This document shows positions 1 to 64,000 of a stretch of 64,000 nucleotides of DNA, piece after piece. The notes beneath the pieces were generated by a model that saw only the letters and a list, made by a program, of their open reading frames with translations, was not told where the DNA came from and searched no databases. Each line of letters starts with the position of its first letter. Positions within the stretch are counted from its first letter, which is position 1. The stretch spans positions 1-64,000 of the forward strand of contig NZ_AXWW01000021.1 of assembly GCF_000482865.1 (NCBI RefSeq), given 5' to 3'. The DNA is from Actinokineospora inagensis DSM 44258. GTDB lineage: Bacteria > Actinomycetota > Actinomycetes > Mycobacteriales > Pseudonocardiaceae. Both the position numbers and the translations under genes were made by a program.

Positions 1-270
1 GGGCTTCGTCGATCAGGGCTGGGTTTTTAGGCGCGCGGCGCAGGTGTGGGGCTTCGTCGATACGGGGTGGAGTTTCTATTTCTTTTTTTGGGGGGGCGGT
101 GCGGGTGTGGGGCTTCGTCGATTTGCGTGGGGGTTTCGAGGAGCGCGGTGCGGGAGTGGCGTTTTATCGATTTGGCGCGGGTCGAGGGGTGCGGTGTGGG
201 GGTAGCGCTTCCTCGATGAGGTGTGGGGTTTGGGCGTGCGGTGCAAGAGTGGCGCCTTGTCGATGTGGGT
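1..270. repeat. Tandem ~47-bp imperfect repeats, no gene seen
   Basis: At least six imperfect copies of a G/T-rich unit built around the core 'cttcgtcgat' or a variant. The core ends near positions 13, 61, 122, 171, 217 and 264, giving periods of 48, 61, 49, 46 and 47 bp; the 61-bp step contains a T-run plus G-run insertion near 79-97. Copies share 'gcggtgcgggtgtgg' before the core. Short open frames on both strands look like low-complexity artefacts. The same unit recurs at about 28557-28650. Confidence 0.75.
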
Positions 271-364
271 GGGTTCGAGGGGCGCGGTTCGCGGTTGTCG
301 TGGTGCTGGTGGCTGGGGGTGGGGTGGGTCGTAGGGTGATCTGGGACATACCCGGGGACTGGGG

Positions 365-2056
365 GTGGTGCGCGTGTTGCGGGTCGCTGTGGACTTTGGG
401 TGTTCGAGTACTTGTGTGGCTTTGGCGGTGGGTGGGCGGGAGCCGCAGGTTGTTGTGGTTGATGGGCAGCCCTTGTTGGCTTCGGCGGTGTGTGTCGGGG
501 TTGATGGGACGTTGTTCGTGGGGCAGGAGGCGGAGCGGCGGGCGGCGGTGGAGCCGTCGAGGTTTGAGGCGCATCCGAAGCGGCGGGTTGATGATGGGGA
601 GTTGCTGCTCGGGGATGTCGTCGTCCCGGTCGCCACGGTGTTCAGGGCTGTGATCGGGCGGGCGGTGGCGGAGGCGCGGCGAGTGGCGGGTGGGGGGCTG
701 GTTGACCAACTGGTGCTGACCCACCCGGCGGACTGGGGGAGTGTGCGGACCGGGGTTCTCCGGCAGGCGGCGGTCAACCTGGCCCGGCAGGTGCGGTTGG
801 TGCCGGAGCCGGTGGCGGCGGCGGTGTTCCACGCGGCGAGTGTTCCCGGGGCTGGGCGGGTGATCGCGGTGTTGGACCTGGGTGGGGGGACGACCGATGT
901 CAGTGTGGTGCGGACCAAACCCAACGTCGTGTTGGCCACCAAGGGGAATCCGGCGTTCGGGGGCGCTGATGTCGACCAGTTGCTGCTCGACCACCTGGGG
1001 CGCACGGTGTCCGACCAGGCCGCGTGGGCTGAGCTCATGGCCGGGCGGGACCTGCTCGACCGGCGGCGCAGGCGGCTGCTGCACCAGGATGTCCGGGGCG
1101 CCAAGGAGTCCCTGTCCCGGCACACCTACACCGATGTGCCGCTGCCGTCCCCGTTTCCCGACGCGCACGTCACCAGGGACGACCTGGAGCGGTTGATCAG
1201 GCCCGCGATCACCGCCGCGGTCGAGTTGACGGCGGCGGCGATCGCGGAGGCGGGTGGGGCCGACGCGGTGTTCCTCGTCGGTGGGTCGAGTCGGATTCCG
1301 CTGGTGGCGCGGTTGGTGGCGGAGCGGACCGGGATCGTGCCGGTGACGCTCGACCAACCGGAGACCGTGGTCGCGCGGGGCGCGCTGCGGGCGGTGGCGG
1401 CCGAGGTCGAGCAGACGGGGGTGCTCTCGGCGCCGCGTGCTCTCCCCGGGGCACCGCAGCGGGAAACCGTTCACCTCGGTGCCCCGGGTGGCACCGCCCG
1501 ACCGGAGCCGCGGAAACCCACGACGAAGCTGTTCGTCGGGATCGGTGTCCTTTTCGCACTGATCGCGGCGGCCGCGACTGTTCTGGTCCTGGTGAACGGC
1601 AGTGGCGCGGACGCGCCGAAGGTCGCGCGTTACGACTACCGGTTCTCGCTCCCCGACGGGTGGACGCAGACCGGGGGCAACCCGAACATCGCGCGGACCG
1701 ACGTCAAACCGACCGGGGCCGAGCAGGGCAACGACCTGGTGATCATCCAGGAGCGCAAGCTGTCCTTCGACAGCGGGACCGACCGGGAGCGGGCGGTCGC
1801 GCGGCTGCGGGAGGACTTCACCAAGGGCGGCTCCGGGCTCTCCGATTTCCGCGACCACGCCAGTTTCGCCGGGCGGGATGTCGTCTACTACCGCGAGCAG
1901 GTGCCCGACCAGGGCGCTACCGTCGACTGGTACGTGCTCCTCGGCGGCACCTTCCAGGTGAGCGTGGGGTGCCAGTACACCCCGGACGGTCGGGACGCCG
2001 TGCAGGCGGCCTGCACCACCGTGGTGCGGTCGGTCGAGGTCGGAGGTGGGCAGTGA
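365..2056 (+). CDS. Type VII secretion-associated Hsp70-like membrane fusion protein
   Basis: About 563 aa. Residues 1 to about 345 resemble the Hsp70/DnaK nucleotide-binding domain: an N-terminal VAVDFG phosphate-1-like motif, DLGGGTTDV near residue 171 and LVGGSSRIP near 303. There is no Hsp70 substrate-binding domain. Instead one hydrophobic segment (about 386-412) leads to a C-terminal domain (about 420-563, beginning RYDYRFSLPDGW) that resembles the type VII secretion-associated family of M. tuberculosis Rv3446c. In ESX-4 loci this gene lies next to eccC4 and the esx pair, matching its place here. Expected topology is a cytosolic ATPase-like head and an extracytoplasmic tail. The start is uncertain among GTG 365, 368 and 374. 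The first ~500 bases use more G/T-ending codons than the neighbours. Confidence 0.8.
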   Translation: MVRVLRVAVDFGCSSTCVALAVGGREPQVVVVDGQPLLASAVCVGVDGTLFVGQEAERRAAVEPSRFEAHPKRRVDDGELLLGDVVVPVATVFRAVIGRAVAEARRVAGGGLVDQLVLTHPADWGSVRTGVLRQAAVNLARQVRLVPEPVAAAVFHAASVPGAGRVIAVLDLGGGTTDVSVVRTKPNVVLATKGNPAFGGADVDQLLLDHLGRTVSDQAAWAELMAGRDLLDRRRRRLLHQDVRGAKESLSRHTYTDVPLPSPFPDAHVTRDDLERLIRPAITAAVELTAAAIAEAGGADAVFLVGGSSRIPLVARLVAERTGIVPVTLDQPETVVARGALRAVAAEVEQTGVLSAPRALPGAPQRETVHLGAPGGTARPEPRKPTTKLFVGIGVLFALIAAAATVLVLVNGSGADAPKVARYDYRFSLPDGWTQTGGNPNIARTDVKPTGAEQGNDLVIIQERKLSFDSGTDRERAVARLREDFTKGGSGLSDFRDHASFAGRDVVYYREQVPDQGATVDWYVLLGGTFQVSVGCQYTPDGRDAVQAACTTVVRSVEVGGGQ

Positions 2057-2292
2057 ACGAGGGTTTCGCCGAGTCCGTGGCCAGGTTCCGGGCCGAGGCG
2101 GCCGCCGCGATCACCCGGGCCCGGCGGGCGTCGGCCGAGGCGCGGGAGACGAGTGCCGCGTTCCGCCGGGACACCCAGCGGTTGATCGCCCGCGCGGGCG
2201 CGGCGGCACCGGTCGACACCCCCGACCGCGCGCCGCGACCGCCGGACGACGAGGACTTCTCCCAGGACCAGATCCTGCTGCACGGGGGCTGA
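2053..2292 (+). CDS. Small coiled-coil protein of the ESX-4-like locus
   Basis: A 79-aa protein. The GTG start overlaps the upstream stop by four bases (GTGA) and has ggaggtgg just ahead at 2042-2049, so translational coupling is likely. The first ~50 residues are rich in Ala, Arg and Glu and should form one amphipathic helix or coiled coil. The tail is acidic and ends DEDFSQDQILLHGG. I do not recognise a named family. Two other genes here (9237 and 11313) have the same size class, helical body, short tail and position beside a T7SS-type gene, so the three may be related. Function is unknown; a partner or chaperone role in secretion is inference. Confidence 0.7.
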   Translation: MNEGFAESVARFRAEAAAAITRARRASAEARETSAAFRRDTQRLIARAGAAAPVDTPDRAPRPPDDEDFSQDQILLHGG

Positions 2293-2304
2293 CCTGCGGC
2301 GATC

Positions 2305-2320
2305 GTTCACACCTGTGAAC
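2305..2320. promoter_or_regulatory. Perfect 7-2-7 palindrome, possible operator
   Basis: GTTCACA-CC-TGTGAAC lies in the 217-bp gap before the WXG100 pair. It is too short and has no T-run, so it does not look like a terminator. Its dyad form suits a dimeric regulator, but the protein is unknown. Confidence 0.35.
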
Positions 2321-2421
2321 CGCGCCCGGCCGGTGTTCGACCGCGTGCGCCGCGCTGACCTGCGGGTTCCCGCGAACAGCGTTAACGGGAGCAACGACCT
2401 GCGGACAACTCGCGCCGAGGT

Positions 2422-2450
2422 GGAACCAAACCTGGCAGGGTCATCGTCGT
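2422..2450 (+). promoter_or_regulatory. Possible ECF-sigma-type promoter for the WXG100 pair
   Basis: GGAACC (2422-2427), a 17-bp spacer, then CGTCGT (2445-2450) resembles the GGAAC / CGTT pattern used by several ECF sigma factors. It lies about 60 bp before the first WXG100 start. This is a pattern match only. Confidence 0.3.
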
Positions 2451-2509
2451 AAGCGGCGTACGAACGAAGAAGGCGTACGACCCAACCACAAGCCAGGGGG
2501 TTTCTCCCA

Positions 2510-2821
2510 ATGTCCGGTTACGGAATCACGCCCGAAGAGATGGCCAAGGCCGCCACCGACGTTGACAACGTCAACGAGGAGAGCCAGAACGCCCTCAAGA
2601 GCCTGGGTAGCGCCCTGCAGCCGCTGCACGACAACTGGTCGGGTAGCGCCGCGCGCGCCTTCGCCACGCTGATGCAGCGCTACAACGACGACGCGAACAA
2701 GCTGCACAACGCCCTCGCCGCCATCTCGGACCAGCTCAAGCAGAGCAACACGGCCTACGTCCGCCAGGAGGAGGAGTCGTCCTCCTCGCTGTCGAACATC
2801 AGCAACGTCCTCGGCGGCTGA
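2510..2821 (+). CDS. WXG100 family protein (ESX-4 EsxU/EsxT type)
   Basis: A 103-aa protein of the length and two-helix form of the WXG100 family. The helix-turn-helix hinge is W-S-G (NWSGSAARAF, about residues 44-53), and the C-terminal part carries YVRQE, a Y-x-x-x-E match to the type VII export signal. An AGGGGG Shine-Dalgarno lies ahead of the ATG. WXG100 pairs form four-helix bundles and are exported by EccC-type ATPases; the likely partner is the next gene, 61 bp downstream. Position between the Rv3446c-like gene and rplM matches esxT/esxU of ESX-4. Confidence 0.9.
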   Translation: MSGYGITPEEMAKAATDVDNVNEESQNALKSLGSALQPLHDNWSGSAARAFATLMQRYNDDANKLHNALAAISDQLKQSNTAYVRQEEESSSSLSNISNVLGG

Positions 2822-2882
2822 CCCAGCTCCGCTTTCCGGCCCACCCCCAAGACTTTCTTCACACTTCTCAGGGAGAACCCAA

Positions 2883-3176
2883 ATGTCCGGCGACATGATC
2901 AAGGTCAATTTCGCCGAGGTGGCCAACGCCTCGCAGTCGCTCTCGTCCACCTCCGGCCAGCTCGACGGTCTGCTCGGCGACCTCAAGCAGCGGCTGGCCC
3001 CGCTGGCGGCGGGCTACACCGGTGCCGCCGCCGAGGCGTGGAACGCCAAGCAGGCCGAGTGGGACAAGGCCTACGACGAGCTGAAGCAGGTCCTCAGCTC
3101 GATCGCGGTCGCGGTGCAGCAGTCCGGCGAGAACTACGAGGCGACCGAGCGCGCCAACGCCAACCGCTGGGGCTGA
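2883..3176 (+). CDS. WXG100 family protein, partner of the preceding gene
   Basis: A 97-aa protein with the two-helix WXG100 layout, but the hinge reads G-Y-T-G, so the Trp is replaced by Tyr. Near the C-terminus it has YEATE, a second Y-x-x-x-E match, so both members of this pair carry a possible export signal. A GGGAGAA ribosome-binding site precedes the ATG. It is followed by a strong terminator, which closes the ESX part of the window. Probably the EsxT/EsxU-type heterodimer partner. Confidence 0.88.
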   Translation: MSGDMIKVNFAEVANASQSLSSTSGQLDGLLGDLKQRLAPLAAGYTGAAAEAWNAKQAEWDKAYDELKQVLSSIAVAVQQSGENYEATERANANRWG

Positions 3177-3206
3177 GCCGCGGTCGTACGCCGCCAGGTC
3201 GCGCCG

Positions 3207-3237
3207 ACAGGACCCGGGAGCATTCCCGGGTCCTGTT
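3207..3237 (+). terminator. Rho-independent terminator after the WXG100 pair
   Basis: Perfect 12-bp stem caggacccggga / tcccgggtcctg (3208-3219 with 3224-3235), tetraloop gcat, extended by an A-T pair and followed by a short T-containing tail. It separates the ESX genes from rplM. Confidence 0.8.
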
Positions 3238-3294
3238 CCGCGTCCGGCGCCCCTGTGGCCCAGGCCACACCCGAGCGGGTGAGGGAGGGCGGTT

Positions 3295-3323
3295 TTGACC
3301 CCCTCGGAGGCACCCGGTATCTT
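3295..3323 (+). promoter_or_regulatory. rplM-rpsI promoter (housekeeping type)
   Basis: TTGACC (3295-3300), a 17-bp spacer and TATCTT (3318-3323) fit a primary-sigma promoter. Transcription from about 3330 gives a leader of about 138 nt before the rplM GTG. Within it, ggggcg (3344-3349) can pair with cgcccc (3390-3395) around an inner gctcg/cgagc stem, so the leader may be structured. Confidence 0.6.
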
Positions 3324-3467
3324 CTTACGTTGTTGTGCGGCGCGGGGCGTATAGCTCGGCTGGTCGAACGCGAGTCGAGCCGCGTTGCGCGCCCCTGGAC
3401 GACCCGTTCGCCCAGGGGTGAGGCCCGCACAGGCACCCATGACGCATGTTGACGATGAGGTAGACCC

Positions 3468-3911
3468 GTGCCCACGTACAGCCCTAAGCCCGGCGAGGTC
3501 GACCGAGCCTGGCACGTGATCGACGCCGAGGACGTGGTGCTCGGCCGTCTCGCCACGCATGTCGCGACGCTTTTGCGCGGCAAGCACAAGCCCACCTACG
3601 CCCCCCACGTGGACACCGGCGACTTCGTCGTCATCGTCAACGCCGAGAAGGTCGCCCTGACCGGCAAGAAGCGGGACCAGGCGTTCGCTTACCGGCACTC
3701 CGGCTACCCGGGTGGTCTGCGCAAGCGGTCTTTCGGCGAGCTGCTGGACACCCGTCCGGACAAGCTGCTGGAGAAGGTCGTGAAGGGCATGCTGCCCAAG
3801 AACAAGCTCGGCCGCGCGCAGGGCAAGAAGCTCAAGGTCTACGCAGGCCCGGAGCACCCGCACGCCGCCCAGCAGCCCCAGCCGTTCCAGATTGCGAAGG
3901 TCACCAAGTGA
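3468..3911 (+). CDS. rplM: 50S ribosomal protein L13
   Basis: A 147-aa protein of normal L13 length. Recognisable L13 features include [15 protein letters not shown] near the N-terminus, [12 protein letters not shown] in the middle and MLPKNKLGR near residue 110. L13 is an early-assembling 23S rRNA-binding protein of the large subunit. The GTG start has a GAGG-containing site upstream. The stop overlaps the rpsI start by four bases, giving the usual rplM-rpsI operon. Confidence 0.97.
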
Positions 3912-4528
3912 GCGAGGACGTCGTGACCCCCGAGGTCGAGGCCGTCGAGACCGAGACCCCCGAGGTCGTCGAGGCGGAGACCGCTGAGGTCGCCGAGGCC
4001 GAGGCCCCCGCGGCCCCCGAGGCCGAGGCGGGCGAGGACGAGGCCGGTGAGTCGGCCGAGGCCGCCGCCGTCGCCGAGTTCGACGCCCTGGACACCGACG
4101 AGGCCGACGAGCCCGCCACCCCGGCGCTGCCGCACCTCACGTCGGAGACCGCGCAGACCGTCGGCCGCCGCAAGGAGGCCGTGGTGCGCGTGCGCATCCT
4201 GCCCGGCAGCGGCAAGTTCCTGCTCAACGGCAAGTCGCTCGAGGAGTACTTCCCGAACAAGGTCCACCAGCAGCTCATCCGCGAGCCGCTGGTGGTGGTC
4301 GAGAAGCCCGAGTCCTTCGACATCCGCGCCAACCTGCACGGCGGCGGCATCACCGGCCAGGCCGGTGCGCTGCGGCTGGCGATCGCCCGCGCGCTGATCG
4401 AGCTGGACAGCGAGGACCGCCCGGTGCTCAAGAAGGCGGGCTTCCTGACCCGCGACCCGCGGGCGAAGGAACGCAAGAAGTACGGCCTGAAGAAGGCCCG
4501 CAAGGCTCCGCAGTACAGCAAGCGCTGA
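3908..4528 (+). CDS. rpsI: 30S ribosomal protein S9 with acidic N-terminal extension
   Basis: A 206-aa protein, whereas S9 is usually about 130 aa. The S9 domain starts at about residue 78 ([14 protein letters not shown]) and ends with the typical basic tail [12 protein letters not shown] that reaches the ribosomal P site. The first ~75 residues are almost wholly Glu, Ala, Val and Pro, highly acidic and probably disordered. Actinobacterial S9 often has some N-terminal extension, but this one is long. The GTG start overlaps the rplM stop (GTGA). Confidence 0.96.
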
Positions 4529-4548
4529 CCCAGGCGCCCAGGTACGAC

Positions 4549-4602
4549 CAGCGGGAGCAGCACCGTTCGACCCATCGAACAAGCTGCTCCCGCTGTGTTT
4601 TT
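4549..4602 (+). terminator. Terminator after rplM-rpsI
   Basis: Stem agcgggagcag (4550-4560) with ctgctcccgct (4584-4594), an inner stem gttcga/tcgaac, followed by gtgttttt. Confidence 0.85.
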
Positions 4603-4717
4603 CGCGGCTTTCCCCATCTTGACCCCGCCGGGGCCGTCCCATTCCCGGCGAATCCCGCCTACGCTCATCCCTCCCTGCCTCCCACCGACCGTCCCCACAC
4701 GTGGAGGATCCCCGTCC

Positions 4718-6052
4718 ATGGCTCGACTGTTCGGCACCGACGGCGTGCGCGGCCTCGCCAACGCCGACCTGACCCCGGAACTGGCGATGTCCGTCGCGGC
4801 CGCGGCGGCGCGGGTGCTGGCCGCGCACGACACCTCGCACCGGCCGGTGGCCGTGGTCGGCCGCGACCCCCGGGCCAGCGGCGAGATGCTGCAGGCCGCG
4901 GTGTGCGCCGGGCTGGCCTCGGCGGGCGCCGACGTGCTCCAGGTGGGTGTGCTGCCCACCCCGGGGGTCGCGTTCCTGGTCGGTGAGCTGGGCGCCGACC
5001 TGGGCGTGATGATCTCCGCGTCGCACAACCCGATGCCGGACAACGGCGTGAAGCTGTTCGCCGCGGGCGGGCACAAGCTGCCCGACGCCATCGAGGACGA
5101 GATCGAGGCGGGCCTGCGCAGCCCGGCGCCGCGGCCGACCGGGGCCGGGGTCGGCCGGATCTACGACGTCGCCGACGCGCACGACCGGTACGTCGCGCAC
5201 CTGCTGGCCGCCACGCCGAACCGGCTGGACGGGCTCAAGGTCGTGGTGGACTGCGCGAACGGGGCCGCCTGGGCGGCCGCGCCGCAGGCCTACCGGGAGG
5301 CCGGGGCCGAGGTCATCGCCATCCACGCGCTGCCGGATGGCGAGAACATCAACGACGGCTGCGGCTCCACCCACCTGGACGTGCTGCGCGCCGCCGTCCT
5401 CGCCGAGGGCGCCGACCTGGGCATCGCGCACGACGGCGACGCCGACCGCTGCCTGGCCGTGGACGGCAACGGCGACGTGGTCGACGGCGACCAGATCATG
5501 GCCGTGCTGGCGTTGGCGATGCGCGAGGCGGGCGAGCTGACCGACGACAGCCTCGTGGTCACCGTGATGAGCAACCTGGGCCTGCACGTGGCCATGCGCG
5601 AGGCCGGTGTGAAGCTGCGCACCACCGCCGTCGGCGACCGTTACGTGCTGGAGGAGCTGCGCGCGCACGGCCTCGCCCTGGGCGGCGAGCAGTCCGGCCA
5701 CGTGCTCATCCCCGGCCACGCCACCACCGGCGACGGCCTGCTCACCGCGCTGCGGCTGATGGCCAGGGTGGCCGCGACCGGCAGGTCGCTGGCCGAGCTG
5801 GCCGGGGTGATGACCCGGATGCCGCAGGTCCTGGTGAACGTGCGGGTCGAGGACAAGGCGACCGTGGCGGCGTCGCCGCTGGTCAACCAGGCCGTGCTGG
5901 CCGTGGAGACCGAGCTGGGCGACACGGGCCGGGTGCTGCTGCGCCCGTCCGGCACCGAGCAGTTGGTCCGGGTCATGGTCGAGGCACCCAGCCACGAGCT
6001 GGCCCAGGTCGCCGCCGACCGCCTCGCGGCCGTAGTCGCCGACGCGCATTGA
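4718..6052 (+). CDS. glmM: Phosphoglucosamine mutase
   Basis: A 444-aa protein, the usual GlmM length. It converts glucosamine-6-phosphate to glucosamine-1-phosphate for UDP-GlcNAc and peptidoglycan synthesis. Motifs: FGTDGVRG at the N-terminus, ISASHNP with the phosphorylated active-site Ser near residue 102, the metal-binding DGDADR loop, GGEQSGH and the C-terminal phosphate-binding [11 protein letters not shown]. The ATG at 4718 has GGAGG at 4703-4707; an in-frame extension further upstream lacks family similarity. It lies between rpsI and the glmS region, the standard actinobacterial order. Confidence 0.96.
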
Positions 6053-6169
6053 CACTGAGACATTCCCTCCCGCCACCCGCCCCCTCGTCCCCGCCCGGCA
6101 CGGTTCCCGACTTGGCGGCTGTGGCCTAGCCTGTGCTGCGGAGAACGTCGCGCGGACGAGGGGGCACGG

Positions 6170-6322
6170 GTGAGCATCGGTCTGGTCGAGTTCCTGATCC
6201 TCGTGGTTGTGGGGTTGCTGCTGCTGACCGTTGTCGTGGTCGCGCGGACGGCGGAGAAGCAGCGGCGGGAACGCGCGCTCCGCGACGCCCGCAGGTACCT
6301 CGACGGCGAGGGACCGAGTTGA
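6170..6322 (+). CDS. Small single-pass membrane protein
   Basis: A 50-aa open frame. GTG at 6170 is preceded by a GAGGGGGC-type site, and a TAGCCT -10-like hexamer lies at 6127-6132. Residues about 3-25 form a strongly hydrophobic segment, followed by a charged stretch (ARTAEKQRRERALRDARRY). This looks like a one-helix membrane protein with a basic cytosolic tail. No family recognised. Confidence 0.6.
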   Translation: MSIGLVEFLILVVVGLLLLTVVVVARTAEKQRRERALRDARRYLDGEGPS

Positions 6323-6564
6323 CACCCCGCTAATTCCGGTTACCGCCCGCACCGCGCCCCAGCGGCTCGCGAAATCCATTCCCCAGGTCACCGCCCATGT
6401 GGATCGAGAAGCGCGGGCAAAGCGGGCGCGAATGCGCGGAAAGCGCCCGTCGCGCACAGGTCCGGTGGGTAGGTTCTTCTTTGCGTAAGTGACGGCACCG
6501 CAGGTCAGCGGGTTGCGTCCAAGCCCTCGACGACACATCGAGGGGCAGTGAAGCAGGGGGAACG

Positions 6565-6891
6565 GTGGCGCTGGACGAGACGATGAAGATGGACCACCAG
6601 GTGGTCCGCTCGGCCGGGCAGGACCTGGCCGACCTGTCGGTCTCGCTGCAGGAGGTGCAGCGGTACGCGACGGGGGACGGGCTCAAGGCCGAGCACTTCG
6701 GCGGCACCCCGGAGGGCGCGGCCGCGTTCACCGCGGTCAACGGCGTCGTGCAGCAGTTGGCGGCCTCGGTGGGCAAGGCCCAGCAGTTCTGCGTGGACGC
6801 GGCGAAGCGGGTCACCGATTCCGCGGCCGCCACCCAGAACACCGATGTGGACAACGCCTGGGGGTTGGCGCGGTCCGGGGAGAAGAAGTAG
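6565..6891 (+). CDS. Small T7SS substrate-like protein (ESX/EspC-type fold), module 1
   Basis: A 108-aa, mostly helical, Ala-rich protein starting at GTG with AGGGGG six bases upstream. Size and the two predicted helices around a Gly-rich turn resemble WXG100/EspC-like secreted partners, though the hinge (FGGTPEGAAAF) lacks Trp. It is three bases ahead of the large gene at 6895. The same arrangement recurs at 9686. M. tuberculosis has a small gene plus an Ala/Pro-rich gene (Rv3440c-Rv3439c) at this position beside glmM, so this module is probably the counterpart; this is an inference from gene order. Confidence 0.65.
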   Translation: MALDETMKMDHQVVRSAGQDLADLSVSLQEVQRYATGDGLKAEHFGGTPEGAAAFTAVNGVVQQLAASVGKAQQFCVDAAKRVTDSAAATQNTDVDNAWGLARSGEKK

Positions 6892-6894
6892 CCG

Positions 6895-9240
6895 ATGCCC
6901 GAACAGTTCAGCCACGAGGTCCAAGACGCCCTGCAGACCCCCTCGGACGTGCACACCGAGGACCAGTCGGCCACGATGCTGGCCAAGCTCGACGAGTTCA
7001 TCGCGTTGATGGGCAAGGACGCGCTGGGCAACCTCTACGAGAAGTGGCGCAACCACCCGGCGTGCTTACCCGCGAACCGCGACCGCTGGGCGTCCCAGCC
7101 GGTCTGCGGCGACGGCTGGCAGGAGAAGGGCGACCAGTCCGGCGGGCTGTGGAAGCTCAAGAACATCAACTGGGGTTACCTGTGGGGCGCTCGCGGCCGG
7201 TTGGACAACCTGGCCAAGGCCGCCGGGGCGGTCGACGGGTCGGCGGCCGCCGTGGCGGGCAAGCTGCAGGGGGCGTGGAGCAGCAAGGCCGGTGAGGCCG
7301 CCGTCACCAAGGTCAACGACCTGCGCGGCGCCTCGACCGACTACCAGTCGGTGCTGACCCAACTGCGCGATCACGTGACCGGCGCGTGGCAGAGCAGCCG
7401 GGACGTGGTGCAGAAGCTCTCCGGCTTCGCCGACCAGTCGGACGTGGGCGGCAAGACCATCACGGACCGGTACAAGGTGCTGGCCTACGGCGGCATGTTC
7501 GGCCTGGCCCCGCGCGAGGTCTACCACACCTACATCGACGAGATGGGCCGCATCCTCGACCACGGCACCTGGAAGACGGGGTGGAACGCCAAGGAAGAGG
7601 CGACCACCATGTCCAGCCTGACGCAGCCGACGTGGGTCACCTTCGCGGGTGCCCAGCCGCAGACCGCCGAGTCGCTGCACCAGCCCGGCACGGTCAAGCT
7701 GACCGACGGCGACAACCGCTGGTCCGACCAGGTCTGCCACGAACTCGACGACTTCTGCGAGTGCTACTTCCTCACCGTGGGCAACCTGCGCCGCCGGATC
7801 GAGGAGACGATCAAGGCGGTCGTGCAGACCTGGAACGAACTGCAGTCGGCCACCATCACGCTGTCCCCCGACCCGTTCGGCAAGCTCAGCCTGGCCGCGG
7901 CCAACCCGCCGCCGCAGGAGGAAGAGCACCCGCCGGAGAAGAAGGAAGGCCAACCGACGACCGGGGACGACCACCCCGGCGACGGTCCGCCGACCAGCAG
8001 CAGCGGTGGGCCCGGCGGAACCGGTGGGCCGCGGTCGGTTCCGCCGATCCCCGCTCAGCCGATTGCCCAGCAGCCGGTCACCTCGCAGCCGGTTGCGGTG
8101 CCCGGCTCGACCGACCCGGCGTCCGCGATCGGTCCGATCCACTCGACCGACCCGACCAACCCGGGCGCGGTCGCGCACCCGGCGACGCCCGCGCACGCCC
8201 CGGAGACGGTGACGATCACCGACGGTGGCCGGTCGATCAGCGTGCAGAGCCCGACCGGGCAGGGCAGCGTCGGGGTGTCGGTCGACGACGGGTCCGGCAA
8301 GCCCAAGCACTACGACCTGGACTTCGGATCGTCCACAACGGACACCAGCGGCACCGGGTTACCCGGCGGCGGTACCGATCACACCGGTCCCACCGGCCAC
8401 GATCACCCGAGTACCGACCCCACCGGTCACCCGGCCACCCAGGTCCCCGCCACCCCCGACGCGGCGCAGCACGTCCAGGCCGGTCCGGACGGCAGGGCCG
8501 TCATCCACGACGGCGCGCTGACCATCACCGCCGAGCGGCCCGCCGACCACCCGGACACGGTCAAGATCACCGTGGACGACGGGTCCGGCAAGCCGGTCAC
8601 CTACACCGTCGACTACCAGGACCCGGGTTCCCCCACGGTCGGCCCCGCGCACCCCGCGAACGCCTTCACCGGAACCCTCGACCCCGATACCAGCCGGCCG
8701 GGCGGTCCGGCGGCCCACCCGGACGTGCCCACCGGCCACACCTCGACCAACCACGTCGACGGCGGCCAGGTCCACGCTGTCACCGGTTCCGCCGACTACA
8801 CCGACTATGCGACGGCGGACCAGGTGTCCACCGACAGTCCACAAGCGACCTACGCGGCGAGTGACCACTCGGCGGCCTGGGGTTCGGCGGGCAGCGTCTT
8901 GGACGGCGCCCAGCCGGGCGACCAGATCGGCGCCCACCACAGCATTCCCGGCGATCACGGCGACATGTCCGGCGCCACCGGTGACACGCAGTCCGCCGGT
9001 TCCGGTGAGGCCGGGCTGGCGACCGCCCACCACGGCGCGCAGGACGCGGGCGGCCAGGCCGGGTCCGGTCTCGGCGGCATGCCGATGGGCGCCATGGGCG
9101 GCGGAGGCCACGGCGGTGGCGGCGGTGGCGGGGATGCCGAGCGCGCTGGGTCGCAGTGGCGCACCTCCGGTCAACTGTTCGACGACGACTACGCCGCCGC
9201 CGAGGCCCGGATCGCCAGTTCGATCGAGGGGGGCCGGTGA
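6895..9240 (+). CDS. Large WXG-like, Pro/Thr/Gly-rich protein, module 1
   Basis: A 781-aa protein. Residues 1 to about 330 are helical and contain WXG-like turns (AWSSKAGEAA near residue 125), resembling the N-terminal domains of PPE or WXG-fused substrates. From about 345 it is low complexity and rich in Pro, Thr, Gly, His and Asp. Two copies of a ~40-residue unit ending VDDGSGKP (near residues 462 and 559) lie inside. The end has a Gly/His-rich hinge followed by SQWRTSGQLFDDD. That SQWR-xx-G-x-LFD tail recurs in the 441-aa protein at 9988. No signal peptide or membrane segment is visible. A secreted T7SS substrate is the best reading. Confidence 0.7.
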   Translation: MPEQFSHEVQDALQTPSDVHTEDQSATMLAKLDEFIALMGKDALGNLYEKWRNHPACLPANRDRWASQPVCGDGWQEKGDQSGGLWKLKNINWGYLWGARGRLDNLAKAAGAVDGSAAAVAGKLQGAWSSKAGEAAVTKVNDLRGASTDYQSVLTQLRDHVTGAWQSSRDVVQKLSGFADQSDVGGKTITDRYKVLAYGGMFGLAPREVYHTYIDEMGRILDHGTWKTGWNAKEEATTMSSLTQPTWVTFAGAQPQTAESLHQPGTVKLTDGDNRWSDQVCHELDDFCECYFLTVGNLRRRIEETIKAVVQTWNELQSATITLSPDPFGKLSLAAANPPPQEEEHPPEKKEGQPTTGDDHPGDGPPTSSSGGPGGTGGPRSVPPIPAQPIAQQPVTSQPVAVPGSTDPASAIGPIHSTDPTNPGAVAHPATPAHAPETVTITDGGRSISVQSPTGQGSVGVSVDDGSGKPKHYDLDFGSSTTDTSGTGLPGGGTDHTGPTGHDHPSTDPTGHPATQVPATPDAAQHVQAGPDGRAVIHDGALTITAERPADHPDTVKITVDDGSGKPVTYTVDYQDPGSPTVGPAHPANAFTGTLDPDTSRPGGPAAHPDVPTGHTSTNHVDGGQVHAVTGSADYTDYATADQVSTDSPQATYAASDHSAAWGSAGSVLDGAQPGDQIGAHHSIPGDHGDMSGATGDTQSAGSGEAGLATAHHGAQDAGGQAGSGLGGMPMGAMGGGGHGGGGGGGDAERAGSQWRTSGQLFDDDYAAAEARIASSIEGGR

Positions 9241-9683
9241 CCCCGGAATCGCGCCTGGTGCTGGCCCGCTACGAGGACATCACCGCCCAGTACACCGCGC
9301 GGGTCGACCAGGTCGGTGAGGAGTTCGCCGCCGAGTTGGCCCGGTACGACGCGGCCGCCGCCGAGCGGGACCGGGCGGCGGCCGAGCGGCTGCCCGCCAT
9401 CGACGCCGCCCACGAGGCCGCGAAGCAGGAGGCGGCGAGCAGGCAGGTCGAGGAGAAGCCGACCACGTGGACGCGGGAGAACCGCCCCACGCTGATGAGC
9501 TTCGGCGACGACGAAGACCGCCCTGCCCCGCCCCCGGCGCCCCGTCCGGTCCCGCCTGTCGTGGCCGAGGAGGAGCAGGGCGCCGAGCAGCCCCGCACGC
9601 GGACCCGCGAGACCCGCCCGGCCGCCTGGCCCACCGATGACGACCAGGACGACGACTGGTCCGGTCGAAGCTGGGTGCGGTAG
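9237..9683 (+). CDS. Coiled-coil third protein of module 1
   Basis: A 148-aa protein starting at GTG 9237, overlapping the upstream stop by four bases with GAGGGGGG ahead. The first ~65 residues are a strong amphipathic helix (EEFAAELARYDAAAAERDRA). The rest is acidic and Pro-rich and ends DDDWSGRSWVR. It resembles the 80-aa protein at 11313 in the helix (compare VGAALADELARSRAAYEQD) and perhaps the 79-aa protein at 2053. Function unknown; its fixed position after a large WXG-like gene suggests a partner role. Confidence 0.65.
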   Translation: MTPESRLVLARYEDITAQYTARVDQVGEEFAAELARYDAAAAERDRAAAERLPAIDAAHEAAKQEAASRQVEEKPTTWTRENRPTLMSFGDDEDRPAPPPAPRPVPPVVAEEEQGAEQPRTRTRETRPAAWPTDDDQDDDWSGRSWVR

Positions 9684-9685
9684 CC

Positions 9686-9991
9686 GTGACGCTGCGGATC
9701 GACCACGAGGCCGTCGCCGCGTTGGCCACCGAGGTCGCCGACCTGCGCACCGCGGTGTCCGATGTGGTCGGTTACGCCCGCGCGGACACCTTGGCGCCCA
9801 GTCGGTTCGGCGTGCTCGGCGCGCGGGCGGGCAAGGCGTTCGCGGACGTGCACACCGAGATCGTCGCCGCCATCGAGAAGTCGGGTGCGGACCTGGCGAA
9901 CACGGTGGCCGGGCTGCGCACCGCCGTCGAGCGGATCACCGAGACCGACCACGACGCCGCCCAGCGGATCACCCGCGCTGGTGAGCGGTGA
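9686..9991 (+). CDS. Small T7SS substrate-like protein, module 2
   Basis: A 101-aa helical protein, positional and size counterpart of the 108-aa protein at 6565. It shares the pattern of an N-terminal helix, a turn containing LAPSRFGVLGARAGKAF and a second helix with LANTVAGLRTAVERIT. It begins at GTG two bases after the previous stop and its own stop overlaps the next GTG, so modules 1 and 2 look like one operon. Confidence 0.65.
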   Translation: MTLRIDHEAVAALATEVADLRTAVSDVVGYARADTLAPSRFGVLGARAGKAFADVHTEIVAAIEKSGADLANTVAGLRTAVERITETDHDAAQRITRAGER

Positions 9992-11313
9992 CCGAGGCAG
10001 GCGTGCGGGCGGTCCTGGTCCAGCCGGGCGATCACCCCGACGAGACCTCCGACCAGGTCCTCGACGGTCCGCTCGCCGTTCGCCGTCTGTTGTCCACAAA
10101 GGACGGTGGGTCGGTCTTCGCCCGCTGGCGGGACCACCCGGCCGCCCGGGGCGGCTGGCGCCAGGAGGTCTGGGGCGAGCGCGACGAGCGGCTGGTCGAC
10201 GACCTCCGGTCCATCGACTTCGGCGCGCTGTCGACCGCCGTGGACCGCCTGTCCGCCTTGGCATCCGCCGCCGACGAACTCCACGACGGCGCCGACGGGC
10301 TGCGCGCCCGGCTCGCCGACACGTGGGGCGGCCGGGGTGCTGATCTTGCCGCCGGACGGTTCGACGACTTCGCCCGCCGGGCCCGCGGCTGGCAGGACAC
10401 GTTGGTGCGCTTGGCCGCCGCCGTCGACGCGGCCCGGGACACGATCAAGTCCGGTCTGGCCGAGTGGGCCGGGCAGGCGGACACGGTGCGCGGCATCACC
10501 GTCGACGACCTGTCGACCCGGCTGACCCAACTCGACCGGCTCGACATCGCCGTCCGCGCGAACCCGGTAGGGCTGCTGCGCACGCCCGGCGCGCACTTCC
10601 TCAACGTGCCAGGGGAAACGGCCTGGCCGACGGCGGACGTGATCGAGTACCTGGACGGGTACTGCACCCACTACGAGGCCGCGGTCGCCCGGTTCCGGCG
10701 TGACGTGACGGCCGTGCACAAGGCGACCGCGGACACATGGGAGCTGTTCCTCCAGGTGCTCCGCACACCCTCCACTGTGGACTCCGCCACCGCCCCGGCC
10801 GCCGCGCGCAACGTCGCCGTGTCGGCGAGTCCGACCTCGGTCACGGTCAACGCCGACGGCGAGCGGTACGTCATCGACGGTGTACACCCCGCCCCCACCC
10901 AGTCCACTGGTCAACCCGCTGCTCAAGGCGCACCCTCGGGTGTTCCGGCGAGCCACGGTGGCGCGGGTCGGGGCGGTCCGGTCGGGCACGGCGGTGCCGC
11001 CGGTGTCGGTGCGGACAGCGGTGCGGCGCAGAGCCCCGGCCCGGGTGCCGCCACGGGCGCCGAGGCGCCACCCCCGGTCGAGCGGCAACCCCCGGCGACC
11101 GCCCCGGCTGCTGCCACCCAGCAGCCACCGCAGTCCGGGACGGGCGGCGGCATGGGCATGGGCGGGATGGGTGGCGGCGGCGGTCGCGGCGGCGACACCG
11201 AGCGCAAGCCCAGCCAGTGGCGGCTGGTCGGCAGCCTCTTCGACGCCGAGGACCCCGCCGCGGGCTTCGACGGCATCGTCGGTGAGGACCCGGCGAACCG
11301 GACCAGGCGCTGA
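9988..11313 (+). CDS. Large WXG-containing protein, module 2
   Basis: A 441-aa protein. The N-terminal ~280 residues are helical with a clear W-G-G hinge (ADTWGGRGADLAAGRF, near residue 112), then a Pro/Ala/Gly-rich region and a Gly/Met-rich hinge. It ends with SQWRLVGSLFD followed by about 20 residues. This tail and a W-R-x-H-P motif near the N-terminus are shared with the 781-aa protein at 6895, so the two are probably diverged paralogues. Likely secreted by a type VII system. Confidence 0.7.
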   Translation: MTEAGVRAVLVQPGDHPDETSDQVLDGPLAVRRLLSTKDGGSVFARWRDHPAARGGWRQEVWGERDERLVDDLRSIDFGALSTAVDRLSALASAADELHDGADGLRARLADTWGGRGADLAAGRFDDFARRARGWQDTLVRLAAAVDAARDTIKSGLAEWAGQADTVRGITVDDLSTRLTQLDRLDIAVRANPVGLLRTPGAHFLNVPGETAWPTADVIEYLDGYCTHYEAAVARFRRDVTAVHKATADTWELFLQVLRTPSTVDSATAPAAARNVAVSASPTSVTVNADGERYVIDGVHPAPTQSTGQPAAQGAPSGVPASHGGAGRGGPVGHGGAAGVGADSGAAQSPGPGAATGAEAPPPVERQPPATAPAAATQQPPQSGTGGGMGMGGMGGGGGRGGDTERKPSQWRLVGSLFDAEDPAAGFDGIVGEDPANRTRR

Positions 11314-11555
11314 TGCCCGACCGCATCGACTCCGCAGGCCCCGCCGACCCCGCCGTCCAAGCAGTCCGCGCCCGCTTCCAGCAGGTCGGCGCGGCCCTCG
11401 CGGACGAGTTGGCCCGCTCCCGAGCCGCCTACGAGCAGGACCTGGCCCGCCCGGACGAGCGCAAACCCCGCCGCCGCCGCGTCGACCCCGAGGAGCCCTC
11501 CGACACGGGCGTCTTCACGGTGAGTTGGATGACGAACCAGTACCCGGGCCGTTAG
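11313..11555 (+). CDS. Short coiled-coil third protein of module 2
   Basis: An 80-aa protein; its ATG overlaps the previous stop by one base (TGATG). Residues about 15-50 form a helix (ARFQQVGAALADELARSRAA) similar to that in the 148-aa protein of module 1. A basic patch (KPRRRRV) and a short tail ending VSWMTNQYPGR follow. Its 3' end overlaps the convergent hydrolase gene by four bases. Family unknown. Confidence 0.65.
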   Translation: MPDRIDSAGPADPAVQAVRARFQQVGAALADELARSRAAYEQDLARPDERKPRRRRVDPEEPSDTGVFTVSWMTNQYPGR

Positions 11556-12364
11556 GCGGGCTGACCGGCCAGGGTCTGCAGCACGGTCTCGGTGCCCTTC
11601 AGTTCCTCGTCCAACAGCGGCCGGTACTCGGTGCGGCCCGCCAGTTCGACCAGGAAGAACGCGGTCAGCAGGGCCCGGCTGAGCCGGTGCGTGCCGTGCT
11701 CGGCCTTGCCCTGGACCAGCAGCCCGCTCCAGTGCCAGCCCTCGGTGAAGCCCAGGTGCGACGCCTTCGGCAGCACCCGCACCTGGGTCGGACCGGCCCA
11801 GGCCTTCGCGATCAGCTCGCCGTGGCCCTGCTGGGGCGCGACGACGTCCCGGCCGCCGACCACGTGCAGTGACGGCATGTGACAGCGGGTCGCCGCCTCG
11901 GAGGCGAACGGCCTGGTCTCGGCCGCCGCCAGCGTCGCGACCGCCCGCACCCGCTCGTCCTGCGCCGCGGCCAGCACCGCGCTGCCGCCACCGGTGGAGT
12001 GACCGGCGAGGCCCAGCCTGTGCTCGTCGACGCTGATCGCCCCGTCGCCCAGCCGAACACCGACGCAAACGTCGAGCGCGGTGCGCAGGTCGGCGGCCAG
12101 CAGCCGGTGCGACCCGAGCGGCCCCGCGTGCGTCCCCGGCGCGGCGACCACGATGCCCCACGAGGCCAGGTGCCGGAACAGGGCGTGGTAGCGGCCGGGC
12201 GGCTGCAGCCAGCCGTGGCCGAACGCGATCGCGGGCAACCCGAGGCCGGTGGCGGGGGTGATGACCACGCCCGGCACCCCGACCAGGGCCAGGTCACCGC
12301 GCATCACCTCGTGCGGTCCCGGGAGGGCCAGCTCGTTGAGCAGGTGCTTGGCCGTGCGTGCCAT
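11552..12364 (-). CDS. Alpha/beta hydrolase (dienelactone hydrolase / cutinase-like)
   Basis: A 270-aa protein with the nucleophile elbow GHSTGGG (Ser near residue 122), an Asp candidate in VVGGRDVV and a His in KASHLGF, all consistent with an alpha/beta hydrolase triad. No secretion signal is visible. The ATG is preceded by TAGGCT (12372-12377) at 7 nt and no Shine-Dalgarno, so it is probably leaderless. It is divergent from glmS with only ~50 bp between. M. tuberculosis Rv3438 occupies a similar place near glmS. Substrate unknown. Confidence 0.8.
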   Translation of the reverse strand: MARTAKHLLNELALPGPHEVMRGDLALVGVPGVVITPATGLGLPAIAFGHGWLQPPGRYHALFRHLASWGIVVAAPGTHAGPLGSHRLLAADLRTALDVCVGVRLGDGAISVDEHRLGLAGHSTGGGSAVLAAAQDERVRAVATLAAAETRPFASEAATRCHMPSLHVVGGRDVVAPQQGHGELIAKAWAGPTQVRVLPKASHLGFTEGWHWSGLLVQGKAEHGTHRLSRALLTAFFLVELAGRTEYRPLLDEELKGTETVLQTLAGQPA

Positions 12365-12414
12365 GGGGACCAGCCTATCGGTGGTCGAACTATCCGCCGG
12401 CTACCCTGGTCCCC

Positions 12415-14274
12415 GTGTGCGGAATCGTGGGATATGTGGGGCACCGGCCTGCTCTGGACGTGGTACTCGACGGGCTGCGCAGGCTCGAGTACCGGGGGTA
12501 CGACTCGGCGGGCGTCGCCGTGCTGGTCGGCGGCGGCCTCGCGGTCGAGCGCAAGGCCGGTCGGCTGGCCAACCTGGAGGCCAGGCTGGACGAGGTCGGC
12601 CGGGACGGGTTCGCAGGCACCGCGGGCATGGGCCACACCCGGTGGGCCACCCACGGCGCCCCGGTCGACCGGAACTCGCACCCGCACCGGGACACCACCG
12701 GCCGGGTCGCCGTCGTGCACAACGGCATCATCGAGAACTTCGCCGCGCTGCGCGGCGAGCTGGAGGCGGCCGGGGTCGAGCTGGCCAGCGACACCGACTC
12801 CGAGACCGCGGCCCACCTGGTCGCCCGCGCGTACGCCGACGGCGCGACCGCCGGCGACCTGCCCGCCAGCGTCCGCGCCGTGTGCAGGCGGCTGGAGGGC
12901 GCGTTCACCCTGGTCGTGACGCACGCCGACCAGCCGGACCTGATCGTCGCCGCCCGGCGCAGCTCCCCGCTGGTGGTGGGCCTCGGCGAGGGTGAGACGT
13001 TCGTCGCCTCCGACGTGGCCGCGTTCATCGAGCACACCCGCCAGGCCGTCGAGCTCGGCCAAGACCAGCTCGTGGTGATCAGCCGCGACGGCTACGAGGT
13101 CGTCGACTTCCACGGCGAGCCCGCCCCGGTGAAGCCGTTCACCGTCGACTGGGACCTGTCCGCCGCCGAGAAGGGCGGCCACGACTACTTCATGCTCAAG
13201 GAGATCGACGAGCAGCCCACCGCCCTCGCCGACACCCTGCGCGGGCACTTCGCGGGCGGCCGGATCGTGCTCGACGAGCAGCGGCTGTCCGACCAGGACC
13301 TGCGCGACGTCGACAAGGTCTTCGTCGTCGCCTGCGGCTCGGCCTACCACTCCGGCCTGGTCGCCAAGTACGCCATCGAGCACTGGACCCGGCTGCCGGT
13401 CGAGGTCGAGCTGGCCTCGGAGTTCCGCTACCGCGACCCGGTGCTCGACCGGGACACCCTGGTCGTCGCCGTGTCGCAGTCCGGCGAGACCGCGGACACA
13501 CTGGAAGCCGTGCGACACGCGCGCGAGCAGAAGGCCCGCGTGCTGGCGGTGTGCAACACCAACGGCGCGCAGATCCCGCGCGAGTCCGACGCGGTCCTCT
13601 ACACCCACGCGGGCCCGGAGATCGGGGTCGCCTCCACCAAGGCGTTCCTGGCCCAGATCGCGGCGAACTACCTGGTCGGCCTGGCCCTGGCGCAGGCCCG
13701 CGGCACCAAGTACCCGGACGAGGTCGCCCGCGAGTTCCACGAGCTCGCCGCGATGCCCGCCGCCGTCCAGCAGGTCCTCGGCACCACACCGCGGGTCCAG
13801 GCGCTGGGGCGCGAGCTCGCCGACGCCAAGGCGGTGTTGTTCCTCGGTCGGCACGTCGGCTACCCGGTGGCGCTCGAAGGCGCGCTCAAGCTCAAGGAGC
13901 TCGCGTACATGCACGCCGAGGGCTTCGCGGCAGGCGAGCTGAAGCACGGACCGATCGCGCTGATCGAGCCGGGACTGCCCGTCGTGGTCGTGATGCCGTC
14001 GCCGAAGGGGCGGGCGGTGCTGCACTCGAAGCTGGTGTCCAACATCAGCGAGATCCAGGCCCGCGGCGCGCGCACCATCGTCATCGCCGAGGAGGGCGAC
14101 GAGACGGTCCGGCCGTTCGCCGACGAGCTCATCGAGATCCCGGCCGTGCCGACCCTGCTGCAGCCGCTCGTGTCCACCGTCCCGCTGCAGGTGCTGGCCG
14201 CCGAGATCGCCCGCACCCGGGGCTACGACGTGGACAAGCCGCGCAACCTCGCCAAGTCCGTCACCGTCGAGTAG
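12415..14274 (+). CDS. glmS: Glutamine-fructose-6-phosphate aminotransferase (isomerizing)
   Basis: A 619-aa protein, normal GlmS length. It makes glucosamine-6-phosphate from fructose-6-phosphate and glutamine, the step before glmM. The N-terminal glutaminase nucleophile Cys follows the start Met (MCGIVGYVG). Two SIS domains carry CGSAYHSG and SQSGETADTLEA, and the C-terminus ends AKSVTVE as expected. The GTG at 12415 fixes the catalytic Cys at position 2. TACCCT (12402-12407) lies 7 nt before the GTG without a Shine-Dalgarno, suggesting a leaderless mRNA. No glmS ribozyme is visible upstream. Confidence 0.97.
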   Translation: MCGIVGYVGHRPALDVVLDGLRRLEYRGYDSAGVAVLVGGGLAVERKAGRLANLEARLDEVGRDGFAGTAGMGHTRWATHGAPVDRNSHPHRDTTGRVAVVHNGIIENFAALRGELEAAGVELASDTDSETAAHLVARAYADGATAGDLPASVRAVCRRLEGAFTLVVTHADQPDLIVAARRSSPLVVGLGEGETFVASDVAAFIEHTRQAVELGQDQLVVISRDGYEVVDFHGEPAPVKPFTVDWDLSAAEKGGHDYFMLKEIDEQPTALADTLRGHFAGGRIVLDEQRLSDQDLRDVDKVFVVACGSAYHSGLVAKYAIEHWTRLPVEVELASEFRYRDPVLDRDTLVVAVSQSGETADTLEAVRHAREQKARVLAVCNTNGAQIPRESDAVLYTHAGPEIGVASTKAFLAQIAANYLVGLALAQARGTKYPDEVAREFHELAAMPAAVQQVLGTTPRVQALGRELADAKAVLFLGRHVGYPVALEGALKLKELAYMHAEGFAAGELKHGPIALIEPGLPVVVVMPSPKGRAVLHSKLVSNISEIQARGARTIVIAEEGDETVRPFADELIEIPAVPTLLQPLVSTVPLQVLAAEIARTRGYDVDKPRNLAKSVTVE

Positions 14275-14283
14275 GGGAGCCGC

Positions 14284-15711
14284 ATGCGGGGCGTCTGGAC
14301 CACCGCCGCCGTCCGGGAGGCCGAGGAACCCGTCCTGGCCGCGACCGCCCCGGGCGCGTTGATGCGCCGCGCGGCGCACGGGGTCGCGCGGCACGCCTCC
14401 CGGGTGCTCGCCCAGCACGTCGGCGGGGTGTCCGGCCGCCGGGTCGTGCTGCTGGTCGGCGCGGGCGACAACGGCGGCGACGCCCTGTGGGCGGGCGCGT
14501 TCCTGCGTCGGCGCGGGGTCGGGGTCACGGCGGTGCTGCTGGCGCCGGACCGCGCGCACGCCGAGGGCCTGGCCGCCCTGCGGCGCGCGGGCGGCCGGAT
14601 CGGGTCCATTGTGGACGTTGACCGTGCCGACCTGGTGATCGACGGGATCGTGGGGCTGTCGGCCCGCGGTCCACTGCGGCCGGACGCGGCGGCTGTCGTC
14701 GACCGGGTCCAGGCACCGGTCGTGGCGGTCGACCTGCCGAGCGGGGTCGACCCGGACACCGGGGCCGTTGCCGGACCGGCGGTCACAGCCGATGTGACGG
14801 TGACGTTCGGCGGGTACAAGCCGGTGCACTTCCTGGCCGGAGACCGCTGCGGCGAGGTGCGGTTCGTCGACCTCGGTTTGGACCTGGGCGAACCGCTGTT
14901 CTCCGTGCTCGACCCGGACGACGTCGCCGACGCCTGGCCGTTGCCGGAACCACGCGACGACAAGTACACCCAAGGAGTTGTCGGAATCGCCGCGGGCTCG
15001 TCGACCTACCCCGGTGCCGCGGTGTTGGCGGTGGGCGCGGCGGTCCAGGCGACCTCGGGGCTGACCCGGTACGCGGGGTCGGCGGCGGACGAGGTGCGGC
15101 GGCGCTGGCCCGAGGTGATCGCGACCGGGTCGGTTGGCGACGCCGGTCGCGTGCAAGCCTGGGTCGCCGGGCCGGGAATGGGGACGGGTAAGGCTTCCCG
15201 GGACGCGCTGGCGCACATCCTGGGCGCCGGTGTGCCGGTGTGCGTTGACGCGGACGGGATCACGTTGTTGGGCGCGCACCCCGAACTGTGGGACGCGCGA
15301 GACCCGGATGTGCCGGTGTTGCTCACCCCGCATGACCGGGAATTCGCCCGCGTCGCCGAGTCGCACGGGATTTCACTTGGCGCGGACCGGGTTTCCGCCG
15401 CGTCGGCATTGGCCCGCGCGCTTCGGGTCCACGTGCTGTTGAAGGGACATGCGACGGTGATCGCGGCGCCGGACGGTCAGGTGTTGGTCAACTCGGCCCA
15501 GTCGCCGTGGTTGGCGACGGCAGGCTCGGGGGATGTGCTGTCCGGGATTCTGGGGGCGTTGCTGGCTTCAGGGATGGACCCGTTGTTGGCCGGTGGTTGC
15601 GCGGCGTTCGTGCACGTCCGGGCTGGGGAGCTGGCCGCCCTGGGTGCACCCGCTCCGGCGTCGGCCATCGTGCGGGCGTTGCCGGACGCGATCCGGTCGG
15701 TGCTGGCATGA
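14284..15711 (+). CDS. nnr: Bifunctional NAD(P)H-hydrate repair enzyme (epimerase + dehydratase)
   Basis: A 475-aa protein. The N-terminal half (about 1-210) is the NnrE-type epimerase with GAGDNGGDALWAG. The C-terminal half is the NnrD-type dehydratase with GPGMGTG, HDREFAR and the nucleotide-site motif GSGDVLSGILGALLASG. Together they repair hydrated NADH and NADPH. It follows glmS after 9 bp and overlaps alr by four bases (ATGA), matching the Rv3433c position. Confidence 0.94.
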   Translation: MRGVWTTAAVREAEEPVLAATAPGALMRRAAHGVARHASRVLAQHVGGVSGRRVVLLVGAGDNGGDALWAGAFLRRRGVGVTAVLLAPDRAHAEGLAALRRAGGRIGSIVDVDRADLVIDGIVGLSARGPLRPDAAAVVDRVQAPVVAVDLPSGVDPDTGAVAGPAVTADVTVTFGGYKPVHFLAGDRCGEVRFVDLGLDLGEPLFSVLDPDDVADAWPLPEPRDDKYTQGVVGIAAGSSTYPGAAVLAVGAAVQATSGLTRYAGSAADEVRRRWPEVIATGSVGDAGRVQAWVAGPGMGTGKASRDALAHILGAGVPVCVDADGITLLGAHPELWDARDPDVPVLLTPHDREFARVAESHGISLGADRVSAASALARALRVHVLLKGHATVIAAPDGQVLVNSAQSPWLATAGSGDVLSGILGALLASGMDPLLAGGCAAFVHVRAGELAALGAPAPASAIVRALPDAIRSVLA

Positions 15712-16778
15712 CCAGGGCCGAGGTCGTCATCGATCTGGAAGCGTTGCGGCACAACGTTTCTCTCCTCGTCGAGCGGGCTTCCGGCGCGGAGAGCATGGCG
15801 GTCGTGAAGGCCGACGGGTACGGCCACGGGGCCGTACCAGTGGCTCAGGCGGCGTTGCAGGCGGGAGTGACCTGGCTGGGGTCGTGCTCGCTGGATGAAG
15901 CGCTCACCTTGCGGGAAGCGGGGATCGACGCGCCGATACTGTCCTGGTTGGATGGTCCGGCGGAGGACTTCTCGGCGGCTGTCGCGGCGGGCGTGGACGT
16001 CGGGGTGTCGTCGGTCGAGCAGTTGCGGGCGCTGTCCGGGGCCCGGGTGCACCTGAAGGTCGACACCGGGTTGAGCCGCAACGGTTGCCCGCCGGCGCGG
16101 TGGGCGGAACTCGTGCGCGCCGCGGCGGCTTCGGACAACGAGGTCTACGCGGTGTGGTCGCACCTGGCGTGCGCGGACGAGCCCGGTCACCCGTCGGTCG
16201 ACCTGCAGGCCAAGGCGTTCGACGAAGCGTACGACATCGCGCGGGAAGCCGGGCTGACCCCCAAGCGGCACCTCGCGAACTCGGCGGCGACCCTGAACCG
16301 CCCCGACCTGCACTACGACATGGTGCGGCTCGGTATCGCCATGTACGGGCTGAACCCGTTGCGGCAGAAGGAAGACCTGCGGCCGGTGATGTCCTTCCGG
16401 TCCGAGGTCGCCTTGGTGAAGCGGGTCAGTGCGGGATCGTCTGTCTCCTATGGACACACGTGGACCGCTACCCGGGACACGACGTTGGCGTTGGTGACGG
16501 CGGGTTACGCTGACGGCGTACCGCGGTTGTTGTCGAACCGGATGGACGTGTGGCTGGCAGGCGCGCGCAGGCCCATCCGAGGTCGGGTGTGCATGGACCA
16601 GGTCATCGTCGACTGCGGTGATGCCGAGGTGTCCGTGGGCGATGAGGTGGTGTTGTTCGGGTCCGGCGCGCGTGGTGAACCGACCGCGACCGAGTGGGCG
16701 GAGACCATCGGCACCATCGACTACGAGATCGTCACCGGGATGTACCGGCCCCGGGTCCGCCGCCGGTACGTGGGATGA
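15708..16778 (+). CDS. alr: Alanine racemase
   Basis: A 356-aa PLP enzyme supplying D-alanine for peptidoglycan. The PLP Lys is in AVVKADGYGHG near residue 32 and the catalytic Tyr in VSYGHTW near 247; RVCMDQVIVD and the C-terminal TGMYRPRVRR are typical. The ATG at 15708 overlaps the nnr stop; an upstream in-frame extension is antisense-like and rejected. The stop overlaps the next ATG, so nnr, alr, hydrolase and tsaE form a coupled operon. Confidence 0.96.
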   Translation: MTRAEVVIDLEALRHNVSLLVERASGAESMAVVKADGYGHGAVPVAQAALQAGVTWLGSCSLDEALTLREAGIDAPILSWLDGPAEDFSAAVAAGVDVGVSSVEQLRALSGARVHLKVDTGLSRNGCPPARWAELVRAAAASDNEVYAVWSHLACADEPGHPSVDLQAKAFDEAYDIAREAGLTPKRHLANSAATLNRPDLHYDMVRLGIAMYGLNPLRQKEDLRPVMSFRSEVALVKRVSAGSSVSYGHTWTATRDTTLALVTAGYADGVPRLLSNRMDVWLAGARRPIRGRVCMDQVIVDCGDAEVSVGDEVVLFGSGARGEPTATEWAETIGTIDYEIVTGMYRPRVRRRYVG

Positions 16779-17830
16779 ACCGCACCGGCCTGGTTGCGAC
16801 CGGCGCCGGAGTGGTCGCCGCCGCGGTCGCCCTCGGGGTCGGCCTCGCGCGCCGACGGGTACCGGACGAAGACCCGTACATCGACGAGCCGCTCGGTGAG
16901 CTGGTACCGACCCGCGAGGGCAGCGTGGTCACCGACGACGGGATCACGTTGTCGTACGAGGAGGTCGACCCGGCCGACGGCGGCCCGCCGGACCTGACCG
17001 TGGTGCTCGTCCACGGGTTCGCGATGAGCAGGCTCGGGTGGCACTTCCAGCGGCGCGACTTGGCCGAACTGGTCGAACCCCGGGTGCGGCAGGTGCTCTA
17101 CGACCACCGCGGCCACGGGAAGTCCGGTCGGGGGACCGCGGCGTCCAGCACGATCGACCAGCTCGCCGCCGACCTGGCGGACGTCCTGCCTGCCACCGCG
17201 CCCGAGGGGCCACTGGTCCTCATCGGACACTCGATGGGCGGCATGGTGATCATGGCGTTGGCCGAGCGCGAACCGGCGCTGTTCGAACACCGGGTGCGCG
17301 GCGTCGCGCTGATCGGGACCTCGGCGGGCGAGGTCGGGCGCAGCGGACTGCCCCGGCCGCTGCTGTCGAAGTACAACCCGACGACCCGCGTGCTCGGCGC
17401 GCTCGCCGAATGGCAGCCCCGCGTCGTCGAGGTGATCCGCTCGGCGGGCGGCGGCATCACCCGGCGCGCGGCCCGCGCCATCGGCTTCGGCCCCGGCGAC
17501 ACCAGCCCCCGGCTGGTCGACTTCCTGGTCACGATGCTCGACGTCACCCCCGTCCAGGTCCTGGCCGACTTCGCCGACACCCTCGGCAGCCACAACCGGT
17601 ACGCCGCCCTCGCCGGCCTCAAACACTGCCGCGTGCTCGTCCTCAGCGGCGACCACGACTGGATGACCCCGTTCAGCCACGCCGAACGCATCGCCGCCGC
17701 CCTCCCCGACGCCGTACTCGTCCGCGTCCCCGACGCCGGGCACGTCGTCATGCTGGAGCGGGCCGAACTCGTCAACCACCACCTGACTACGCTGCTGCGC
17801 GACAGCTACCAGGGAGGACACCGTGGCTGA
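16775..17830 (+). CDS. Membrane-anchored alpha/beta hydrolase
   Basis: A 351-aa protein. Residues about 5-25 form a hydrophobic N-terminal segment that could be an anchor or uncleaved signal. The fold follows with LVHGFAMSRLGWHF, DHRGHGKSGRG, the nucleophile motif GHSMGG, GDHDWMTP (acid) and DAGHVVMLE (His). The gene lies between alr and tsaE in an overlapping operon, a conserved actinobacterial arrangement. Substrate unknown; an esterase or lipase-like activity at the membrane is plausible. Confidence 0.85.
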   Translation: MNRTGLVATGAGVVAAAVALGVGLARRRVPDEDPYIDEPLGELVPTREGSVVTDDGITLSYEEVDPADGGPPDLTVVLVHGFAMSRLGWHFQRRDLAELVEPRVRQVLYDHRGHGKSGRGTAASSTIDQLAADLADVLPATAPEGPLVLIGHSMGGMVIMALAEREPALFEHRVRGVALIGTSAGEVGRSGLPRPLLSKYNPTTRVLGALAEWQPRVVEVIRSAGGGITRRAARAIGFGPGDTSPRLVDFLVTMLDVTPVQVLADFADTLGSHNRYAALAGLKHCRVLVLSGDHDWMTPFSHAERIAAALPDAVLVRVPDAGHVVMLERAELVNHHLTTLLRDSYQGGHRG

Positions 17831-18281
17831 GACCGTCGAACTGACCACCGCAGCGGACACCCACGAGTTCGGCCGCGCCCTCGGCGCCGTCCTCCGCGCG
17901 GGCGACCTCGTCCTGCTCGCAGGCCCCCTCGGCGCCGGTAAAACCGCCCTCGCCCAAGGCATCGGCGCCGGTCTGGGCGTGCAAGGCCGGGTCAGCAGCC
18001 CCACCTTCATCATCGCCCGCGAACACCGCCCCGGCCCCCGCGGCATCCCCATGGTCCACGTCGACGCCTACCGCCTCGGCGGCTCCCTCGACGAACTCGA
18101 CGACCTCGACCTCGACACCACCCTCGTCGACTCCGCCCTGGTCGTCGAATGGGGCGAGGACACCGCCACCCGCCTCACGGCCGACCACCTCCTCATCCAC
18201 CTCACCCCCCGCCCCGACGACACCCGCCTCGCCACCATCGAACGCCACGGCACCTGGTCGAACCGCGCACTGGCACCATGA
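17823..18281 (+). CDS. tsaE: tRNA t6A biosynthesis ATPase TsaE
   Basis: A 152-aa protein with Walker A GPLGAGKT near residue 37, SSPTFIIAREH and HVDAYRLGG, all TsaE hallmarks. TsaE works with TsaB and TsaD to add threonylcarbamoyl to A37 of ANN-decoding tRNAs. The GTG start overlaps the hydrolase by 8 bases. In many actinobacteria tsaB follows directly; here about 4 kb of other sequence intervenes before tsaB at 22261. Confidence 0.94.
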   Translation: MAETVELTTAADTHEFGRALGAVLRAGDLVLLAGPLGAGKTALAQGIGAGLGVQGRVSSPTFIIAREHRPGPRGIPMVHVDAYRLGGSLDELDDLDLDTTLVDSALVVEWGEDTATRLTADHLLIHLTPRPDDTRLATIERHGTWSNRALAP

Positions 18282-18295
18282 CAACCGCCCGCGCC

Positions 18296-18475
18296 TCGAT
18301 CGGCCCACGACGTCCCTGACCGCGTGGCCGCCGTTCCGGTGCCTTGCCGGGCGACGTTGTGTGGGTCGACTTCTGGTGGCTCCGCTGGTCGGGTGTCGAT
18401 CGGCCTGCGATGTCCTTGGCCGCGTTGCCGCCCAGTACGGGGCCGTTCCAGCGCCCTGCCAGAACGCCGTTGGCA
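18296..18475. repeat. Two imperfect direct copies with 100-bp period
   Basis: The string beginning tcgatcggcc at 18296 recurs at 18396. Both copies read on through 'gcga/acga-tgtcc..gaccgcgt/ggccgcgt..gccgcc' and a 'gttcc..gcc..gccg' region with moderate divergence. It fills the gap between tsaE and the HAD gene. No reading frame is convincing in it. Confidence 0.55.
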
Positions 18476-18512
18476 GGCCAACTCCCTGGACCGCGCCACT
18501 AGGGTGACCGGC

Positions 18513-19214
18513 ATGCGCGCGGTGATCTTCGACTGGGGCGGCACGCTGACCCCGTGGGTGACCATGGACCACCTGGCCGCATGGCGGGCGTACGCCGACG
18601 TCATCCACCCCGAGGACGTCACCGCCGCCGTCGCCCTGGCCGCCGCTGTCCACGCCGCAGAACAAGCCGCCTGGCTGCGCGTTCGCGACCACCACACCGC
18701 GTTCACCCTCGCCCAGGTGCTCGACACGGCCCACGCCCCCGTCACCGAAGCGGCCCTGCTCGCGTTCCGCGCCTACTGGGACCGGGCCACCCACACCGAC
18801 CCCGAGGTCGCCCCGCTGCTGACCGCCCTCCGCGAACGCGGCCTCCGCACCGGCATCCTCTCCTCCACCGCCTGGCCCGCCACCTGGCACGACGAGGTCC
18901 TGGCCCGCGACGGCGTCCTCCACCTCTTCGACGCCCGGATCTGGAGCAGCGACCTCCCCCACACCAAACCCCACCCCGCCGCCTTCAAAGCCGCGATGGC
19001 CGCCCTCGACATCACCACCCCCACCGACTGCGTCTACATCGGCGACCGCCCCTACGACGACATCACCGGCGCGAAAGCGGTCGGCATGCGCGCCATCCTC
19101 ATCCCACACAGCGACATCCCGCCGTCCCAACAGGTCCCCACCACCGCCACCCCCGACGCCACCCTCCACCGCCTCTCCGACCTCCCCACCATCCTCGACC
19201 GCTGGCTCCCCTGA
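18513..19214 (+). CDS. HAD-superfamily hydrolase
   Basis: A 233-aa protein. Motif I is VIFDWGGTL (nucleophile Asp followed by Trp, Gly), motif II is in GILSSTAWP and motif III/IV is in HTKPHP and YIGDRPYDDITGAKAVG. This is the subfamily I cap arrangement with helices from about residue 15 to 85. Likely a small-molecule phosphatase. TAGGGT (18500-18505) sits 7 nt before the ATG with no Shine-Dalgarno, suggesting a leaderless transcript. It is in the insertion between tsaE and tsaB. Confidence 0.85.
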   Translation: MRAVIFDWGGTLTPWVTMDHLAAWRAYADVIHPEDVTAAVALAAAVHAAEQAAWLRVRDHHTAFTLAQVLDTAHAPVTEAALLAFRAYWDRATHTDPEVAPLLTALRERGLRTGILSSTAWPATWHDEVLARDGVLHLFDARIWSSDLPHTKPHPAAFKAAMAALDITTPTDCVYIGDRPYDDITGAKAVGMRAILIPHSDIPPSQQVPTTATPDATLHRLSDLPTILDRWLP

Positions 19215-19220
19215 CCCGGC

Positions 19221-19383
19221 TGTCCACAACCGACACAGCCATCCACAGCCCGGCCGCTGGGCTCTTGACAGGTCGTGTTTCGCGTTATTGTCAGGAATGG
19301 GCCCCGGTGCCCCGGGTGGGCGGGCTCCTGTCTGGACCACGGCGGCGTTTCAGTCAAGCGTGTGGTGGGTCCCGATCGGTTGA
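19221..19383 (+). repeat. Promoter/micro-ORF repeat, copy A
   Basis: The first 126 bp (19221-19346) match copy C (19860-19985) with only two differences. In order: 'tgtccacaaccgacacag' and 'ccatccacag' boxes, TTGACA (19265-19270), a 15-bp spacer, TATTGT (19286-19291), then 'cagga' and ATG at 19297. The ATG opens a 28-codon frame (19297-19383) starting MGPGAPGGRAPVWTTAA. After 19346 a one-base length difference from copy C shifts the frame, although GTCAAG is kept in the DNA. Confidence 0.8.
19297..19383 (+). CDS. Putative leaderless micro-ORF, copy A (28 aa)
   Basis: Starts MGPGAPGGRAPVWTTAA and ends VWWVPIG. The ATG is 5 nt after the TATTGT hexamer, a distance that would place transcription at or next to the start codon. 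The two base differences from copy C inside the frame (GGT/GGC and CCT/CCC) are both synonymous. It may instead be a non-coding RNA with a chance frame. No family recognised. Confidence 0.3.
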   Translation: MGPGAPGGRAPVWTTAAFQSSVWWVPIG

Positions 19384-19408
19384 GGTTGAGCGGGTTGGTT
19401 GTGCACAG

Positions 19409-19545
19409 GTTGTCGAGCTGTCCACAGCTCCAGGCCATCCCCTCTTGACAACCCGCGACCCGCGCTATGTTCAGGAATGGGCCCCCGGCCCCCGGGTGGG
19501 CGGGCTCCTGTCTGGGCTCCGGTGGCTGGAATCGTCAAGCCGCAC
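19409..19545 (+). repeat. Promoter/micro-ORF repeat, diverged copy B
   Basis: Diverged copy with a 'ctgtccacag' box, TTGACA (19445-19450), the same 15-bp spacer, TATGTT (19466-19471), 'cagga' and ATG at 19477. The frame starts MGPRPPGGRAPVWAPVAG and keeps I-V-K-P at GTCAAG. The block encoding PGGRAPVW is almost unchanged at DNA level. The frame stays open to 20013, entering copy C in the same frame, which may be chance. Confidence 0.7.
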
Positions 19546-19859
19546 AATCGGATGAACGTTGGGCTTGCTGTCGCCTACCACGCGGTCGTCCGCCATTGCT
19601 TCGCGTGCTGGCCGCTGCCTCGCGTGTCCGCCGCTCCTAGGCGCCGGCTGCCGCCGCGTCGTGCTGGTCTCCGCTCCGCGCTTCCGTGCTGGCCGCCGCA
19701 TGGTGTCCGGCGCTGGTGCACGTGCTCGGCGATGGTTCGCGTGGCCGTTTTGTCTGTTGTTTCGTGTACCCGCTCTTGGCTCGTGCGTGCGCTGTTCGCA
19801 CGTGCGTTTCGTGTTGCCTCGAAGCCGCTGTTGGCGCGTGTGACCACAGCTTGCCGTGT

Positions 19860-20013
19860 TGTCCACAACCGACACAGCCATCCACAGCCCGGCCGCTGGG
19901 CTCTTGACAGGTCGTGTTTCGCGTTATTGTCAGGAATGGGCCCCGGCGCCCCGGGTGGGCGGGCTCCCGTCTGGACCACGGCGGCTGGAGCTGTCAAGTG
20001 TGCGAACGGGTGA
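19860..20013 (+). repeat. Promoter/micro-ORF repeat, copy C
   Basis: Near-identical to copy A over 126 bp. TTGTCCACA-type box at 19859, TTGACA (19904-19909), 15-bp spacer, TATTGT (19925-19930), 'cagga', ATG at 19936. CTTGACA at the left and TGTCAAG (19992-19998) near the right end form an inverted pair. It faces the 3' end of the convergent acyl-CoA synthetase gene, so it cannot be a leader for a downstream same-strand gene. Confidence 0.8.
19936..20013 (+). CDS. Putative leaderless micro-ORF, copy C (25 aa)
   Basis: Starts MGPGAPGGRAPVWTTAAGAV and ends KCANG before a TGA. It lies under the same TTGACA/TATTGT signal as copies A and B. Whether it is translated is unknown; the alternative is a small RNA. 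Confidence 0.3.
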   Translation: MGPGAPGGRAPVWTTAAGAVKCANG

Positions 20014-20063
20014 GGGCGGTGAAAGTCGGTGCTCGGGCTGGGGCGGTTCGCGGGAGGGGTGTG

Positions 20064-21476
20064 TCAGGGGCGGGTGAGGGCGCGTTTGGTGACTTTGCCG
20101 AGTTCGTTGCGGGGCAACGCGTCCAGGTAGTGGACAACTCGGGGGCGTTTGTGGGGGGCCAGTAGTCGTGCTACGTGGTTGGAGAGGTCTTCGGGTGGGG
20201 GGTGGGGCGTTGTGGTGACCACCCAGGCCACGATCCGTTCGCCGAGGTCGTCGTCGGGTTCGGCGGTGACGGCGGCTTCGAGGACGGCTGGGTGTTCCAG
20301 GAGGGCGTTTTCGATTTCGCCCGCGCCGATTTTGTAGCCGCCGCTTTTGATGAGGTCGGTGGCGCGGCGGCCGACGATGCGGAGGTAGCCGTCGGGGTCG
20401 CGGGTGGCCATGTCGCCGGTGCGGAACCAGGTGGCGCGGAAGGCGGCTGCGGTGGCGTCGGGGCGGTTGAGGTAGCCGAGGAACAGGTTGGGGCCGCGGA
20501 CCTCGATCTCACCGATCTCCTCGCCGGTCACGGGGGTGCCGGTGTCGTCGACCAGGCGGACGTCCACGCCGTCGACCGGGGGGCCGACGGTGCCGGGGCG
20601 GCGGTCGCCGCTGGCGCGGATCGCGCAGTTCATCAGGGTCTCGGTCATGCCGTAGCGCTCGACGACGTGTTGGCCGGTGGTTTCGGCTAGGCGGGCGTGG
20701 TCGGCGGCGGGGAGGGCGGCGGAGCCCGAGACCAGCAGGCGGGCCCGGCCGACGGCGGCCGCCAGGGTCGGGTCGGCCGCGCAGTCCGCGGCGAGCCGGT
20801 GGTACATGGTCGGCACACCGAACATCACCGTGGCGTCGCCCGCCAGGGCCGCGCCGATGGCGGCGGAGTCGAACCGGCCCAGGTGCCAGACGGTGCCGCC
20901 GCGGCGCAGGGGGCCGAGCACGCCGAGGATCAAACCGTGCACGTGGAACAGCGGCAGCGCGTGCACGACCGTGTCCGACGACGTCCACTCCCACGCGTCC
21001 GCCACCGCGTCGAGGTTCGACGCGATCGCTCGGCGCGGGAGGAGGACGCCCTTGGGTGGGCCGGTCGTGCCGGACGTGTAGATGATGAACGCGGGCTCCT
21101 CGGCGTCCGGCTCCGGCGGCAGCGGGCCTGCACCGGGGCCGACCGGGGGGCGCGGCAACGACGCCAGCGCGGGCGGGAGGTCGACGTCCGGTGCCGCCAA
21201 CACCAGGTCGGGCGCGCTGTCGGCGACGATGTGCGCCAGCTCGCGTTCCCCGGTCTTCGGGTTGACCGGCACCACGGCCACCCCCGCCGCCAACGCCCCC
21301 ACGACGGCCAGGCACGTGTCGACGGTCGGGGTCGCCCACACCGCGACCCGGCGGGCGCCCGCGAGCGCGGCCGACGTGGCCCGCGCGGACCTGGCAAGCT
21401 CGTCGTAGGTCACCGCCGTCGTCCTGAAGCGCAGCGCGACGCGGGCGGGCGGATCGGCCAGAGCAGGCAGCAGCAC
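20064..21476 (-). CDS. Acyl-CoA synthetase (malonyl-CoA synthetase / FadD36-like)
   Basis: A 470-aa AMP-forming ligase, shorter than typical FadD proteins. P-loop-like IIYTSGTTGPPKGV near residue 133, ERYGMTETLMN near 270, WFRTGDMA, the hinge region RRATDLIKSGGYKI and the C-terminal catalytic Lys in LPRNELGKVTKRAL. The compact length and the RYGMTET-L-MN signature suit the MatB/FadD36 group that activates malonate or similar short acids. GTG start with TAGGGT (21484-21489) 7 nt upstream and no Shine-Dalgarno: leaderless. In the tsaE-tsaB insertion. Confidence 0.88.
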   Translation of the reverse strand: MLLPALADPPARVALRFRTTAVTYDELARSARATSAALAGARRVAVWATPTVDTCLAVVGALAAGVAVVPVNPKTGERELAHIVADSAPDLVLAAPDVDLPPALASLPRPPVGPGAGPLPPEPDAEEPAFIIYTSGTTGPPKGVLLPRRAIASNLDAVADAWEWTSSDTVVHALPLFHVHGLILGVLGPLRRGGTVWHLGRFDSAAIGAALAGDATVMFGVPTMYHRLAADCAADPTLAAAVGRARLLVSGSAALPAADHARLAETTGQHVVERYGMTETLMNCAIRASGDRRPGTVGPPVDGVDVRLVDDTGTPVTGEEIGEIEVRGPNLFLGYLNRPDATAAAFRATWFRTGDMATRDPDGYLRIVGRRATDLIKSGGYKIGAGEIENALLEHPAVLEAAVTAEPDDDLGERIVAWVVTTTPHPPPEDLSNHVARLLAPHKRPRVVHYLDALPRNELGKVTKRALTRP

Positions 21477-21604
21477 GGGCCAACCCTAGTGGCGGCCCGG
21501 TCACCGTGGCGGTGAACTTCGTCGCACGCGGTGAGCTGCTGTTACGCACAGGTCCGGCCGAGCGATACCGACTCGGGTGGGTTGATGTCATCGGGAGCGC
21601 CGGG

Positions 21605-22225
21605 GTGTACTTCACGAAGTTCTACGCGTTGCTGCGGCGGCGCTGGCTGCTGGTGGTCCCCATGCTGCTGGTCACCGTCGTCGGTGCGGGCTACATGTAC
21701 ATCTCGACGCCGCTGGCCTACCAGTGGACCGGCACCGTCGTCATGCTCGCCCCCAAGGACGGCCGCATCGTCCGGCCGCCCAGCCAGTTGGAGCAGACCA
21801 ACTCGCTGTTGGCGTTCGCGCCGACGCTGTCCACCATCACGATCATGCTGATCGAGCAGACCGCGGTGTCCGCGGGCAAGCTGGTCACCCAGCCCAAGGA
21901 CGCGGTGGCGATCAGCCGCGAGGGGCCGTTCATGACCGTCAAGGTCGAGGGTGCCACCACCACCCGGGCCAAGGAGTTGGGCAAGCAGGCGTTCGACCTG
22001 ATCGAGAAGTCGCTCAACGACGAGCAGGGCGCCCTCGGCGCCCCGCCGAGCACCTGGGTCACCGTCGGCGTGGTCGCCGCGCCGCAGGACCCGGAGAAGC
22101 TGCCCAAGGGCAAGGTCTCCAAGGGCGGCGGCGTGTTCGGCGCCGGGCTCATGCTGACCCTGATCACCACCTGCGCGGTGGAGAGCGTCGCGGAGAACCG
22201 GCGCAAGAAGAAGGCGGTCACCTGA
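21605..22225 (+). CDS. Wzz/chain-length-determinant-like membrane protein
   Basis: About 206 aa from GTG 21605, which has GGAG 9-10 bases ahead. In-frame GTGs at 21506 and 21515 would add ~33 residues but leave no room for a promoter next to the divergent gene. It opens with FTKFYALLRRRWLL and a membrane helix (about 14-33), then an extracytoplasmic region and a second hydrophobic segment near the C-terminus with a basic end (ENRRKKKAVT). This two-helix layout resembles Wzz/YveK-type polysaccharide co-polymerases, but no kinase domain is attached and no glycosyltransferase genes are nearby. Confidence 0.65.
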   Translation: MYFTKFYALLRRRWLLVVPMLLVTVVGAGYMYISTPLAYQWTGTVVMLAPKDGRIVRPPSQLEQTNSLLAFAPTLSTITIMLIEQTAVSAGKLVTQPKDAVAISREGPFMTVKVEGATTTRAKELGKQAFDLIEKSLNDEQGALGAPPSTWVTVGVVAAPQDPEKLPKGKVSKGGGVFGAGLMLTLITTCAVESVAENRRKKKAVT

Positions 22226-22260
22226 CGGGCGCCCCGGCCGCCCTCGTACCCTTGTCGACC

Positions 22261-22899
22261 GTGCTGGTCCTCGCGGTCGACACCGCCACCCCCGCGGTCA
22301 CCGCCGGAGTCGTCGAACTCAGCGGCGGGACGCCAACGCTGCTCGCCGTGCGGGTCACCGTCGACGCCCGCGCGCACGGCGAACTGCTCACCCCGCACGT
22401 GCGCGACGCGCTCGCCGCGGCCGGTCGCGCCCTCTCGGACGTCGACGCCGTGGTCTGCGGGGTCGGTCCGGGCCCGTTCACCGGGCTGCGCGCTGGCATG
22501 GTCACCGCCGCCGCCCTCGGGCACGCCCTGGACCGGCCGGTGTTCCCGGTGTGCTCGCTGGACGCGATCGCCGCCGCCGTCCCCGGCGAGCCGTTGCTGG
22601 TCGTCACCGACGCGCGCCGCAAGGAGCTCTACTGGGCGACCTACGACGCCGACGGCCGGCGGACCTCCGAACCGAGCGTGAGCGTCCCCACCGCCATCCC
22701 CCTTGATCGCGTGAACCGGGTCGCCGGTGCCCGGATTGTCGACCTCGGGCTGCCGTTCACCGGACCCGAGCACCCCGGCCCGGTCGGCCTGGTCGCCGCC
22801 GCCGACCTCACCGCCGAACCCGGTCCGCTCACCCCGCTGTACCTGCGCAGGCCCGACGCGGTCGAACCGGGCGCGCGCAAGCGGGTGAGCCCGGGATGA
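22261..22899 (+). CDS. tsaB: tRNA t6A biosynthesis protein TsaB
   Basis: A 212-aa protein of the actin-like TsaB/TsaD fold, with LAVDTATPAVTAG at the start and CGVGPGPFTGLRAG near residue 75. TsaB lacks catalysis and scaffolds TsaD and TsaE. GTG at 22261 is preceded by TACCCT (22247-22252) at 8 nt, suggesting a leaderless transcript. Its stop overlaps the rimI ATG. Confidence 0.93.
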   Translation: MLVLAVDTATPAVTAGVVELSGGTPTLLAVRVTVDARAHGELLTPHVRDALAAAGRALSDVDAVVCGVGPGPFTGLRAGMVTAAALGHALDRPVFPVCSLDAIAAAVPGEPLLVVTDARRKELYWATYDADGRRTSEPSVSVPTAIPLDRVNRVAGARIVDLGLPFTGPEHPGPVGLVAAADLTAEPGPLTPLYLRRPDAVEPGARKRVSPG

Positions 22900-23372
22900 C
22901 CCTCGACTTCCGGGTCGAGCCGCTGCGCCGCACCGACCTGCGCCGCTGCGCCGAACTGGAACGCGTCCTGTTCGCGGGCGACGACCCGTGGAGCGAGTCC
23001 GCCTTCGCGGGCGAGCTGGACTGGGGTCACTATTACCTGGGTGCCCACACCGGCGAGCTGCTGATCGGCTACGCGGGCCTGTCCATGGCGGGCGCCCCCG
23101 GTGACATGGAGGCCAGCGTGCACACCCTCGGCGTCGACCCGGTCTGGCAGGGCCGCGGCGTCGGCCGGGCGCTGCTGCGGGCCCTGCTCGACCGCGCCGA
23201 CCAGGCCCGCGCGCAGGTGTTCCTGGAGGTGCGCACCGACAACGCGGCCGCCATCGGGCTCTACGCGGCGCACGGCTTCGCCACCATCGGCCTGCGCCGC
23301 CGCTACTACCAGCCCTCCGGAGCCGACGCGTACACCATGTCCCGGCCCGCGCGGGTGGAGGAGACCACGTGA
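22896..23372 (+). CDS. rimI: Ribosomal protein S18-alanine N-acetyltransferase
   Basis: A 158-aa GNAT protein. The acetyl-CoA loop is [15 protein letters not shown] and the C-terminal part has [23 protein letters not shown], typical of RimI. Located between tsaB and tsaD with four-base overlaps on both sides, the conserved tsaB-rimI-tsaD arrangement. Confidence 0.93.
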
Positions 23373-24412
23373 CGATCATCCTGGGCATCGAGAGCTCGTG
23401 CGACGAGACCGGTGTCGGCCTGACCCGGCTCAACGCGGACGGGAGCATCGAGCTGCTGGCCGACGAGGTCGCCTCCAGCGTCGAGCTGCACGCCCGCTTC
23501 GGCGGTGTCGTCCCCGAGGTCGCCAGCCGTGCCCACCTGGAGGCCATGGTCCCCACCATGCGCCGCGCCTTCGAGGTGTCCGGCCTGTCGCTGTCCGATG
23601 TGGACGCCGTCGCGGTCACCTGCGGCCCCGGTCTCGCGGGCGCCCTGCTGGTCGGTGTCTCCGCCGCGAAGGCGTACGCGCTGACGCTGGACGTGCCGCT
23701 CTACGGGGTCAACCACCTCGCCGGCCACGTCGCCGCCGACACCCTCGACCACGGCGGGCTGCCCGCTCCCACGCTGGCCCTGCTGGTCTCCGGTGGCCAC
23801 AGCCAGCTCCTGCGGGTGGACAACCTCGCCGACGGCATCACCGAGATCGGCTCCACCATCGACGACGCCGCGGGCGAGGCGTACGACAAGGTCGCCCGCG
23901 TCATCGGTCTCCCGTACCCCGGTGGCCCGCCGATCGACAAGGCCGCCCAACGCGGGAACCCCTGCGCCATCGCCTTCCCCCGCGGTCTCACCGGCCCCCG
24001 CGACGCCAAGTACGACTTCTCCTTCTCCGGGTTGAAGACGGCCGTCGCCCGCTGGGTCGAGACCCGCGAACGCGACGGCGCCGACGTCCCGGTGGACGAC
24101 GTGGCCGCCTCCTTCCAGGAAGCCGTCGCCGACGTGCTGACCGCCAAGGCCGTCCGCGCCGCCGTCGACCTGGGCATCGGCACCATGGTCATCTCGGGTG
24201 GGGTGGCCGCCAACTCCCGGCTCAAGGCGCTCGCCGCCGAGCGGTGCGCCGCGGCGGGCATCGCGCTGCGGGTCCCCCGGCCCCGGCTGTGCACCGACAA
24301 CGGCGCCATGATCTCCGCCCTCGGCGCCCACCTGGTCGCCGCCGGGGTCAAACCGTCCTCTTTGGACCTATCGGCCAACCCGGCGCTGCCCGTCGCCACC
24401 ATCTCCGTCTGA
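23369..24412 (+). CDS. tsaD: tRNA N6-adenosine threonylcarbamoyltransferase
   Basis: A 347-aa protein of normal TsaD length. It starts [12 protein letters not shown], has the metal-binding H-x3-H in [11 protein letters not shown] near residue 111, the motif LVSGGHSQL and a C-terminal [11 protein letters not shown]. It transfers the threonylcarbamoyl group from the AMP intermediate to A37 of tRNA. GTG start overlapping rimI by four bases. Confidence 0.96.
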
Positions 24413-24443
24413 CCGCGCCGCGCCCTCCGCTACCGTCGTCGTC

Positions 24444-25331
24444 GTGCATCCCGTGATCGAGTTGTTGCGTGCTCGCCTGTCCGCCGGAAGCCGGGCCGAC
24501 GGTCGCAGGCTGGCGTTGGCCGTGGAGGGCGGCGGCAGCCGGGGCGCCTACTCCAGCGGCATGATCGCCGGGCTGGACGACCTGGGGCTGACCGGGTGTT
24601 TCGACGCGGTCTACGGGGCGTCGGCCGGGGCGCTGGCGGGGGCGTGGCTGCTCGGCGGGCAGGCGCAGACCGGCACGTTCGGCTGGTCCGATCCGTCGAT
24701 CATGCGGCGGGTGACCAACCCGTGGCGGTTGCGCCGGGTCGTCGACACCGAGCACCTGGTGCAGACGGTCTACGAGGCCGTGCCGATGAACTTCGCCGCC
24801 ATCCTGGCCAACCCCACCACGTTCCACCCGCTCGCGACCGACGCCGCCACCGGTGAGGCCGTCGATCTACACCCGTTCTTAACCGACCAGAAGTCCTTGC
24901 AATTGGCGCTAAGAGCGTCGACAGGGCTGCCTGTCCTCTCAGGACGACCGGTTACCTTGGCCGGTAGGCAGTGGATCGACGCGGGCCTGGCGGAGGCGAT
25001 CCCGTTCCGCACGGCCATTGCCGATGGGGCCACCGACGTTCTCGTTCTGCGCACCCGACCCGCGGGTTGGGCGTCCTCGCCGCCGTCCCGCGTGGAATCG
25101 GCTGTCGTCTCCCGTTACCTCCGCCAAGTGGCGCCGGGTGCCATCACACCGTGGTTGAGTCGGCACACCCGGCAACTCGACGATGACGCCGACCTGTCGA
25201 CGCACCCGTCGATCCTGCAGATCCGGCCGTCGGACAACGCCCCCGAGGTCCCGAGGCTCACCCGCGACACCCTCCTCCTCCGACGTGCCGTCCGCTTCGG
25301 CCGCGAGGCGGCGCTATCCGCACTCGGCTAG
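24444..25331 (+). CDS. Patatin-like phospholipase
   Basis: A 295-aa protein. Oxyanion-hole motif EGGGSRGAYSSG near residue 30, nucleophile G-x-S-x-G in GASAG near 59, and the dyad Asp in the D-A-G motif IDAGLAE near 179. No signal peptide is visible, so it is probably cytosolic or peripheral. GTG start with TACCGT (24431-24436) 7 nt ahead: leaderless. It overlaps the convergent acetyltransferase by four bases. Confidence 0.88.
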   Translation: MHPVIELLRARLSAGSRADGRRLALAVEGGGSRGAYSSGMIAGLDDLGLTGCFDAVYGASAGALAGAWLLGGQAQTGTFGWSDPSIMRRVTNPWRLRRVVDTEHLVQTVYEAVPMNFAAILANPTTFHPLATDAATGEAVDLHPFLTDQKSLQLALRASTGLPVLSGRPVTLAGRQWIDAGLAEAIPFRTAIADGATDVLVLRTRPAGWASSPPSRVESAVVSRYLRQVAPGAITPWLSRHTRQLDDDADLSTHPSILQIRPSDNAPEVPRLTRDTLLLRRAVRFGREAALSALG

Positions 25332-25813
25332 AGCTCCCGACGCATGCACACCCGACGCTCGGGGCCGAGCCACGCCTCGCGGTCCACCACGACCTGGAGG
25401 GCCGGTGTCGGCTCGATCACGCGGAACCCGATCCGCTCGTAGTACGGCGCGTTCCACGGCACGTCCCGGAAGGTGGTCAGCGTCAACGCCGCCAGGTCGT
25501 GGTCGCGGGCCCACGCCTCCAGGTGGTCGATCAGCGCCCGGCCGAGGCCACGGCCGCGCACCACCGGGTCCACGCTGACCTGGGCGATGTGCGCGCAGCC
25601 GCCGACCACCTCGGCCACCAGGTATCCGACGACCCCGCCGTCGTACTCGCCGACCCAGGCCCGACCGGCAGCCGCGAAACCGGCGAGTTCGGCCGCGGAA
25701 GGTGCCGGGTCGTTGGCGATCTCCGGCATGCCCACGTCGCGGAACGCCTCCCCGGAGAGGTCCTCGATCTCCCGCATCCGGTCGAAGTCCGCCGCCACCG
25801 CCACCCTGATCAC
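25328..25813 (-). CDS. GNAT-family acetyltransferase
   Basis: A 161-aa protein. The acetyl-CoA site is VDPVVRGRGLGRALIDHL near residue 88, followed by VPWNAPYYERIGFRV. The GTG start at 25813 has TACCGT (25820-25825) 6 nt upstream and no Shine-Dalgarno; a longer in-frame extension upstream is not family-like. Substrate unknown. Confidence 0.8.
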   Translation of the reverse strand: MIRVAVAADFDRMREIEDLSGEAFRDVGMPEIANDPAPSAAELAGFAAAGRAWVGEYDGGVVGYLVAEVVGGCAHIAQVSVDPVVRGRGLGRALIDHLEAWARDHDLAALTLTTFRDVPWNAPYYERIGFRVIEPTPALQVVVDREAWLGPERRVCMRREL

Positions 25814-25914
25814 CGGGCGACGGTAGCGCCGGTACCGCGGGGTCCGCACGCCGTTATCACGATCGGTGCTGGTCAGGCCACCCCGGCAGGTCATAGCCGG
25901 GGGTCGTTGCGGGC

Positions 25915-25941
25915 TTAGCAGTCGCATCGGTAGAGTGCTAG
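25915..25941 (+). promoter_or_regulatory. CIRCE element (HrcA operator) upstream of groES
   Basis: TTAGCAGTC-N9-GAGTGCTAG, a close match to the CIRCE consensus TTAGCACTC-N9-GAGTGCTAA with one mismatch in each arm. It lies about 130 bp before groES. CIRCE is bound by the heat-shock repressor HrcA, so groES-groEL1 is probably under HrcA control. Confidence 0.85.
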
Positions 25942-26070
25942 TTGCACGGCGCCAGTACCGCCCCGGCACCCGCGACGGCGGGGTGGCAGGAGCCGTAGGC
26001 GCGACAACGGAAACCCGGGGTCGCGCTCTGTACCTGCCAACGCTTTCGACGACCCGTGGAGGTCACAGCG

Positions 26071-26364
26071 GTGAGCGTGAACATCAAGCCGCTCGAGGAC
26101 AAGATCGTCGTCCAGGCGAGCGAGGCCGAGGCGACGACCGCCTCCGGCCTGGTCATCCCGGACACCGCCAAGGAGAAGCCCCAGGAGGGCAAGGTCCTGG
26201 CTGTGGGGCCGGGCCGGATCGACGACAAGGGCAACCGCGTCCCGGTGGACGTCGCGGTCGGCGACGTCGTCATCTACTCCAAGTACGGCGGCACCGAGGT
26301 CAAGTACAACGGCGAGGAGTACCTGATCCTCTCCGCCCGCGACGTGCTGGCTGTCATCAACTGA
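26071..26364 (+). CDS. groES: Co-chaperonin GroES
   Basis: A 97-aa protein. It begins [13 protein letters not shown], has the mobile-loop region with [15 protein letters not shown] and ends [14 protein letters not shown]. GroES caps the GroEL ring. The GTG at 26071 has GGAGG at 26058-26062. A terminator-like hairpin separates it from groEL1. Confidence 0.97.
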
Positions 26365-26386
26365 CACCCCGGCTGACCAAGCTGAG

Positions 26387-26422
26387 CGCCCCGGGCCCCG
26401 TTCGGGGCACCCGGGGCGTTTT
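26387..26422 (+). terminator. Hairpin with T-run between groES and groEL1
   Basis: cgccccggg (26387-26395) pairs with cccggggcg (26410-26418), with an inner ccccg-ttc-gggg stem, followed by tttt. It lies inside the operon, so it may act as a partial terminator or mRNA processing site that raises the GroES:GroEL ratio. Confidence 0.6.
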
Positions 26423-26438
26423 GCGCAACGAGAGGTAG

Positions 26439-28061
<1,623 letters not shown>

Positions 28062-28078
28062 TTCTTGAACGTTGACGA

Positions 28079-28106
28079 GGACCCGGTCGGTGACCGGGTC
28101 CTTTGT
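28079..28106 (+). terminator. Terminator after groEL1
   Basis: aggacccggtc (28079-28089) pairs with gaccgggtcct (28093-28103) around a three-base loop and runs into ttt. Confidence 0.85.
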
Positions 28107-28130
28107 CTTTGTGGGGATTCGGGGTAGCTG

Positions 28131-28270
28131 ATCTTGTCGGTGGTGCTGGGTAGGCTGTGTATTTGGGGGCTTTGTTCTCGGTTGATCTTGCTTGTGGACG
28201 GCTGGTGGATCTTGTCGGTGGGTCCGTTTAGGCTGTGTATTCGGGGGCTTTTCGGCTGGTTGATCTTGGT
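28131..28270. repeat. Direct repeat, 78-bp period
   Basis: 'gatcttgtcggtgg' at 28131 recurs at 28209, and both copies contain 'aggctgtgtatt(t/c)gggggctt' about 30 bases on, then 'ggttgatcttg'. The region between groEL1 and the whiB gene has no convincing gene. Confidence 0.6.
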
Positions 28271-28361
28271 GTGAGGGGGCGCTGGGCCTCGGCTTCGCCT
28301 CGGGGGTCGGCCTGGTCGCCTTCGGCGACGCCGGCGCTCGGGCGCCAGATAAAGCGGGGGT

Positions 28362-28510
28362 GCCCGTTGTGGTGAAGTTGTTTTGTTTGGGGCCCCTGTG
28401 CGGTGGCCTGGGTAAGGCTAAAAGGCGGGGCCACTGGAAAGCGTGGCCTTACCCGCCTGCCGGCTTAGGCCACCGCCTCCCCCAAACAAAACAACTCCAC
28501 CACAACGGGC
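28362..28510. repeat. 149-bp imperfect palindrome (long hairpin)
   Basis: 28362-28392 is complementary to 28480-28510 with one mismatch in 31 bp. After an internal loop, cggtggcct (28401-28409) pairs with aggccaccg (28467-28475), and gggtaagg (28410-28417) with ccttaccc (28447-28454). The outer arm contains a conspicuous gttgttttgtttgggg tract that is AT-rich for this genome. No transposase gene and no clear target duplication is visible. Confidence 0.8.
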
Positions 28511-28554
28511 GGTTGGGATCGGCGGGTCCCGAGGCGCGTGGGGTGGGTTGGCGG

Positions 28555-28650
28555 CCTTCGTCGATGTTGGGCGGCTTTTTTTGAGGCGTGCGGTGTGGGG
28601 GTGGTGCTTCGTCGATCTGGGCTGGCTTTCTTGGGGCGCGTGGGGTGGGA
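28555..28650. repeat. Second array of the ~47-51-bp 'cttcgtcgat' repeat
   Basis: Two cores, ending at 28565 and 28616 (51 bp apart), with 'gcggtgtgggggtgg' before the second and T-runs after the first. They match the array at 1-270, so this repeat family is dispersed in the genome. Confidence 0.65.
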
Positions 28651-28735
28651 GTGGGGATGGCGAAGGGCCCGGTGGGGTGTGGTGACCGGGCCCTTGCGTG
28701 TGGGGTGGGTGCGTGTGTGCCGTGCGTGTGGGGGG

Positions 28736-29035
28736 CTACTTGGCGACGGCGAGGGTGCGTTTTTCGGTTTTGATGATGGCTTCGCGTTCGGATTCGGAGA
28801 GGCCGCCCCAGATGCCGTAGGGCTCGTGGACGGCTAGGGCGTGGGTGCGGCACAGGGAGAGCACCGGGCAGGCCTGGCAGATGGCCTTGGCCTTGGCCTC
28901 GCGGCGGGCTCGGGCGGGGCCGCGTTCGCCGTCGGGGTGGAAGAAGAACGCGCTGTCCATTCCCCGGCACGAACCGTCGAGCTGCCAGTCCCACACGTCG
29001 GCGTTCGGACCGGGAAGCCTGCGGGTGTCCGCCAT
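28736..29035 (-). CDS. whiB3: WhiB-family Fe-S transcription factor (WhiB3/WhiD type)
   Basis: A 99-aa protein with the four cluster Cys: one in GSCRGMD near residue 23 and three in CQACPVLSLC (about 53-62), followed by the WhiB signature GIWGGLSE. The N-terminal PGPNADVWDWQL and HPDGERG closely resemble M. tuberculosis WhiB3. The 4Fe-4S cluster responds to oxygen, NO and redox state, and the protein works with the primary sigma factor. AGGAGGG precedes the ATG. Position beside groEL1 and the bldM/sigD genes matches whiB3 (Rv3416) and Streptomyces whiD. Confidence 0.93.
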   Translation of the reverse strand: MADTRRLPGPNADVWDWQLDGSCRGMDSAFFFHPDGERGPARARREAKAKAICQACPVLSLCRTHALAVHEPYGIWGGLSESEREAIIKTEKRTLAVAK

Positions 29036-29424
29036 GGTGGCAGCCCTCCTGACGAGTGAGCGGATGGAGCCATTACTCCATTCGGTGCAGCGGCTTACAC
29101 GCTAGAAGCGAGCCAACCCTTGTTCAAGGGTGATCGACTCATCGGATACTCGATTCAGCCGATCGGATTCACCCGGTCGACGCAGCGTGGCCGACGGCGC
29201 CGGTTGCCCGGGGTTTGTTGTCACCCGAGGATGGGCCGGTGGTGGGCGGATGGTGGGGCGGTCGGCCAGAGGGTCGCACTGAGCGTGGTCGGTGGGCGGG
29301 CGGACGCGGCCCAACGGGGGGTGGGGGCGTAACGAAAACTGGCGGGGGCTTCTCGGCCGGCGCGTCGTGCGGGCGAGCGGAGTGGGTGGTGAGGCGGGGA
29401 GCGGTGTGCGGGAGGGTCAGGCTG
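29036..29424. other. Intergenic region between divergent whiB3-like gene and hypothetical gene
   Basis: 389 bp, G-rich on the plus strand toward the right end. The whiB promoter should lie near 29050-29160, but I see no clear -35/-10 pair, palindrome or RNA gene. Confidence 0.5.
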
Positions 29425-30330
29425 ATGGGTGAACCCGATCGAGGGGGGTTGTGGGGGGCGGCGTTTGGCCCGGATGCGGGTGAACGCCCACTGAGAGTGC
29501 GTTGTGCTGGGCGGGATCACTGGTTGGCGGCGGTCACGCTCGGTGGTCAGGGGCGGTACGCGGCGGCGGCTGGGTTGCTCGGGCCGGTGATCAACGGGAT
29601 CGATCCGGTGCTCGCCGCGTTGGGGGCGGCGACGTTGGCGGCGCACCGGCGGCAGCTCGGGGGGCACGCGGCGGCGCGGGTGTTGGACGGGTTCGGGCTT
29701 CGTCGGCTCGCGGAGGGTGGGGTGCTGCCGGGGCAGCGGTCTCCGCGAGATCGCGAACCGGGATCGGCGGGTGCTGGGGAGGACGCGGGGGCGGCGCGGT
29801 CGGACGTGTTGCTCGGGCTCGCGGCGGACGCGCTCGGGGGCGGGCGGCTCGACGAGGCGCGGCGGCTGATCGGAATCGAGTCCGCCTCGGTGGACGGGGG
29901 GTGGCGGGCCGAGGTCAAACGCGGGTGGGTGACGGCGGAGGTGGCGTTGGCCGCGGCCGATCCGGTGGCCGCGGTGCCACCCGCCCGGGTGGCCGAGGCG
30001 GCCTCGGTGCGGTCGGGGTCGGTGCGGCTGGTGGCCAAGTCCCGGCTCGTGCTCGGCGTCGCGCTCGCCGCATCGGGGGACCGGGCGGGCGGTCTCGACA
30101 TGGTCTTGGCGAGCCGGGCCGACGCGGTCACCCACGGGCTGGTCCCGCTGCGCTGGCCGTGCGCGCTCGTGCTGGCCGACCTGGAACCCGAGCGGGCCGA
30201 CGAGCACCGTCGCGCTGCGGCCGTCGCCCTTGACTGTGTGTTACGACACGCCGATCCGGTGGGCCGGGCGCTGGCCCGCGCCTCGCCATGGGTCCCGACC
30301 TCGGCTTTTGGCCTTGGTCCGAACAGGTGA
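29425..30330 (+). CDS. Conserved hypothetical Ala/Arg-rich helical protein (Rv3415c position)
   Basis: A 301-aa protein from ATG 29425, which has GGAGG 9-10 bases upstream; the in-frame extension before it is Gly/Arg-rich noise. It is rich in Ala, Arg, Gly and Leu, with repeated helical segments (e.g. GQGRYAAAAGLLGPVI, LAAHRRQLGGHAAARVL) that may form TPR-like hairpins. No catalytic motif or membrane segment. The third codon position is G/T-richer than in neighbouring genes. Position next to whiB3 matches Rv3415c. Function unknown. Confidence 0.7.
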   Translation: MGEPDRGGLWGAAFGPDAGERPLRVRCAGRDHWLAAVTLGGQGRYAAAAGLLGPVINGIDPVLAALGAATLAAHRRQLGGHAAARVLDGFGLRRLAEGGVLPGQRSPRDREPGSAGAGEDAGAARSDVLLGLAADALGGGRLDEARRLIGIESASVDGGWRAEVKRGWVTAEVALAAADPVAAVPPARVAEAASVRSGSVRLVAKSRLVLGVALAASGDRAGGLDMVLASRADAVTHGLVPLRWPCALVLADLEPERADEHRRAAAVALDCVLRHADPVGRALARASPWVPTSAFGLGPNR

Positions 30331-30360
30331 CATCGGCAGTCCGGTCATCCGGTGGATTGG

Positions 30361-30389
30361 TTGACAGATTTACCACCGAATCGTGTCAA
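30361..30389. promoter_or_regulatory. Inverted pair TTGACA-N17-TGTCAA upstream of the bldM-like gene
   Basis: TTGACA (30361-30366) and TGTCAA (30384-30389) are perfect reverse complements. The left half could also be a -35 box, but no good -10 sits at the normal distance. It may be a regulator site for the response-regulator gene. Confidence 0.35.
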
Positions 30390-30452
30390 GGTTCGGGCCC
30401 CGGCGTCCGATAGGGGAAATGGAACGTCACTCGGCTGCAGGAAGGAGTGCCC

Positions 30453-31049
30453 GTGACGACGGTCTTGATTTGCGACGACCGACGCAGTGTGCGGGAGGGG
30501 CTGACCCGTGTCATGTCTGCCGTGCCGGGGGTCAGTCGCATCGACTGCGTAGCGCACGGTGACGAGCTGCTCGCCCGCTTCTCCCGGCAGCCGGTCGATG
30601 TCGTGCTCGTCGGTACCCAGCGCGCGGTGCCGACCGGGGTCGAGGCGACCCGGCGGTTGGTCTCGGCCAACCCGCAGGCGAACGTCATCGTGTTCGGCGC
30701 CCCGGACGACGCGGGCAGCATCGCCGCCGCCATCGCCGGTGGCGCGCGCGGCTACCTGCGGTGGGACGCCTCGCGCCCGGAACTGGTCGCCGCGCTCGCG
30801 CACACGCTGGCCAGCACCTCGGTGCCCGCGCCGCGCCAGCCATCGGACCCCGGGGTCCAGCTCACCGACCGCGAACTCCAGGTGCTGCGCGGGATGAGTC
30901 AGGGGAAGAGCAATGGGCAGATCGGCCGTGAGCTGTACCTGTCCGAGGACACCGTCAAGACCCACGCGCGCCGCTTGTTCCGCAAGCTCGGCGTGCGTGA
31001 CCGGGCGCAGGCGGTCGCCCACGGGTTCCGGCGCGGCCTCGTTTCCTAG
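30453..31049 (+). CDS. bldM: BldM-like orphan response regulator (degenerate receiver + LuxR HTH)
   Basis: About 198 aa from GTG 30453, which has GAAGGAG at 30441-30447; GTG 30447 overlaps that site and is unlikely. The N-terminal receiver begins TVLICDDRRSVREG. The phospho-acceptor Asp expected after VVLV is replaced (VDVVLVGTQRAV), and the conserved Lys is lost (GYLRWDAS). The C-terminal LuxR-type HTH has LTDRELQVLRGMSQGKSN and LSEDTVKTHARRLFRKLGVRDRAQAVAHGFR, very like Streptomyces BldM. BldM controls development without conventional phosphorylation. The gene order whiB/whiD-bldM-sigma-guaB agrees. Confidence 0.85.
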   Translation: MTTVLICDDRRSVREGLTRVMSAVPGVSRIDCVAHGDELLARFSRQPVDVVLVGTQRAVPTGVEATRRLVSANPQANVIVFGAPDDAGSIAAAIAGGARGYLRWDASRPELVAALAHTLASTSVPAPRQPSDPGVQLTDRELQVLRGMSQGKSNGQIGRELYLSEDTVKTHARRLFRKLGVRDRAQAVAHGFRRGLVS

Positions 31050-31064
31050 TCCATACAGCGTCGG

Positions 31065-31112
31065 CGACCAGCCGTGCGTGCCCGAGGCGCACCGGGCACG
31101 CACGGCTGGTCG
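31065..31112 (+). terminator. Strong terminator after the bldM-like gene
   Basis: A perfect 20-bp stem, cgaccagccgtgcgtgcccg (31065-31084) with its complement at 31093-31112, around an 8-base loop. It lacks a T-run, so it may work as a non-canonical actinobacterial terminator. Confidence 0.7.
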
Positions 31113-31317
31113 TGCTGCGCGCCCGGCTTCGCGGGCCCGGTCGGTGGCCCGTCCCCGGCGGGAGGACCGCTACTGTGTCGCGTACCACTCAACCCCTGGT
31201 CGACCCGCCCGAGCCGCCTGCTCGGGATCACGACCGCTCCTACCCGTCGGGACGTGCCGACCAGGGCGGTACGGTGGGCGTCGAGTCGGGGAACGGCCTC
31301 GGTTCGGTGTCCTTCAG

Positions 31318-31926
31318 ATGACCGCACTCGTAACACCAGGGCTGCATTCTGCGATGACCACATTGGGGGACGGACTGGACGCGTCGGTGACCGCTGCCGT
31401 CGAGGGTGATCCTCGAGCGGTGGAGACGGTCCTGGCCTCGGTCCGACCCCTGGTCGTGCGGTACTGCCGCGCACGTGTCGGCAGGCAGGAACGCTCGTTC
31501 GCGTCCGCGGACGACGTGGCCCAGGAGGTGTGTCTCGCGGTGTTGACGGCGTTGCCCGGCTACCGCGACCAAGGCCGCCCGTTCCTGGCCTTCGTCTACG
31601 GCATCGCCGCGCACAAGGTCGCCGACGCGCACCGCGCGGCCGCCCGTAACCGTTCCGAGCCGGTGGCCGACGTACCCGACGAACCGGTGACCGAGGCCGG
31701 ACCGGAGCAGCGCGCCATGCAGGGGGAGCTCTCCCGCCGGATGAGCGAGCTGCTCAGCGTCCTGCCCGACAAGCAGCGGGAGATCGTGGTGCTGCGGGTC
31801 GTGGTCGGGTTGTCCGCGGAGGAGACGGCGGAAGCTGTGGGATCCACCCCTGGTGCGGTTCGAGTGGCCCAACACCGGGCACTTGCCCGGTTGCGCAAGA
31901 CTTTGTCGGCCGAGGAGGTGGCCTGA
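31318..31926 (+). CDS. sigD: RNA polymerase sigma factor SigD
   Basis: 202 aa from ATG 31318, or 190 aa from ATG 31354 (MTTLGDGLDASV), which aligns well with M. tuberculosis SigD. Region 2 has ASADDVAQEVCLAVLTALPGYRDQGRPFLAFVYGIAAHKVADAHR (given in parts: DDVAQEVCL, FLAFVYGIAAHKVADAHR). Region 4 has LPDKQREIVVLRVVVGLSAEE and GAVRVAQHRALARL. An ECF-type factor whose activity is held by the membrane anti-sigma encoded just downstream. Confidence 0.92.
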   Translation: MTALVTPGLHSAMTTLGDGLDASVTAAVEGDPRAVETVLASVRPLVVRYCRARVGRQERSFASADDVAQEVCLAVLTALPGYRDQGRPFLAFVYGIAAHKVADAHRAAARNRSEPVADVPDEPVTEAGPEQRAMQGELSRRMSELLSVLPDKQREIVVLRVVVGLSAEETAEAVGSTPGAVRVAQHRALARLRKTLSAEEVA

Positions 31927-31927
31927 G

Positions 31928-32995
31928 GTGCCCGACCAGAGCGATCGCGACGAGCGCGGCGCGGACGACGCGTCGACCGCGCGGCCGGAGCACTCGAACG
32001 TGACCCCGGTCTCGTTCGGGTCCGGTCTGCGCCTCGACGGCGCGGTCCCCGCCGACGACCTGGGCTTGGCCGATCTGGCCGACTCCGACGACGCGGTCGA
32101 CATCTCCCGCGTGCACGCCGACGACGCCTTCCTCGACGCCCTCGGCGCCGCCGTCCGCGGTGGCCTCGACCTCGGCCTCGACGACCACGGCTTCGCCGGT
32201 GACCTCGGTGACCTGCCCGACTTCCGCGACGACGAGCTCGCCGCCCTGCTCAGCTCCTGGCGCGACGAGGTCGACTCCACCCCCATCGGCGAACTGGTCG
32301 ACGGCAAGCTCGCCGTGGCCACGGTGGCGGCCGCGAAGGCCCGCAGACGGCGCAGACCTCGGCTCCTGGTGCCGTTCGCCGCCGCCGCCGCTGTGCTGGC
32401 CATCGCCTTCACCGGCGCGGGCCTGGCCGCCCGCGACGCCCAGCCGGGCGACACCCTGTGGAGCCTGACCAAGGTCCTCTACGCCGACCACGCCCGGTCC
32501 GTCGAGGCGGCGGCCTCGGTCCGCCAAGACCTCGACATCGCCCAGACCGCGTTGGCCCAGGGCAAACTCGCCGAGGCGAAGTCCAAGCTCGAGGACGCCC
32601 AGAAGGGCCTGCCCGCCATCGCCAGCGAAGACGGCCAGGCGGAGTTGGCGGCCACCCACGCCGACCTGCTCTCCCAACTGCTGCCGACCGCTCCGGCCAA
32701 CGGCGCGCTCCCGCCCCCGTCGGCGACCCCCAGCACCAACCCGCCGGTGGTGACCACCGTGTCGAGCGTCCCCAGCACGTCGGTGAACTCGGTCCCGCCG
32801 CAGGTCACCACGCCGCCGAGCACGCCGCCGGTGACGACGACGACGCCACCCCCGCCGCCGAGCACGACGACCCCGCCGCCGCCCACGTCGGACACGACGC
32901 AGCCGCAGACTGAGGCGCCCCGGCTGATCCTGCCGACCAACGACGGCTCGACCCAGCCGGACGCGGTCAGCGGCTCGACCAGCCCGAGCCAGTAG
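31928..32995 (+). CDS. rsdA: Anti-sigma-D factor RsdA-like membrane protein
   Basis: 355 aa from GTG 31928, one base after the sigD stop, with GAGGAGG ahead. An acidic N-terminal half contains the sigma-binding region (DDELAALLSSWRDEVDSTPI, near residue 105). A basic stretch (KARRRRRPR), one membrane helix (about 147-169), a short helical extracytoplasmic segment and a long Pro/Thr/Ser-rich tail (about 258-355) follow. This matches the RsdA layout (Rv3413c). In the model, regulated proteolysis releases SigD. Confidence 0.85.
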   Translation: MPDQSDRDERGADDASTARPEHSNVTPVSFGSGLRLDGAVPADDLGLADLADSDDAVDISRVHADDAFLDALGAAVRGGLDLGLDDHGFAGDLGDLPDFRDDELAALLSSWRDEVDSTPIGELVDGKLAVATVAAAKARRRRRPRLLVPFAAAAAVLAIAFTGAGLAARDAQPGDTLWSLTKVLYADHARSVEAAASVRQDLDIAQTALAQGKLAEAKSKLEDAQKGLPAIASEDGQAELAATHADLLSQLLPTAPANGALPPPSATPSTNPPVVTTVSSVPSTSVNSVPPQVTTPPSTPPVTTTTPPPPPSTTTPPPPTSDTTQPQTEAPRLILPTNDGSTQPDAVSGSTSPSQ

Positions 32996-33015
32996 CGGGT
33001 CAGGCCCAGCAAGCA

Positions 33016-33063
33016 ACAGCCGGAAGGCCCCCGCAGAACATCCCGCGGGGGCCTTCCGGCTGT
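33016..33063. terminator. Bidirectional terminator after rsdA
   Basis: A perfect 19-bp stem, acagccggaaggcccccgc (33016-33034) with its complement (33045-33063), 10-base loop. It lies between convergent genes and could serve both. Confidence 0.85.
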
Positions 33064-33079
33064 GTTGGGCTGTCCGCCT

Positions 33080-35231
<2,152 letters not shown>

Positions 35232-35262
35232 CGTTCGTCGGCGTTCGGAAAGGACAGCACCC

Positions 35263-36408
35263 GTGCGGGATCTTGTCGACATCGGCATGGGCCGGACCGC
35301 CCGGCGCGCCTTCGGGCTCGACGAGGTGGAGATCGTGCCGTCGCGGCGCACGCGTTCGTCCAAGGACGTGGCCACCACCTGGCAGATCGACGCCTACCGG
35401 TTCGACATCCCGCTGATCACGCACCCGACGGACGCGATCGTCTCGCCGGGCACCGCGGTGGCCGTGGGTGAGCTCGGCGGGCTCGGGGTGCTCAACGCCG
35501 AGGGCCTGTGGGCACGGCACGCCAACGTCGACGAGGTGCTGGCCCGCCTGGTCACCGCGGCCGAGAAGGGCGACGACCCGGCGCTGCTGGTCGCCGAGTT
35601 GCAGCGGCTGCACGCGGCGCCGATCCAGGTGGAGCTGGTGTCCGAGGCGATCCGCGCGGTCCGCGAGTCGGGGGTGACGGTCGCGGCGCGGGTCAGCCCG
35701 CAGCGGGCGGCCGAGCTGACCCCGCACCTGCTGGCTGCCGGGGTGGAGATCCTGGTGGTGCAGGGCACGATCGTGTCCGCCGAGCACGTGGCTCGCGACT
35801 CCGGCGGTGACGAGCCGCTGAACCTGAAGCGGTTCATCGCCGACCTGGACGTCCCGGTCATCGCGGGTGGCGTGCACGACTACCGCACCGCGATGCACCT
35901 GATGCGTACTGGCGCGGCGGGCGTCCTCGTCGGCTACGGGCACTGCGAGGGCATCACCACCACCGACGCCGCGCTGGGCATCGGGACCCCGATGGCCACC
36001 GCGATCGTCGACGCGGCCGCCGCCCGGCGGGACTACCTCGACGAGACCGGCGGCCGGTATGTGCACGTCATCGCCGACGGCGACGTGCACGCCAGCGGCG
36101 ACATCGCCAAGTCCATCGCCTGCGGCGCAGACGCGGTCATGCTGGGCGCGCCGCTCGCGCTGGCCGCGGAGGCACCGGGGCAGGGGCTGTACTGGACGTC
36201 CGCCGCCGCGCACCCGTCGCTGCCGCGCAGCCGGGTGTTGCCGGTCGCCGAGGACATCGAGGTCGACCTGAAGACGCTGCTGTTCGGCCCGTCCACCGAC
36301 GCCGACGGCCTGGTGAACCTGTTCGGCGCGCTGCGCCGGGCGATGGCCAAGACCGGGTACTCCGACCTCAAGGAGTTCCAGAAGGTCGGCCTGACGGTCC
36401 GCGGATGA
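35263..36408 (+). CDS. guaB3: GuaB3-type IMP dehydrogenase family protein
   Basis: A 381-aa protein of the actinobacterial second GuaB family. It starts DIGMGRTARRAFGLDEVEIVP, has HPTDAIVSPGTAVAVGELGG and [26 protein letters not shown] (part: HASGDIAKSIACGADAVML). CBS domains are absent. The catalytic-loop sequence of GuaB is replaced by GYGHCEGITTT, so activity may differ. GTG start with GGAAAGG upstream, 31 bp after guaB. Confidence 0.92.
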   Translation: MRDLVDIGMGRTARRAFGLDEVEIVPSRRTRSSKDVATTWQIDAYRFDIPLITHPTDAIVSPGTAVAVGELGGLGVLNAEGLWARHANVDEVLARLVTAAEKGDDPALLVAELQRLHAAPIQVELVSEAIRAVRESGVTVAARVSPQRAAELTPHLLAAGVEILVVQGTIVSAEHVARDSGGDEPLNLKRFIADLDVPVIAGGVHDYRTAMHLMRTGAAGVLVGYGHCEGITTTDAALGIGTPMATAIVDAAAARRDYLDETGGRYVHVIADGDVHASGDIAKSIACGADAVMLGAPLALAAEAPGQGLYWTSAAAHPSLPRSRVLPVAEDIEVDLKTLLFGPSTDADGLVNLFGALRRAMAKTGYSDLKEFQKVGLTVRG

Positions 36409-36902
36409 GGCGCGTCCTGGTCTCGGCGGGCGGGTTCGCGCTGGTCGAACCCGCCGACGGCGACGTCGAGGCGGTGCGGTCCGGCTCGGACGGCGCGTTC
36501 GACGTCGACCGGGACGACCGCCCGATCAGCCTGCCGGTCAACCTCGGCCGGGCGGTGGTGGTCGACTCGGCGGGCGAGTTGCTCGGCGACGTCAGTTGGC
36601 ACCAGGTCCAGTACGGTCCGAGCCTGGGCTGCGCGGCGTGGAACATGGGTATCGGCCTGCTGCCGTCCGCGCGCGGTCGGGGCGCCGGGTCGGCCGCGAT
36701 CCGGCTGCTGGTCGAGTACCTGTTCGCCAGTACCGACCTTGATCGGGTCGAGGCGTCGACCGATGTCGAGAACCTCCCCGCCCGCCGGGCGCTCGCGGCG
36801 GCGGGGCTGCTGGAGGAGGGCGTGCTCCGGGGCGCCCAACTGCGCGGCGGCACCCGGCACGACATGGTCCAGTTCGGCCTGCTCCGGACCGACCCGCGCT
36901 GA
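36405..36902 (+). CDS. GNAT-family acetyltransferase
   Basis: A 165-aa protein. The acetyl-CoA loop is LLPSARGRGAGSAAIRLLVEYLF and the C-terminal region has VEASTDVENLPARRALAAAGL, as in RimJ/RimL-like GNATs that modify N-termini or small molecules. Its ATG overlaps the guaB3 stop by four bases. Substrate unknown. Confidence 0.82.
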   Translation: MRRVLVSAGGFALVEPADGDVEAVRSGSDGAFDVDRDDRPISLPVNLGRAVVVDSAGELLGDVSWHQVQYGPSLGCAAWNMGIGLLPSARGRGAGSAAIRLLVEYLFASTDLDRVEASTDVENLPARRALAAAGLLEEGVLRGAQLRGGTRHDMVQFGLLRTDPR

Positions 36903-36978
36903 CCGGTGTTACCGCCGGTCACAGAAAAACCCGCTCGCCCCCTAGCCCGGCCCGGCGGGGTGCGCCTAGCCTGCCTGC

Positions 36979-38676
36979 ATGGGTGCGCAACTCGCCGGTA
37001 ACAAGCCGGACTACGACGTCGTGGTGGTGGGTTCCGGGTTCGGCGGCAGCGTCGCGGCGCTCCGGCTCACCGAGAAGGGCTACCGGGTCGCCGTCGTCGA
37101 GGCGGGCCGCCGGTTCGCCGACGACGAGTTCGCCAAGACCTCGTGGGACGTGCGCAACTACCTGTGGGCCCCGCGACTGGGCTGTTACGGCATCCAACGC
37201 ATCCACCTGCTCAAGGACGTCCTGGTCCTCGCGGGCGCGGGTGTCGGCGGCGGTTCCCTGGTGTACGCGAACACCCTGTACCGGCCGCTCAAGCCGTTCT
37301 ACCAAGACCGCCAGTGGGCCCACATCACCGACTGGGAAACGGAACTGGCGCCGCACTACGACCAGGCCGCCCGCATGCTCGGCGTCGTCACCAACCCCAC
37401 GGTGACCCCCTCCGACGAGATCATGCAGAAGGTCGCCACCGACATGGGTGTCGCGCACACCTACCGGCCCACGCCCGTGGGTGTCTACTTCGGACAGCCA
37501 GGGAAGCCGGTGGGCGACCCGTTTTTCGGCGGTGCGGGTCCTTCCCGCGTCGGCTGCACCGAATGCGGTTCGTGCATGACCGGCTGCCGCGTCGGCGCCA
37601 AGAACACCCTGGTGAAGAATTACCTGTACCTGGCGGAGAAAAACGGCGCCCAGGTCATCCCCTTGACCACGGTCACCGCCGTCCGACCCCGGGGCGACGG
37701 GTACGAAGTCGACCTCCGCAAGACCGGGACCAGCTCAAAATCCTTCCGCACCACCATAACGGCTCGAAACGTCGTGCTGGCCGCGGGAACCTGGGGGACG
37801 CAAAACCTGCTCCACGCCATGCGGGACAACGGAACCCTGCCCAACCTGTCCGAACGCCTCGGTGAGCTCACCCGCACCAACTCCGAGTCCATCATCGGCG
37901 CGGGTCGCACCACAGTGGACCCAGACCGCGACTTCAGCCGGGGCGTCGCCATCACCTCGTCGTTCCACCCCGACGACAACACCCACATCGAACCGGTCCG
38001 CTACGGCAAGGGCAGCAACGCGATGAGCCTGCTGCAGACCCTCGCCACCGACGGGTCGCTGCCCACCCCGAGGTACCGCCAAGCCCTGCGGTTCGCCCTC
38101 CGCCACCCCATCCAGACCGCCCGACTCCTCCAGGGTTACCGCTGGAGTGAGCGCACCGTGATCCTCCTGGTGATGCAGAGCCTCGACAACTCCATCACCA
38201 CCTACACCCGCCGGGGCCGCTTCGGCCGCCGCAAGTACACCTCCCGTCAAGGCCACGGCACGCCCAACCCCACCTTCATCCCCGCGGGCTACGCGGCGAA
38301 CCAGCTCACCGCCAAACACATCGACGGCATGCCCGGCGGCACCTGGGGCGAACTCTTCGACATCCCGCTCACCGCCCACTTCATCGGCGGTTGCCCGATC
38401 GGCGAGACCCCCGCGGACGGCGTGATCGACCCGTACCACCGGCTGCACAACTACCCTGGTGTCTCCGTGGTCGACGGGTCCGCGATCACCGCCAACCTCG
38501 GCGTCAACCCGTCGCTCACCATCACCGCCCAGGCCGAGCGCGCGTTCTCGTTGTGGCCCAACAAGGGTGAGGCGGACCAGCGGCCCGCCCAGGGGGACGG
38601 GTACCGGCCGGTGCCGCCGGTCGCCCCGGTAAACCCCGCTGTCCCGGCCACAGCCCCGGCGGCGCTGCGCCGGTAG
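36979..38676 (+). CDS. choD: GMC-family oxidoreductase, ChoD-like (cholesterol-oxidase-annotated family)
   Basis: A 565-aa flavoprotein. FAD site VVVGSGFGGSVAALRL, then GAGVGGGSLVYANTL, and a C-terminal block with HFIGGCPIG and GVSVVDGSAITANLGVNPSLT. Residues near 194-204 read CTECGSCMTGC, a CxxCxxCxxxC pattern that could hold an Fe-S cluster. Although Rv3409c is named choD, true steroid activity of this family is not certain. TAGCCT (36967-36972) is 6 nt before the ATG: leaderless. Confidence 0.85.
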   Translation: MGAQLAGNKPDYDVVVVGSGFGGSVAALRLTEKGYRVAVVEAGRRFADDEFAKTSWDVRNYLWAPRLGCYGIQRIHLLKDVLVLAGAGVGGGSLVYANTLYRPLKPFYQDRQWAHITDWETELAPHYDQAARMLGVVTNPTVTPSDEIMQKVATDMGVAHTYRPTPVGVYFGQPGKPVGDPFFGGAGPSRVGCTECGSCMTGCRVGAKNTLVKNYLYLAEKNGAQVIPLTTVTAVRPRGDGYEVDLRKTGTSSKSFRTTITARNVVLAAGTWGTQNLLHAMRDNGTLPNLSERLGELTRTNSESIIGAGRTTVDPDRDFSRGVAITSSFHPDDNTHIEPVRYGKGSNAMSLLQTLATDGSLPTPRYRQALRFALRHPIQTARLLQGYRWSERTVILLVMQSLDNSITTYTRRGRFGRRKYTSRQGHGTPNPTFIPAGYAANQLTAKHIDGMPGGTWGELFDIPLTAHFIGGCPIGETPADGVIDPYHRLHNYPGVSVVDGSAITANLGVNPSLTITAQAERAFSLWPNKGEADQRPAQGDGYRPVPPVAPVNPAVPATAPAALRR

Positions 38677-38695
38677 CTCACCCCTGGACGCGACG

Positions 38696-38722
38696 AAGGC
38701 CCGGCCGAGGTGGCCGGGCCTT
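38696..38722. terminator. Terminator after choD-like gene
   Basis: aaggcccggcc (38696-38706) with ggccgggcctt (38712-38722), 5-base loop, between convergent genes. Confidence 0.85.
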
Positions 38723-38743
38723 CCGCGTGAGTGGTGTGGTCGA

Positions 38744-38944
38744 CTACTTGCGCTTGCCCCGCAGCGAGCACCCCAGCAGCGACACGCCGACCAGCACCGC
38801 CGCCCCCGCGATCATCCACCGCGGGTCCAGCGACGGCACCCAGATCCGCCCGTCGGTCAGCACGTAGGACGAGGCCGCCAGCGTGGCCAGGCCCGCGATC
38901 AGGGCCAGCGGGTCGAACCGGCGGGACTTCTGGTTGTCAGCCAC
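38744..38944 (-). CDS. Small two-helix membrane protein
   Basis: A 66-aa protein with two hydrophobic segments (about 12-29 and 43-60) and a basic C-terminus (RGKRK). The GTG start overlaps the stop of the PspC gene by eight bases, so the two are co-transcribed and probably work together at the membrane. Family not recognised. Confidence 0.7.
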   Translation of the reverse strand: MADNQKSRRFDPLALIAGLATLAASSYVLTDGRIWVPSLDPRWMIAGAAVLVGVSLLGCSLRGKRK

Positions 38945-40217
38945 GGGTCACCCTCACATTCCCGGGTCCGTGGACCTCGGCACGCAGTTCGATCTTGAGG
39001 CCGCCCTCGCCGTCGGTGCCGAGGTCGGTCTTGCGGACGGCGGTGTCGGTCCCGCTGCGGGACTCACCGAGGCAGTCGACGTCGCCGATGCCCGCCTCGC
39101 AGTACACCGTGACGTCCGCGGTGGCCGGGACGATCACGTCGACCTCGCCCACCCCCGCCTCCGCGGTCACGTCGACCGAGCCCGACTTGGGCAGCGCGCT
39201 GAGGTCGACGGCCACCGAGCCGATGTCGCGGCTGTAGTCGCTCCGCACGTCCGCCAGGGTCTGCGGGGTCACGTGGACGTCGCCGACCGCGTTGGCGCGG
39301 AACCCGTTGGGCCACACCACGGTCATCGCGATCCCCAGTGCCGCCAGCGGCATCGCCAACCCGATCAGACCGCGCCCGCCCCGGGTGAACCCGCCGACCA
39401 CCAGGCCGAGGCCGAGGATGGCGAGCACCCCGCCGATCAGGTGGCGGACGCTGAACCAGCCGTCGGCGCGCAGGCCAAACAGCACCGAGACACCGACCGC
39501 GAGGAACACCACCGCCAGCGTGACCGGCCCGACCTTGGACCGGCGCCGCGGCGTGGGCGGCTCCGGGTCGGACATCGGCGCGGCGGGCTCGGGCAGGTCC
39601 CACGCGAACGGGGCCGCACCCAGCGGGTCCCACGCGGGCGGCTCGGTCGGGTAGCCGACCGGCTGGTAGGCCGGGGGCTGGTTCACGGTCATCGGCGTCG
39701 GCACCTCGGTCGTCTCGTCCACCGGGAACGGCATGGTCATCACCGGGGCGGCCTGCGCGGCCTGCTCCGGTACCGGTCGGTTCTGCTGCCCCCGGTAGCG
39801 GTGCAGCAGGAAAAGCAGCCCGAGCACGACGGCGAACCCGACGTAGCCCTCGAAGTCGAACCCGATGCTGACCGTCGCGATCACGCCGACGACCAGCGCC
39901 ACCGCGAACTGCGGCGAGGTCGCGCTGCGGCCGCGCTGCAGCAGCGCCTCGACCGGCGACACCTCGTCGTCGACCTCGGCGAACAGCAGCCAGCCGATCA
40001 GGTAGGCGGCGATGCCCGCGCCGCCGTAGAACGTCGCGACGGCGAACGCCACCCGGATGATGATCGGGTCGACCCCGTACCGGCTGCCGATCCCGGCCGC
40101 CACGCCCGCGAGCTTGCGGCCCTGGCGTGGCCGCCGCGGGCGCGAGGCCCAGAAGTCCTTGAGCGTGTCCTCCACGCTCGACGCGGTGTGCCGCGCCTGG
40201 TTCGCTGTTCCACTCAC
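38937..40217 (-). CDS. PspC-domain membrane protein with LiaF-like C-terminus
   Basis: 426 aa from GTG 40217, or 430 from an in-frame start four codons upstream. The PspC domain (about 28-90) reads GVAAGIGSRYGVDPIIIRVAF and AYLIGWLLF. Several more membrane helices flank a Pro-rich loop. A C-terminal beta-rich domain with alternating Val/Asp (GSVDVTAEAGVGEVDVIVP) resembles LiaF/toast-rack domains. It is divergent from a PspC-bearing histidine kinase, a common actinobacterial envelope-stress arrangement. Confidence 0.85.
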   Translation of the reverse strand: MSGTANQARHTASSVEDTLKDFWASRPRRPRQGRKLAGVAAGIGSRYGVDPIIIRVAFAVATFYGGAGIAAYLIGWLLFAEVDDEVSPVEALLQRGRSATSPQFAVALVVGVIATVSIGFDFEGYVGFAVVLGLLFLLHRYRGQQNRPVPEQAAQAAPVMTMPFPVDETTEVPTPMTVNQPPAYQPVGYPTEPPAWDPLGAAPFAWDLPEPAAPMSDPEPPTPRRRSKVGPVTLAVVFLAVGVSVLFGLRADGWFSVRHLIGGVLAILGLGLVVGGFTRGGRGLIGLAMPLAALGIAMTVVWPNGFRANAVGDVHVTPQTLADVRSDYSRDIGSVAVDLSALPKSGSVDVTAEAGVGEVDVIVPATADVTVYCEAGIGDVDCLGESRSGTDTAVRKTDLGTDGEGGLKIELRAEVHGPGNVRVTRG

Positions 40218-40251
40218 GATGACCAGCATCGCGCCCGACCAGGGGGTTTCG

Positions 40252-40297
40252 CATCGGGGGCTGACCCTGACTTCGCGGTCAGGGTCGAACCCCGATG
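40252..40297. promoter_or_regulatory. Large imperfect palindrome between divergent PspC genes
   Basis: catcgggg (40252-40259) pairs with ccccgatg (40290-40297), and inside it gaccctgac (40263-40271) pairs with gtcagggtc (40278-40286) around ttcgcg. It lies between the two divergent starts, so an operator or leader structure is more likely than a terminator. Confidence 0.5.
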
Positions 40298-40315
40298 TGG
40301 CGCGCGCCCGCGCGT

Positions 40316-41611
40316 GTGAGCATTCTGGACGTGACAGCGGCGCTGCGGGAGCACGGAGCGGTGGAGACGGACATCGAGCGGTCCAGGACCGGGGTGGCGG
40401 TGCCGGGGGAGACCCGGGTGCACCGCCGCCGGACCGGTCGCGCCGTCGCTGGTGTCGCCGGGGGCGTCGCCGACCACCTCGGGGTGCCGGTGCTCTACGT
40501 GCGGGTGGCGTTCGCGCTGCTCGCGGCGCTGGGCGGGGCCGGGGTGGTGGCCTACGGGCTGCTCTGGATCTTCGTCCCGCAGGTGCCCGCGGACGCGCCC
40601 GCGCCGGAGGTCACCGGTCGGGAGCGGCAGCAGGCGTTCGGCCTGGTCGCCCTGGGCGCGGGCCTGACCATCGGCGCCGGGACGCTGTCCGGCACGGTCA
40701 ACGGCTGGGTGGCGGGCGCGACCGGGGTGGCCCTGGTCGGCGCGGCGCTGGTCTGGCGGGAGGCCGACCAGTCGCAGCGGCGGCGGGTGCGCGGCGCGGT
40801 GCTCGGCGGCGGCGGCCGGGCGGCGATGATCAGGGTGCTCTCCGGTGCCGCGCTGGTCGCCACCGGCATCGCGATCTTCCTGATCAGCAGCATCGGCCTG
40901 GACCAGGTGCAGTTCGCGCTGCTGGCGGTGGTGGCCGCGCTGGTCGGGGTCGCGGTGATCACCGTGCCGTGGTGGTTGCGGCTGGTCCGCGACCTCGGCG
41001 AGGAGCGGCGGGCCCGCATCCGCACCGAGGAGCGCGCCGAGATCGCCGCGCACCTGCACGACTCCGTCCTGCAAACGCTTGCGCTCATCCAGAAGCAGGT
41101 CGACGCGCCGCGCGAGGTGCTCCGGCTCGCCCGCGGCCAGGAGCGGCAACTGCGCAGTTGGCTCTACGGGCCGTCCGGCTACGGCCGCGCCAGCGCGGCG
41201 GAGGGACTCGCGGGCGGCTCGCTGGCCGACGCCCTGACCCGCGCGTCCGGCGAGGTGGAGGACACCTTCGCCATCAAGGTCGGGCACGTGGTGGTCGGTG
41301 ACTGCGAGATCGACGAACGGCTGATGGCGGTGGTCATGGCCGCGCGCGAGGCGATGGTCAACGCCGCCAAGCACGCCGGGGTCGCCGAGGTCTCGGTGTA
41401 CGCCGAGGTCGAGGCCGAGAAGGTCACCGTCTTCGTGCGCGACCGCGGCAAGGGCTTCACCCCGGAGGAGGTCCCCGACGACCGGCATGGCCTCGCCGAC
41501 TCGATCCGGGGCAGGATGGAGCGCAACGGCGGTGAGATCCGCCTGCGCACCGCCCCCGGCGACGGGACAGAGGTTCAGTTGCACATGCCGCGTGCGAAGG
41601 TGTCCACATGA
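40316..41611 (+). CDS. Sensor histidine kinase with N-terminal PspC domain
   Basis: 431 aa from GTG 40316; GTG 40331 is an alternative. PspC domain near residues 40-85 (AVAGVAGGVADHLGVPVLYVRVAF), further membrane helices to about 225, then a NarL-type kinase core with the phospho-His in AHLHDSVLQTLALI. The ATPase part has AAREAMVNAAKHAGV (N box) and VFVRDRGKGFTPEEVPDDRHGLADSIRGRM (parts: DRGKGF, RHGLADSIRGRM). Partner is the regulator at 41608, overlapping by four bases. Confidence 0.9.
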   Translation: MSILDVTAALREHGAVETDIERSRTGVAVPGETRVHRRRTGRAVAGVAGGVADHLGVPVLYVRVAFALLAALGGAGVVAYGLLWIFVPQVPADAPAPEVTGRERQQAFGLVALGAGLTIGAGTLSGTVNGWVAGATGVALVGAALVWREADQSQRRRVRGAVLGGGGRAAMIRVLSGAALVATGIAIFLISSIGLDQVQFALLAVVAALVGVAVITVPWWLRLVRDLGEERRARIRTEERAEIAAHLHDSVLQTLALIQKQVDAPREVLRLARGQERQLRSWLYGPSGYGRASAAEGLAGGSLADALTRASGEVEDTFAIKVGHVVVGDCEIDERLMAVVMAAREAMVNAAKHAGVAEVSVYAEVEAEKVTVFVRDRGKGFTPEEVPDDRHGLADSIRGRMERNGGEIRLRTAPGDGTEVQLHMPRAKVST

Positions 41612-42270
41612 GTGAGAAGCGCTTGGTCCGCGTCTACCTGGTCGACGACCACAGCATGTTCCGCGCCGGGGTGCGCGCCGAGTTGGACACGCTGACCGAC
41701 GACATCGAGGTCATCGGCGAGGCGGGCACCGTCGGCGAGGCGGTGGCCGGGATCGGGCACCTGCGCCCGGATGTGGTGCTGCTCGACGTGCACATGCCCG
41801 ACGGCGGCGGCGCCGAGGTGCTCCGGCAGGCCCGCAAGGCGTACCCGGAGGTCGTGTTCCTGGCCCTGTCGGTGTCCGACGCGGCCGAGGACGTCATCGC
41901 GGTGATCCGGGCGGGCGCCCGCGGCTACGTCACCAAGACGATCTCCAGCCAGGAACTGGTGACCGCGGTGCTCCGGGTGGCCGAGGGCGACGCGGTGTTC
42001 TCCCCCCGACTGGCGGGCTTCGTGCTGGACGCCTTCGCCGACCGGCCCGGGGCCGCCCCGATCAGCGACCCCGAGCTGGACCTGCTGACGCCCCGCGAGC
42101 GCGACGTGCTGCGTTTACTGGCCCGCGGCTACGCCTACAAGGAGATCGCGTCGGAGCTGTTCATCTCGGTCAAGACGGTCGAGACGCACGTGTCCAGCGT
42201 CCTGCGCAAGACCCAGTTGTCCAACCGCTACGAGCTGTCCCGCTGGGCCTCGGACCGCCGCCTGGTCTAG
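41608..42270 (+). CDS. NarL/LuxR-type response regulator
   Basis: A 220-aa protein. Receiver with acidic pair VDDHSMFRAG, phospho-Asp in VVLLDVHMPDGG and Lys in GYVTKTISS, all intact. C-terminal HTH LTPRERDVLRLLARGYAYKEIA and ISVKTVETHVSSVLRKTQLSNRYEL. Overlaps the kinase stop by four bases and probably controls the divergent PspC operon in response to envelope stress. Confidence 0.92.
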   Translation: MSEKRLVRVYLVDDHSMFRAGVRAELDTLTDDIEVIGEAGTVGEAVAGIGHLRPDVVLLDVHMPDGGGAEVLRQARKAYPEVVFLALSVSDAAEDVIAVIRAGARGYVTKTISSQELVTAVLRVAEGDAVFSPRLAGFVLDAFADRPGAAPISDPELDLLTPRERDVLRLLARGYAYKEIASELFISVKTVETHVSSVLRKTQLSNRYELSRWASDRRLV

Positions 42271-43196
42271 CGGGTGCCCGCGAGCGCGCCGGTGGTGTCC
42301 TCGGCGAGCACCGGTGACGGCGCCTTCTTCCGCCACCGCGTCATCCCGACCCCGACCAGCACCACGACCATGCCCGCGATGACCCGCAGGTTCAGGCCCT
42401 CACCCAGGAACGCGGCGCCGAGCAGCACCGACACGACCGGCAGCAGGTAGCCGACGGTGGTCGCGTTGGTCGGGCCCTCGTCGGCGATCAACCGGTAGTT
42501 GATGGCGAACGCGACCCCGGTGCCGAACACCCCCAGGATGCCGACGGAGATCAGCACGGCCGGGCTCAGGTGGACGGCGTCCAGGCCGCCGACCGGCAGG
42601 ACCAGGGCGGCCATCGTGGTCGAGATGACCAACTGGGTGGCCGACAGCGCGAGCGGGGCGGTGCCGCTGCCGGTCATCAACCGGCCGACGTAGGCGTAGC
42701 TGACCGCGTAGCTCGCCGCGCCCGCCAGGATGATCAGCGACCCCCAACTGGCCAGGCCCGCCTGCTGCCACGGCGCGAAGATCAGTGTGGTGCCCGCGAA
42801 GCCGAGCAGCAGACCGCCCAGCCGCACCGGCCGCAGGTCGCGTTCGGACCGGAGGACGATCCCGATCAGCAACGCCCACAGCGGGGTGGTCGCGTTCAGC
42901 ACACCCGCGACTCCGGAGTCGACAGTGCGCTCGCCGATGCCGAACAACGTGAACGGCAACGCGCTGCCGAAGAACGCCACGACGACCATCCGGGCCCACA
43001 GTCCGGGCGAGCGCGGTAACCGGTACCGCGCCGAGAGGCAGAGACCGAGCACCACGAGCGCCCCCAGGGTGCACCGGGTGGCGGTGATCTGCACCGGGTC
43101 CAACCCGCGCAGCGCCAACTTGATCCACAAGAAGCTGGAACCCCACACCAGCGCCAGCGCCCCCATCCTGAGGAGCGTCCCCCTACTGCTGACCAT
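42267..43196 (-). CDS. EamA/DMT-family transporter
   Basis: 309 aa from ATG 43196, which has AGGAGG nine bases upstream; a GTG 12 codons further up lacks such a site. About ten membrane helices in two EamA repeats, with LVWGSSFLWIKLAL near the start and GYLLPVVSVLLGAAFLGE in the second. Likely a metabolite or drug exporter. Divergent from the LysR gene, which may regulate it. Confidence 0.88.
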   Translation of the reverse strand: MVSSRGTLLRMGALALVWGSSFLWIKLALRGLDPVQITATRCTLGALVVLGLCLSARYRLPRSPGLWARMVVVAFFGSALPFTLFGIGERTVDSGVAGVLNATTPLWALLIGIVLRSERDLRPVRLGGLLLGFAGTTLIFAPWQQAGLASWGSLIILAGAASYAVSYAYVGRLMTGSGTAPLALSATQLVISTTMAALVLPVGGLDAVHLSPAVLISVGILGVFGTGVAFAINYRLIADEGPTNATTVGYLLPVVSVLLGAAFLGEGLNLRVIAGMVVVLVGVGMTRWRKKAPSPVLAEDTTGALAGTR

Positions 43197-43295
43197 GCGT
43201 TTCGTCCTCCTGACCGGCTGTTCCACGGTCACGATGACTCAGCGGTCCTTCCAGAACAAGTGAAATGTCGTGCATGGACCGTTAAGCTGAGCTAC

Positions 43296-44192
43296 ATGCT
43301 CGACGTGCGCAGGCTCCAGGTCCTCCGCGCCGTGGTCACCAGCGGCTCGGTGACCGCCGCCGCCACCAACCTCGGCTACACCCCGTCCGCGATCAGCCAG
43401 CAGATCGCCGCACTGGAGAAGGCCACCGGCGTCGCCCTCCTCGAACGCGTCGGCCGCGGCGTCCAACCCACCGCGGCCGGTCGGCTCCTCACCGAACACG
43501 CCGCGATCATCTCCCGCCAGGTCGCCGAGGCCGAGACCGCGCTCGCCGACCTCCGCGCGGGCCACACCGGCAGGCTCGCCGTCCGCTACTTCGCCACCGC
43601 GGGCTCCGCCCTCGTCCCACCCGCCCTCGCCGAACTCCGCCGCGCCCACCCCGGCATCCAGGTCGACCTGAAACTGGTCGACCCCGGCGACCCGCTCCCC
43701 GAGGTGGCCCGCGGCGACGCCGACCTCGCCATCGTCGTCCACCCCCGGCACGCCCCCCGCGGCGTCCGGCTGATCCACCTGCTCGACGACCCGTACCGGG
43801 TGGTCCTCCCCCGCGGCCACCGCCTCGCGGGCAAACGCGTCATCAACCTCGCCGACCTCGCCAACGACCCCTGGGTCGGCGAATGGCCCGCGGGCGGCCC
43901 CTGCTGGCAAATCGTCCTCGACGCCTGCGCCGCCGCCGGTTTCACCCCGAACGTCATGGTCGAGAGCGAGGACTACACCAACGCCCAGGGTTTCGTCGCC
44001 GCGGGCCTCGGCGTCTGCCTCATCCCCGTCATGGCCCTCTCCAACCCCCACCCCGGCACCGTCGTCCGGCGCCTGCGCCACCCCGAACCCCTCCGCCAAA
44101 TCCACGCCGCCACCCGCGAATCCGCCCACGACCAGCCAACCTTGACGACCCTCATCACCGCCCTCCGCACCGCGGCCGAGGCCAAGAGGTAG
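43296..44192 (+). CDS. LysR-family transcriptional regulator
   Basis: 298 aa from ATG 43296. N-terminal winged HTH LDVRRLQVLRAVVTSGSVTAAATNLGYTPSAISQQIAALEK (parts: GSVTAAATNLGYTPSAISQQ), then a periplasmic-binding-like effector domain. TAAGCT (43283-43288) sits 7 nt before the ATG, so the transcript is probably leaderless. By position it should control the divergent EamA exporter. Confidence 0.92.
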   Translation: MLDVRRLQVLRAVVTSGSVTAAATNLGYTPSAISQQIAALEKATGVALLERVGRGVQPTAAGRLLTEHAAIISRQVAEAETALADLRAGHTGRLAVRYFATAGSALVPPALAELRRAHPGIQVDLKLVDPGDPLPEVARGDADLAIVVHPRHAPRGVRLIHLLDDPYRVVLPRGHRLAGKRVINLADLANDPWVGEWPAGGPCWQIVLDACAAAGFTPNVMVESEDYTNAQGFVAAGLGVCLIPVMALSNPHPGTVVRRLRHPEPLRQIHAATRESAHDQPTLTTLITALRTAAEAKR

Positions 44193-44618
44193 TCACCCCC
44201 CTTCAGCCCAGAAGCGGTTCACCCGGGCGATCGCCTCATCCCGCGACATGCGGGCGACGTCGTCTTCGGCAAGGCCGACTTTGCTAAGCAACACGAAAAC
44301 CAGCTTCGCAGGCAACGTCTCGGCAGGCGCTCTCGGCACACCACGACGCGGTTTAGTGCCATCGCGCGTGCACGCCCAGAACTCCTCTTCGGACACCGCC
44401 AACTGGTCGCGCAGGATGTGCGCCCCGATGCTCCGGCCGTAGTCCGTGCGGTCAACGGGGTGCGACACCCGCGTCCGCAGAATCCGCCCGTCCGGCAGGT
44501 GCAGTTCGTAGGTGACGTGGTGGGTTCCGGTACGCCCTCGCGCGACGCGTACCCGCTCCCAGCCCTCGACCCGGCAGAACGCCTCGTGATCCCGCCTGCT
44601 CGGCCGGGGCCAGGTCAC
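44193..44618 (-). CDS. Type II toxin (RelE/HicA-like translational repressor family)
   Basis: 141 aa from GTG 44618, overlapping the antitoxin stop by four bases. Conserved core: VEGWERVRVARGRTGTHH, LPDGRILRTRVSHP and SIGAHILRDQL-x-VSEEEFW-C. This resembles actinobacterial proteins annotated as cytotoxic translational repressors paired with Phd-like antitoxins. The GTGTHH stretch may be the RNA-cleaving centre; this is inference. Confidence 0.75.
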   Translation of the reverse strand: MTWPRPSRRDHEAFCRVEGWERVRVARGRTGTHHVTYELHLPDGRILRTRVSHPVDRTDYGRSIGAHILRDQLAVSEEEFWACTRDGTKPRRGVPRAPAETLPAKLVFVLLSKVGLAEDDVARMSRDEAIARVNRFWAEGG

Positions 44619-45031
44619 CGGGAGTCCCCCACCAGCCAATCACGCAACTGGTGGTCGTCGCTCAGGCTGACCAGTTGCACCAACCCCCAGTGATCCCGGT
44701 GGTTGGGCGCCTGCGAAAGCCGAGCCTGCCAGTCCTCGGCGTACTCCCGCAGCGCGACCACCATCTCGCCCACCGCCTCCTCGAACGTCGCCCCGTCAGC
44801 GGCCACCGGCAACCCCGGGATGAACACCGACCAGCCGCCCCCCTCGGCTACCACCTCCGCCCCCGACCCGATGATCGAGGCCAGCAAGTCCCGCATCCGC
44901 CCCACGTCAACCAGCGCGATCCGCACCCCGTCCCTGGTCACCGTCGCCACATGCCCCCGCTGCGCCGCGTCCAGCAACTCCTTCAAGTGCGCCCGCGCCG
45001 CCGTGTAGCTGTCCAGATGCACAGCGTTCAC
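44615..45031 (-). CDS. Phd/YefM-type antitoxin
   Basis: 138 aa from GTG 45031 with GGAGG ahead. Residues about 5-45 match the prevent-host-death fold (ARAHLKELLDAAQRGHVATVTRDGVRIALV). A C-terminal extension of about 80 residues resembles a HicB-like domain (FIPGLPVAADGATFEEAVGEMV, parts given), so it looks like a Phd-HicB composite. Upstream position and overlap with the toxin are typical. Confidence 0.78.
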   Translation of the reverse strand: MNAVHLDSYTAARAHLKELLDAAQRGHVATVTRDGVRIALVDVGRMRDLLASIIGSGAEVVAEGGGWSVFIPGLPVAADGATFEEAVGEMVVALREYAEDWQARLSQAPNHRDHWGLVQLVSLSDDHQLRDWLVGDSR

Positions 45032-45115
45032 ACCCACCTCCCTATCTGTGAACATGGTGAGCCGAGCGCTCAGGTACGTCAAGTACGTGACGTACCCGTG
45101 ATCACGGTGACCGGT

Positions 45116-45511
45116 CTACGGCCAGGTCCGCCGGATGTCGTGCTCGCGAACGGCGTACGCTGCCGGGCCGCCGCGCGCTACGGCGCGGAGGATCTCTGTG
45201 CGTGATCTCTCGAACCGGTCGACCATGGCGTCCACGATGAGTCGCTGGTTGTCGAGGTAGAACAGGGTCGCGCCCATACGTTCGATCGGGGCGCGCTCAG
45301 CCTGTCGGCCTCTGATGCGACCGTCCTTGCACAGTGGGGACCAGCCTCGCTCCAGCCCGTAGGTGAGCCAATCCTCATCCGCGACGTGCTGCGCGTCGTC
45401 CGGGAAGTGCTCGGCTGCCCGGTGCACCACCCAGCCGAGTTCGGTCAGGCGTTCGGCGACCCTGCGGCCCAACCCGCGGTCCAGGAAAAACTCATGCGGC
45501 GTGGCTGGCAT
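45116..45511 (-). CDS. PIN-like toxin (VapC45 type)
   Basis: 131 aa from ATG 45511. FFLDRGLGRRVAERLTELGW carries the first acidic residue, DEDWLTYGLERGW the second and KDGRIRGR the third region, as in the DUF5615/PIN-like VapC45 group. It overlaps the DUF433 antitoxin by about 20 bases. Predicted RNase. Confidence 0.75.
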   Translation of the reverse strand: MPATPHEFFLDRGLGRRVAERLTELGWVVHRAAEHFPDDAQHVADEDWLTYGLERGWSPLCKDGRIRGRQAERAPIERMGATLFYLDNQRLIVDAMVDRFERSRTEILRAVARGGPAAYAVREHDIRRTWP

Positions 45512-46148
45512 GAACTCGACAAATCGCTTCGACCTGGTCGTCGGCCAAATCGTATTCGTAGGCCACGGCGGAGAACGACTCCCCGGCGAGCCACAGGTCG
45601 ACGATGGAGTCGACCGGGACCTTGCTCGACTTGAGCACCGGGACACCATGGCCGAACCTGGGGTCCAGGATCACCGGCGCGGCGTCCGGGTACTGCCGGA
45701 GTCGCAGGCTGCCCGCGAAATCGTCCGCCTGGTCCCATTCGATGTAGTGCAGGTACTCGTCGATGATCTGGCGGATCGGCTGTTGGTTGTCCCCGATCCT
45801 TGCCAATTCGTCACCGGCGTAGTGCACGAAGATGTCCACTCCGTCCGTGGTTATCTTCTTCGTCGCGAGGGCGAATGGCGTGTCGAACGTCTTGCGGATC
45901 TCCGCGGCAGCCTGCCTGATCTTCGCCATGCTCAGACCGAGGTCGCGCAGCGACCGCAACACGTACGCCTCGACCACCGCGACGAACGGGACTGACGCCC
46001 GCCCGCGCTTCTCCGGGGTGACCTGGTGGACCAGCGGTGTCCCGTTGGCTTTCTCGCCCAGCCAACGCCGCACAGTCGAGGCGGGAATCTCAAGATGGCG
46101 GACGACGTCCCGCGGGGTCAGCATCGGGTCGCGGAACTTGTCAACCAC
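45492..46148 (-). CDS. DUF433 antitoxin with MerR-like HTH (VapB45 type)
   Basis: 218 aa from GTG 46148, with GGAGG nine bases upstream. N-terminal HTH reads TPRDVVRHLEIPASTVRRWLG, as in MerR-like antitoxins. The C-terminal DUF433 domain reads GVPVLKSSKVPVDSIVDLWLAGESFSAVAYEYDLADDQVEAI (parts: VPVDSIVDLWLAGES, YDLADDQVEAIC). A TATGAT -10-like hexamer lies on the minus strand at about 46210-46215. Resembles M. tuberculosis VapB45 (Rv2018). Confidence 0.78.
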   Translation of the reverse strand: MVDKFRDPMLTPRDVVRHLEIPASTVRRWLGEKANGTPLVHQVTPEKRGRASVPFVAVVEAYVLRSLRDLGLSMAKIRQAAAEIRKTFDTPFALATKKITTDGVDIFVHYAGDELARIGDNQQPIRQIIDEYLHYIEWDQADDFAGSLRLRQYPDAAPVILDPRFGHGVPVLKSSKVPVDSIVDLWLAGESFSAVAYEYDLADDQVEAICRVHASHAA

Positions 46149-46289
46149 GCCCACGCACCTCCACCCGACCCCGCCTGCACCGACCTCATGACCAGCGCGA
46201 ACCGGCTCATCATAGCGACCTGCGCCACCTACCTGGCGTAGGCGGCGGGGATGACGCGTCGGGCGCGTCTGCGTGTCACCATGGGTGCC

Positions 46290-46862
46290 ATGGCACCTAA
46301 ACTTTGCATCGCCCAAGATCCTGAGGCGGACGCGCTCCTGGAGGAGAGTCCGCTGGCGTTGTTGCTCGGTATGTTGCTTGATCAGCAGATCCAGATGGAG
46401 ATCGCGTTCAAGGGGCCGTTCAAGCTTTACACGCGGTTGGGGAACAGGCTGGATGTGCGTGAGATCGCCGAGTATGACGAAGAGGCGTTTGTGGAGTTGG
46501 CGGTGACGCCGCCTGCTATTCATCGGTATGGGGGGTCGATGGGGCGGCGGGTGCGGGTGCTTTGTCAGTTTATCGTGTCCGAGTATGACGGGGATGTGAC
46601 GAGGATTTGGGAGAAGGGGCTCAGTGCGGCCGAGGTGTTGAAGCGGCTCAAGGGGTTGCCGGGGTTTGGGGAGCAGAAGGCGAAGATTTTCTTGGCGTTG
46701 TTGGGTAAGCAGCGCGGGGTGCGGCCGAGGGGGTGGCGGGAGGCTGCCGGGGATTATGGGTTGGATGGGTCGCGGAGGTCGGTCGCGGATGTGACCGATG
46801 CGGAGAGTCTGGCCGAGGTGCGTGCCTTCAAGAAGGAAGCCAAGGCCAAAGCGAAGGCCTAA
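46290..46862 (+). CDS. HhH-GPD-type base-excision repair protein
   Basis: 190 aa from ATG 46290; ATG 46281 is an alternative. It begins LCIAQDPEADALLEESPLA, has LLGMLLDQQIQMEIAF and the helix-hairpin-helix LKGLPGFGEQKAKIFLALLG, followed by a Lys/Ala-rich C-terminus. A glycosylase fold is likely, substrate unknown. Codons are G/T-richer in the third position than those of the neighbours. It overlaps the convergent gene by four bases. Confidence 0.8.
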   Translation: MAPKLCIAQDPEADALLEESPLALLLGMLLDQQIQMEIAFKGPFKLYTRLGNRLDVREIAEYDEEAFVELAVTPPAIHRYGGSMGRRVRVLCQFIVSEYDGDVTRIWEKGLSAAEVLKRLKGLPGFGEQKAKIFLALLGKQRGVRPRGWREAAGDYGLDGSRRSVADVTDAESLAEVRAFKKEAKAKAKA

Positions 46863-47485
46863 CAGGCGATGAAAACCACGTCGGGTTCGCCGCGGGGGAC
46901 GTCCACTGACAGCGTTTTCACTGACGGGAAACGTGTGCGGAGGGCGGATTCGAAGGTGCGGCTGGCTGATGCGCTCCAGACGGTCAGCATCCCGCCGGGG
47001 GTGAGGTGGGAGTGGAGGAGGGCGAGGCCCGCGTCGGAGTACAGGGTGGCGTTGTCCTCCGACAGGGTCCAGTCGGGGCCGTTGTCGATGTCGAGGCAGA
47101 TGGCGTCGAAACGGGTCGGGGTGGTGTGCAGCCAGGAGACGAGGTCGGCTTGGACGCAGTCCGCGGTGGGGTTTCCGAAGAACTCCGCGTTCCAGCGGAT
47201 GACGGCGGGTTCGCGTTCGACGACCACCACCGACTCGACGCCCAGGGCCAGGGCCTCGCGGAGGGAGAAGCCGACGCCGAGGCCGCCGATCAGCAGGCGT
47301 GGGCCGGGCATGTGCGCGACGGCGGTGCGGACCAGCAACCGTTCCGAGTCGCCCGCGCGGGTGTCCATGAGGAACATGCCGTTGGCGATGATCTCGTAGT
47401 GGGGGTCCGCGCGGCGTAGGACGAGTTCGCCGCAGTGGCCGGTGACGCGGTCGACGATCGTGGGTGAGTACATCGGTTCAACCAT
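46859..47485 (-). CDS. Spermidine-synthase-like methyltransferase-fold protein
   Basis: 208 aa from ATG 47485, which has GGAGGA ten bases upstream; an in-frame GTG at 47515 is less likely. Rossmann motif LLIGGLGVGFSLREAL near residue 65, then VVVVEREPAVIRWN and FDAICLDIDNGPDW. This is the spermidine synthase fold but lacks the canonical polyamine motif, so the substrate is unknown. Only 17 bp from the divergent kinase start. Confidence 0.78.
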   Translation of the reverse strand: MVEPMYSPTIVDRVTGHCGELVLRRADPHYEIIANGMFLMDTRAGDSERLLVRTAVAHMPGPRLLIGGLGVGFSLREALALGVESVVVVEREPAVIRWNAEFFGNPTADCVQADLVSWLHTTPTRFDAICLDIDNGPDWTLSEDNATLYSDAGLALLHSHLTPGGMLTVWSASASRTFESALRTRFPSVKTLSVDVPRGEPDVVFIAC

Positions 47486-47502
47486 AGAAGTACATTCCTC
47501 CG

Positions 47503-48897
47503 GTGCATGTGACACCCCGCCCGCCGGTGATCCCCGGGTTGACCCTCGGCGCTCCCTTGGGCCAAGGCGGTTTCGGGACCGTGTTCCTCGCCCGCCAAGA
47601 CCGGCTGCAGCGCGACGTCGCCGTGAAGGTCGACAACCGCGTGCTGCAAACCGACCGCGACCGTGAGCGGTTCCTCCGCGAAGCCCGTGCCGCAGCGCGA
47701 CTATCCGGGCACCCGCACGTGGTGAACGTGTACGACGCGGGTGTAACCGTTGACGGTAGGCCCTACATCGTCATGGAACTGTGCACCGGCGGTTCCCTCG
47801 CCGACGTCTTGGCCCGGCGAGGACGGCTACCTGCGCACGAGGTTATCGAGATGGGCGCGCGGCTCGCCGACGCCCTGGCTCGCGTGCACAACTTGGGGAT
47901 TCTGCACCGCGACATCAAACCGGCGAACATCCTGGTCAACGGGTTCGGCACGGTGAAGCTGGCCGACTTCGGGCTCGCGGCGATCCTGGACGCGCACGCC
48001 GAGAGCACCGTCACCGTAGGGGCGCTGAGCCCGTACTACGCTGCTCCCGAAGTCTTCGCGCATGCCGCTCCCAGCCCGCAAGGCGACATCTACTCGCTCG
48101 CCGCGACCCTCTACATGCTCGCTTCCGGTGCGCGCCCGCGTGACATCCCGTGGCCCGCGCAATCGTTGGACGGTTTGATCGCCGCCTTACGCGCGCCGGT
48201 ATCTCCCATCGAGGACGCACCTCCCGCGCTCAATGCCGCCCTGCTCAACGCTCTTGCGGCCGACTCGTCCAGGCGCACTACGAATGCCGCGCAGCTAAGA
48301 GACGAACTCGACGGACTACGGCCAATCCGTCCGCTGCCAACGGTCTCCACCAACCGCGTCAAGGTCCTCAAGGCTGCGGCCGCCGTAGTAGTGGTTCCCG
48401 CTCTGGTAGCCGGTGGATTCTTGCTAAGAGGCCTTACCGGCACTGCCGGGACCACTACGCAGGCATCCCAACCGACTGCGGCAGCCGCCGCGCCTGCTGC
48501 GGCCCCGCCGGGCATGACCGCGTGCGCGGGTAGCGACATCAACGGCTTCTGCGTGCAGGACAAGTGCTTCGGGGGCTTGGTCAACATCGCCGACGTCGAC
48601 ATCAAGGCGCGGCCGACGGACTGCGGTGCCGAGCACAGTTGGCAGGCGTTCACCGGCACCTGGCTGCCCAAGGGCGCCGAGGACATGACCGGCACCGCGA
48701 TCGCGAAGCTGCCCGAGGTCAGCCGGGTCTGCACGGCGGCGGTGATGACCGCGCGCACCGTGCCGGGTCAGAGCACCGACGGCTGGGAGATCGAGATCTT
48801 GCCGAGCAAAACGGGCAGTCCGGACCGGTCGTACCTGTACTGTTTGGCCAAGCCCAAGGGGGGCGAGCCGGACGGCAGCGTGTTCGTCACCGGCTGA
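47503..48897 (+). CDS. Membrane Ser/Thr protein kinase with extracellular Cys domain
   Basis: 464 aa. Kinase domain about 12-270: Gly loop GAPLGQGGFGTVFLA, AVKVDN with the Lys, HRDIKPANILV and LADFGLA. A membrane helix (about 286-308) is followed by an Ala/Pro/Thr linker and an external domain with six Cys (ACAGSD, FCVQDKC, DCGAEH, VCTAAV, YCLA), probably three disulphides. It lacks PASTA repeats. TACATT (47491-47496) is 6 nt before the GTG: leaderless. Confidence 0.88.
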   Translation: MHVTPRPPVIPGLTLGAPLGQGGFGTVFLARQDRLQRDVAVKVDNRVLQTDRDRERFLREARAAARLSGHPHVVNVYDAGVTVDGRPYIVMELCTGGSLADVLARRGRLPAHEVIEMGARLADALARVHNLGILHRDIKPANILVNGFGTVKLADFGLAAILDAHAESTVTVGALSPYYAAPEVFAHAAPSPQGDIYSLAATLYMLASGARPRDIPWPAQSLDGLIAALRAPVSPIEDAPPALNAALLNALAADSSRRTTNAAQLRDELDGLRPIRPLPTVSTNRVKVLKAAAAVVVVPALVAGGFLLRGLTGTAGTTTQASQPTAAAAAPAAAPPGMTACAGSDINGFCVQDKCFGGLVNIADVDIKARPTDCGAEHSWQAFTGTWLPKGAEDMTGTAIAKLPEVSRVCTAAVMTARTVPGQSTDGWEIEILPSKTGSPDRSYLYCLAKPKGGEPDGSVFVTG

Positions 48898-48926
48898 GGC
48901 AAACCGACACACCCACCGGGGGAGTC

Positions 48927-49301
48927 ATGCGTTACCGGCTGGCGATGGCCGTGACCGCGGCGGCGTTGGCGCTGACCGCCTGCGAGACCGTCCGCGACGC
49001 GTCGAACTCGGTGAGCAACAGCACCGACAAGGCGAGCGTCTGCCTGGACGCGCTGCGGCTGGCGAACTTCACGCCGAGCGCGCAGAACCTGGAGAAGACC
49101 GCGGAAGACGCCAAGAAAACCGCGGACGACCTGGGCAAACTGGCCGACAAGGCGGGGGACGCGACCCTGCGGGACGCCATCAACGGCATGGCCGACCAGG
49201 TCAAGTCGCTCAACGCGCCGAACCTGAACCCGGCTTCGGTCACCGACTGGGCGAAGAAGAAGGTCAACGCGTTCAACACCCTGGTGCAGGCCTGCGCGTG
49301 A
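48927..49301 (+). CDS. Small lipoprotein with helical Lys/Asp-rich domain
   Basis: 124 aa with a lipoprotein signal (LAMAVTAAALALTAC, lipobox LTAC near residue 18). The mature part is helical and rich in Lys, Asp and Ala (EKTAEDAKKTADDLGKLADKAG) with two further Cys that may bond. GGGGGAG precedes the ATG. It lies 29 bp after the kinase gene, so it may be a ligand or partner of the sensor domain; this is inference. Confidence 0.78.
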   Translation: MRYRLAMAVTAAALALTACETVRDASNSVSNSTDKASVCLDALRLANFTPSAQNLEKTAEDAKKTADDLGKLADKAGDATLRDAINGMADQVKSLNAPNLNPASVTDWAKKKVNAFNTLVQACA

Positions 49302-49310
49302 GCGAATGAG

Positions 49311-49341
49311 CGACGGCCGCCTGCTGGAGGCGGCCGTCGTT
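49311..49341 (+). terminator. Terminator after lipoprotein gene
   Basis: cgacggccgcct (49311-49322) pairs with aggcggccgtcg (49328-49339), 5-base loop, followed by tt. Confidence 0.8.
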
Positions 49342-49404
49342 CGGTATCGGGTTCACCGGCCCACCCCTCGTGATCGAGTGTCGAACAAGGTCGGGGTGGT
49401 CGGG

Positions 49405-49809
49405 TCAGACGTTGGTGATCTCCTCGATCAGCGCGTCGATGTCGAAGTAGTCGCTCTCGCTGCCCAGCGGCACGATGTCGGTGGTGGCGGCGAGGAACGA
49501 CTGCACGGCGGCGTGGTCGAGCTCCAGCACGGCGTGCCCGTCCGGGGACTCGATCTCCAGGGCCAGCACCGGGCGGCCGCCGCTGGTGACCGGGGCGAGC
49601 CGGACGTCGCCGTCGCCGGTGGCGCGGACGAGGCCCTCGGCCAGCAGGTCGCGGCCGAAGATCCACTCGACCCAGCGGTCGGTGTCGGCCTGGAACGCGG
49701 CGACCACGGTGTAGGGCTCGCTGGCGCGGTAGGTCCAGCGCGAGCGGACAGGAGTGCTGCCGCCGTAGTGCGAGATGATCTGCTCGGAGTGCTCGGCGTC
49801 GGTGGTCAT
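49405..49809 (-). CDS. SsgA-family sporulation/cell-division regulator (SsgB-like)
   Basis: 134 aa from ATG 49809 with AGGAGGC upstream. SsgA-like proteins are found in morphologically complex actinomycetes; SsgB recruits FtsZ to septal sites. Recognisable: RASEPYTVVAAFQAD-x2-RWVEWIFGRDLLAEGL and VLELDHAAVQSFLAAT. Whether this is SsgB or a paralogue cannot be said from sequence alone. Confidence 0.85.
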   Translation of the reverse strand: MTTDAEHSEQIISHYGGSTPVRSRWTYRASEPYTVVAAFQADTDRWVEWIFGRDLLAEGLVRATGDGDVRLAPVTSGGRPVLALEIESPDGHAVLELDHAAVQSFLAATTDIVPLGSESDYFDIDALIEEITNV

Positions 49810-50128
49810 CTCGTTGCCTCCTGTCCTGGTGTTCGCGCGTCGGGTTGGCGAACTGTCAGCAGGGAAACGCATGTGGCGGCAGCCCGTGATGCCAATGGCG
49901 ATACGTTCACGCTATCGGGGCATACAGGCTCGTTCGAGGCACGATTCAACCCGCATTCGGACCCCCGCTCGGTATATCCGGGGGATCCCGCAACCCATTG
50001 GTGGAGCCGGAACCGGTGGCCAACTCACCAACCGCCCGAAGACCCGAGTGGACTGTCCACCTGGGCGCTCCCGCCGCGCCGGTGAGACGGCGCCGCCCGG
50101 CACCGATGACGGACCCGTCGGCCCGGGT
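49810..50128. other. 319-bp gap, no gene seen
   Basis: Lies between the SsgA-like start and the IMPase stop. It holds a GTGGAC-T-GTCCAC dyad near 50049. No strong promoter, terminator, RNA or reading frame is evident. Confidence 0.5.
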
Positions 50129-50944
50129 TCAGCCGAGCACGGTCTCCGCGATCTGGTCGGCCAGTTCCCCACTGGCCGCGGCGATGCCGGACCACCGGCG
50201 GGTCAGGTCCGGGTCGAAGTCCAACGGCCTGCCGTGCGCGTCGACCACCGCCCCGCCCGCGGCCGGGACCAGGACCAGCGCCGCCGCCAGGTCGACGATG
50301 CGCAGCGTGTCCGAGCCGGGGTCGACGAACGCGTCCACCGTGCCCTCGGCGACCAGCGCCGTCTCCAGGCAGGTCGTCCCCAGGACTCGCACCCGCCCGG
50401 CCCGGCCGGACACCCGCTGCCACGCCGCCGCGCTCGTCCGCTTGGGCCGCAGCAGCGACACCGACGCGCCGTCCAGCGACTTCCGGCCGGTCGTCCGGTA
50501 TGGAGTGGACTGTCCAACCCGGGCCCACCACGACCGGCCGGTGTCCAGCCAGACCGTGAGCGCCTCGACCGCGATCGAGTCGCGGGTCAACACCGCCGAG
50601 AAGCACGACAGCGGGATGCCCGCGGCGGCGTTGGCGGAACCGTCCAACGGGTCGACGACCAGCGTCGTGGCGGAACCGTTGTCGACGAACCCGGCCTCCT
50701 CGGACAGCAGGTTCACCCGGTTGGCCTGCGCCGACTCGGCGATCGCGTCCTCGACCAGCAGGTCGACCTGCATGCTGGGCGTCCCGTCGGCGCCCATCGC
50801 CACCTCTTCCGAGAGCGCCTGCCGGGTATGCATCTTCCGCGCCGACCTGTACGCCGCCACGGCCGACGTGGCGGCGTCGTGCAGGACGGGGTTAACGCCT
50901 GCGGGTAAAACCGGCTCCGGTACCGGCCACGGGATGAAGGTCAC
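50129..50944 (-). CDS. Inositol-monophosphatase-family phosphatase
   Basis: 271 aa from GTG 50944, which has TACGGT (50951-50956) 6 nt ahead: leaderless. Metal-site motifs: SEEAGF with Glu, VVDPLDGSANAAAGIP (DPLDGS) and a C-terminal VDPGSDTLRIVDLAAA. Could act on inositol phosphate, histidinol phosphate or FBP/PAP-type substrates. Downstream of mdh on the same strand. Confidence 0.82.
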   Translation of the reverse strand: MTFIPWPVPEPVLPAGVNPVLHDAATSAVAAYRSARKMHTRQALSEEVAMGADGTPSMQVDLLVEDAIAESAQANRVNLLSEEAGFVDNGSATTLVVDPLDGSANAAAGIPLSCFSAVLTRDSIAVEALTVWLDTGRSWWARVGQSTPYRTTGRKSLDGASVSLLRPKRTSAAAWQRVSGRAGRVRVLGTTCLETALVAEGTVDAFVDPGSDTLRIVDLAAALVLVPAAGGAVVDAHGRPLDFDPDLTRRWSGIAAASGELADQIAETVLG

Positions 50945-50966
50945 CTTCGCACCGTAAAACACAACG

Positions 50967-50998
50967 ACGGCCCGCACTGCCGAAACAGCGCGGGCCGC
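50967..50998 (-). terminator. Terminator after mdh (minus strand)
   Basis: cggcccgc (50968-50975) and gcgggccg (50990-50997) form the stem; reading the minus strand, a T-rich stretch (tcgttgtgtttta) follows. Confidence 0.6.
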
Positions 50999-51017
50999 CG
51001 TGGCGGTGATGCACAGA

Positions 51018-52055
<1,038 letters not shown>

Positions 52056-52214
52056 TCAAGTAGGTGCCCTGTCGGCGGCGTCGCCCGGCCCCCGGAGGCT
52101 ACCAAGCCGGGGTCCGCGGCAACGGCCGGTGTTACCAGGGTCTCGACCCCTTCGGGTGGACTTGCCCCGACAAAGGCCGCTACCAGTGGGTATGCGACCG
52201 CGCGCGGTCTAATC

Positions 52215-53060
52215 ATGAGGCCCGTGACGTTGCACGCCGCCGAGACCACCGTCCGGCTCGAACTGCTCGGGGAGGAACTGCGCCGCCACCGCGAGACGGC
52301 GGGCATGAGCCTGGCCGAGGTGACCGCCAAGACCGGGATCAGCACCTCCAAGCTGAGCAGGCTGGAGAACGGTCGCAGACCGCACAAACTCGACGACGTC
52401 GAGGCGCTGCTGGCCATCTACGGGGTGGGCGAGTCCCGCCGGGACGACCTGGTCGCGCTGGCCCGCGACGCCACCGAGCCGACGGCGTGGCCGGAGCAGC
52501 GGCCGTCGGCCACGCTGCGGGTGCTGGAGTCGAAGGCCGACATGCTGGTCGACTACCAGGCGACGCTGGTGCCCGCCCTGCTGCAGACCGTCCCGTACGC
52601 GCAGGCGGTGCTGCGCGAGGTCGACATGGCCGAGGAGCCCTCGGTCGAGGACCGCACCGCCGACCGCATCCGCAGACAGGCCGTGCTGCGCCGACCGCGC
52701 CCGCCGCGCTACTACGCGATCCTGACCGAGGCGGCGCTGCGCACGCCCGTCGGCGGCCACGACGTCATGCGCGGGCAGCTCAGGTACCTGATGGAGGCGG
52801 GCGAGAAACCGGACGTGACGATCCGGGTCGTGCCGCGGCTCGGGCACGGGCACCCCGGGCTGCGCGGGTCGTTCCGGCGCATGCAGTTCCCCAACCGGGG
52901 CGCGCTGGTGCTGCTGGAGAACCGCACGTCCAGCCTGTTCGTCGAGGACTCCGTCGAGGTCAAGCGGTACGACCAGGTGGTCGTCGAACTGCTCAGCGTC
53001 GCGCTGGACGAGGCGGCGTCGGCCCGGTTGATCGCCGAGGTCGGCGGCTTCAGCGGGTGA
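52215..53060 (+). CDS. XRE-family regulator with DUF5753
   Basis: 281 aa from ATG 52215; GTG 52224 is an alternative. HTH_31-like N-terminus ELRRHRETAGMSLAEVTAKTGISTSKLSRLENGRR, followed by the DUF5753 domain (ALLQTVPYAQAVL, ILTEAALRTPVG). Such proteins are usually followed by a small DUF397 gene; none is visible here. It overlaps the convergent DUF3017 gene by 11 bases. Confidence 0.88.
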   Translation: MRPVTLHAAETTVRLELLGEELRRHRETAGMSLAEVTAKTGISTSKLSRLENGRRPHKLDDVEALLAIYGVGESRRDDLVALARDATEPTAWPEQRPSATLRVLESKADMLVDYQATLVPALLQTVPYAQAVLREVDMAEEPSVEDRTADRIRRQAVLRRPRPPRYYAILTEAALRTPVGGHDVMRGQLRYLMEAGEKPDVTIRVVPRLGHGHPGLRGSFRRMQFPNRGALVLLENRTSSLFVEDSVEVKRYDQVVVELLSVALDEAASARLIAEVGGFSG

Positions 53061-53349
53061 GCCAGCCGCCCTCGATGGTCAGCGCGACCGCGATCACCAC
53101 GACGCCGAACAGGCCGTAGAGCAGCACGTCCACCGCCCGGCTGCGGATGGCGACCAGACCGGCCTGCTCGTCGCGCAGCACGATCCGCAGGCCCGCGGCC
53201 AGCAGCAGCGCCAGTCCGATCCAGATGGACCCCTCGCGCCAGTAGAACTGGAGGATCCGCACCAGGCCGAGGGCGACGACCGCCAACACCATGGCGAACG
53301 GCAGGTGGACCAGCGCGGGGTGCCTGCCGCGCCGCGGGCCGTCGCTCAC
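53050..53349 (-). CDS. DUF3017 membrane protein
   Basis: A 99-aa protein with three hydrophobic segments. It overlaps the folD stop by four bases. DUF3017 proteins sit beside folD across actinobacteria (e.g. the Rv3355c position). Function unknown. Confidence 0.85.
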
Positions 53350-54209
53350 GCCCGCAGGTTCCGCTCGGCCGCCTCGACGGTGTTGCTCAGCAGCATCGCG
53401 ATGGTCATCGGGCCGACGCCGCCGGGCATCGGGGCCAGCCAGCCCGCGACCTCCCGCACGTCCGCGTGCACGTCACCGACCAGGCCCGCGTCGGTGCGGG
53501 TGACACCGACGTCGAGCACCGCGGCGCCCGGCTTGACCATGTCCGCGGTGATCAGGCCCGCGTTGCCCGCCGCGGCCACCACGATGTCCGCGCGGCGCAC
53601 TTCGGCGGCCAGGTCCTTGGTGCCGGTGTGGCAGAGGGTCACGGTCGCGTTCTCGCTGCGGCGGGTCAGCAGCAGACCCAGCGGCCTGCCCACCGTCACC
53701 CCACGACCGACGACGGTGACGCGCGCGCCCGCCAGCGGTACCTCGTAGCGGCGCAGCAACTCGACGATGCCAACCGGCGTGCATGGCAGCGGACCCGAGT
53801 CGCCCAAGACGAGCTTGCCGAGGCTGACCGGGTGCAGACCGTCGGAGTCCTTGGCCGGATCGATCCGCTCCAGGACACGGCCCGCGTCGAGGTGGCCCGG
53901 TAGCGGCAACTGCACCAGGTAGCCCGTGCAGTCGGCGTTCGCGTTCAGTTCCTCGACGACCGCTTCGAGTTCGGCCTGCGTGGTCTCCGCCGGGAGGTCG
54001 CGGCGGATCGAGTTGAGGCCGATCTTCTTGCAGAAGTTGTGCTTGCTGCGCACGTACGCGTGCGAGCCGGGGTCGTCGCCGACCAGCACCGTGCCCAGCC
54101 CGGGGACGACGCCGCGCTCGGCGAGCGCCGCGACCCGGACGCGGAGCTCGTCCAGGATGGCGTTCCGGGTTGCCTTGCCGTCAAGGATCGTCGCGGTCAC
54201 GGTCGTCAT
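53346..54209 (-). CDS. folD: Methylenetetrahydrofolate dehydrogenase / cyclohydrolase
   Basis: 287 aa from ATG 54209; GTG 54200 is an alternative. Signature [31 protein letters not shown] (parts: [14 protein letters not shown]), [21 protein letters not shown], and the NADP site [16 protein letters not shown]. Bifunctional one-carbon enzyme. The ATG overlaps the stop of the upstream transporter (ATGA). Confidence 0.96.
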
Positions 54210-55165
54210 CCTCTCACTGGCCGATTCCGCGCCGCGCGCCCACTGGGCACCGCCGCCACCCCCGCCGCGAGCAGGGTGACCGCCACGCCGACCACGGTCG
54301 TCGGCTCGATCCCGGCGGTGGTCACGTCGAACAGGACGGCGGCGGCGACCTGCCCGGTGATCAGGCACAGGCCGACCATCAGCACGCCGATGTGCCGGAC
54401 CGCGAACACACCGGTGGAGATACCGACCACCCCGAGAGCCCCACCCGTGTAGAGCAAGAAGTCCGGTGGGAGGTGCCCCGGTAGACCTCGCACGAGGGCA
54501 TCGATCGCGCACGCCACTACGAGCAGCACGGTGCCCACGACGAAATTGACGAAAGAGGCGAAGGCGACGCTACCGCAGGCGATACGCACCAACCCGTTCG
54601 CCGCCTGAGCCCACCCAATGGCCAAACCCGCCAGGGCAGGCACCAACGACAGCCACAACCGAGACGGCGAGTCGAACTTGTCGGACACGGCGACGGCGAC
54701 GGCCACGACGGCCATGACCGCGCCCGTGGCCCTTGTCGGCGTGATCGGCCGTGGTTCTCCCGGACCGAAGCCCGCGCGGTCGGTCAACAGTCCACTCAGC
54801 ACCTGACCGGACACCCCGGCCACGGTGAACATCGCCACACCGAGCAGCGCCACCGTCAGCCCCTGCGAGGTGACGAAGAACGCGCCGCCTGCCCCGCCGA
54901 GGCACTGCCACGGTCGCAGCCGGTGCGTCCTGAGCGCCTGGACGAACTTCGGCGCGGCGGCCCGCGCGGTCGGTAGGACCAGCACCCCCGCGAACAGGAT
55001 CACCAGGCCGATGCTGAAGGAGATCACGGCGGCGAACAGGCCGTCGCCGATCCGCGCGCCCAACTGCCCGTTCACCCGGCTCTGCGTCGCCAGCGCCACG
55101 CCGCCCAGCACGGTCACCAGCACCGCGGCCACCTTGACCAGCGGCGTCTTGTCCGTCACAGCCAT
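54206..55165 (-). CDS. DMT-family transporter (YdcZ/DUF606-like)
   Basis: 319 aa with about ten membrane helices in two halves; the start [25 protein letters not shown] and FSIGLVILF match DUF606 proteins, here as a fused tandem. The ATG lies ten bases inside the 3' end of the upstream regulator gene, so regulator, transporter, folD and DUF3017 may be co-transcribed. Confidence 0.83.
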
Positions 55166-56142
55166 CGGTGCCGCACCGCGTGGACGGCCAACTGGAACCG
55201 GGAGGTCGCGCCCGCGTGATCCATCAGGCGCTGCAGGTGCCGGAACACCGTGCGGCGGCTCACCCCGAGCTGCCGGGCGATCGAGTCGTCGTTCGCCCCC
55301 GCCGCGAGCAGCCCCAGCAACCGCTGCTCGATGGGCTGCACGGGCGACGGCGCGCGCGCCCCGGCGTGCAGCGGCACGGCTAACCGCCACGACGCCTCGA
55401 ACAGCCCTATCAGCGCCGACAGCAGGCTGCTCGGGCGCACCACCAGCAGCGACCGGTTCACGTCCGCCTCCGCGACCGGCAGCGACACCGTCGCGAACTG
55501 CTGGTCCACGATCGTCAGCTTCACCGGCACCTCCGGCAACACTCTTGCCTGCTCGCCCGCCGCCACACACGGCTGGATGTTCTGCGTGTACCTGCCGGGG
55601 TCCTCGATCGCGGCGCGCGCGTAGACGACCTTGTAGGTCACCTCGCCGCGCGCCAACTGCTCCAGCTCGGCGTTGTTCACGTGCCCCTCGGTGAAGTACG
55701 GCGGCGAGTCCAGCCTACGGATCTCCGACCGCGCGCTCAGCTCCATCTGCTGGATCCGCTGCGCGATCGCGGTCCCGGTGACCACCTCGATCAGGTCGTC
55801 CGTGCGCTGCGGCGACACGGCCCGCCGGAACGTGTCGTACGCGTTGAGCGTGGCCACCCTGGCCTGCTCCAACTCCGACTCCCGGCGGCGGCTCAGGATC
55901 TGCAACCCGGACGCGGGCGGCACCGGCGTCACCGTCCGCCCGTCCGCGCCACCCGCGCCGACCAGCCCCGCGTCGATCAGGGCCCCCACGGCGGCGGCCA
56001 CCTCGGCGGGCGGCTCGACCAGATCGCTCGCGACCTGGTCGACCGTGGTGGGACCGGTACGCAGCAGGTACAGGTAGGCGCGGATCTCGGCCCCGGGCAA
56101 GCCAAGCCTGCCCAGGTGCGGCGCGAGGTCGCCGTCGGACAT
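55156..56142 (-). CDS. TrmB-like/LuxR HTH transcriptional regulator
   Basis: 328 aa from ATG 56142 with GAGGAG ahead. The N-terminal ~70 residues resemble a TrmB winged helix (LGLPGAEIRAYLYLLRTGP). The middle has a sensor-like domain and the C-terminal part a LuxR-type HTH (ANDDSIARQLGVSRRTVFRHLQRLMDHAGA, parts: LGVSRRTVFRHLQRL). Target unknown; the neighbouring MFS and DMT genes are candidates. Confidence 0.82.
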   Translation of the reverse strand: MSDGDLAPHLGRLGLPGAEIRAYLYLLRTGPTTVDQVASDLVEPPAEVAAAVGALIDAGLVGAGGADGRTVTPVPPASGLQILSRRRESELEQARVATLNAYDTFRRAVSPQRTDDLIEVVTGTAIAQRIQQMELSARSEIRRLDSPPYFTEGHVNNAELEQLARGEVTYKVVYARAAIEDPGRYTQNIQPCVAAGEQARVLPEVPVKLTIVDQQFATVSLPVAEADVNRSLLVVRPSSLLSALIGLFEASWRLAVPLHAGARAPSPVQPIEQRLLGLLAAGANDDSIARQLGVSRRTVFRHLQRLMDHAGATSRFQLAVHAVRHRWL

Positions 56143-56217
56143 GGTGCTCCTCACAGATGGCCGCGCGGGTTCGCGCGGAGCAGCAGGTTGGCACAGATGT
56201 GACGTTGACACCAAACC

Positions 56218-57438
56218 TCACACCGACGCGTTCCGCCCGCTCGACTCCGGCGCTCCGACCGGCACCCTGACCGACACGACGGCGGCCACCAGGACCAGCG
56301 CCGCCGCACCCGCGGCCGCCGCCGCGGGGCCGACGTGGTCGAGCAGCCACCCGCTGACCGGGAGGGTGATCGCCGAGCCCACCGTCGCCGCCGTCATCAC
56401 CCAGCCGAACACCTCCGCCGCCCGACCCGGCGGGGCCAACTCGCCGATCCGGGAGTTCGCCGCGGCCAGCGCGGGCGCGATCGCGACCCCGCCGACGGCC
56501 AGCACCAGCCCGATCAGCCGCGCCGACCCGGTCGCCACCGGCGGCAGCACCGGCACCAGCGCCGCGATCCCCACCGCCATCAGCAGGATCCGCCGGGACA
56601 ACCGCGGCGGCGCCGACCGGGACCCGACGACCAGGCCGCCCACCGCCGACCCGATCGACCACACCGCCACCAGCGCCCCCGCCACCGCCGAACTGCCCGC
56701 GTCCCGCGCCCAGGCCACCACGGTCATGTCCAGTACGGTCAGCGGCGCGACCACGCACATGCTCATCGCGAGCGCCCACGCGATCCCCGGCGTCCGCAGC
56801 ACCGACCCGTCCGGGCTCCCGGCCCGTGGGACGGGGGTGCGCAGCCCGGTCCGGTGCAGCGCCGCCGCGAACCCCGCCGACCCGGCCAACGCCAGTCCCG
56901 CGCAGGTCAGCACGCCCGCGCGACCGCCCGCCACCGCCACGACCACGGCGATCAGGACCGGCCCGACCACCCACAGCAGCTCCTGCAGGGTGGCCTCGAC
57001 GGTGAACAACGAGTGGCGCGCGGCGGCGTCCGGGGCCAGTCTCGGGTACGCCGCGCGCGCTATTTGGGTGACGGGCGGTTGGGCCAGTCCGGACCCGCAG
57101 GCCACGGCGGCGGCTATCGGCCACCACCCCGGGCCGACCAGGGAGGGAGCGAACGCGAGCGCGGTCATCCCGATCGCGTAAAGGAGTGAAATGGCGATCA
57201 AGAGCCTCGCCGGGTCACCCTGGTCGGCAGATCTACCACGCAATGGGCCACCAACGGCGACACCCACCGTGTACAGACCGCTCACCACCCCGGACGCCAC
57301 GTACGACCCGGTCCACCCGGCGACGAGGAACGTGGTGGCGAGCGGGGTACCCGGCAGGTGCAGCCTGCCCAGCAGTGACCAGGCCAGCACGCTCGGCAGG
57401 CCGCGGACGGTGAGGAGTTGACGGTATGGCCCCAGCAC
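56218..57438 (-). CDS. MFS transporter
   Basis: About 406 aa from GTG 57438 (MLGPYRQLLTVRG); GTG 57456 and ATG 57486 are in-frame alternatives and none has a clear ribosome-binding site. Twelve hydrophobic segments, with GPLRGRSADQGDPARLL as the loop 2-3 motif. Likely efflux; substrate unknown. Confidence 0.83.
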   Translation of the reverse strand: MLGPYRQLLTVRGLPSVLAWSLLGRLHLPGTPLATTFLVAGWTGSYVASGVVSGLYTVGVAVGGPLRGRSADQGDPARLLIAISLLYAIGMTALAFAPSLVGPGWWPIAAAVACGSGLAQPPVTQIARAAYPRLAPDAAARHSLFTVEATLQELLWVVGPVLIAVVVAVAGGRAGVLTCAGLALAGSAGFAAALHRTGLRTPVPRAGSPDGSVLRTPGIAWALAMSMCVVAPLTVLDMTVVAWARDAGSSAVAGALVAVWSIGSAVGGLVVGSRSAPPRLSRRILLMAVGIAALVPVLPPVATGSARLIGLVLAVGGVAIAPALAAANSRIGELAPPGRAAEVFGWVMTAATVGSAITLPVSGWLLDHVGPAAAAAGAAALVLVAAVVSVRVPVGAPESSGRNASV

Positions 57439-57568
57439 CCGGCCACTGTGCCCCACACCACCGGCGGACCGACACCGATATGTCATTGTCGACGTCGTCA
57501 GCGCTGGCAGACCGGTACCGACCGATCCACCGTATGCCGAAGGCATGCCCTCAGGAGAAGATGTCACC

Positions 57569-60500
57569 GTGGCACTACCGACGCAGCTGAACCCGACCGA
57601 ACAGGACGCCCTGGTCAAGCAGATCGGTCTGGCGCTGCTGCGCGGCGCCCCGCAGCGGTGGGCGTCCATCGTCGTCGAGTACCGCGCCCTCGGCCGCTAC
57701 CTGGAGACCACGGGCAAGGTCACCCTGCAGGACGAGACCGCGGCCGAGCTGCCGGTCTCCCCCGACATCGCGATGCTGTTCACCCGGCTGCGGGCGGGCA
57801 TGTACCGGGAGGGCCGGGGCACCTGGTTCAACGCCCGCTACCAGCTCGACCAGCCGTCGGCGTACAACCTGGAGTACGACCGGGACGAGCCGCCGTGGGC
57901 CGCGCCGCCGCCCCCGCCCGCCTACGCCGACGACCTGCGGATGTTCCCCCGCGAGGAGGAGAACGTCCCGGAGTGGCTGACCCGCCGGATGGCCGCGCTG
58001 AAGCCGCCGTTCCGGGTGGCCCGGATCTTCGACGGCAAGGGACCGACCGGTCCGCTGGTCAACCGCCCGCCGGTCGAGGACGGTGAGCGCGACGCCGTCC
58101 TGCGCTACCTGGACGACGCGCCGCTCGCGCTGCCGCACCGGGGCGTGGACACCGACCACATGGACCCCGACGGCCGCCAGGGCGTGCCGGTCGCCTTCCA
58201 CACCGACGGCGTGTGGATCTGGCCCGCCGCGGTGAACTACTACCTGCGCGTGCACGGGGTCGCGCCGGAGCCGGAGCTGGTCGACCACATCCGCCGGTCG
58301 GAGTTCACCCTCCCGCAGGTCGAGGAGCACGTTCGGGCCAACGCGGCCGCGTTCCTGAACCGGGGTAGGCCGCCGCGACCGCTGCCGGTCAACGGCACCA
58401 ATGGCACCAACGGCGTGTCGGTCCCGCCCGAGCCCAACCAGCCCCGCCTGCCCGACCCGCGCTCGGTCCAGCCGAAGGTGACCGCGGGCGCCCCGACTGA
58501 GCTGCCCGTGCTGCCCGAGCTACCGGCTGAGGTAGCGCTACCGGAGTCGGCGGCGCGTGCGCCGGAGGCCCCGTGGCTGCCCGACGCCGAGCCCGTCGAG
58601 GACCGCGCGGGTACGGCCGACATCGCCAGCGCCTTCGTCAACGCCGGTGAGCGGGGCTCGGTCGCCCCTTCCAAGAACCCCACTGTGCCCAACCCGCCCA
58701 ACGAGCCCACCGAGTCCGGGCAGTTCGGCACGGCCTTCGACGCGTTCAGCCCCGCGCCGGTGAACGTGGAGAACCCGCCCCCGTGGTCGCGGACCCCCGC
58801 GCAGGAGCAGGCCTGGGCTCCCGCCGAGGTCGAGCCCGCCGAGACCCCGTGGACGCCCGAGGCCCCGGAACCGGCGGTCGGCCAAGCCCCCGAGTCGGCC
58901 GCGGGCCCGACCTACACCGAACCCCGCAACGGCCACTCCCACGGCGACCCGCACGACGCTGTCAGCGCCGTCAACGCCGCCGAGCCCGCCCCCTGGGAAC
59001 GCGCGCCAGAACACCCCCTCGACGTCGGCACCCCCGCCGCCGAGCCCACGGCCCCCTGGCAGCGCCAGACCGAGCCGTGGCAGCCGGAGGAGGAGAGCAC
59101 CGCCCCGTGGCAGCCGGTCGCCGAGAGCGGCACCTGGCAGGCCGACCAGGGGCAGCCCTGGAACGCCCCCGAGCCGCCCGTCGACCAGTCGTGGCAGCAG
59201 CCGGTGGACCAGGCCCCGTGGCAGCCCGTCGGTGGCGACCAGCCAGGCCTCCCCGTCGCGCCGGACCAGCCCGTGTGGCAGCCGGAGCAGACCCACCACG
59301 AGCGACAGCCCCAGCACGGCGAACCCGCGCCCCAAGACCAGCCGAACGGCACGTGGCAGCCCGAGCAGGCCGCGCCCGCCCGCCACGAGAGCGAGCCGTG
59401 GCAGCCGCAGGAGCCCCCGACCGCGTGGCAGGCCGACCAGGCGCCGCAGCACCAAGAGCAGCCGACGTGGCAGCCGGACCCGCCCCAGCAGCCGGTGGCC
59501 GACCAGCCCGCGCAGTTGTCCTGGCAGCCCGAGCCGCCCGCCGACCAGCCTCCGCAGTCGCCATGGCAGCCCGAGCAGCCCGTGAACGCTGCTGAGCAGC
59601 CTGCTCAGCAGCCTTGGCAACCCGCGAACGTCGCCGACCAGCCCGCGCAGTCGCCGTGGCAGCCCGCGGATGTGGCCGACCAGCCTGCCCAGCAGCCTTG
59701 GCAGCCGGAGCAGCCCGCGAGCGCCGCCGACCAGCCCGAGCAGTTGTCGTGGCAGCCGGGGAACTCGGCTGAGCGGCCCGCTTGGCAGCCTGAGCAGCCG
59801 GTGAACGCTGCGGACCGGCCCGAGCAGTTGCCGTGGCAGCCGGAGCAGCCCGCGAATGCGGCTGACCAGCCCGCTCAACTGCCGTGGCAGCCCGAGCAGC
59901 CGGGGAACTCGGTTGATCAGGCCGCCCAGTTGCCGTGGCAGCCGGAGAACCCCGTTGAGCAGCCCGCCTGGCAGCCTGAGCAGCCGGTGAATGGTGCCGA
60001 CCAGCCCGTCCAGCCGTGGCAGCCGGGAAATACGGCTGACCAGCCTGCTCAGCAGACCTGGCAGCCTGAGCAGGCCCACGCGGCCGACCAGCCCGTCCAG
60101 CAGCCGTGGTTGCCCGAGCAGCCCGTGAGTGCGGCTGAGCGGCCTGCCCAGTTGCCGTGGCAGCCCGAACAGCCTGCGACCGTGGCCGACCAGCCCGTCG
60201 AGCAGTCGTGGCAGCCGGAGCAGCCGGTGAGTGCGGCGGATGGACCCGCGCAGCCGCCGTGGCAGGCTGAGCAGGCGGTGAACGCCGGCGAGCAGTCCGC
60301 TCCGCAGTCCTGGCAGTCGGAGCAGGTCCCGGCCGCTCGGCAGGACACCGACCAGCCCCAGCAGTGGCAGGCCGAACCCGTGCCCGCTGCCCGCCAGGAG
60401 CCCGAGGTCCCGTGGCAGCCCGAGCAGGTTCCCGCCGCGCGTCAGGAGCCCGACCCGGTACCGCCGTGGCAGCCCGAGCAGGCTGCGCCGCAGTGGCAGC

Positions 60501-61435
60501 CGGAGCAGGTCGCGTGGCACGCCGACGCGCCGGTGGCGCGGTCCACCGACGGTGACGTGCCGGGGCACATCCAGCCGGACTTCGCGCCGCCGCAGGAGCC
60601 GGTGGTGCGGACGCCGCCCGCTGCCGCGCTGCCGTCGTCGGGTCCGGCGGCTGAGGTGGTCGAGCACCTGCGCACCCGGCTCGGTGACCTCGGTATCGCC
60701 CCCACCCGGTACCACATCGGGTCGCCGTCGGGCGCCGGGTGGACGATGGAGCAGACCGGCGAGGGGTGGCGGGTCGGCTGGTTCGACGAGCACTTCGTCG
60801 CGCCCGCCGTGTTCGAGGACGTCGCGGACGCGTCGGCGTTCCTGATCGGCAAGATCATGCTCGACCAGCCCAAGCAGGCGGAGAGCCTGTTCACCCCGCC
60901 GCCTGCGAAGCCGGAGCCGCCCGCCCCGGCCCCGGTGTTCGACGACGATGACGACGACTTCGGGGTGCGCAGGCCGCCGCAGCCCCGGCCGGTGCCGCGC
61001 AAGCCGGAGCCGCAGCCGCCGGTGCGCAGGCCGGACCCGGTGCTGCACCGGACCGAGCCGACGTCGCGCAAGCCGCAGGACTGGCCGATCCAGCCGCGCC
61101 CGGGTGAGCCGCCGCTGACCCTGTTCCGCGGCAAGCAGTTGATGGAGCTGTCCCCCGGGATGGAGATCGACCGCTACGGGGAGCCGGGCGGCAACCTCAC
61201 CTACGCCGCGGGCACCCCGTTCGAGCGACGCTCATTGGTCCCCGAGTGGGTGAATCGCCCGTACCGCGCGTACCGGGTGGTGAAGCCGACCGAGGTGCTG
61301 ACCGGGGTGGCGATCCCGTGGTTCGAGCAGCCCGGCGGCGGGGTGGCCTACCTGCTGCAGACCTCGGTCGCCGAACTGCTGGACCGGGGTCACCTGATCG
61401 AGGTGGACGACCGGGACGCGCCGAGCAGGCCCTGA
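57569..61435 (+). CDS. Large TNT-domain polymorphic toxin with WQP repeats
   Basis: 1,288 aa from GTG 57569, which has AGGAGA ten bases upstream; ATG 57545 is an alternative. N-terminal ~270 residues form two conserved blocks (ALLRGAPQRWASIVVEYRAL, and GVWIWPAAVNYYLRVHGVAPEPELVDHIRR in parts). A disordered part follows. Residues about 498-988 hold more than 30 Trp-containing repeats of PWQPEQP-N-AADQP type. Another small domain lies at about 1030-1100. The C-terminal ~110 residues are a TNT (tuberculosis necrotizing toxin) domain: DRYGEPGGN, GTPFERRSL, YRAYRVVKP and IPWFEQPGGGVAYL. TNT domains are NAD(P)+ glycohydrolases. No signal peptide; T7SS export is inference. Confidence 0.85.
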   Translation: MALPTQLNPTEQDALVKQIGLALLRGAPQRWASIVVEYRALGRYLETTGKVTLQDETAAELPVSPDIAMLFTRLRAGMYREGRGTWFNARYQLDQPSAYNLEYDRDEPPWAAPPPPPAYADDLRMFPREEENVPEWLTRRMAALKPPFRVARIFDGKGPTGPLVNRPPVEDGERDAVLRYLDDAPLALPHRGVDTDHMDPDGRQGVPVAFHTDGVWIWPAAVNYYLRVHGVAPEPELVDHIRRSEFTLPQVEEHVRANAAAFLNRGRPPRPLPVNGTNGTNGVSVPPEPNQPRLPDPRSVQPKVTAGAPTELPVLPELPAEVALPESAARAPEAPWLPDAEPVEDRAGTADIASAFVNAGERGSVAPSKNPTVPNPPNEPTESGQFGTAFDAFSPAPVNVENPPPWSRTPAQEQAWAPAEVEPAETPWTPEAPEPAVGQAPESAAGPTYTEPRNGHSHGDPHDAVSAVNAAEPAPWERAPEHPLDVGTPAAEPTAPWQRQTEPWQPEEESTAPWQPVAESGTWQADQGQPWNAPEPPVDQSWQQPVDQAPWQPVGGDQPGLPVAPDQPVWQPEQTHHERQPQHGEPAPQDQPNGTWQPEQAAPARHESEPWQPQEPPTAWQADQAPQHQEQPTWQPDPPQQPVADQPAQLSWQPEPPADQPPQSPWQPEQPVNAAEQPAQQPWQPANVADQPAQSPWQPADVADQPAQQPWQPEQPASAADQPEQLSWQPGNSAERPAWQPEQPVNAADRPEQLPWQPEQPANAADQPAQLPWQPEQPGNSVDQAAQLPWQPENPVEQPAWQPEQPVNGADQPVQPWQPGNTADQPAQQTWQPEQAHAADQPVQQPWLPEQPVSAAERPAQLPWQPEQPATVADQPVEQSWQPEQPVSAADGPAQPPWQAEQAVNAGEQSAPQSWQSEQVPAARQDTDQPQQWQAEPVPAARQEPEVPWQPEQVPAARQEPDPVPPWQPEQAAPQWQPEQVAWHADAPVARSTDGDVPGHIQPDFAPPQEPVVRTPPAAALPSSGPAAEVVEHLRTRLGDLGIAPTRYHIGSPSGAGWTMEQTGEGWRVGWFDEHFVAPAVFEDVADASAFLIGKIMLDQPKQAESLFTPPPAKPEPPAPAPVFDDDDDDFGVRRPPQPRPVPRKPEPQPPVRRPDPVLHRTEPTSRKPQDWPIQPRPGEPPLTLFRGKQLMELSPGMEIDRYGEPGGNLTYAAGTPFERRSLVPEWVNRPYRAYRVVKPTEVLTGVAIPWFEQPGGGVAYLLQTSVAELLDRGHLIEVDDRDAPSRP
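59060..60530 (+). repeat. Internal WQPEQP coding repeats (~51-57 bp)
   Basis: Imperfect repeats inside the TNT gene with a shifting unit of about 17-19 codons (e.g. LPWQPEQPANAADQPAQ). DNA copies differ at many synonymous positions, so the array is selected at protein level or is old. Confidence 0.85.
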
Positions 61436-61436
61436 G

Positions 61437-62024
61437 TCAACCAACCACGAGGCCGTGCGCGGCGGCGAACGACACGGCGGTGTCCAGGTCCACCCTGGCG
61501 CCGCGCAGGTTGGCCCCGACCAGCCCGTCGGCGTCGAGTCGCGCGCCGCGCAGGTCGGCGCCGTCGAGTCGGGCGCCGCGCAGCCGGGCCCCGGTGAGGT
61601 CGCTGTCGCGCAGGTCGACCTCGCGCAGGTCGGCCTCCAGCAGGTTCGCCTCGCGCAGCCGCAGCCCGCGCAGGGTGGTCTTGGTGAGCGCGGCGCGGGC
61701 CAGGCTGACCAGGGTGAGGTCGGTGTCGCTGATCTTGATCGGGCGGAACCGGACGTCGGTGAAGGTGGAGCCGATCAGCGTGCAGCCGGTGAACTCGCTG
61801 TCGGTCAGCGTGGTGCGGTCGAACACGCAGGTCCGGAACGCGGTGAGCCGGTGCGCGGACTCGCCGAGGTCGGCTCGGGTGAACGTGCAGTCGACGAAGA
61901 CGCACCGGTCGGTCGTCACGCCGCGCAGGTCCGCGCCGCTGAAGTCGCACTCGACGAACTCGCGCTGCTCCCAGTGCTGTTCGTGCAGGTCGGTCTCGCT
62001 GAAGTCCTCACCGGTGGTTTCCAC
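61437..62024 (-). CDS. Pentapeptide-repeat protein
   Basis: A 195-aa protein with A(D/N)LXX repeats along its length (e.g. ADLRGVTTDRC, EANLLEADLREVDLRDSDL, ARLRGARLDGADLRGARLD), forming a right-handed quadrilateral beta helix. Such proteins can mimic DNA or bind gyrase; others are untyped. It converges on the TNT gene with a 1-bp gap. An immunity role is possible but unsupported by family knowledge. Confidence 0.88.
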   Translation of the reverse strand: METTGEDFSETDLHEQHWEQREFVECDFSGADLRGVTTDRCVFVDCTFTRADLGESAHRLTAFRTCVFDRTTLTDSEFTGCTLIGSTFTDVRFRPIKISDTDLTLVSLARAALTKTTLRGLRLREANLLEADLREVDLRDSDLTGARLRGARLDGADLRGARLDADGLVGANLRGARVDLDTAVSFAAAHGLVVG

Positions 62025-62058
62025 CCGGCCAGCCTGTCACGGTCCGGCGACACAACCG

Positions 62059-62466
62059 CTAGGGGACGACGACGACCGGTCGCGCGGCGTCGGTGATCAG
62101 GGCTCTCGGGACCTTCCCGTGGCGGGACCGCCCGACCACTATGCAGTCGGCGCCCGCCTGTTCAGCGGCGGCTTCCAGGCCGCGGGCGGCGTCGCCGGTC
62201 ATGTGCACGACCTCCCACGGCACGCCGATCGGGTCCAGGTAGCGGGTGGCGTCCAACCGCAGTTCGTCGGCGTAGGCCTCGGCGGCCTCGCGAACACCGG
62301 AGACGCTTACCCCGGACCAGTACGCGGGGTTGTTGAGCTGCTCGACGTAAACGAGCAGCAGTCGGGCGTGTTCGCGGCGGGCCAGACCGGCGGCCCAGGC
62401 GAACGCGTTCAGCGACGGCTGCGTGCCGTCCACGCCGACAACGATGACCGCGAGCCCGTCCTTCAC
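62059..62466 (-). CDS. Universal stress protein
   Basis: A 135-aa single UspA domain. Starts VIVVGVDGTQPSLNAFAWAA and has the ATP-type G-x2-G-x9-G(S) region as VVGRSRHGKVPRALITDAARPVVVVP (parts given). TACGAT (62475-62480) lies 8 nt before the GTG: leaderless. Confidence 0.9.
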   Translation of the reverse strand: MKDGLAVIVVGVDGTQPSLNAFAWAAGLARREHARLLLVYVEQLNNPAYWSGVSVSGVREAAEAYADELRLDATRYLDPIGVPWEVVHMTGDAARGLEAAAEQAGADCIVVGRSRHGKVPRALITDAARPVVVVP

Positions 62467-62515
62467 GACTCCAGATCGTAGGCCGCGGCGTGTTGGCCCG
62501 GCCTGTGTTCGGCGA

Positions 62516-64000
62516 TCAAGAGCGCTGGATGGACTGGGCGAAGGCGAACACCATGTCCGGGTCGTAGTGCCGGGCGACGGTGTCGAGCTTGCTCAGGTTG
62601 GGGCCGTAGTAGGCGATGCCCCAGGCGGGCATGGCGGCCTCTATGTAGTTGACGTAGCCGCCCTTGGCGCCGACGCGGCCCAGTGCGTCGCGGACCTCGG
62701 CGACCGCGCGGGCCGCGGCGGGCCCCTGGTCCACTGTGGTCTTCTGGTAGATCTGCACGGTGGCCAGCGCCGCGCGGTGCGGGAACGCGGTGGCCGTGGG
62801 GTCCACTCTGGACACCGCGCCGCCCAGCGAGTCCAACTGCAGGTCCATGTCGACCCGGTCCTTGACCAGGTCGACCAGGGCGGCCGGGTTGGCGAGCCGC
62901 TCGGGCAGCACCCGCGACGAGGCGACGAAGGTGCTGCGCGGCAGCTTGTCCGGGGTGCACTGGGCGACCGGCACCTGGGCGCACCCGGCGTAGTAGCGCA
63001 TCGCGTCGAGGTACGACTTCTGCTGGACGAACCGGCTGGTCGGCTTGCCGGACGCGGTGACCAGCCGGTCCAGCAGCGGGTTCACCCCGGACGGCGGACC
63101 GACGAAGCTGCCGCTGATCTTGGCGCGGGGCTTGCCGCCGCCGCTGATCACGATGGTCGACCACAGCTCGTCCGGCGCGGCCGCCGTCCAGTCCTGCCAG
63201 GCGCCGAGGACCTGCGGTGCCGAGCCGTCGGGGTAGTCGAGGTGGAAGACGGTGACGGTGGGCGCGGGCTCGGTGGAGAAGGTGAACGAGGTGACGATGC
63301 CGAAGTTCCCGCCTCCGCCGCCGCGCAGTGCCCAGAACAGGTCGGCTTCGTTGCTCGGTGTCGCGGTGCGGACAACGCTGTCGGCCGTGATGATCTGCGC
63401 CGACAAGAGGTGATCGCAGGTGAGGCCGTACTTGCGCGCGAGGACGCCAAGACCGCCGCCCAGGGTCAACCCGGCGATGCCCACGGTGGGGCAACTTCCC
63501 GCGGGTAGGCACCGGCCCGCCGCCGCGAGGGCGGCGTAGACGTCGATGAGGCGCGCACCGGCGCCAACGACCGCGGTGCCATCGGGGTGGACGTCCACAC
63601 CGGACATTGACCGCACGTCCACGACGAGGCCCGCGTCGGGCACGGAGTAACCGGCGTAGCTGTGCCCACCGGAGCGGGCGGCGATCGGCAGGTAAGAGTT
63701 CCTGGCCAGGGCCACGCAGGCTTGGACGTGGTCACTGGTCTTGCACAACGCCACCGCTGCCGGGCTGCGCTGGTCGTACAGCGGGTTGAACGACTTCCGC
63801 GCGGCGTCGTAGCCGTTCTCGCCGGGCTGCAGGAGAGCGCCGCCGAGTCGTTGGCGCAGGCCGTCCCAGTCCGGGGGGACCTGCGGCGGTCGGGTGCTGG
63901 ATGGCTCGGGCACGGCGGAGGGAGTACCACCGGTCGGGGCGGGTTCCCCGGATTGTCCGCTCACCGAACACGACGCGGCGGTGACCGCCGCGCCGACCCC
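62516..64000 (-). CDS. FAD-linked oxidase (BBE type), lipoprotein, 5' end beyond window
   Basis: At least 494 aa; the frame stays open to the window end. The visible N-terminus reads GVGAAVTAASCSVSGQSGE, a lipobox-like end of a signal peptide (AASC), so the true start lies right of 64000 and the internal GTG at 63964 is not the start. FAD-binding PP-loop GGHSYAGYS with the His for covalent FAD, GLGVLARKYGLTCDH with a Cys that could form a second bond, and the C-terminal BBE tail. Secreted and anchored oxidase of sugars or similar alcohols; substrate unknown. Confidence 0.85.
   Translation of the reverse strand, partial: GVGAAVTAASCSVSGQSGEPAPTGGTPSAVPEPSSTRPPQVPPDWDGLRQRLGGALLQPGENGYDAARKSFNPLYDQRSPAAVALCKTSDHVQACVALARNSYLPIAARSGGHSYAGYSVPDAGLVVDVRSMSGVDVHPDGTAVVGAGARLIDVYAALAAAGRCLPAGSCPTVGIAGLTLGGGLGVLARKYGLTCDHLLSAQIITADSVVRTATPSNEADLFWALRGGGGGNFGIVTSFTFSTEPAPTVTVFHLDYPDGSAPQVLGAWQDWTAAAPDELWSTIVISGGGKPRAKISGSFVGPPSGVNPLLDRLVTASGKPTSRFVQQKSYLDAMRYYAGCAQVPVAQCTPDKLPRSTFVASSRVLPERLANPAALVDLVKDRVDMDLQLDSLGGAVSRVDPTATAFPHRAALATVQIYQKTTVDQGPAAARAVAEVRDALGRVGAKGGYVNYIEAAMPAWGIAYYGPNLSKLDTVARHYDPDMVFAFAQSIQRS

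Follow-up and report, generated by a model that had tools for sequence, protein, structure and literature searches.

A dispersed repeat with a predicted promoter in Actinokineospora

The three blocks examined here, found in a 64,000-nucleotide stretch of Actinokineospora inagensis DNA (hereafter the window), are copies of a dispersed intergenic repeat of Actinokineospora measuring about 130 bp. We consider it probable, at roughly 60%, that they are non-coding, promoter-bearing elements from which a short untranslated G-rich RNA is made under a DNA-uptake programme. In the scheme that we propose, once the DNA-uptake and recombination programme is on, an activator, either DnaA or a regulator with a DnaA-like site, would act on a pair of boxes; transcription would start near the purine of an (A/G)TGGG motif, and the short G-rich product would stay untranslated. 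Lineage-specific amplification together with tandem duplication appears to have spread the copies, whose mobility is read from their distribution. These elements point to a regulon that may contain more non-coding repeats than genes, which makes the role of such repeats testable. Genomes are designated below by G-numbers, G000 being the genome of the window, and the loci compared by L-numbers.

All three copies lie on the + strand, between a HAD-like open reading frame (ORF) ending at 19214 (+) and an AMP-ligase-like ORF at 20064-21476 (−), both named by eye. The two ORFs converge on the blocks and the next gene past copy C is therefore on the opposite strand, in agreement with the preliminary description, which had noted that no same-strand gene follows. 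Copy A extends from 19220 to 19348, limits that were obtained by pairwise extension of copies and that correspond to the −45 to +84 consensus (relative to TTGACA) of the G011 and G005 copies; copy B extends from 19399 to 19528 and copy C from 19859 to 19987. Copy B thus begins at its first box, at 19399, and not at 19409 as initially proposed. What had been described as a TCCACA-rich box is in fact a pair of 9-mers 19 bp apart: CTGTCCACA and CCATCCACA in copy A (19220..19247), TTGTGCACA and CTGTCCACA in copy B (19399..19426), and TTGTCCACA and CCATCCACA in copy C (19859..19886). This TTGTCCACA-like pair, with 9 to 11 nt between the 9-mers, was found in all three copies with 0 or 1 mismatch; box 1 of copy C is the exact TTGTCCACA and every other box in the window has at least 1 mismatch. 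Within the 64-kb window, box pairs with up to 2 mismatches are confined to the three copies.

Direct reading of the sequence located TTGACA at 19265..19270, 19445..19450 and 19904..19909 in copies A, B and C, respectively, followed after a 15-nt spacer by the −10-like hexamers TATTGT (19286..19291), TATGTT (19466..19471) and TATTGT (19925..19930), and, 5 nt further, by an ATG (19297..19299, 19477..19479 and 19936..19938). This layout is as first described, and the deduced peptides open as stated. A GGGnGGGnGGG run, GGGTGGGCGGG, comes next in each copy (19314..19324, 19494..19504 and 19953..19963), and GTCAAG, a 3′ end common among the copies of the window genome, stands at 19353..19358, 19534..19539 and 19993..19998. 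Copies A and C are 98% identical over 126 bp (19221-19346 and 19860-19985), and the two differences, GGT/GGC and CCT/CCC, are indeed both synonymous in the proposed frame. A sigma-70 scan of positions 19100-20150 that allowed spacers of 16 to 18 bp returned no promoter, the gap between TTGACA and the hexamer being 15 bp in the elements. A tRNA scan and an Rfam scan at gathering score found nothing within the window. At 19300-19316, as in other copies of the same type, the sequence reads GGNCCCCGGNCCCCGGG, in which both N seem by eye to be the same base in many copies (C/C, G/G or A/A).

Size, spread and anatomy of the family

The preliminary description had suggested searching the whole genome and its relatives. 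A fixed pattern, TTGACA-N15-TAnnnT plus a G-rich start with up to 2 mismatches, matched 104 copies in G000, 46 in G011, 20 in G005, 5 in G006 and 5 in G015; the remaining 11 of the 16 genus genomes had no copy, and the reversed pattern matched 0 times in all 16. A narrower pattern matched in 3 of 297 genomes of the family, all three within the genus, and in 0 of the 281 family genomes outside it. A scan of one genome per species (84,980 species, which may omit records of the window's own genome) yielded 54 stretches, all from Actinokineospora terrae, A. globicatena or A. diospyrosa. By DNA search, 23 places were found in the window genome, the query's own included, along with weaker matches in relatives. 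A sequence model of these type I elements, R1, had matches at E ≤0.01 in 15 of the 16 genus genomes, with at least 144 in G000 and at least 111 in G012, counts that are lower bounds because 150 candidates were scored per genome; G008 had no match among its 150. We found no description of this repeat or promoter in a partial collection of the literature.

After removal of 2 duplicates out of 170, 168 distinct type I copies were gathered (100 from G000, 39 from G011, 19 from G005, 5 from G015 and 5 from G006), one of which was removed from the distance, entropy and G-quadruplex (G4) analyses (n = 167). Similarity between copies mostly ends at −45 and +83/84 from TTGACA in G011 and G005, and more variably in G000. 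The parts follow one another in a set order: two DnaA-box-like 9-mers starting near −46 and −27, TTGACA, 15 nt, TAnnnT, 5 nt, (A/G)TGGG, and a GC-rich stretch that closes with GGGnGGGnGGG in 159 of 167 copies. The 3′ end is GTCAAG in many G000 copies and GTTGATC(A/T)TGG in many others. We rejected the idea that this 3′ motif acts as a DNA uptake signal, since TTGATC(A/T)TG, with 42 occurrences in 256 kb of G011, 19 in 136 kb of G005 and 11 in 404 kb of G000 among the loci compared, is hardly commoner than the elements themselves.

A promoter layout shared with comEA, recA and other genes

The box pair is not limited to the repeats. A search at exact spacing found it in 24 of 41 genomes, against 0 for the reversed control, with 72 pairs in G000 and 187 in G015 (A. 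diospyrosa), and many pairs sit about 50 nt ahead of a gene start. comEA is preceded by a pair with up to 2 mismatches in 13 of the 16 genus genomes, G000 among them; G010 has one only at 3 mismatches, and G014 and G001 have none. For recA, a pair with no more than 1 mismatch was present in 12 of 16, only the proximal box being found in G000, G004, G008 and G002. When 3 mismatches were allowed, shuffled sequence produced a single match among 130,272 positions. The distance from the end of box 2 to TAnnnT is 38 bp in 12 comEA promoters and 39 bp in 1 (n = 13), 39 bp in 12 of 12 recA promoters, and 38 or 39 bp in 164 of 168 elements, hexamers having been sought 34-42 bp from box 2 at comEA and recA and within 37-41 bp in the elements. 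The start codon lies 51-52 nt from box 2 at comEA and recA, and the corresponding triplet 49-50 nt from it in the elements. Given this common geometry, which is our central result, the element carries what looks like a natural-competence and recombination promoter. The recA promoters also contain a GTCGG-like stretch ahead of TAGCGT, which resembles the PafBC RecA-NDp motif. By eye, that motif was not seen in the window family, and the box pair sits further upstream; the RecA-NDp promoters compared here are those of PMC6789036.

For a survey of other genes with the box pair, 23 ORFs were picked from 52 loci (L179-L230); 20 were run against Pfam and 10 against NCBIfam, three of the latter against NCBIfam alone. 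L179-L182 and L203 lie outside the family but within the order, L198-L200 and L202 belong to the family but not to the genus, and all the remaining loci are from the genus. Profiles identified ComEA-type HHH+SLBB proteins (L186, L198, L212, L223 and L224), a single-stranded DNA-binding protein, SSB (L202 with Pfam; L226 and L228 with NCBIfam scores short of the cut-offs), SAF/CpaB-like proteins (L210 and L222; L203 matched only RcpC, below cut-off), an Ssd/CpaE protein (L179, TIGR03815 above cut-off), an NlpC/P60 protein with M23 (L180), an AAA domain (L182), a histidine phosphatase (L220), a beta-lactamase fold (L225), and two proteins encoded on the − strand, DUF4192 (L181, 402-1451) and DUF5319 (L199, 1073-1450). 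No family was returned for L189, L194, L200 and L208 by Pfam or for L230 by NCBIfam. Individual loci, some of them outside the genus, have the pair ahead of ssb, Flp-pilus and DUF4192 genes. From this gene content, we infer that the box-pair genes form a DNA-uptake and recombination regulon. The layout supplies a specific sequence as a candidate for the control of DNA uptake in an actinobacterial group, tied to recA and to DnaA-type boxes, and genes of unknown function that carry the pair, such as those for DUF4192 and DUF5319, become candidate uptake genes. The DUF4192 and DUF5319 genes and those of an unassigned 'FPHGVAR' family (L181, L199, L194, L200 and L230) have the pair some 50 nt upstream of their start and are possible members of the uptake regulon.

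According to PMC4285127, TTGTCCACA is a high-affinity DnaA box in Streptomyces coelicolor and Mycobacterium tuberculosis, which makes DnaA a candidate activator. The same listing, together with the 72 and 187 exact pairs of G000 and G015, also speaks for sites of DnaA titration or replication at which the pair would bind DnaA and the rest would be incidental. Such sites would need neither a −10 hexamer at 38-39 bp nor G-tracts, yet both are kept, and the pair also precedes comEA, ssb and recA. Since the promoter geometry is kept, we rejected titration as the only function, and regard this explanation as very unlikely indeed.

The micro-ORF is best explained without translation

The preliminary description had proposed a leaderless micro-ORF, and a micro-protein MGPxxPGG(R/W)AP does find some backing in the alignments. 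An ATG is present in 100 of 100 G000 copies, and ATG or GTG in 167 of the 168 type I copies, although A/G-T-G was part of the search pattern, with mismatches allowed; single-nucleotide codon differences between copies are synonymous in 57% of cases vs 33% expected, the copies not being independent; and the putative start stands at nearly the same distance from box 2 as the starts of comEA and recA. Against translation, the start codon is missing in 5 of the best 12 of at least 111 G012 copies (ACG, AAG, TCG, TCG and nothing in its place), in the syntenic copy L169, in which AAG replaces it while TTGACA, TAnnnT and the G-tracts are kept, and in 45 of 48 elements of a related type II (see below), in which neither ATG nor GTG stands 3-7 nt past the hexamer. 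Nor is any frame-0 stop conserved across type I copies, the stops being scattered. Constraint is blind to codon phase: wobble positions 23 and 26, outside the search pattern, are each invariant in 166 of 168 copies and wobble positions 14 and 17, within it, nearly so, while positions 9, 10, 12, 24 and 28 vary. In comparisons within one species, variability at the third codon position barely exceeds that at the first (0.51 and 0.48 bits of entropy, respectively, in G000, 0.28 and 0.30 in G011, 0.19 and 0.12 in G005). We rejected the micro-ORF on the lost start codons, the scattered stops and the phase-blind constraint, the synonymous excess being counted on the side of coding, and judged that the frame arises incidentally where GGG follows a purine start; a leaderless micro-protein is extremely unlikely. 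Judging from the sequence, the ATG of copy A more likely belongs to a transcription start region than serves as a start codon. Of the mobile small-peptide or small-RNA family suggested earlier, the multi-copy, mobile-looking character and the promoter-like head are retained, a small RNA is kept as a candidate in view of the strong promoter layout, and the small peptide is abandoned.

The predicted transcript is G-rich and lacks covariation support

A covariance analysis of the RNA had also been suggested. RNAalifold predicted 8 pairs from 45 sequences, 0 of them with both sides changed, and a folded RNA has no support from covariation. No Rfam family was found for the element, whether at gathering score in the window or at E ≤5 in 18 loci of relatives, in which the three matches (L185 181-249, L236 2665-2737 and L191 1108-1171) all lie away from the elements. 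The L185 match, on the + strand, is to the Rfam ASpks antisense sRNA model and scores 52.7 against a gathering score of 52.

The G-tracts raise the possibility of a recombination site opened by transcription through a G4 or R-loop, on the model of the gonococcal pilE G4 with its cis-acting sRNA. A loose G4, G3-N(1-14)-G3-N(1-7)-G3-N(1-7)-G3, occurs on the non-template strand just past the start in 161 of 167 type I copies, vs 4.7% of shuffles, and in 40 of 48 type II elements, a count without shuffle control; the promoter, moreover, is common to recA and uptake genes. Pointing the other way, a tight G4 with all loops ≤7 is present in only 40 of the 167 type I copies, the second tract is intact in 32 and broken in 16 of the 48 type II elements, and the GGGnGGGnGGG run was not seen by eye in a third group of elements (L187, L190 and L206). 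The pilE precedent (PMC3547852) is alike in that the RNA begins in a G-rich tract in a recombination context, and unlike in being one locus, against hundreds of copies with imperfect predicted G4 potential here. We consider such a site very unlikely. A broader form of the idea is a long shot: most promoters of an uptake regulon controlled by DnaA boxes would stand on hundreds of geneless elements, both in Actinokineospora and, by way of type II, in further genera of the family, elements whose G-rich transcription in cis would open the chromosome to RecA, making them induced recombination sites during transformation.

Genomic position and conservation of the copies

The downstream neighbour is on the opposite strand for 102 and on the same strand for 61 of the 163 copies for which a downstream gene was called, a distribution that is not that of a promoter driving a protein gene and that bears out the earlier remark that the block is not an ordinary leader. 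Copies are in excess between converging genes, where 51 of 147 lie as against 123 of 553 pairs of adjacent genes (odds ratio 1.86, p = 0.003), and scarcer between diverging ones (17 of 147 vs 109 of 553, p = 0.02); these counts cover copies with a called neighbour on both sides, take tandem copies singly and use our own simple gene calls at the same loci. In pneumococcus, an excess between convergent genes has been read as a mark of mobile, parasitic repeats (PMC3049150), and a parasitic MITE- or BOX-like repeat, in which the uptake promoter would be a captured part of no use to the host, is an explanation that we regard as possible but doubtful. In keeping with it, subfamilies and copy numbers are lineage-specific, and G000 has tandem arrays in exact 180-bp steps, such as the six copies with differing linkers at L009 10335-11235 (G000:C4:165283-166234). 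The 100 copies of G000 have no two-sided syntenic partner among 68 copies of four other species, and the element is absent from the orthologous loci of G005 and G011, which also have the AMP-ligase gene. At the other 11 loci orthologous by the HAD gene that were compared, there was no element and one box pair, in L056. In L052 and L053, the G005 and G011 orthologues, a small gene that looks ricin-lectin-like by eye lies between the HAD and AMP-ligase genes, at the position of the window copies.

Other features argue against a purely parasitic origin. Although dispersed non-coding copies are what a MITE would show, no terminal inverted repeats were seen by eye in the consensus ends of G011 and G005, and a CTTGAC/GTCAAG pair of G000 falls, at its 5′ side, within the element; the best candidate for a target duplication, 11 of 38 2-mers vs 6.4 expected, was the best of many tried and is no real signal. 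Eleven copies of the four other species form seven two-sided syntenic pairs, so some copies have been kept in place. Within species, the mean distance between copies is 0.36-0.65 in the linkers and 0-0.02 in TTGACA and the −10, the constancy of TTGACA, the −10, (A/G)TGGG and CCCCGGG being partly a matter of how copies were selected because these motifs were in the search pattern; in the second and third G-tracts, which were outside it, the distance is 0-0.04. Across the seven syntenic pairs, differences affect 2 of 189 positions in the motifs vs 68 of 168 in the linkers, a contrast that is an upper estimate because most motif positions served to find the copies and three of the pairs make up one triple. 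Promoter and G-tracts thus appear, from these comparisons, to be held by selection while the linkers drift.

Related elements beyond type I

Type II elements have the boxes, TAGACTGG and then GGG(G)..CCCCCC..GGGYGGGG. A core pattern for them matched 25 of the 61 genomes scanned, from 12 of the 44 genera and always within the family, with 143 matches in G000 and 145 in G016, a genome of another genus; single matches may be chance, because the reversed pattern matches 4 genomes, one each. Among the loci, 52 distinct matches were found, 48 of them with a TAnnCT hexamer, while three of the four lacking it (L234, L242 and L250) look like chance matches. A proximal TCCACA-like box lies 36-42 nt before the hexamer in 43 of the 48, and under a stricter rule a box pair 18-20 bp apart was found in 26 of the 52. 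L046 and L196, which combine TTGACA and GTGGG with the body of type II, seem to stand between the two types. The third group, which occurs in A. diospyrosa (G015), G005 and G009, has boxes, TAGnnT, a G-run and GTTGATCTTG at most copies seen.

Comparison with known systems

The elements resemble the pneumococcal BOX, RUP and SPRITE repeats, which, according to PMC3049150, are small intergenic repeats with many copies and a narrow host range, likewise enriched between convergent genes, some of them transcribed, with an early link to competence genes, and are judged parasitic in Streptococcus pneumoniae. By description, they differ from these repeats in carrying a promoter with comEA and recA geometry; stem-loops are predicted for the pneumococcal repeats, whereas no covariation was found here. 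Natural transformation in Micrococcus luteus is a second point of likeness, as uptake there depends on comEA in a high-GC Gram-positive bacterium. The 2026 paper on that system (PMC12849477) states that what lies upstream of competence, signals or a regulatory cascade, still has to be identified, and gives no promoter motif, the word 'motif' not occurring there, in contrast to the box-pair promoter seen here in Actinokineospora.

Other repeats were noted in the window. Two tandem arrays, at 91-288 and 28531-28654, have related-looking units of 46 to 50 bp and possibly represent another dispersed repeat family, and a long repetitive stretch at 59497-60491 is built of units of 42 to 54 bp and longer.
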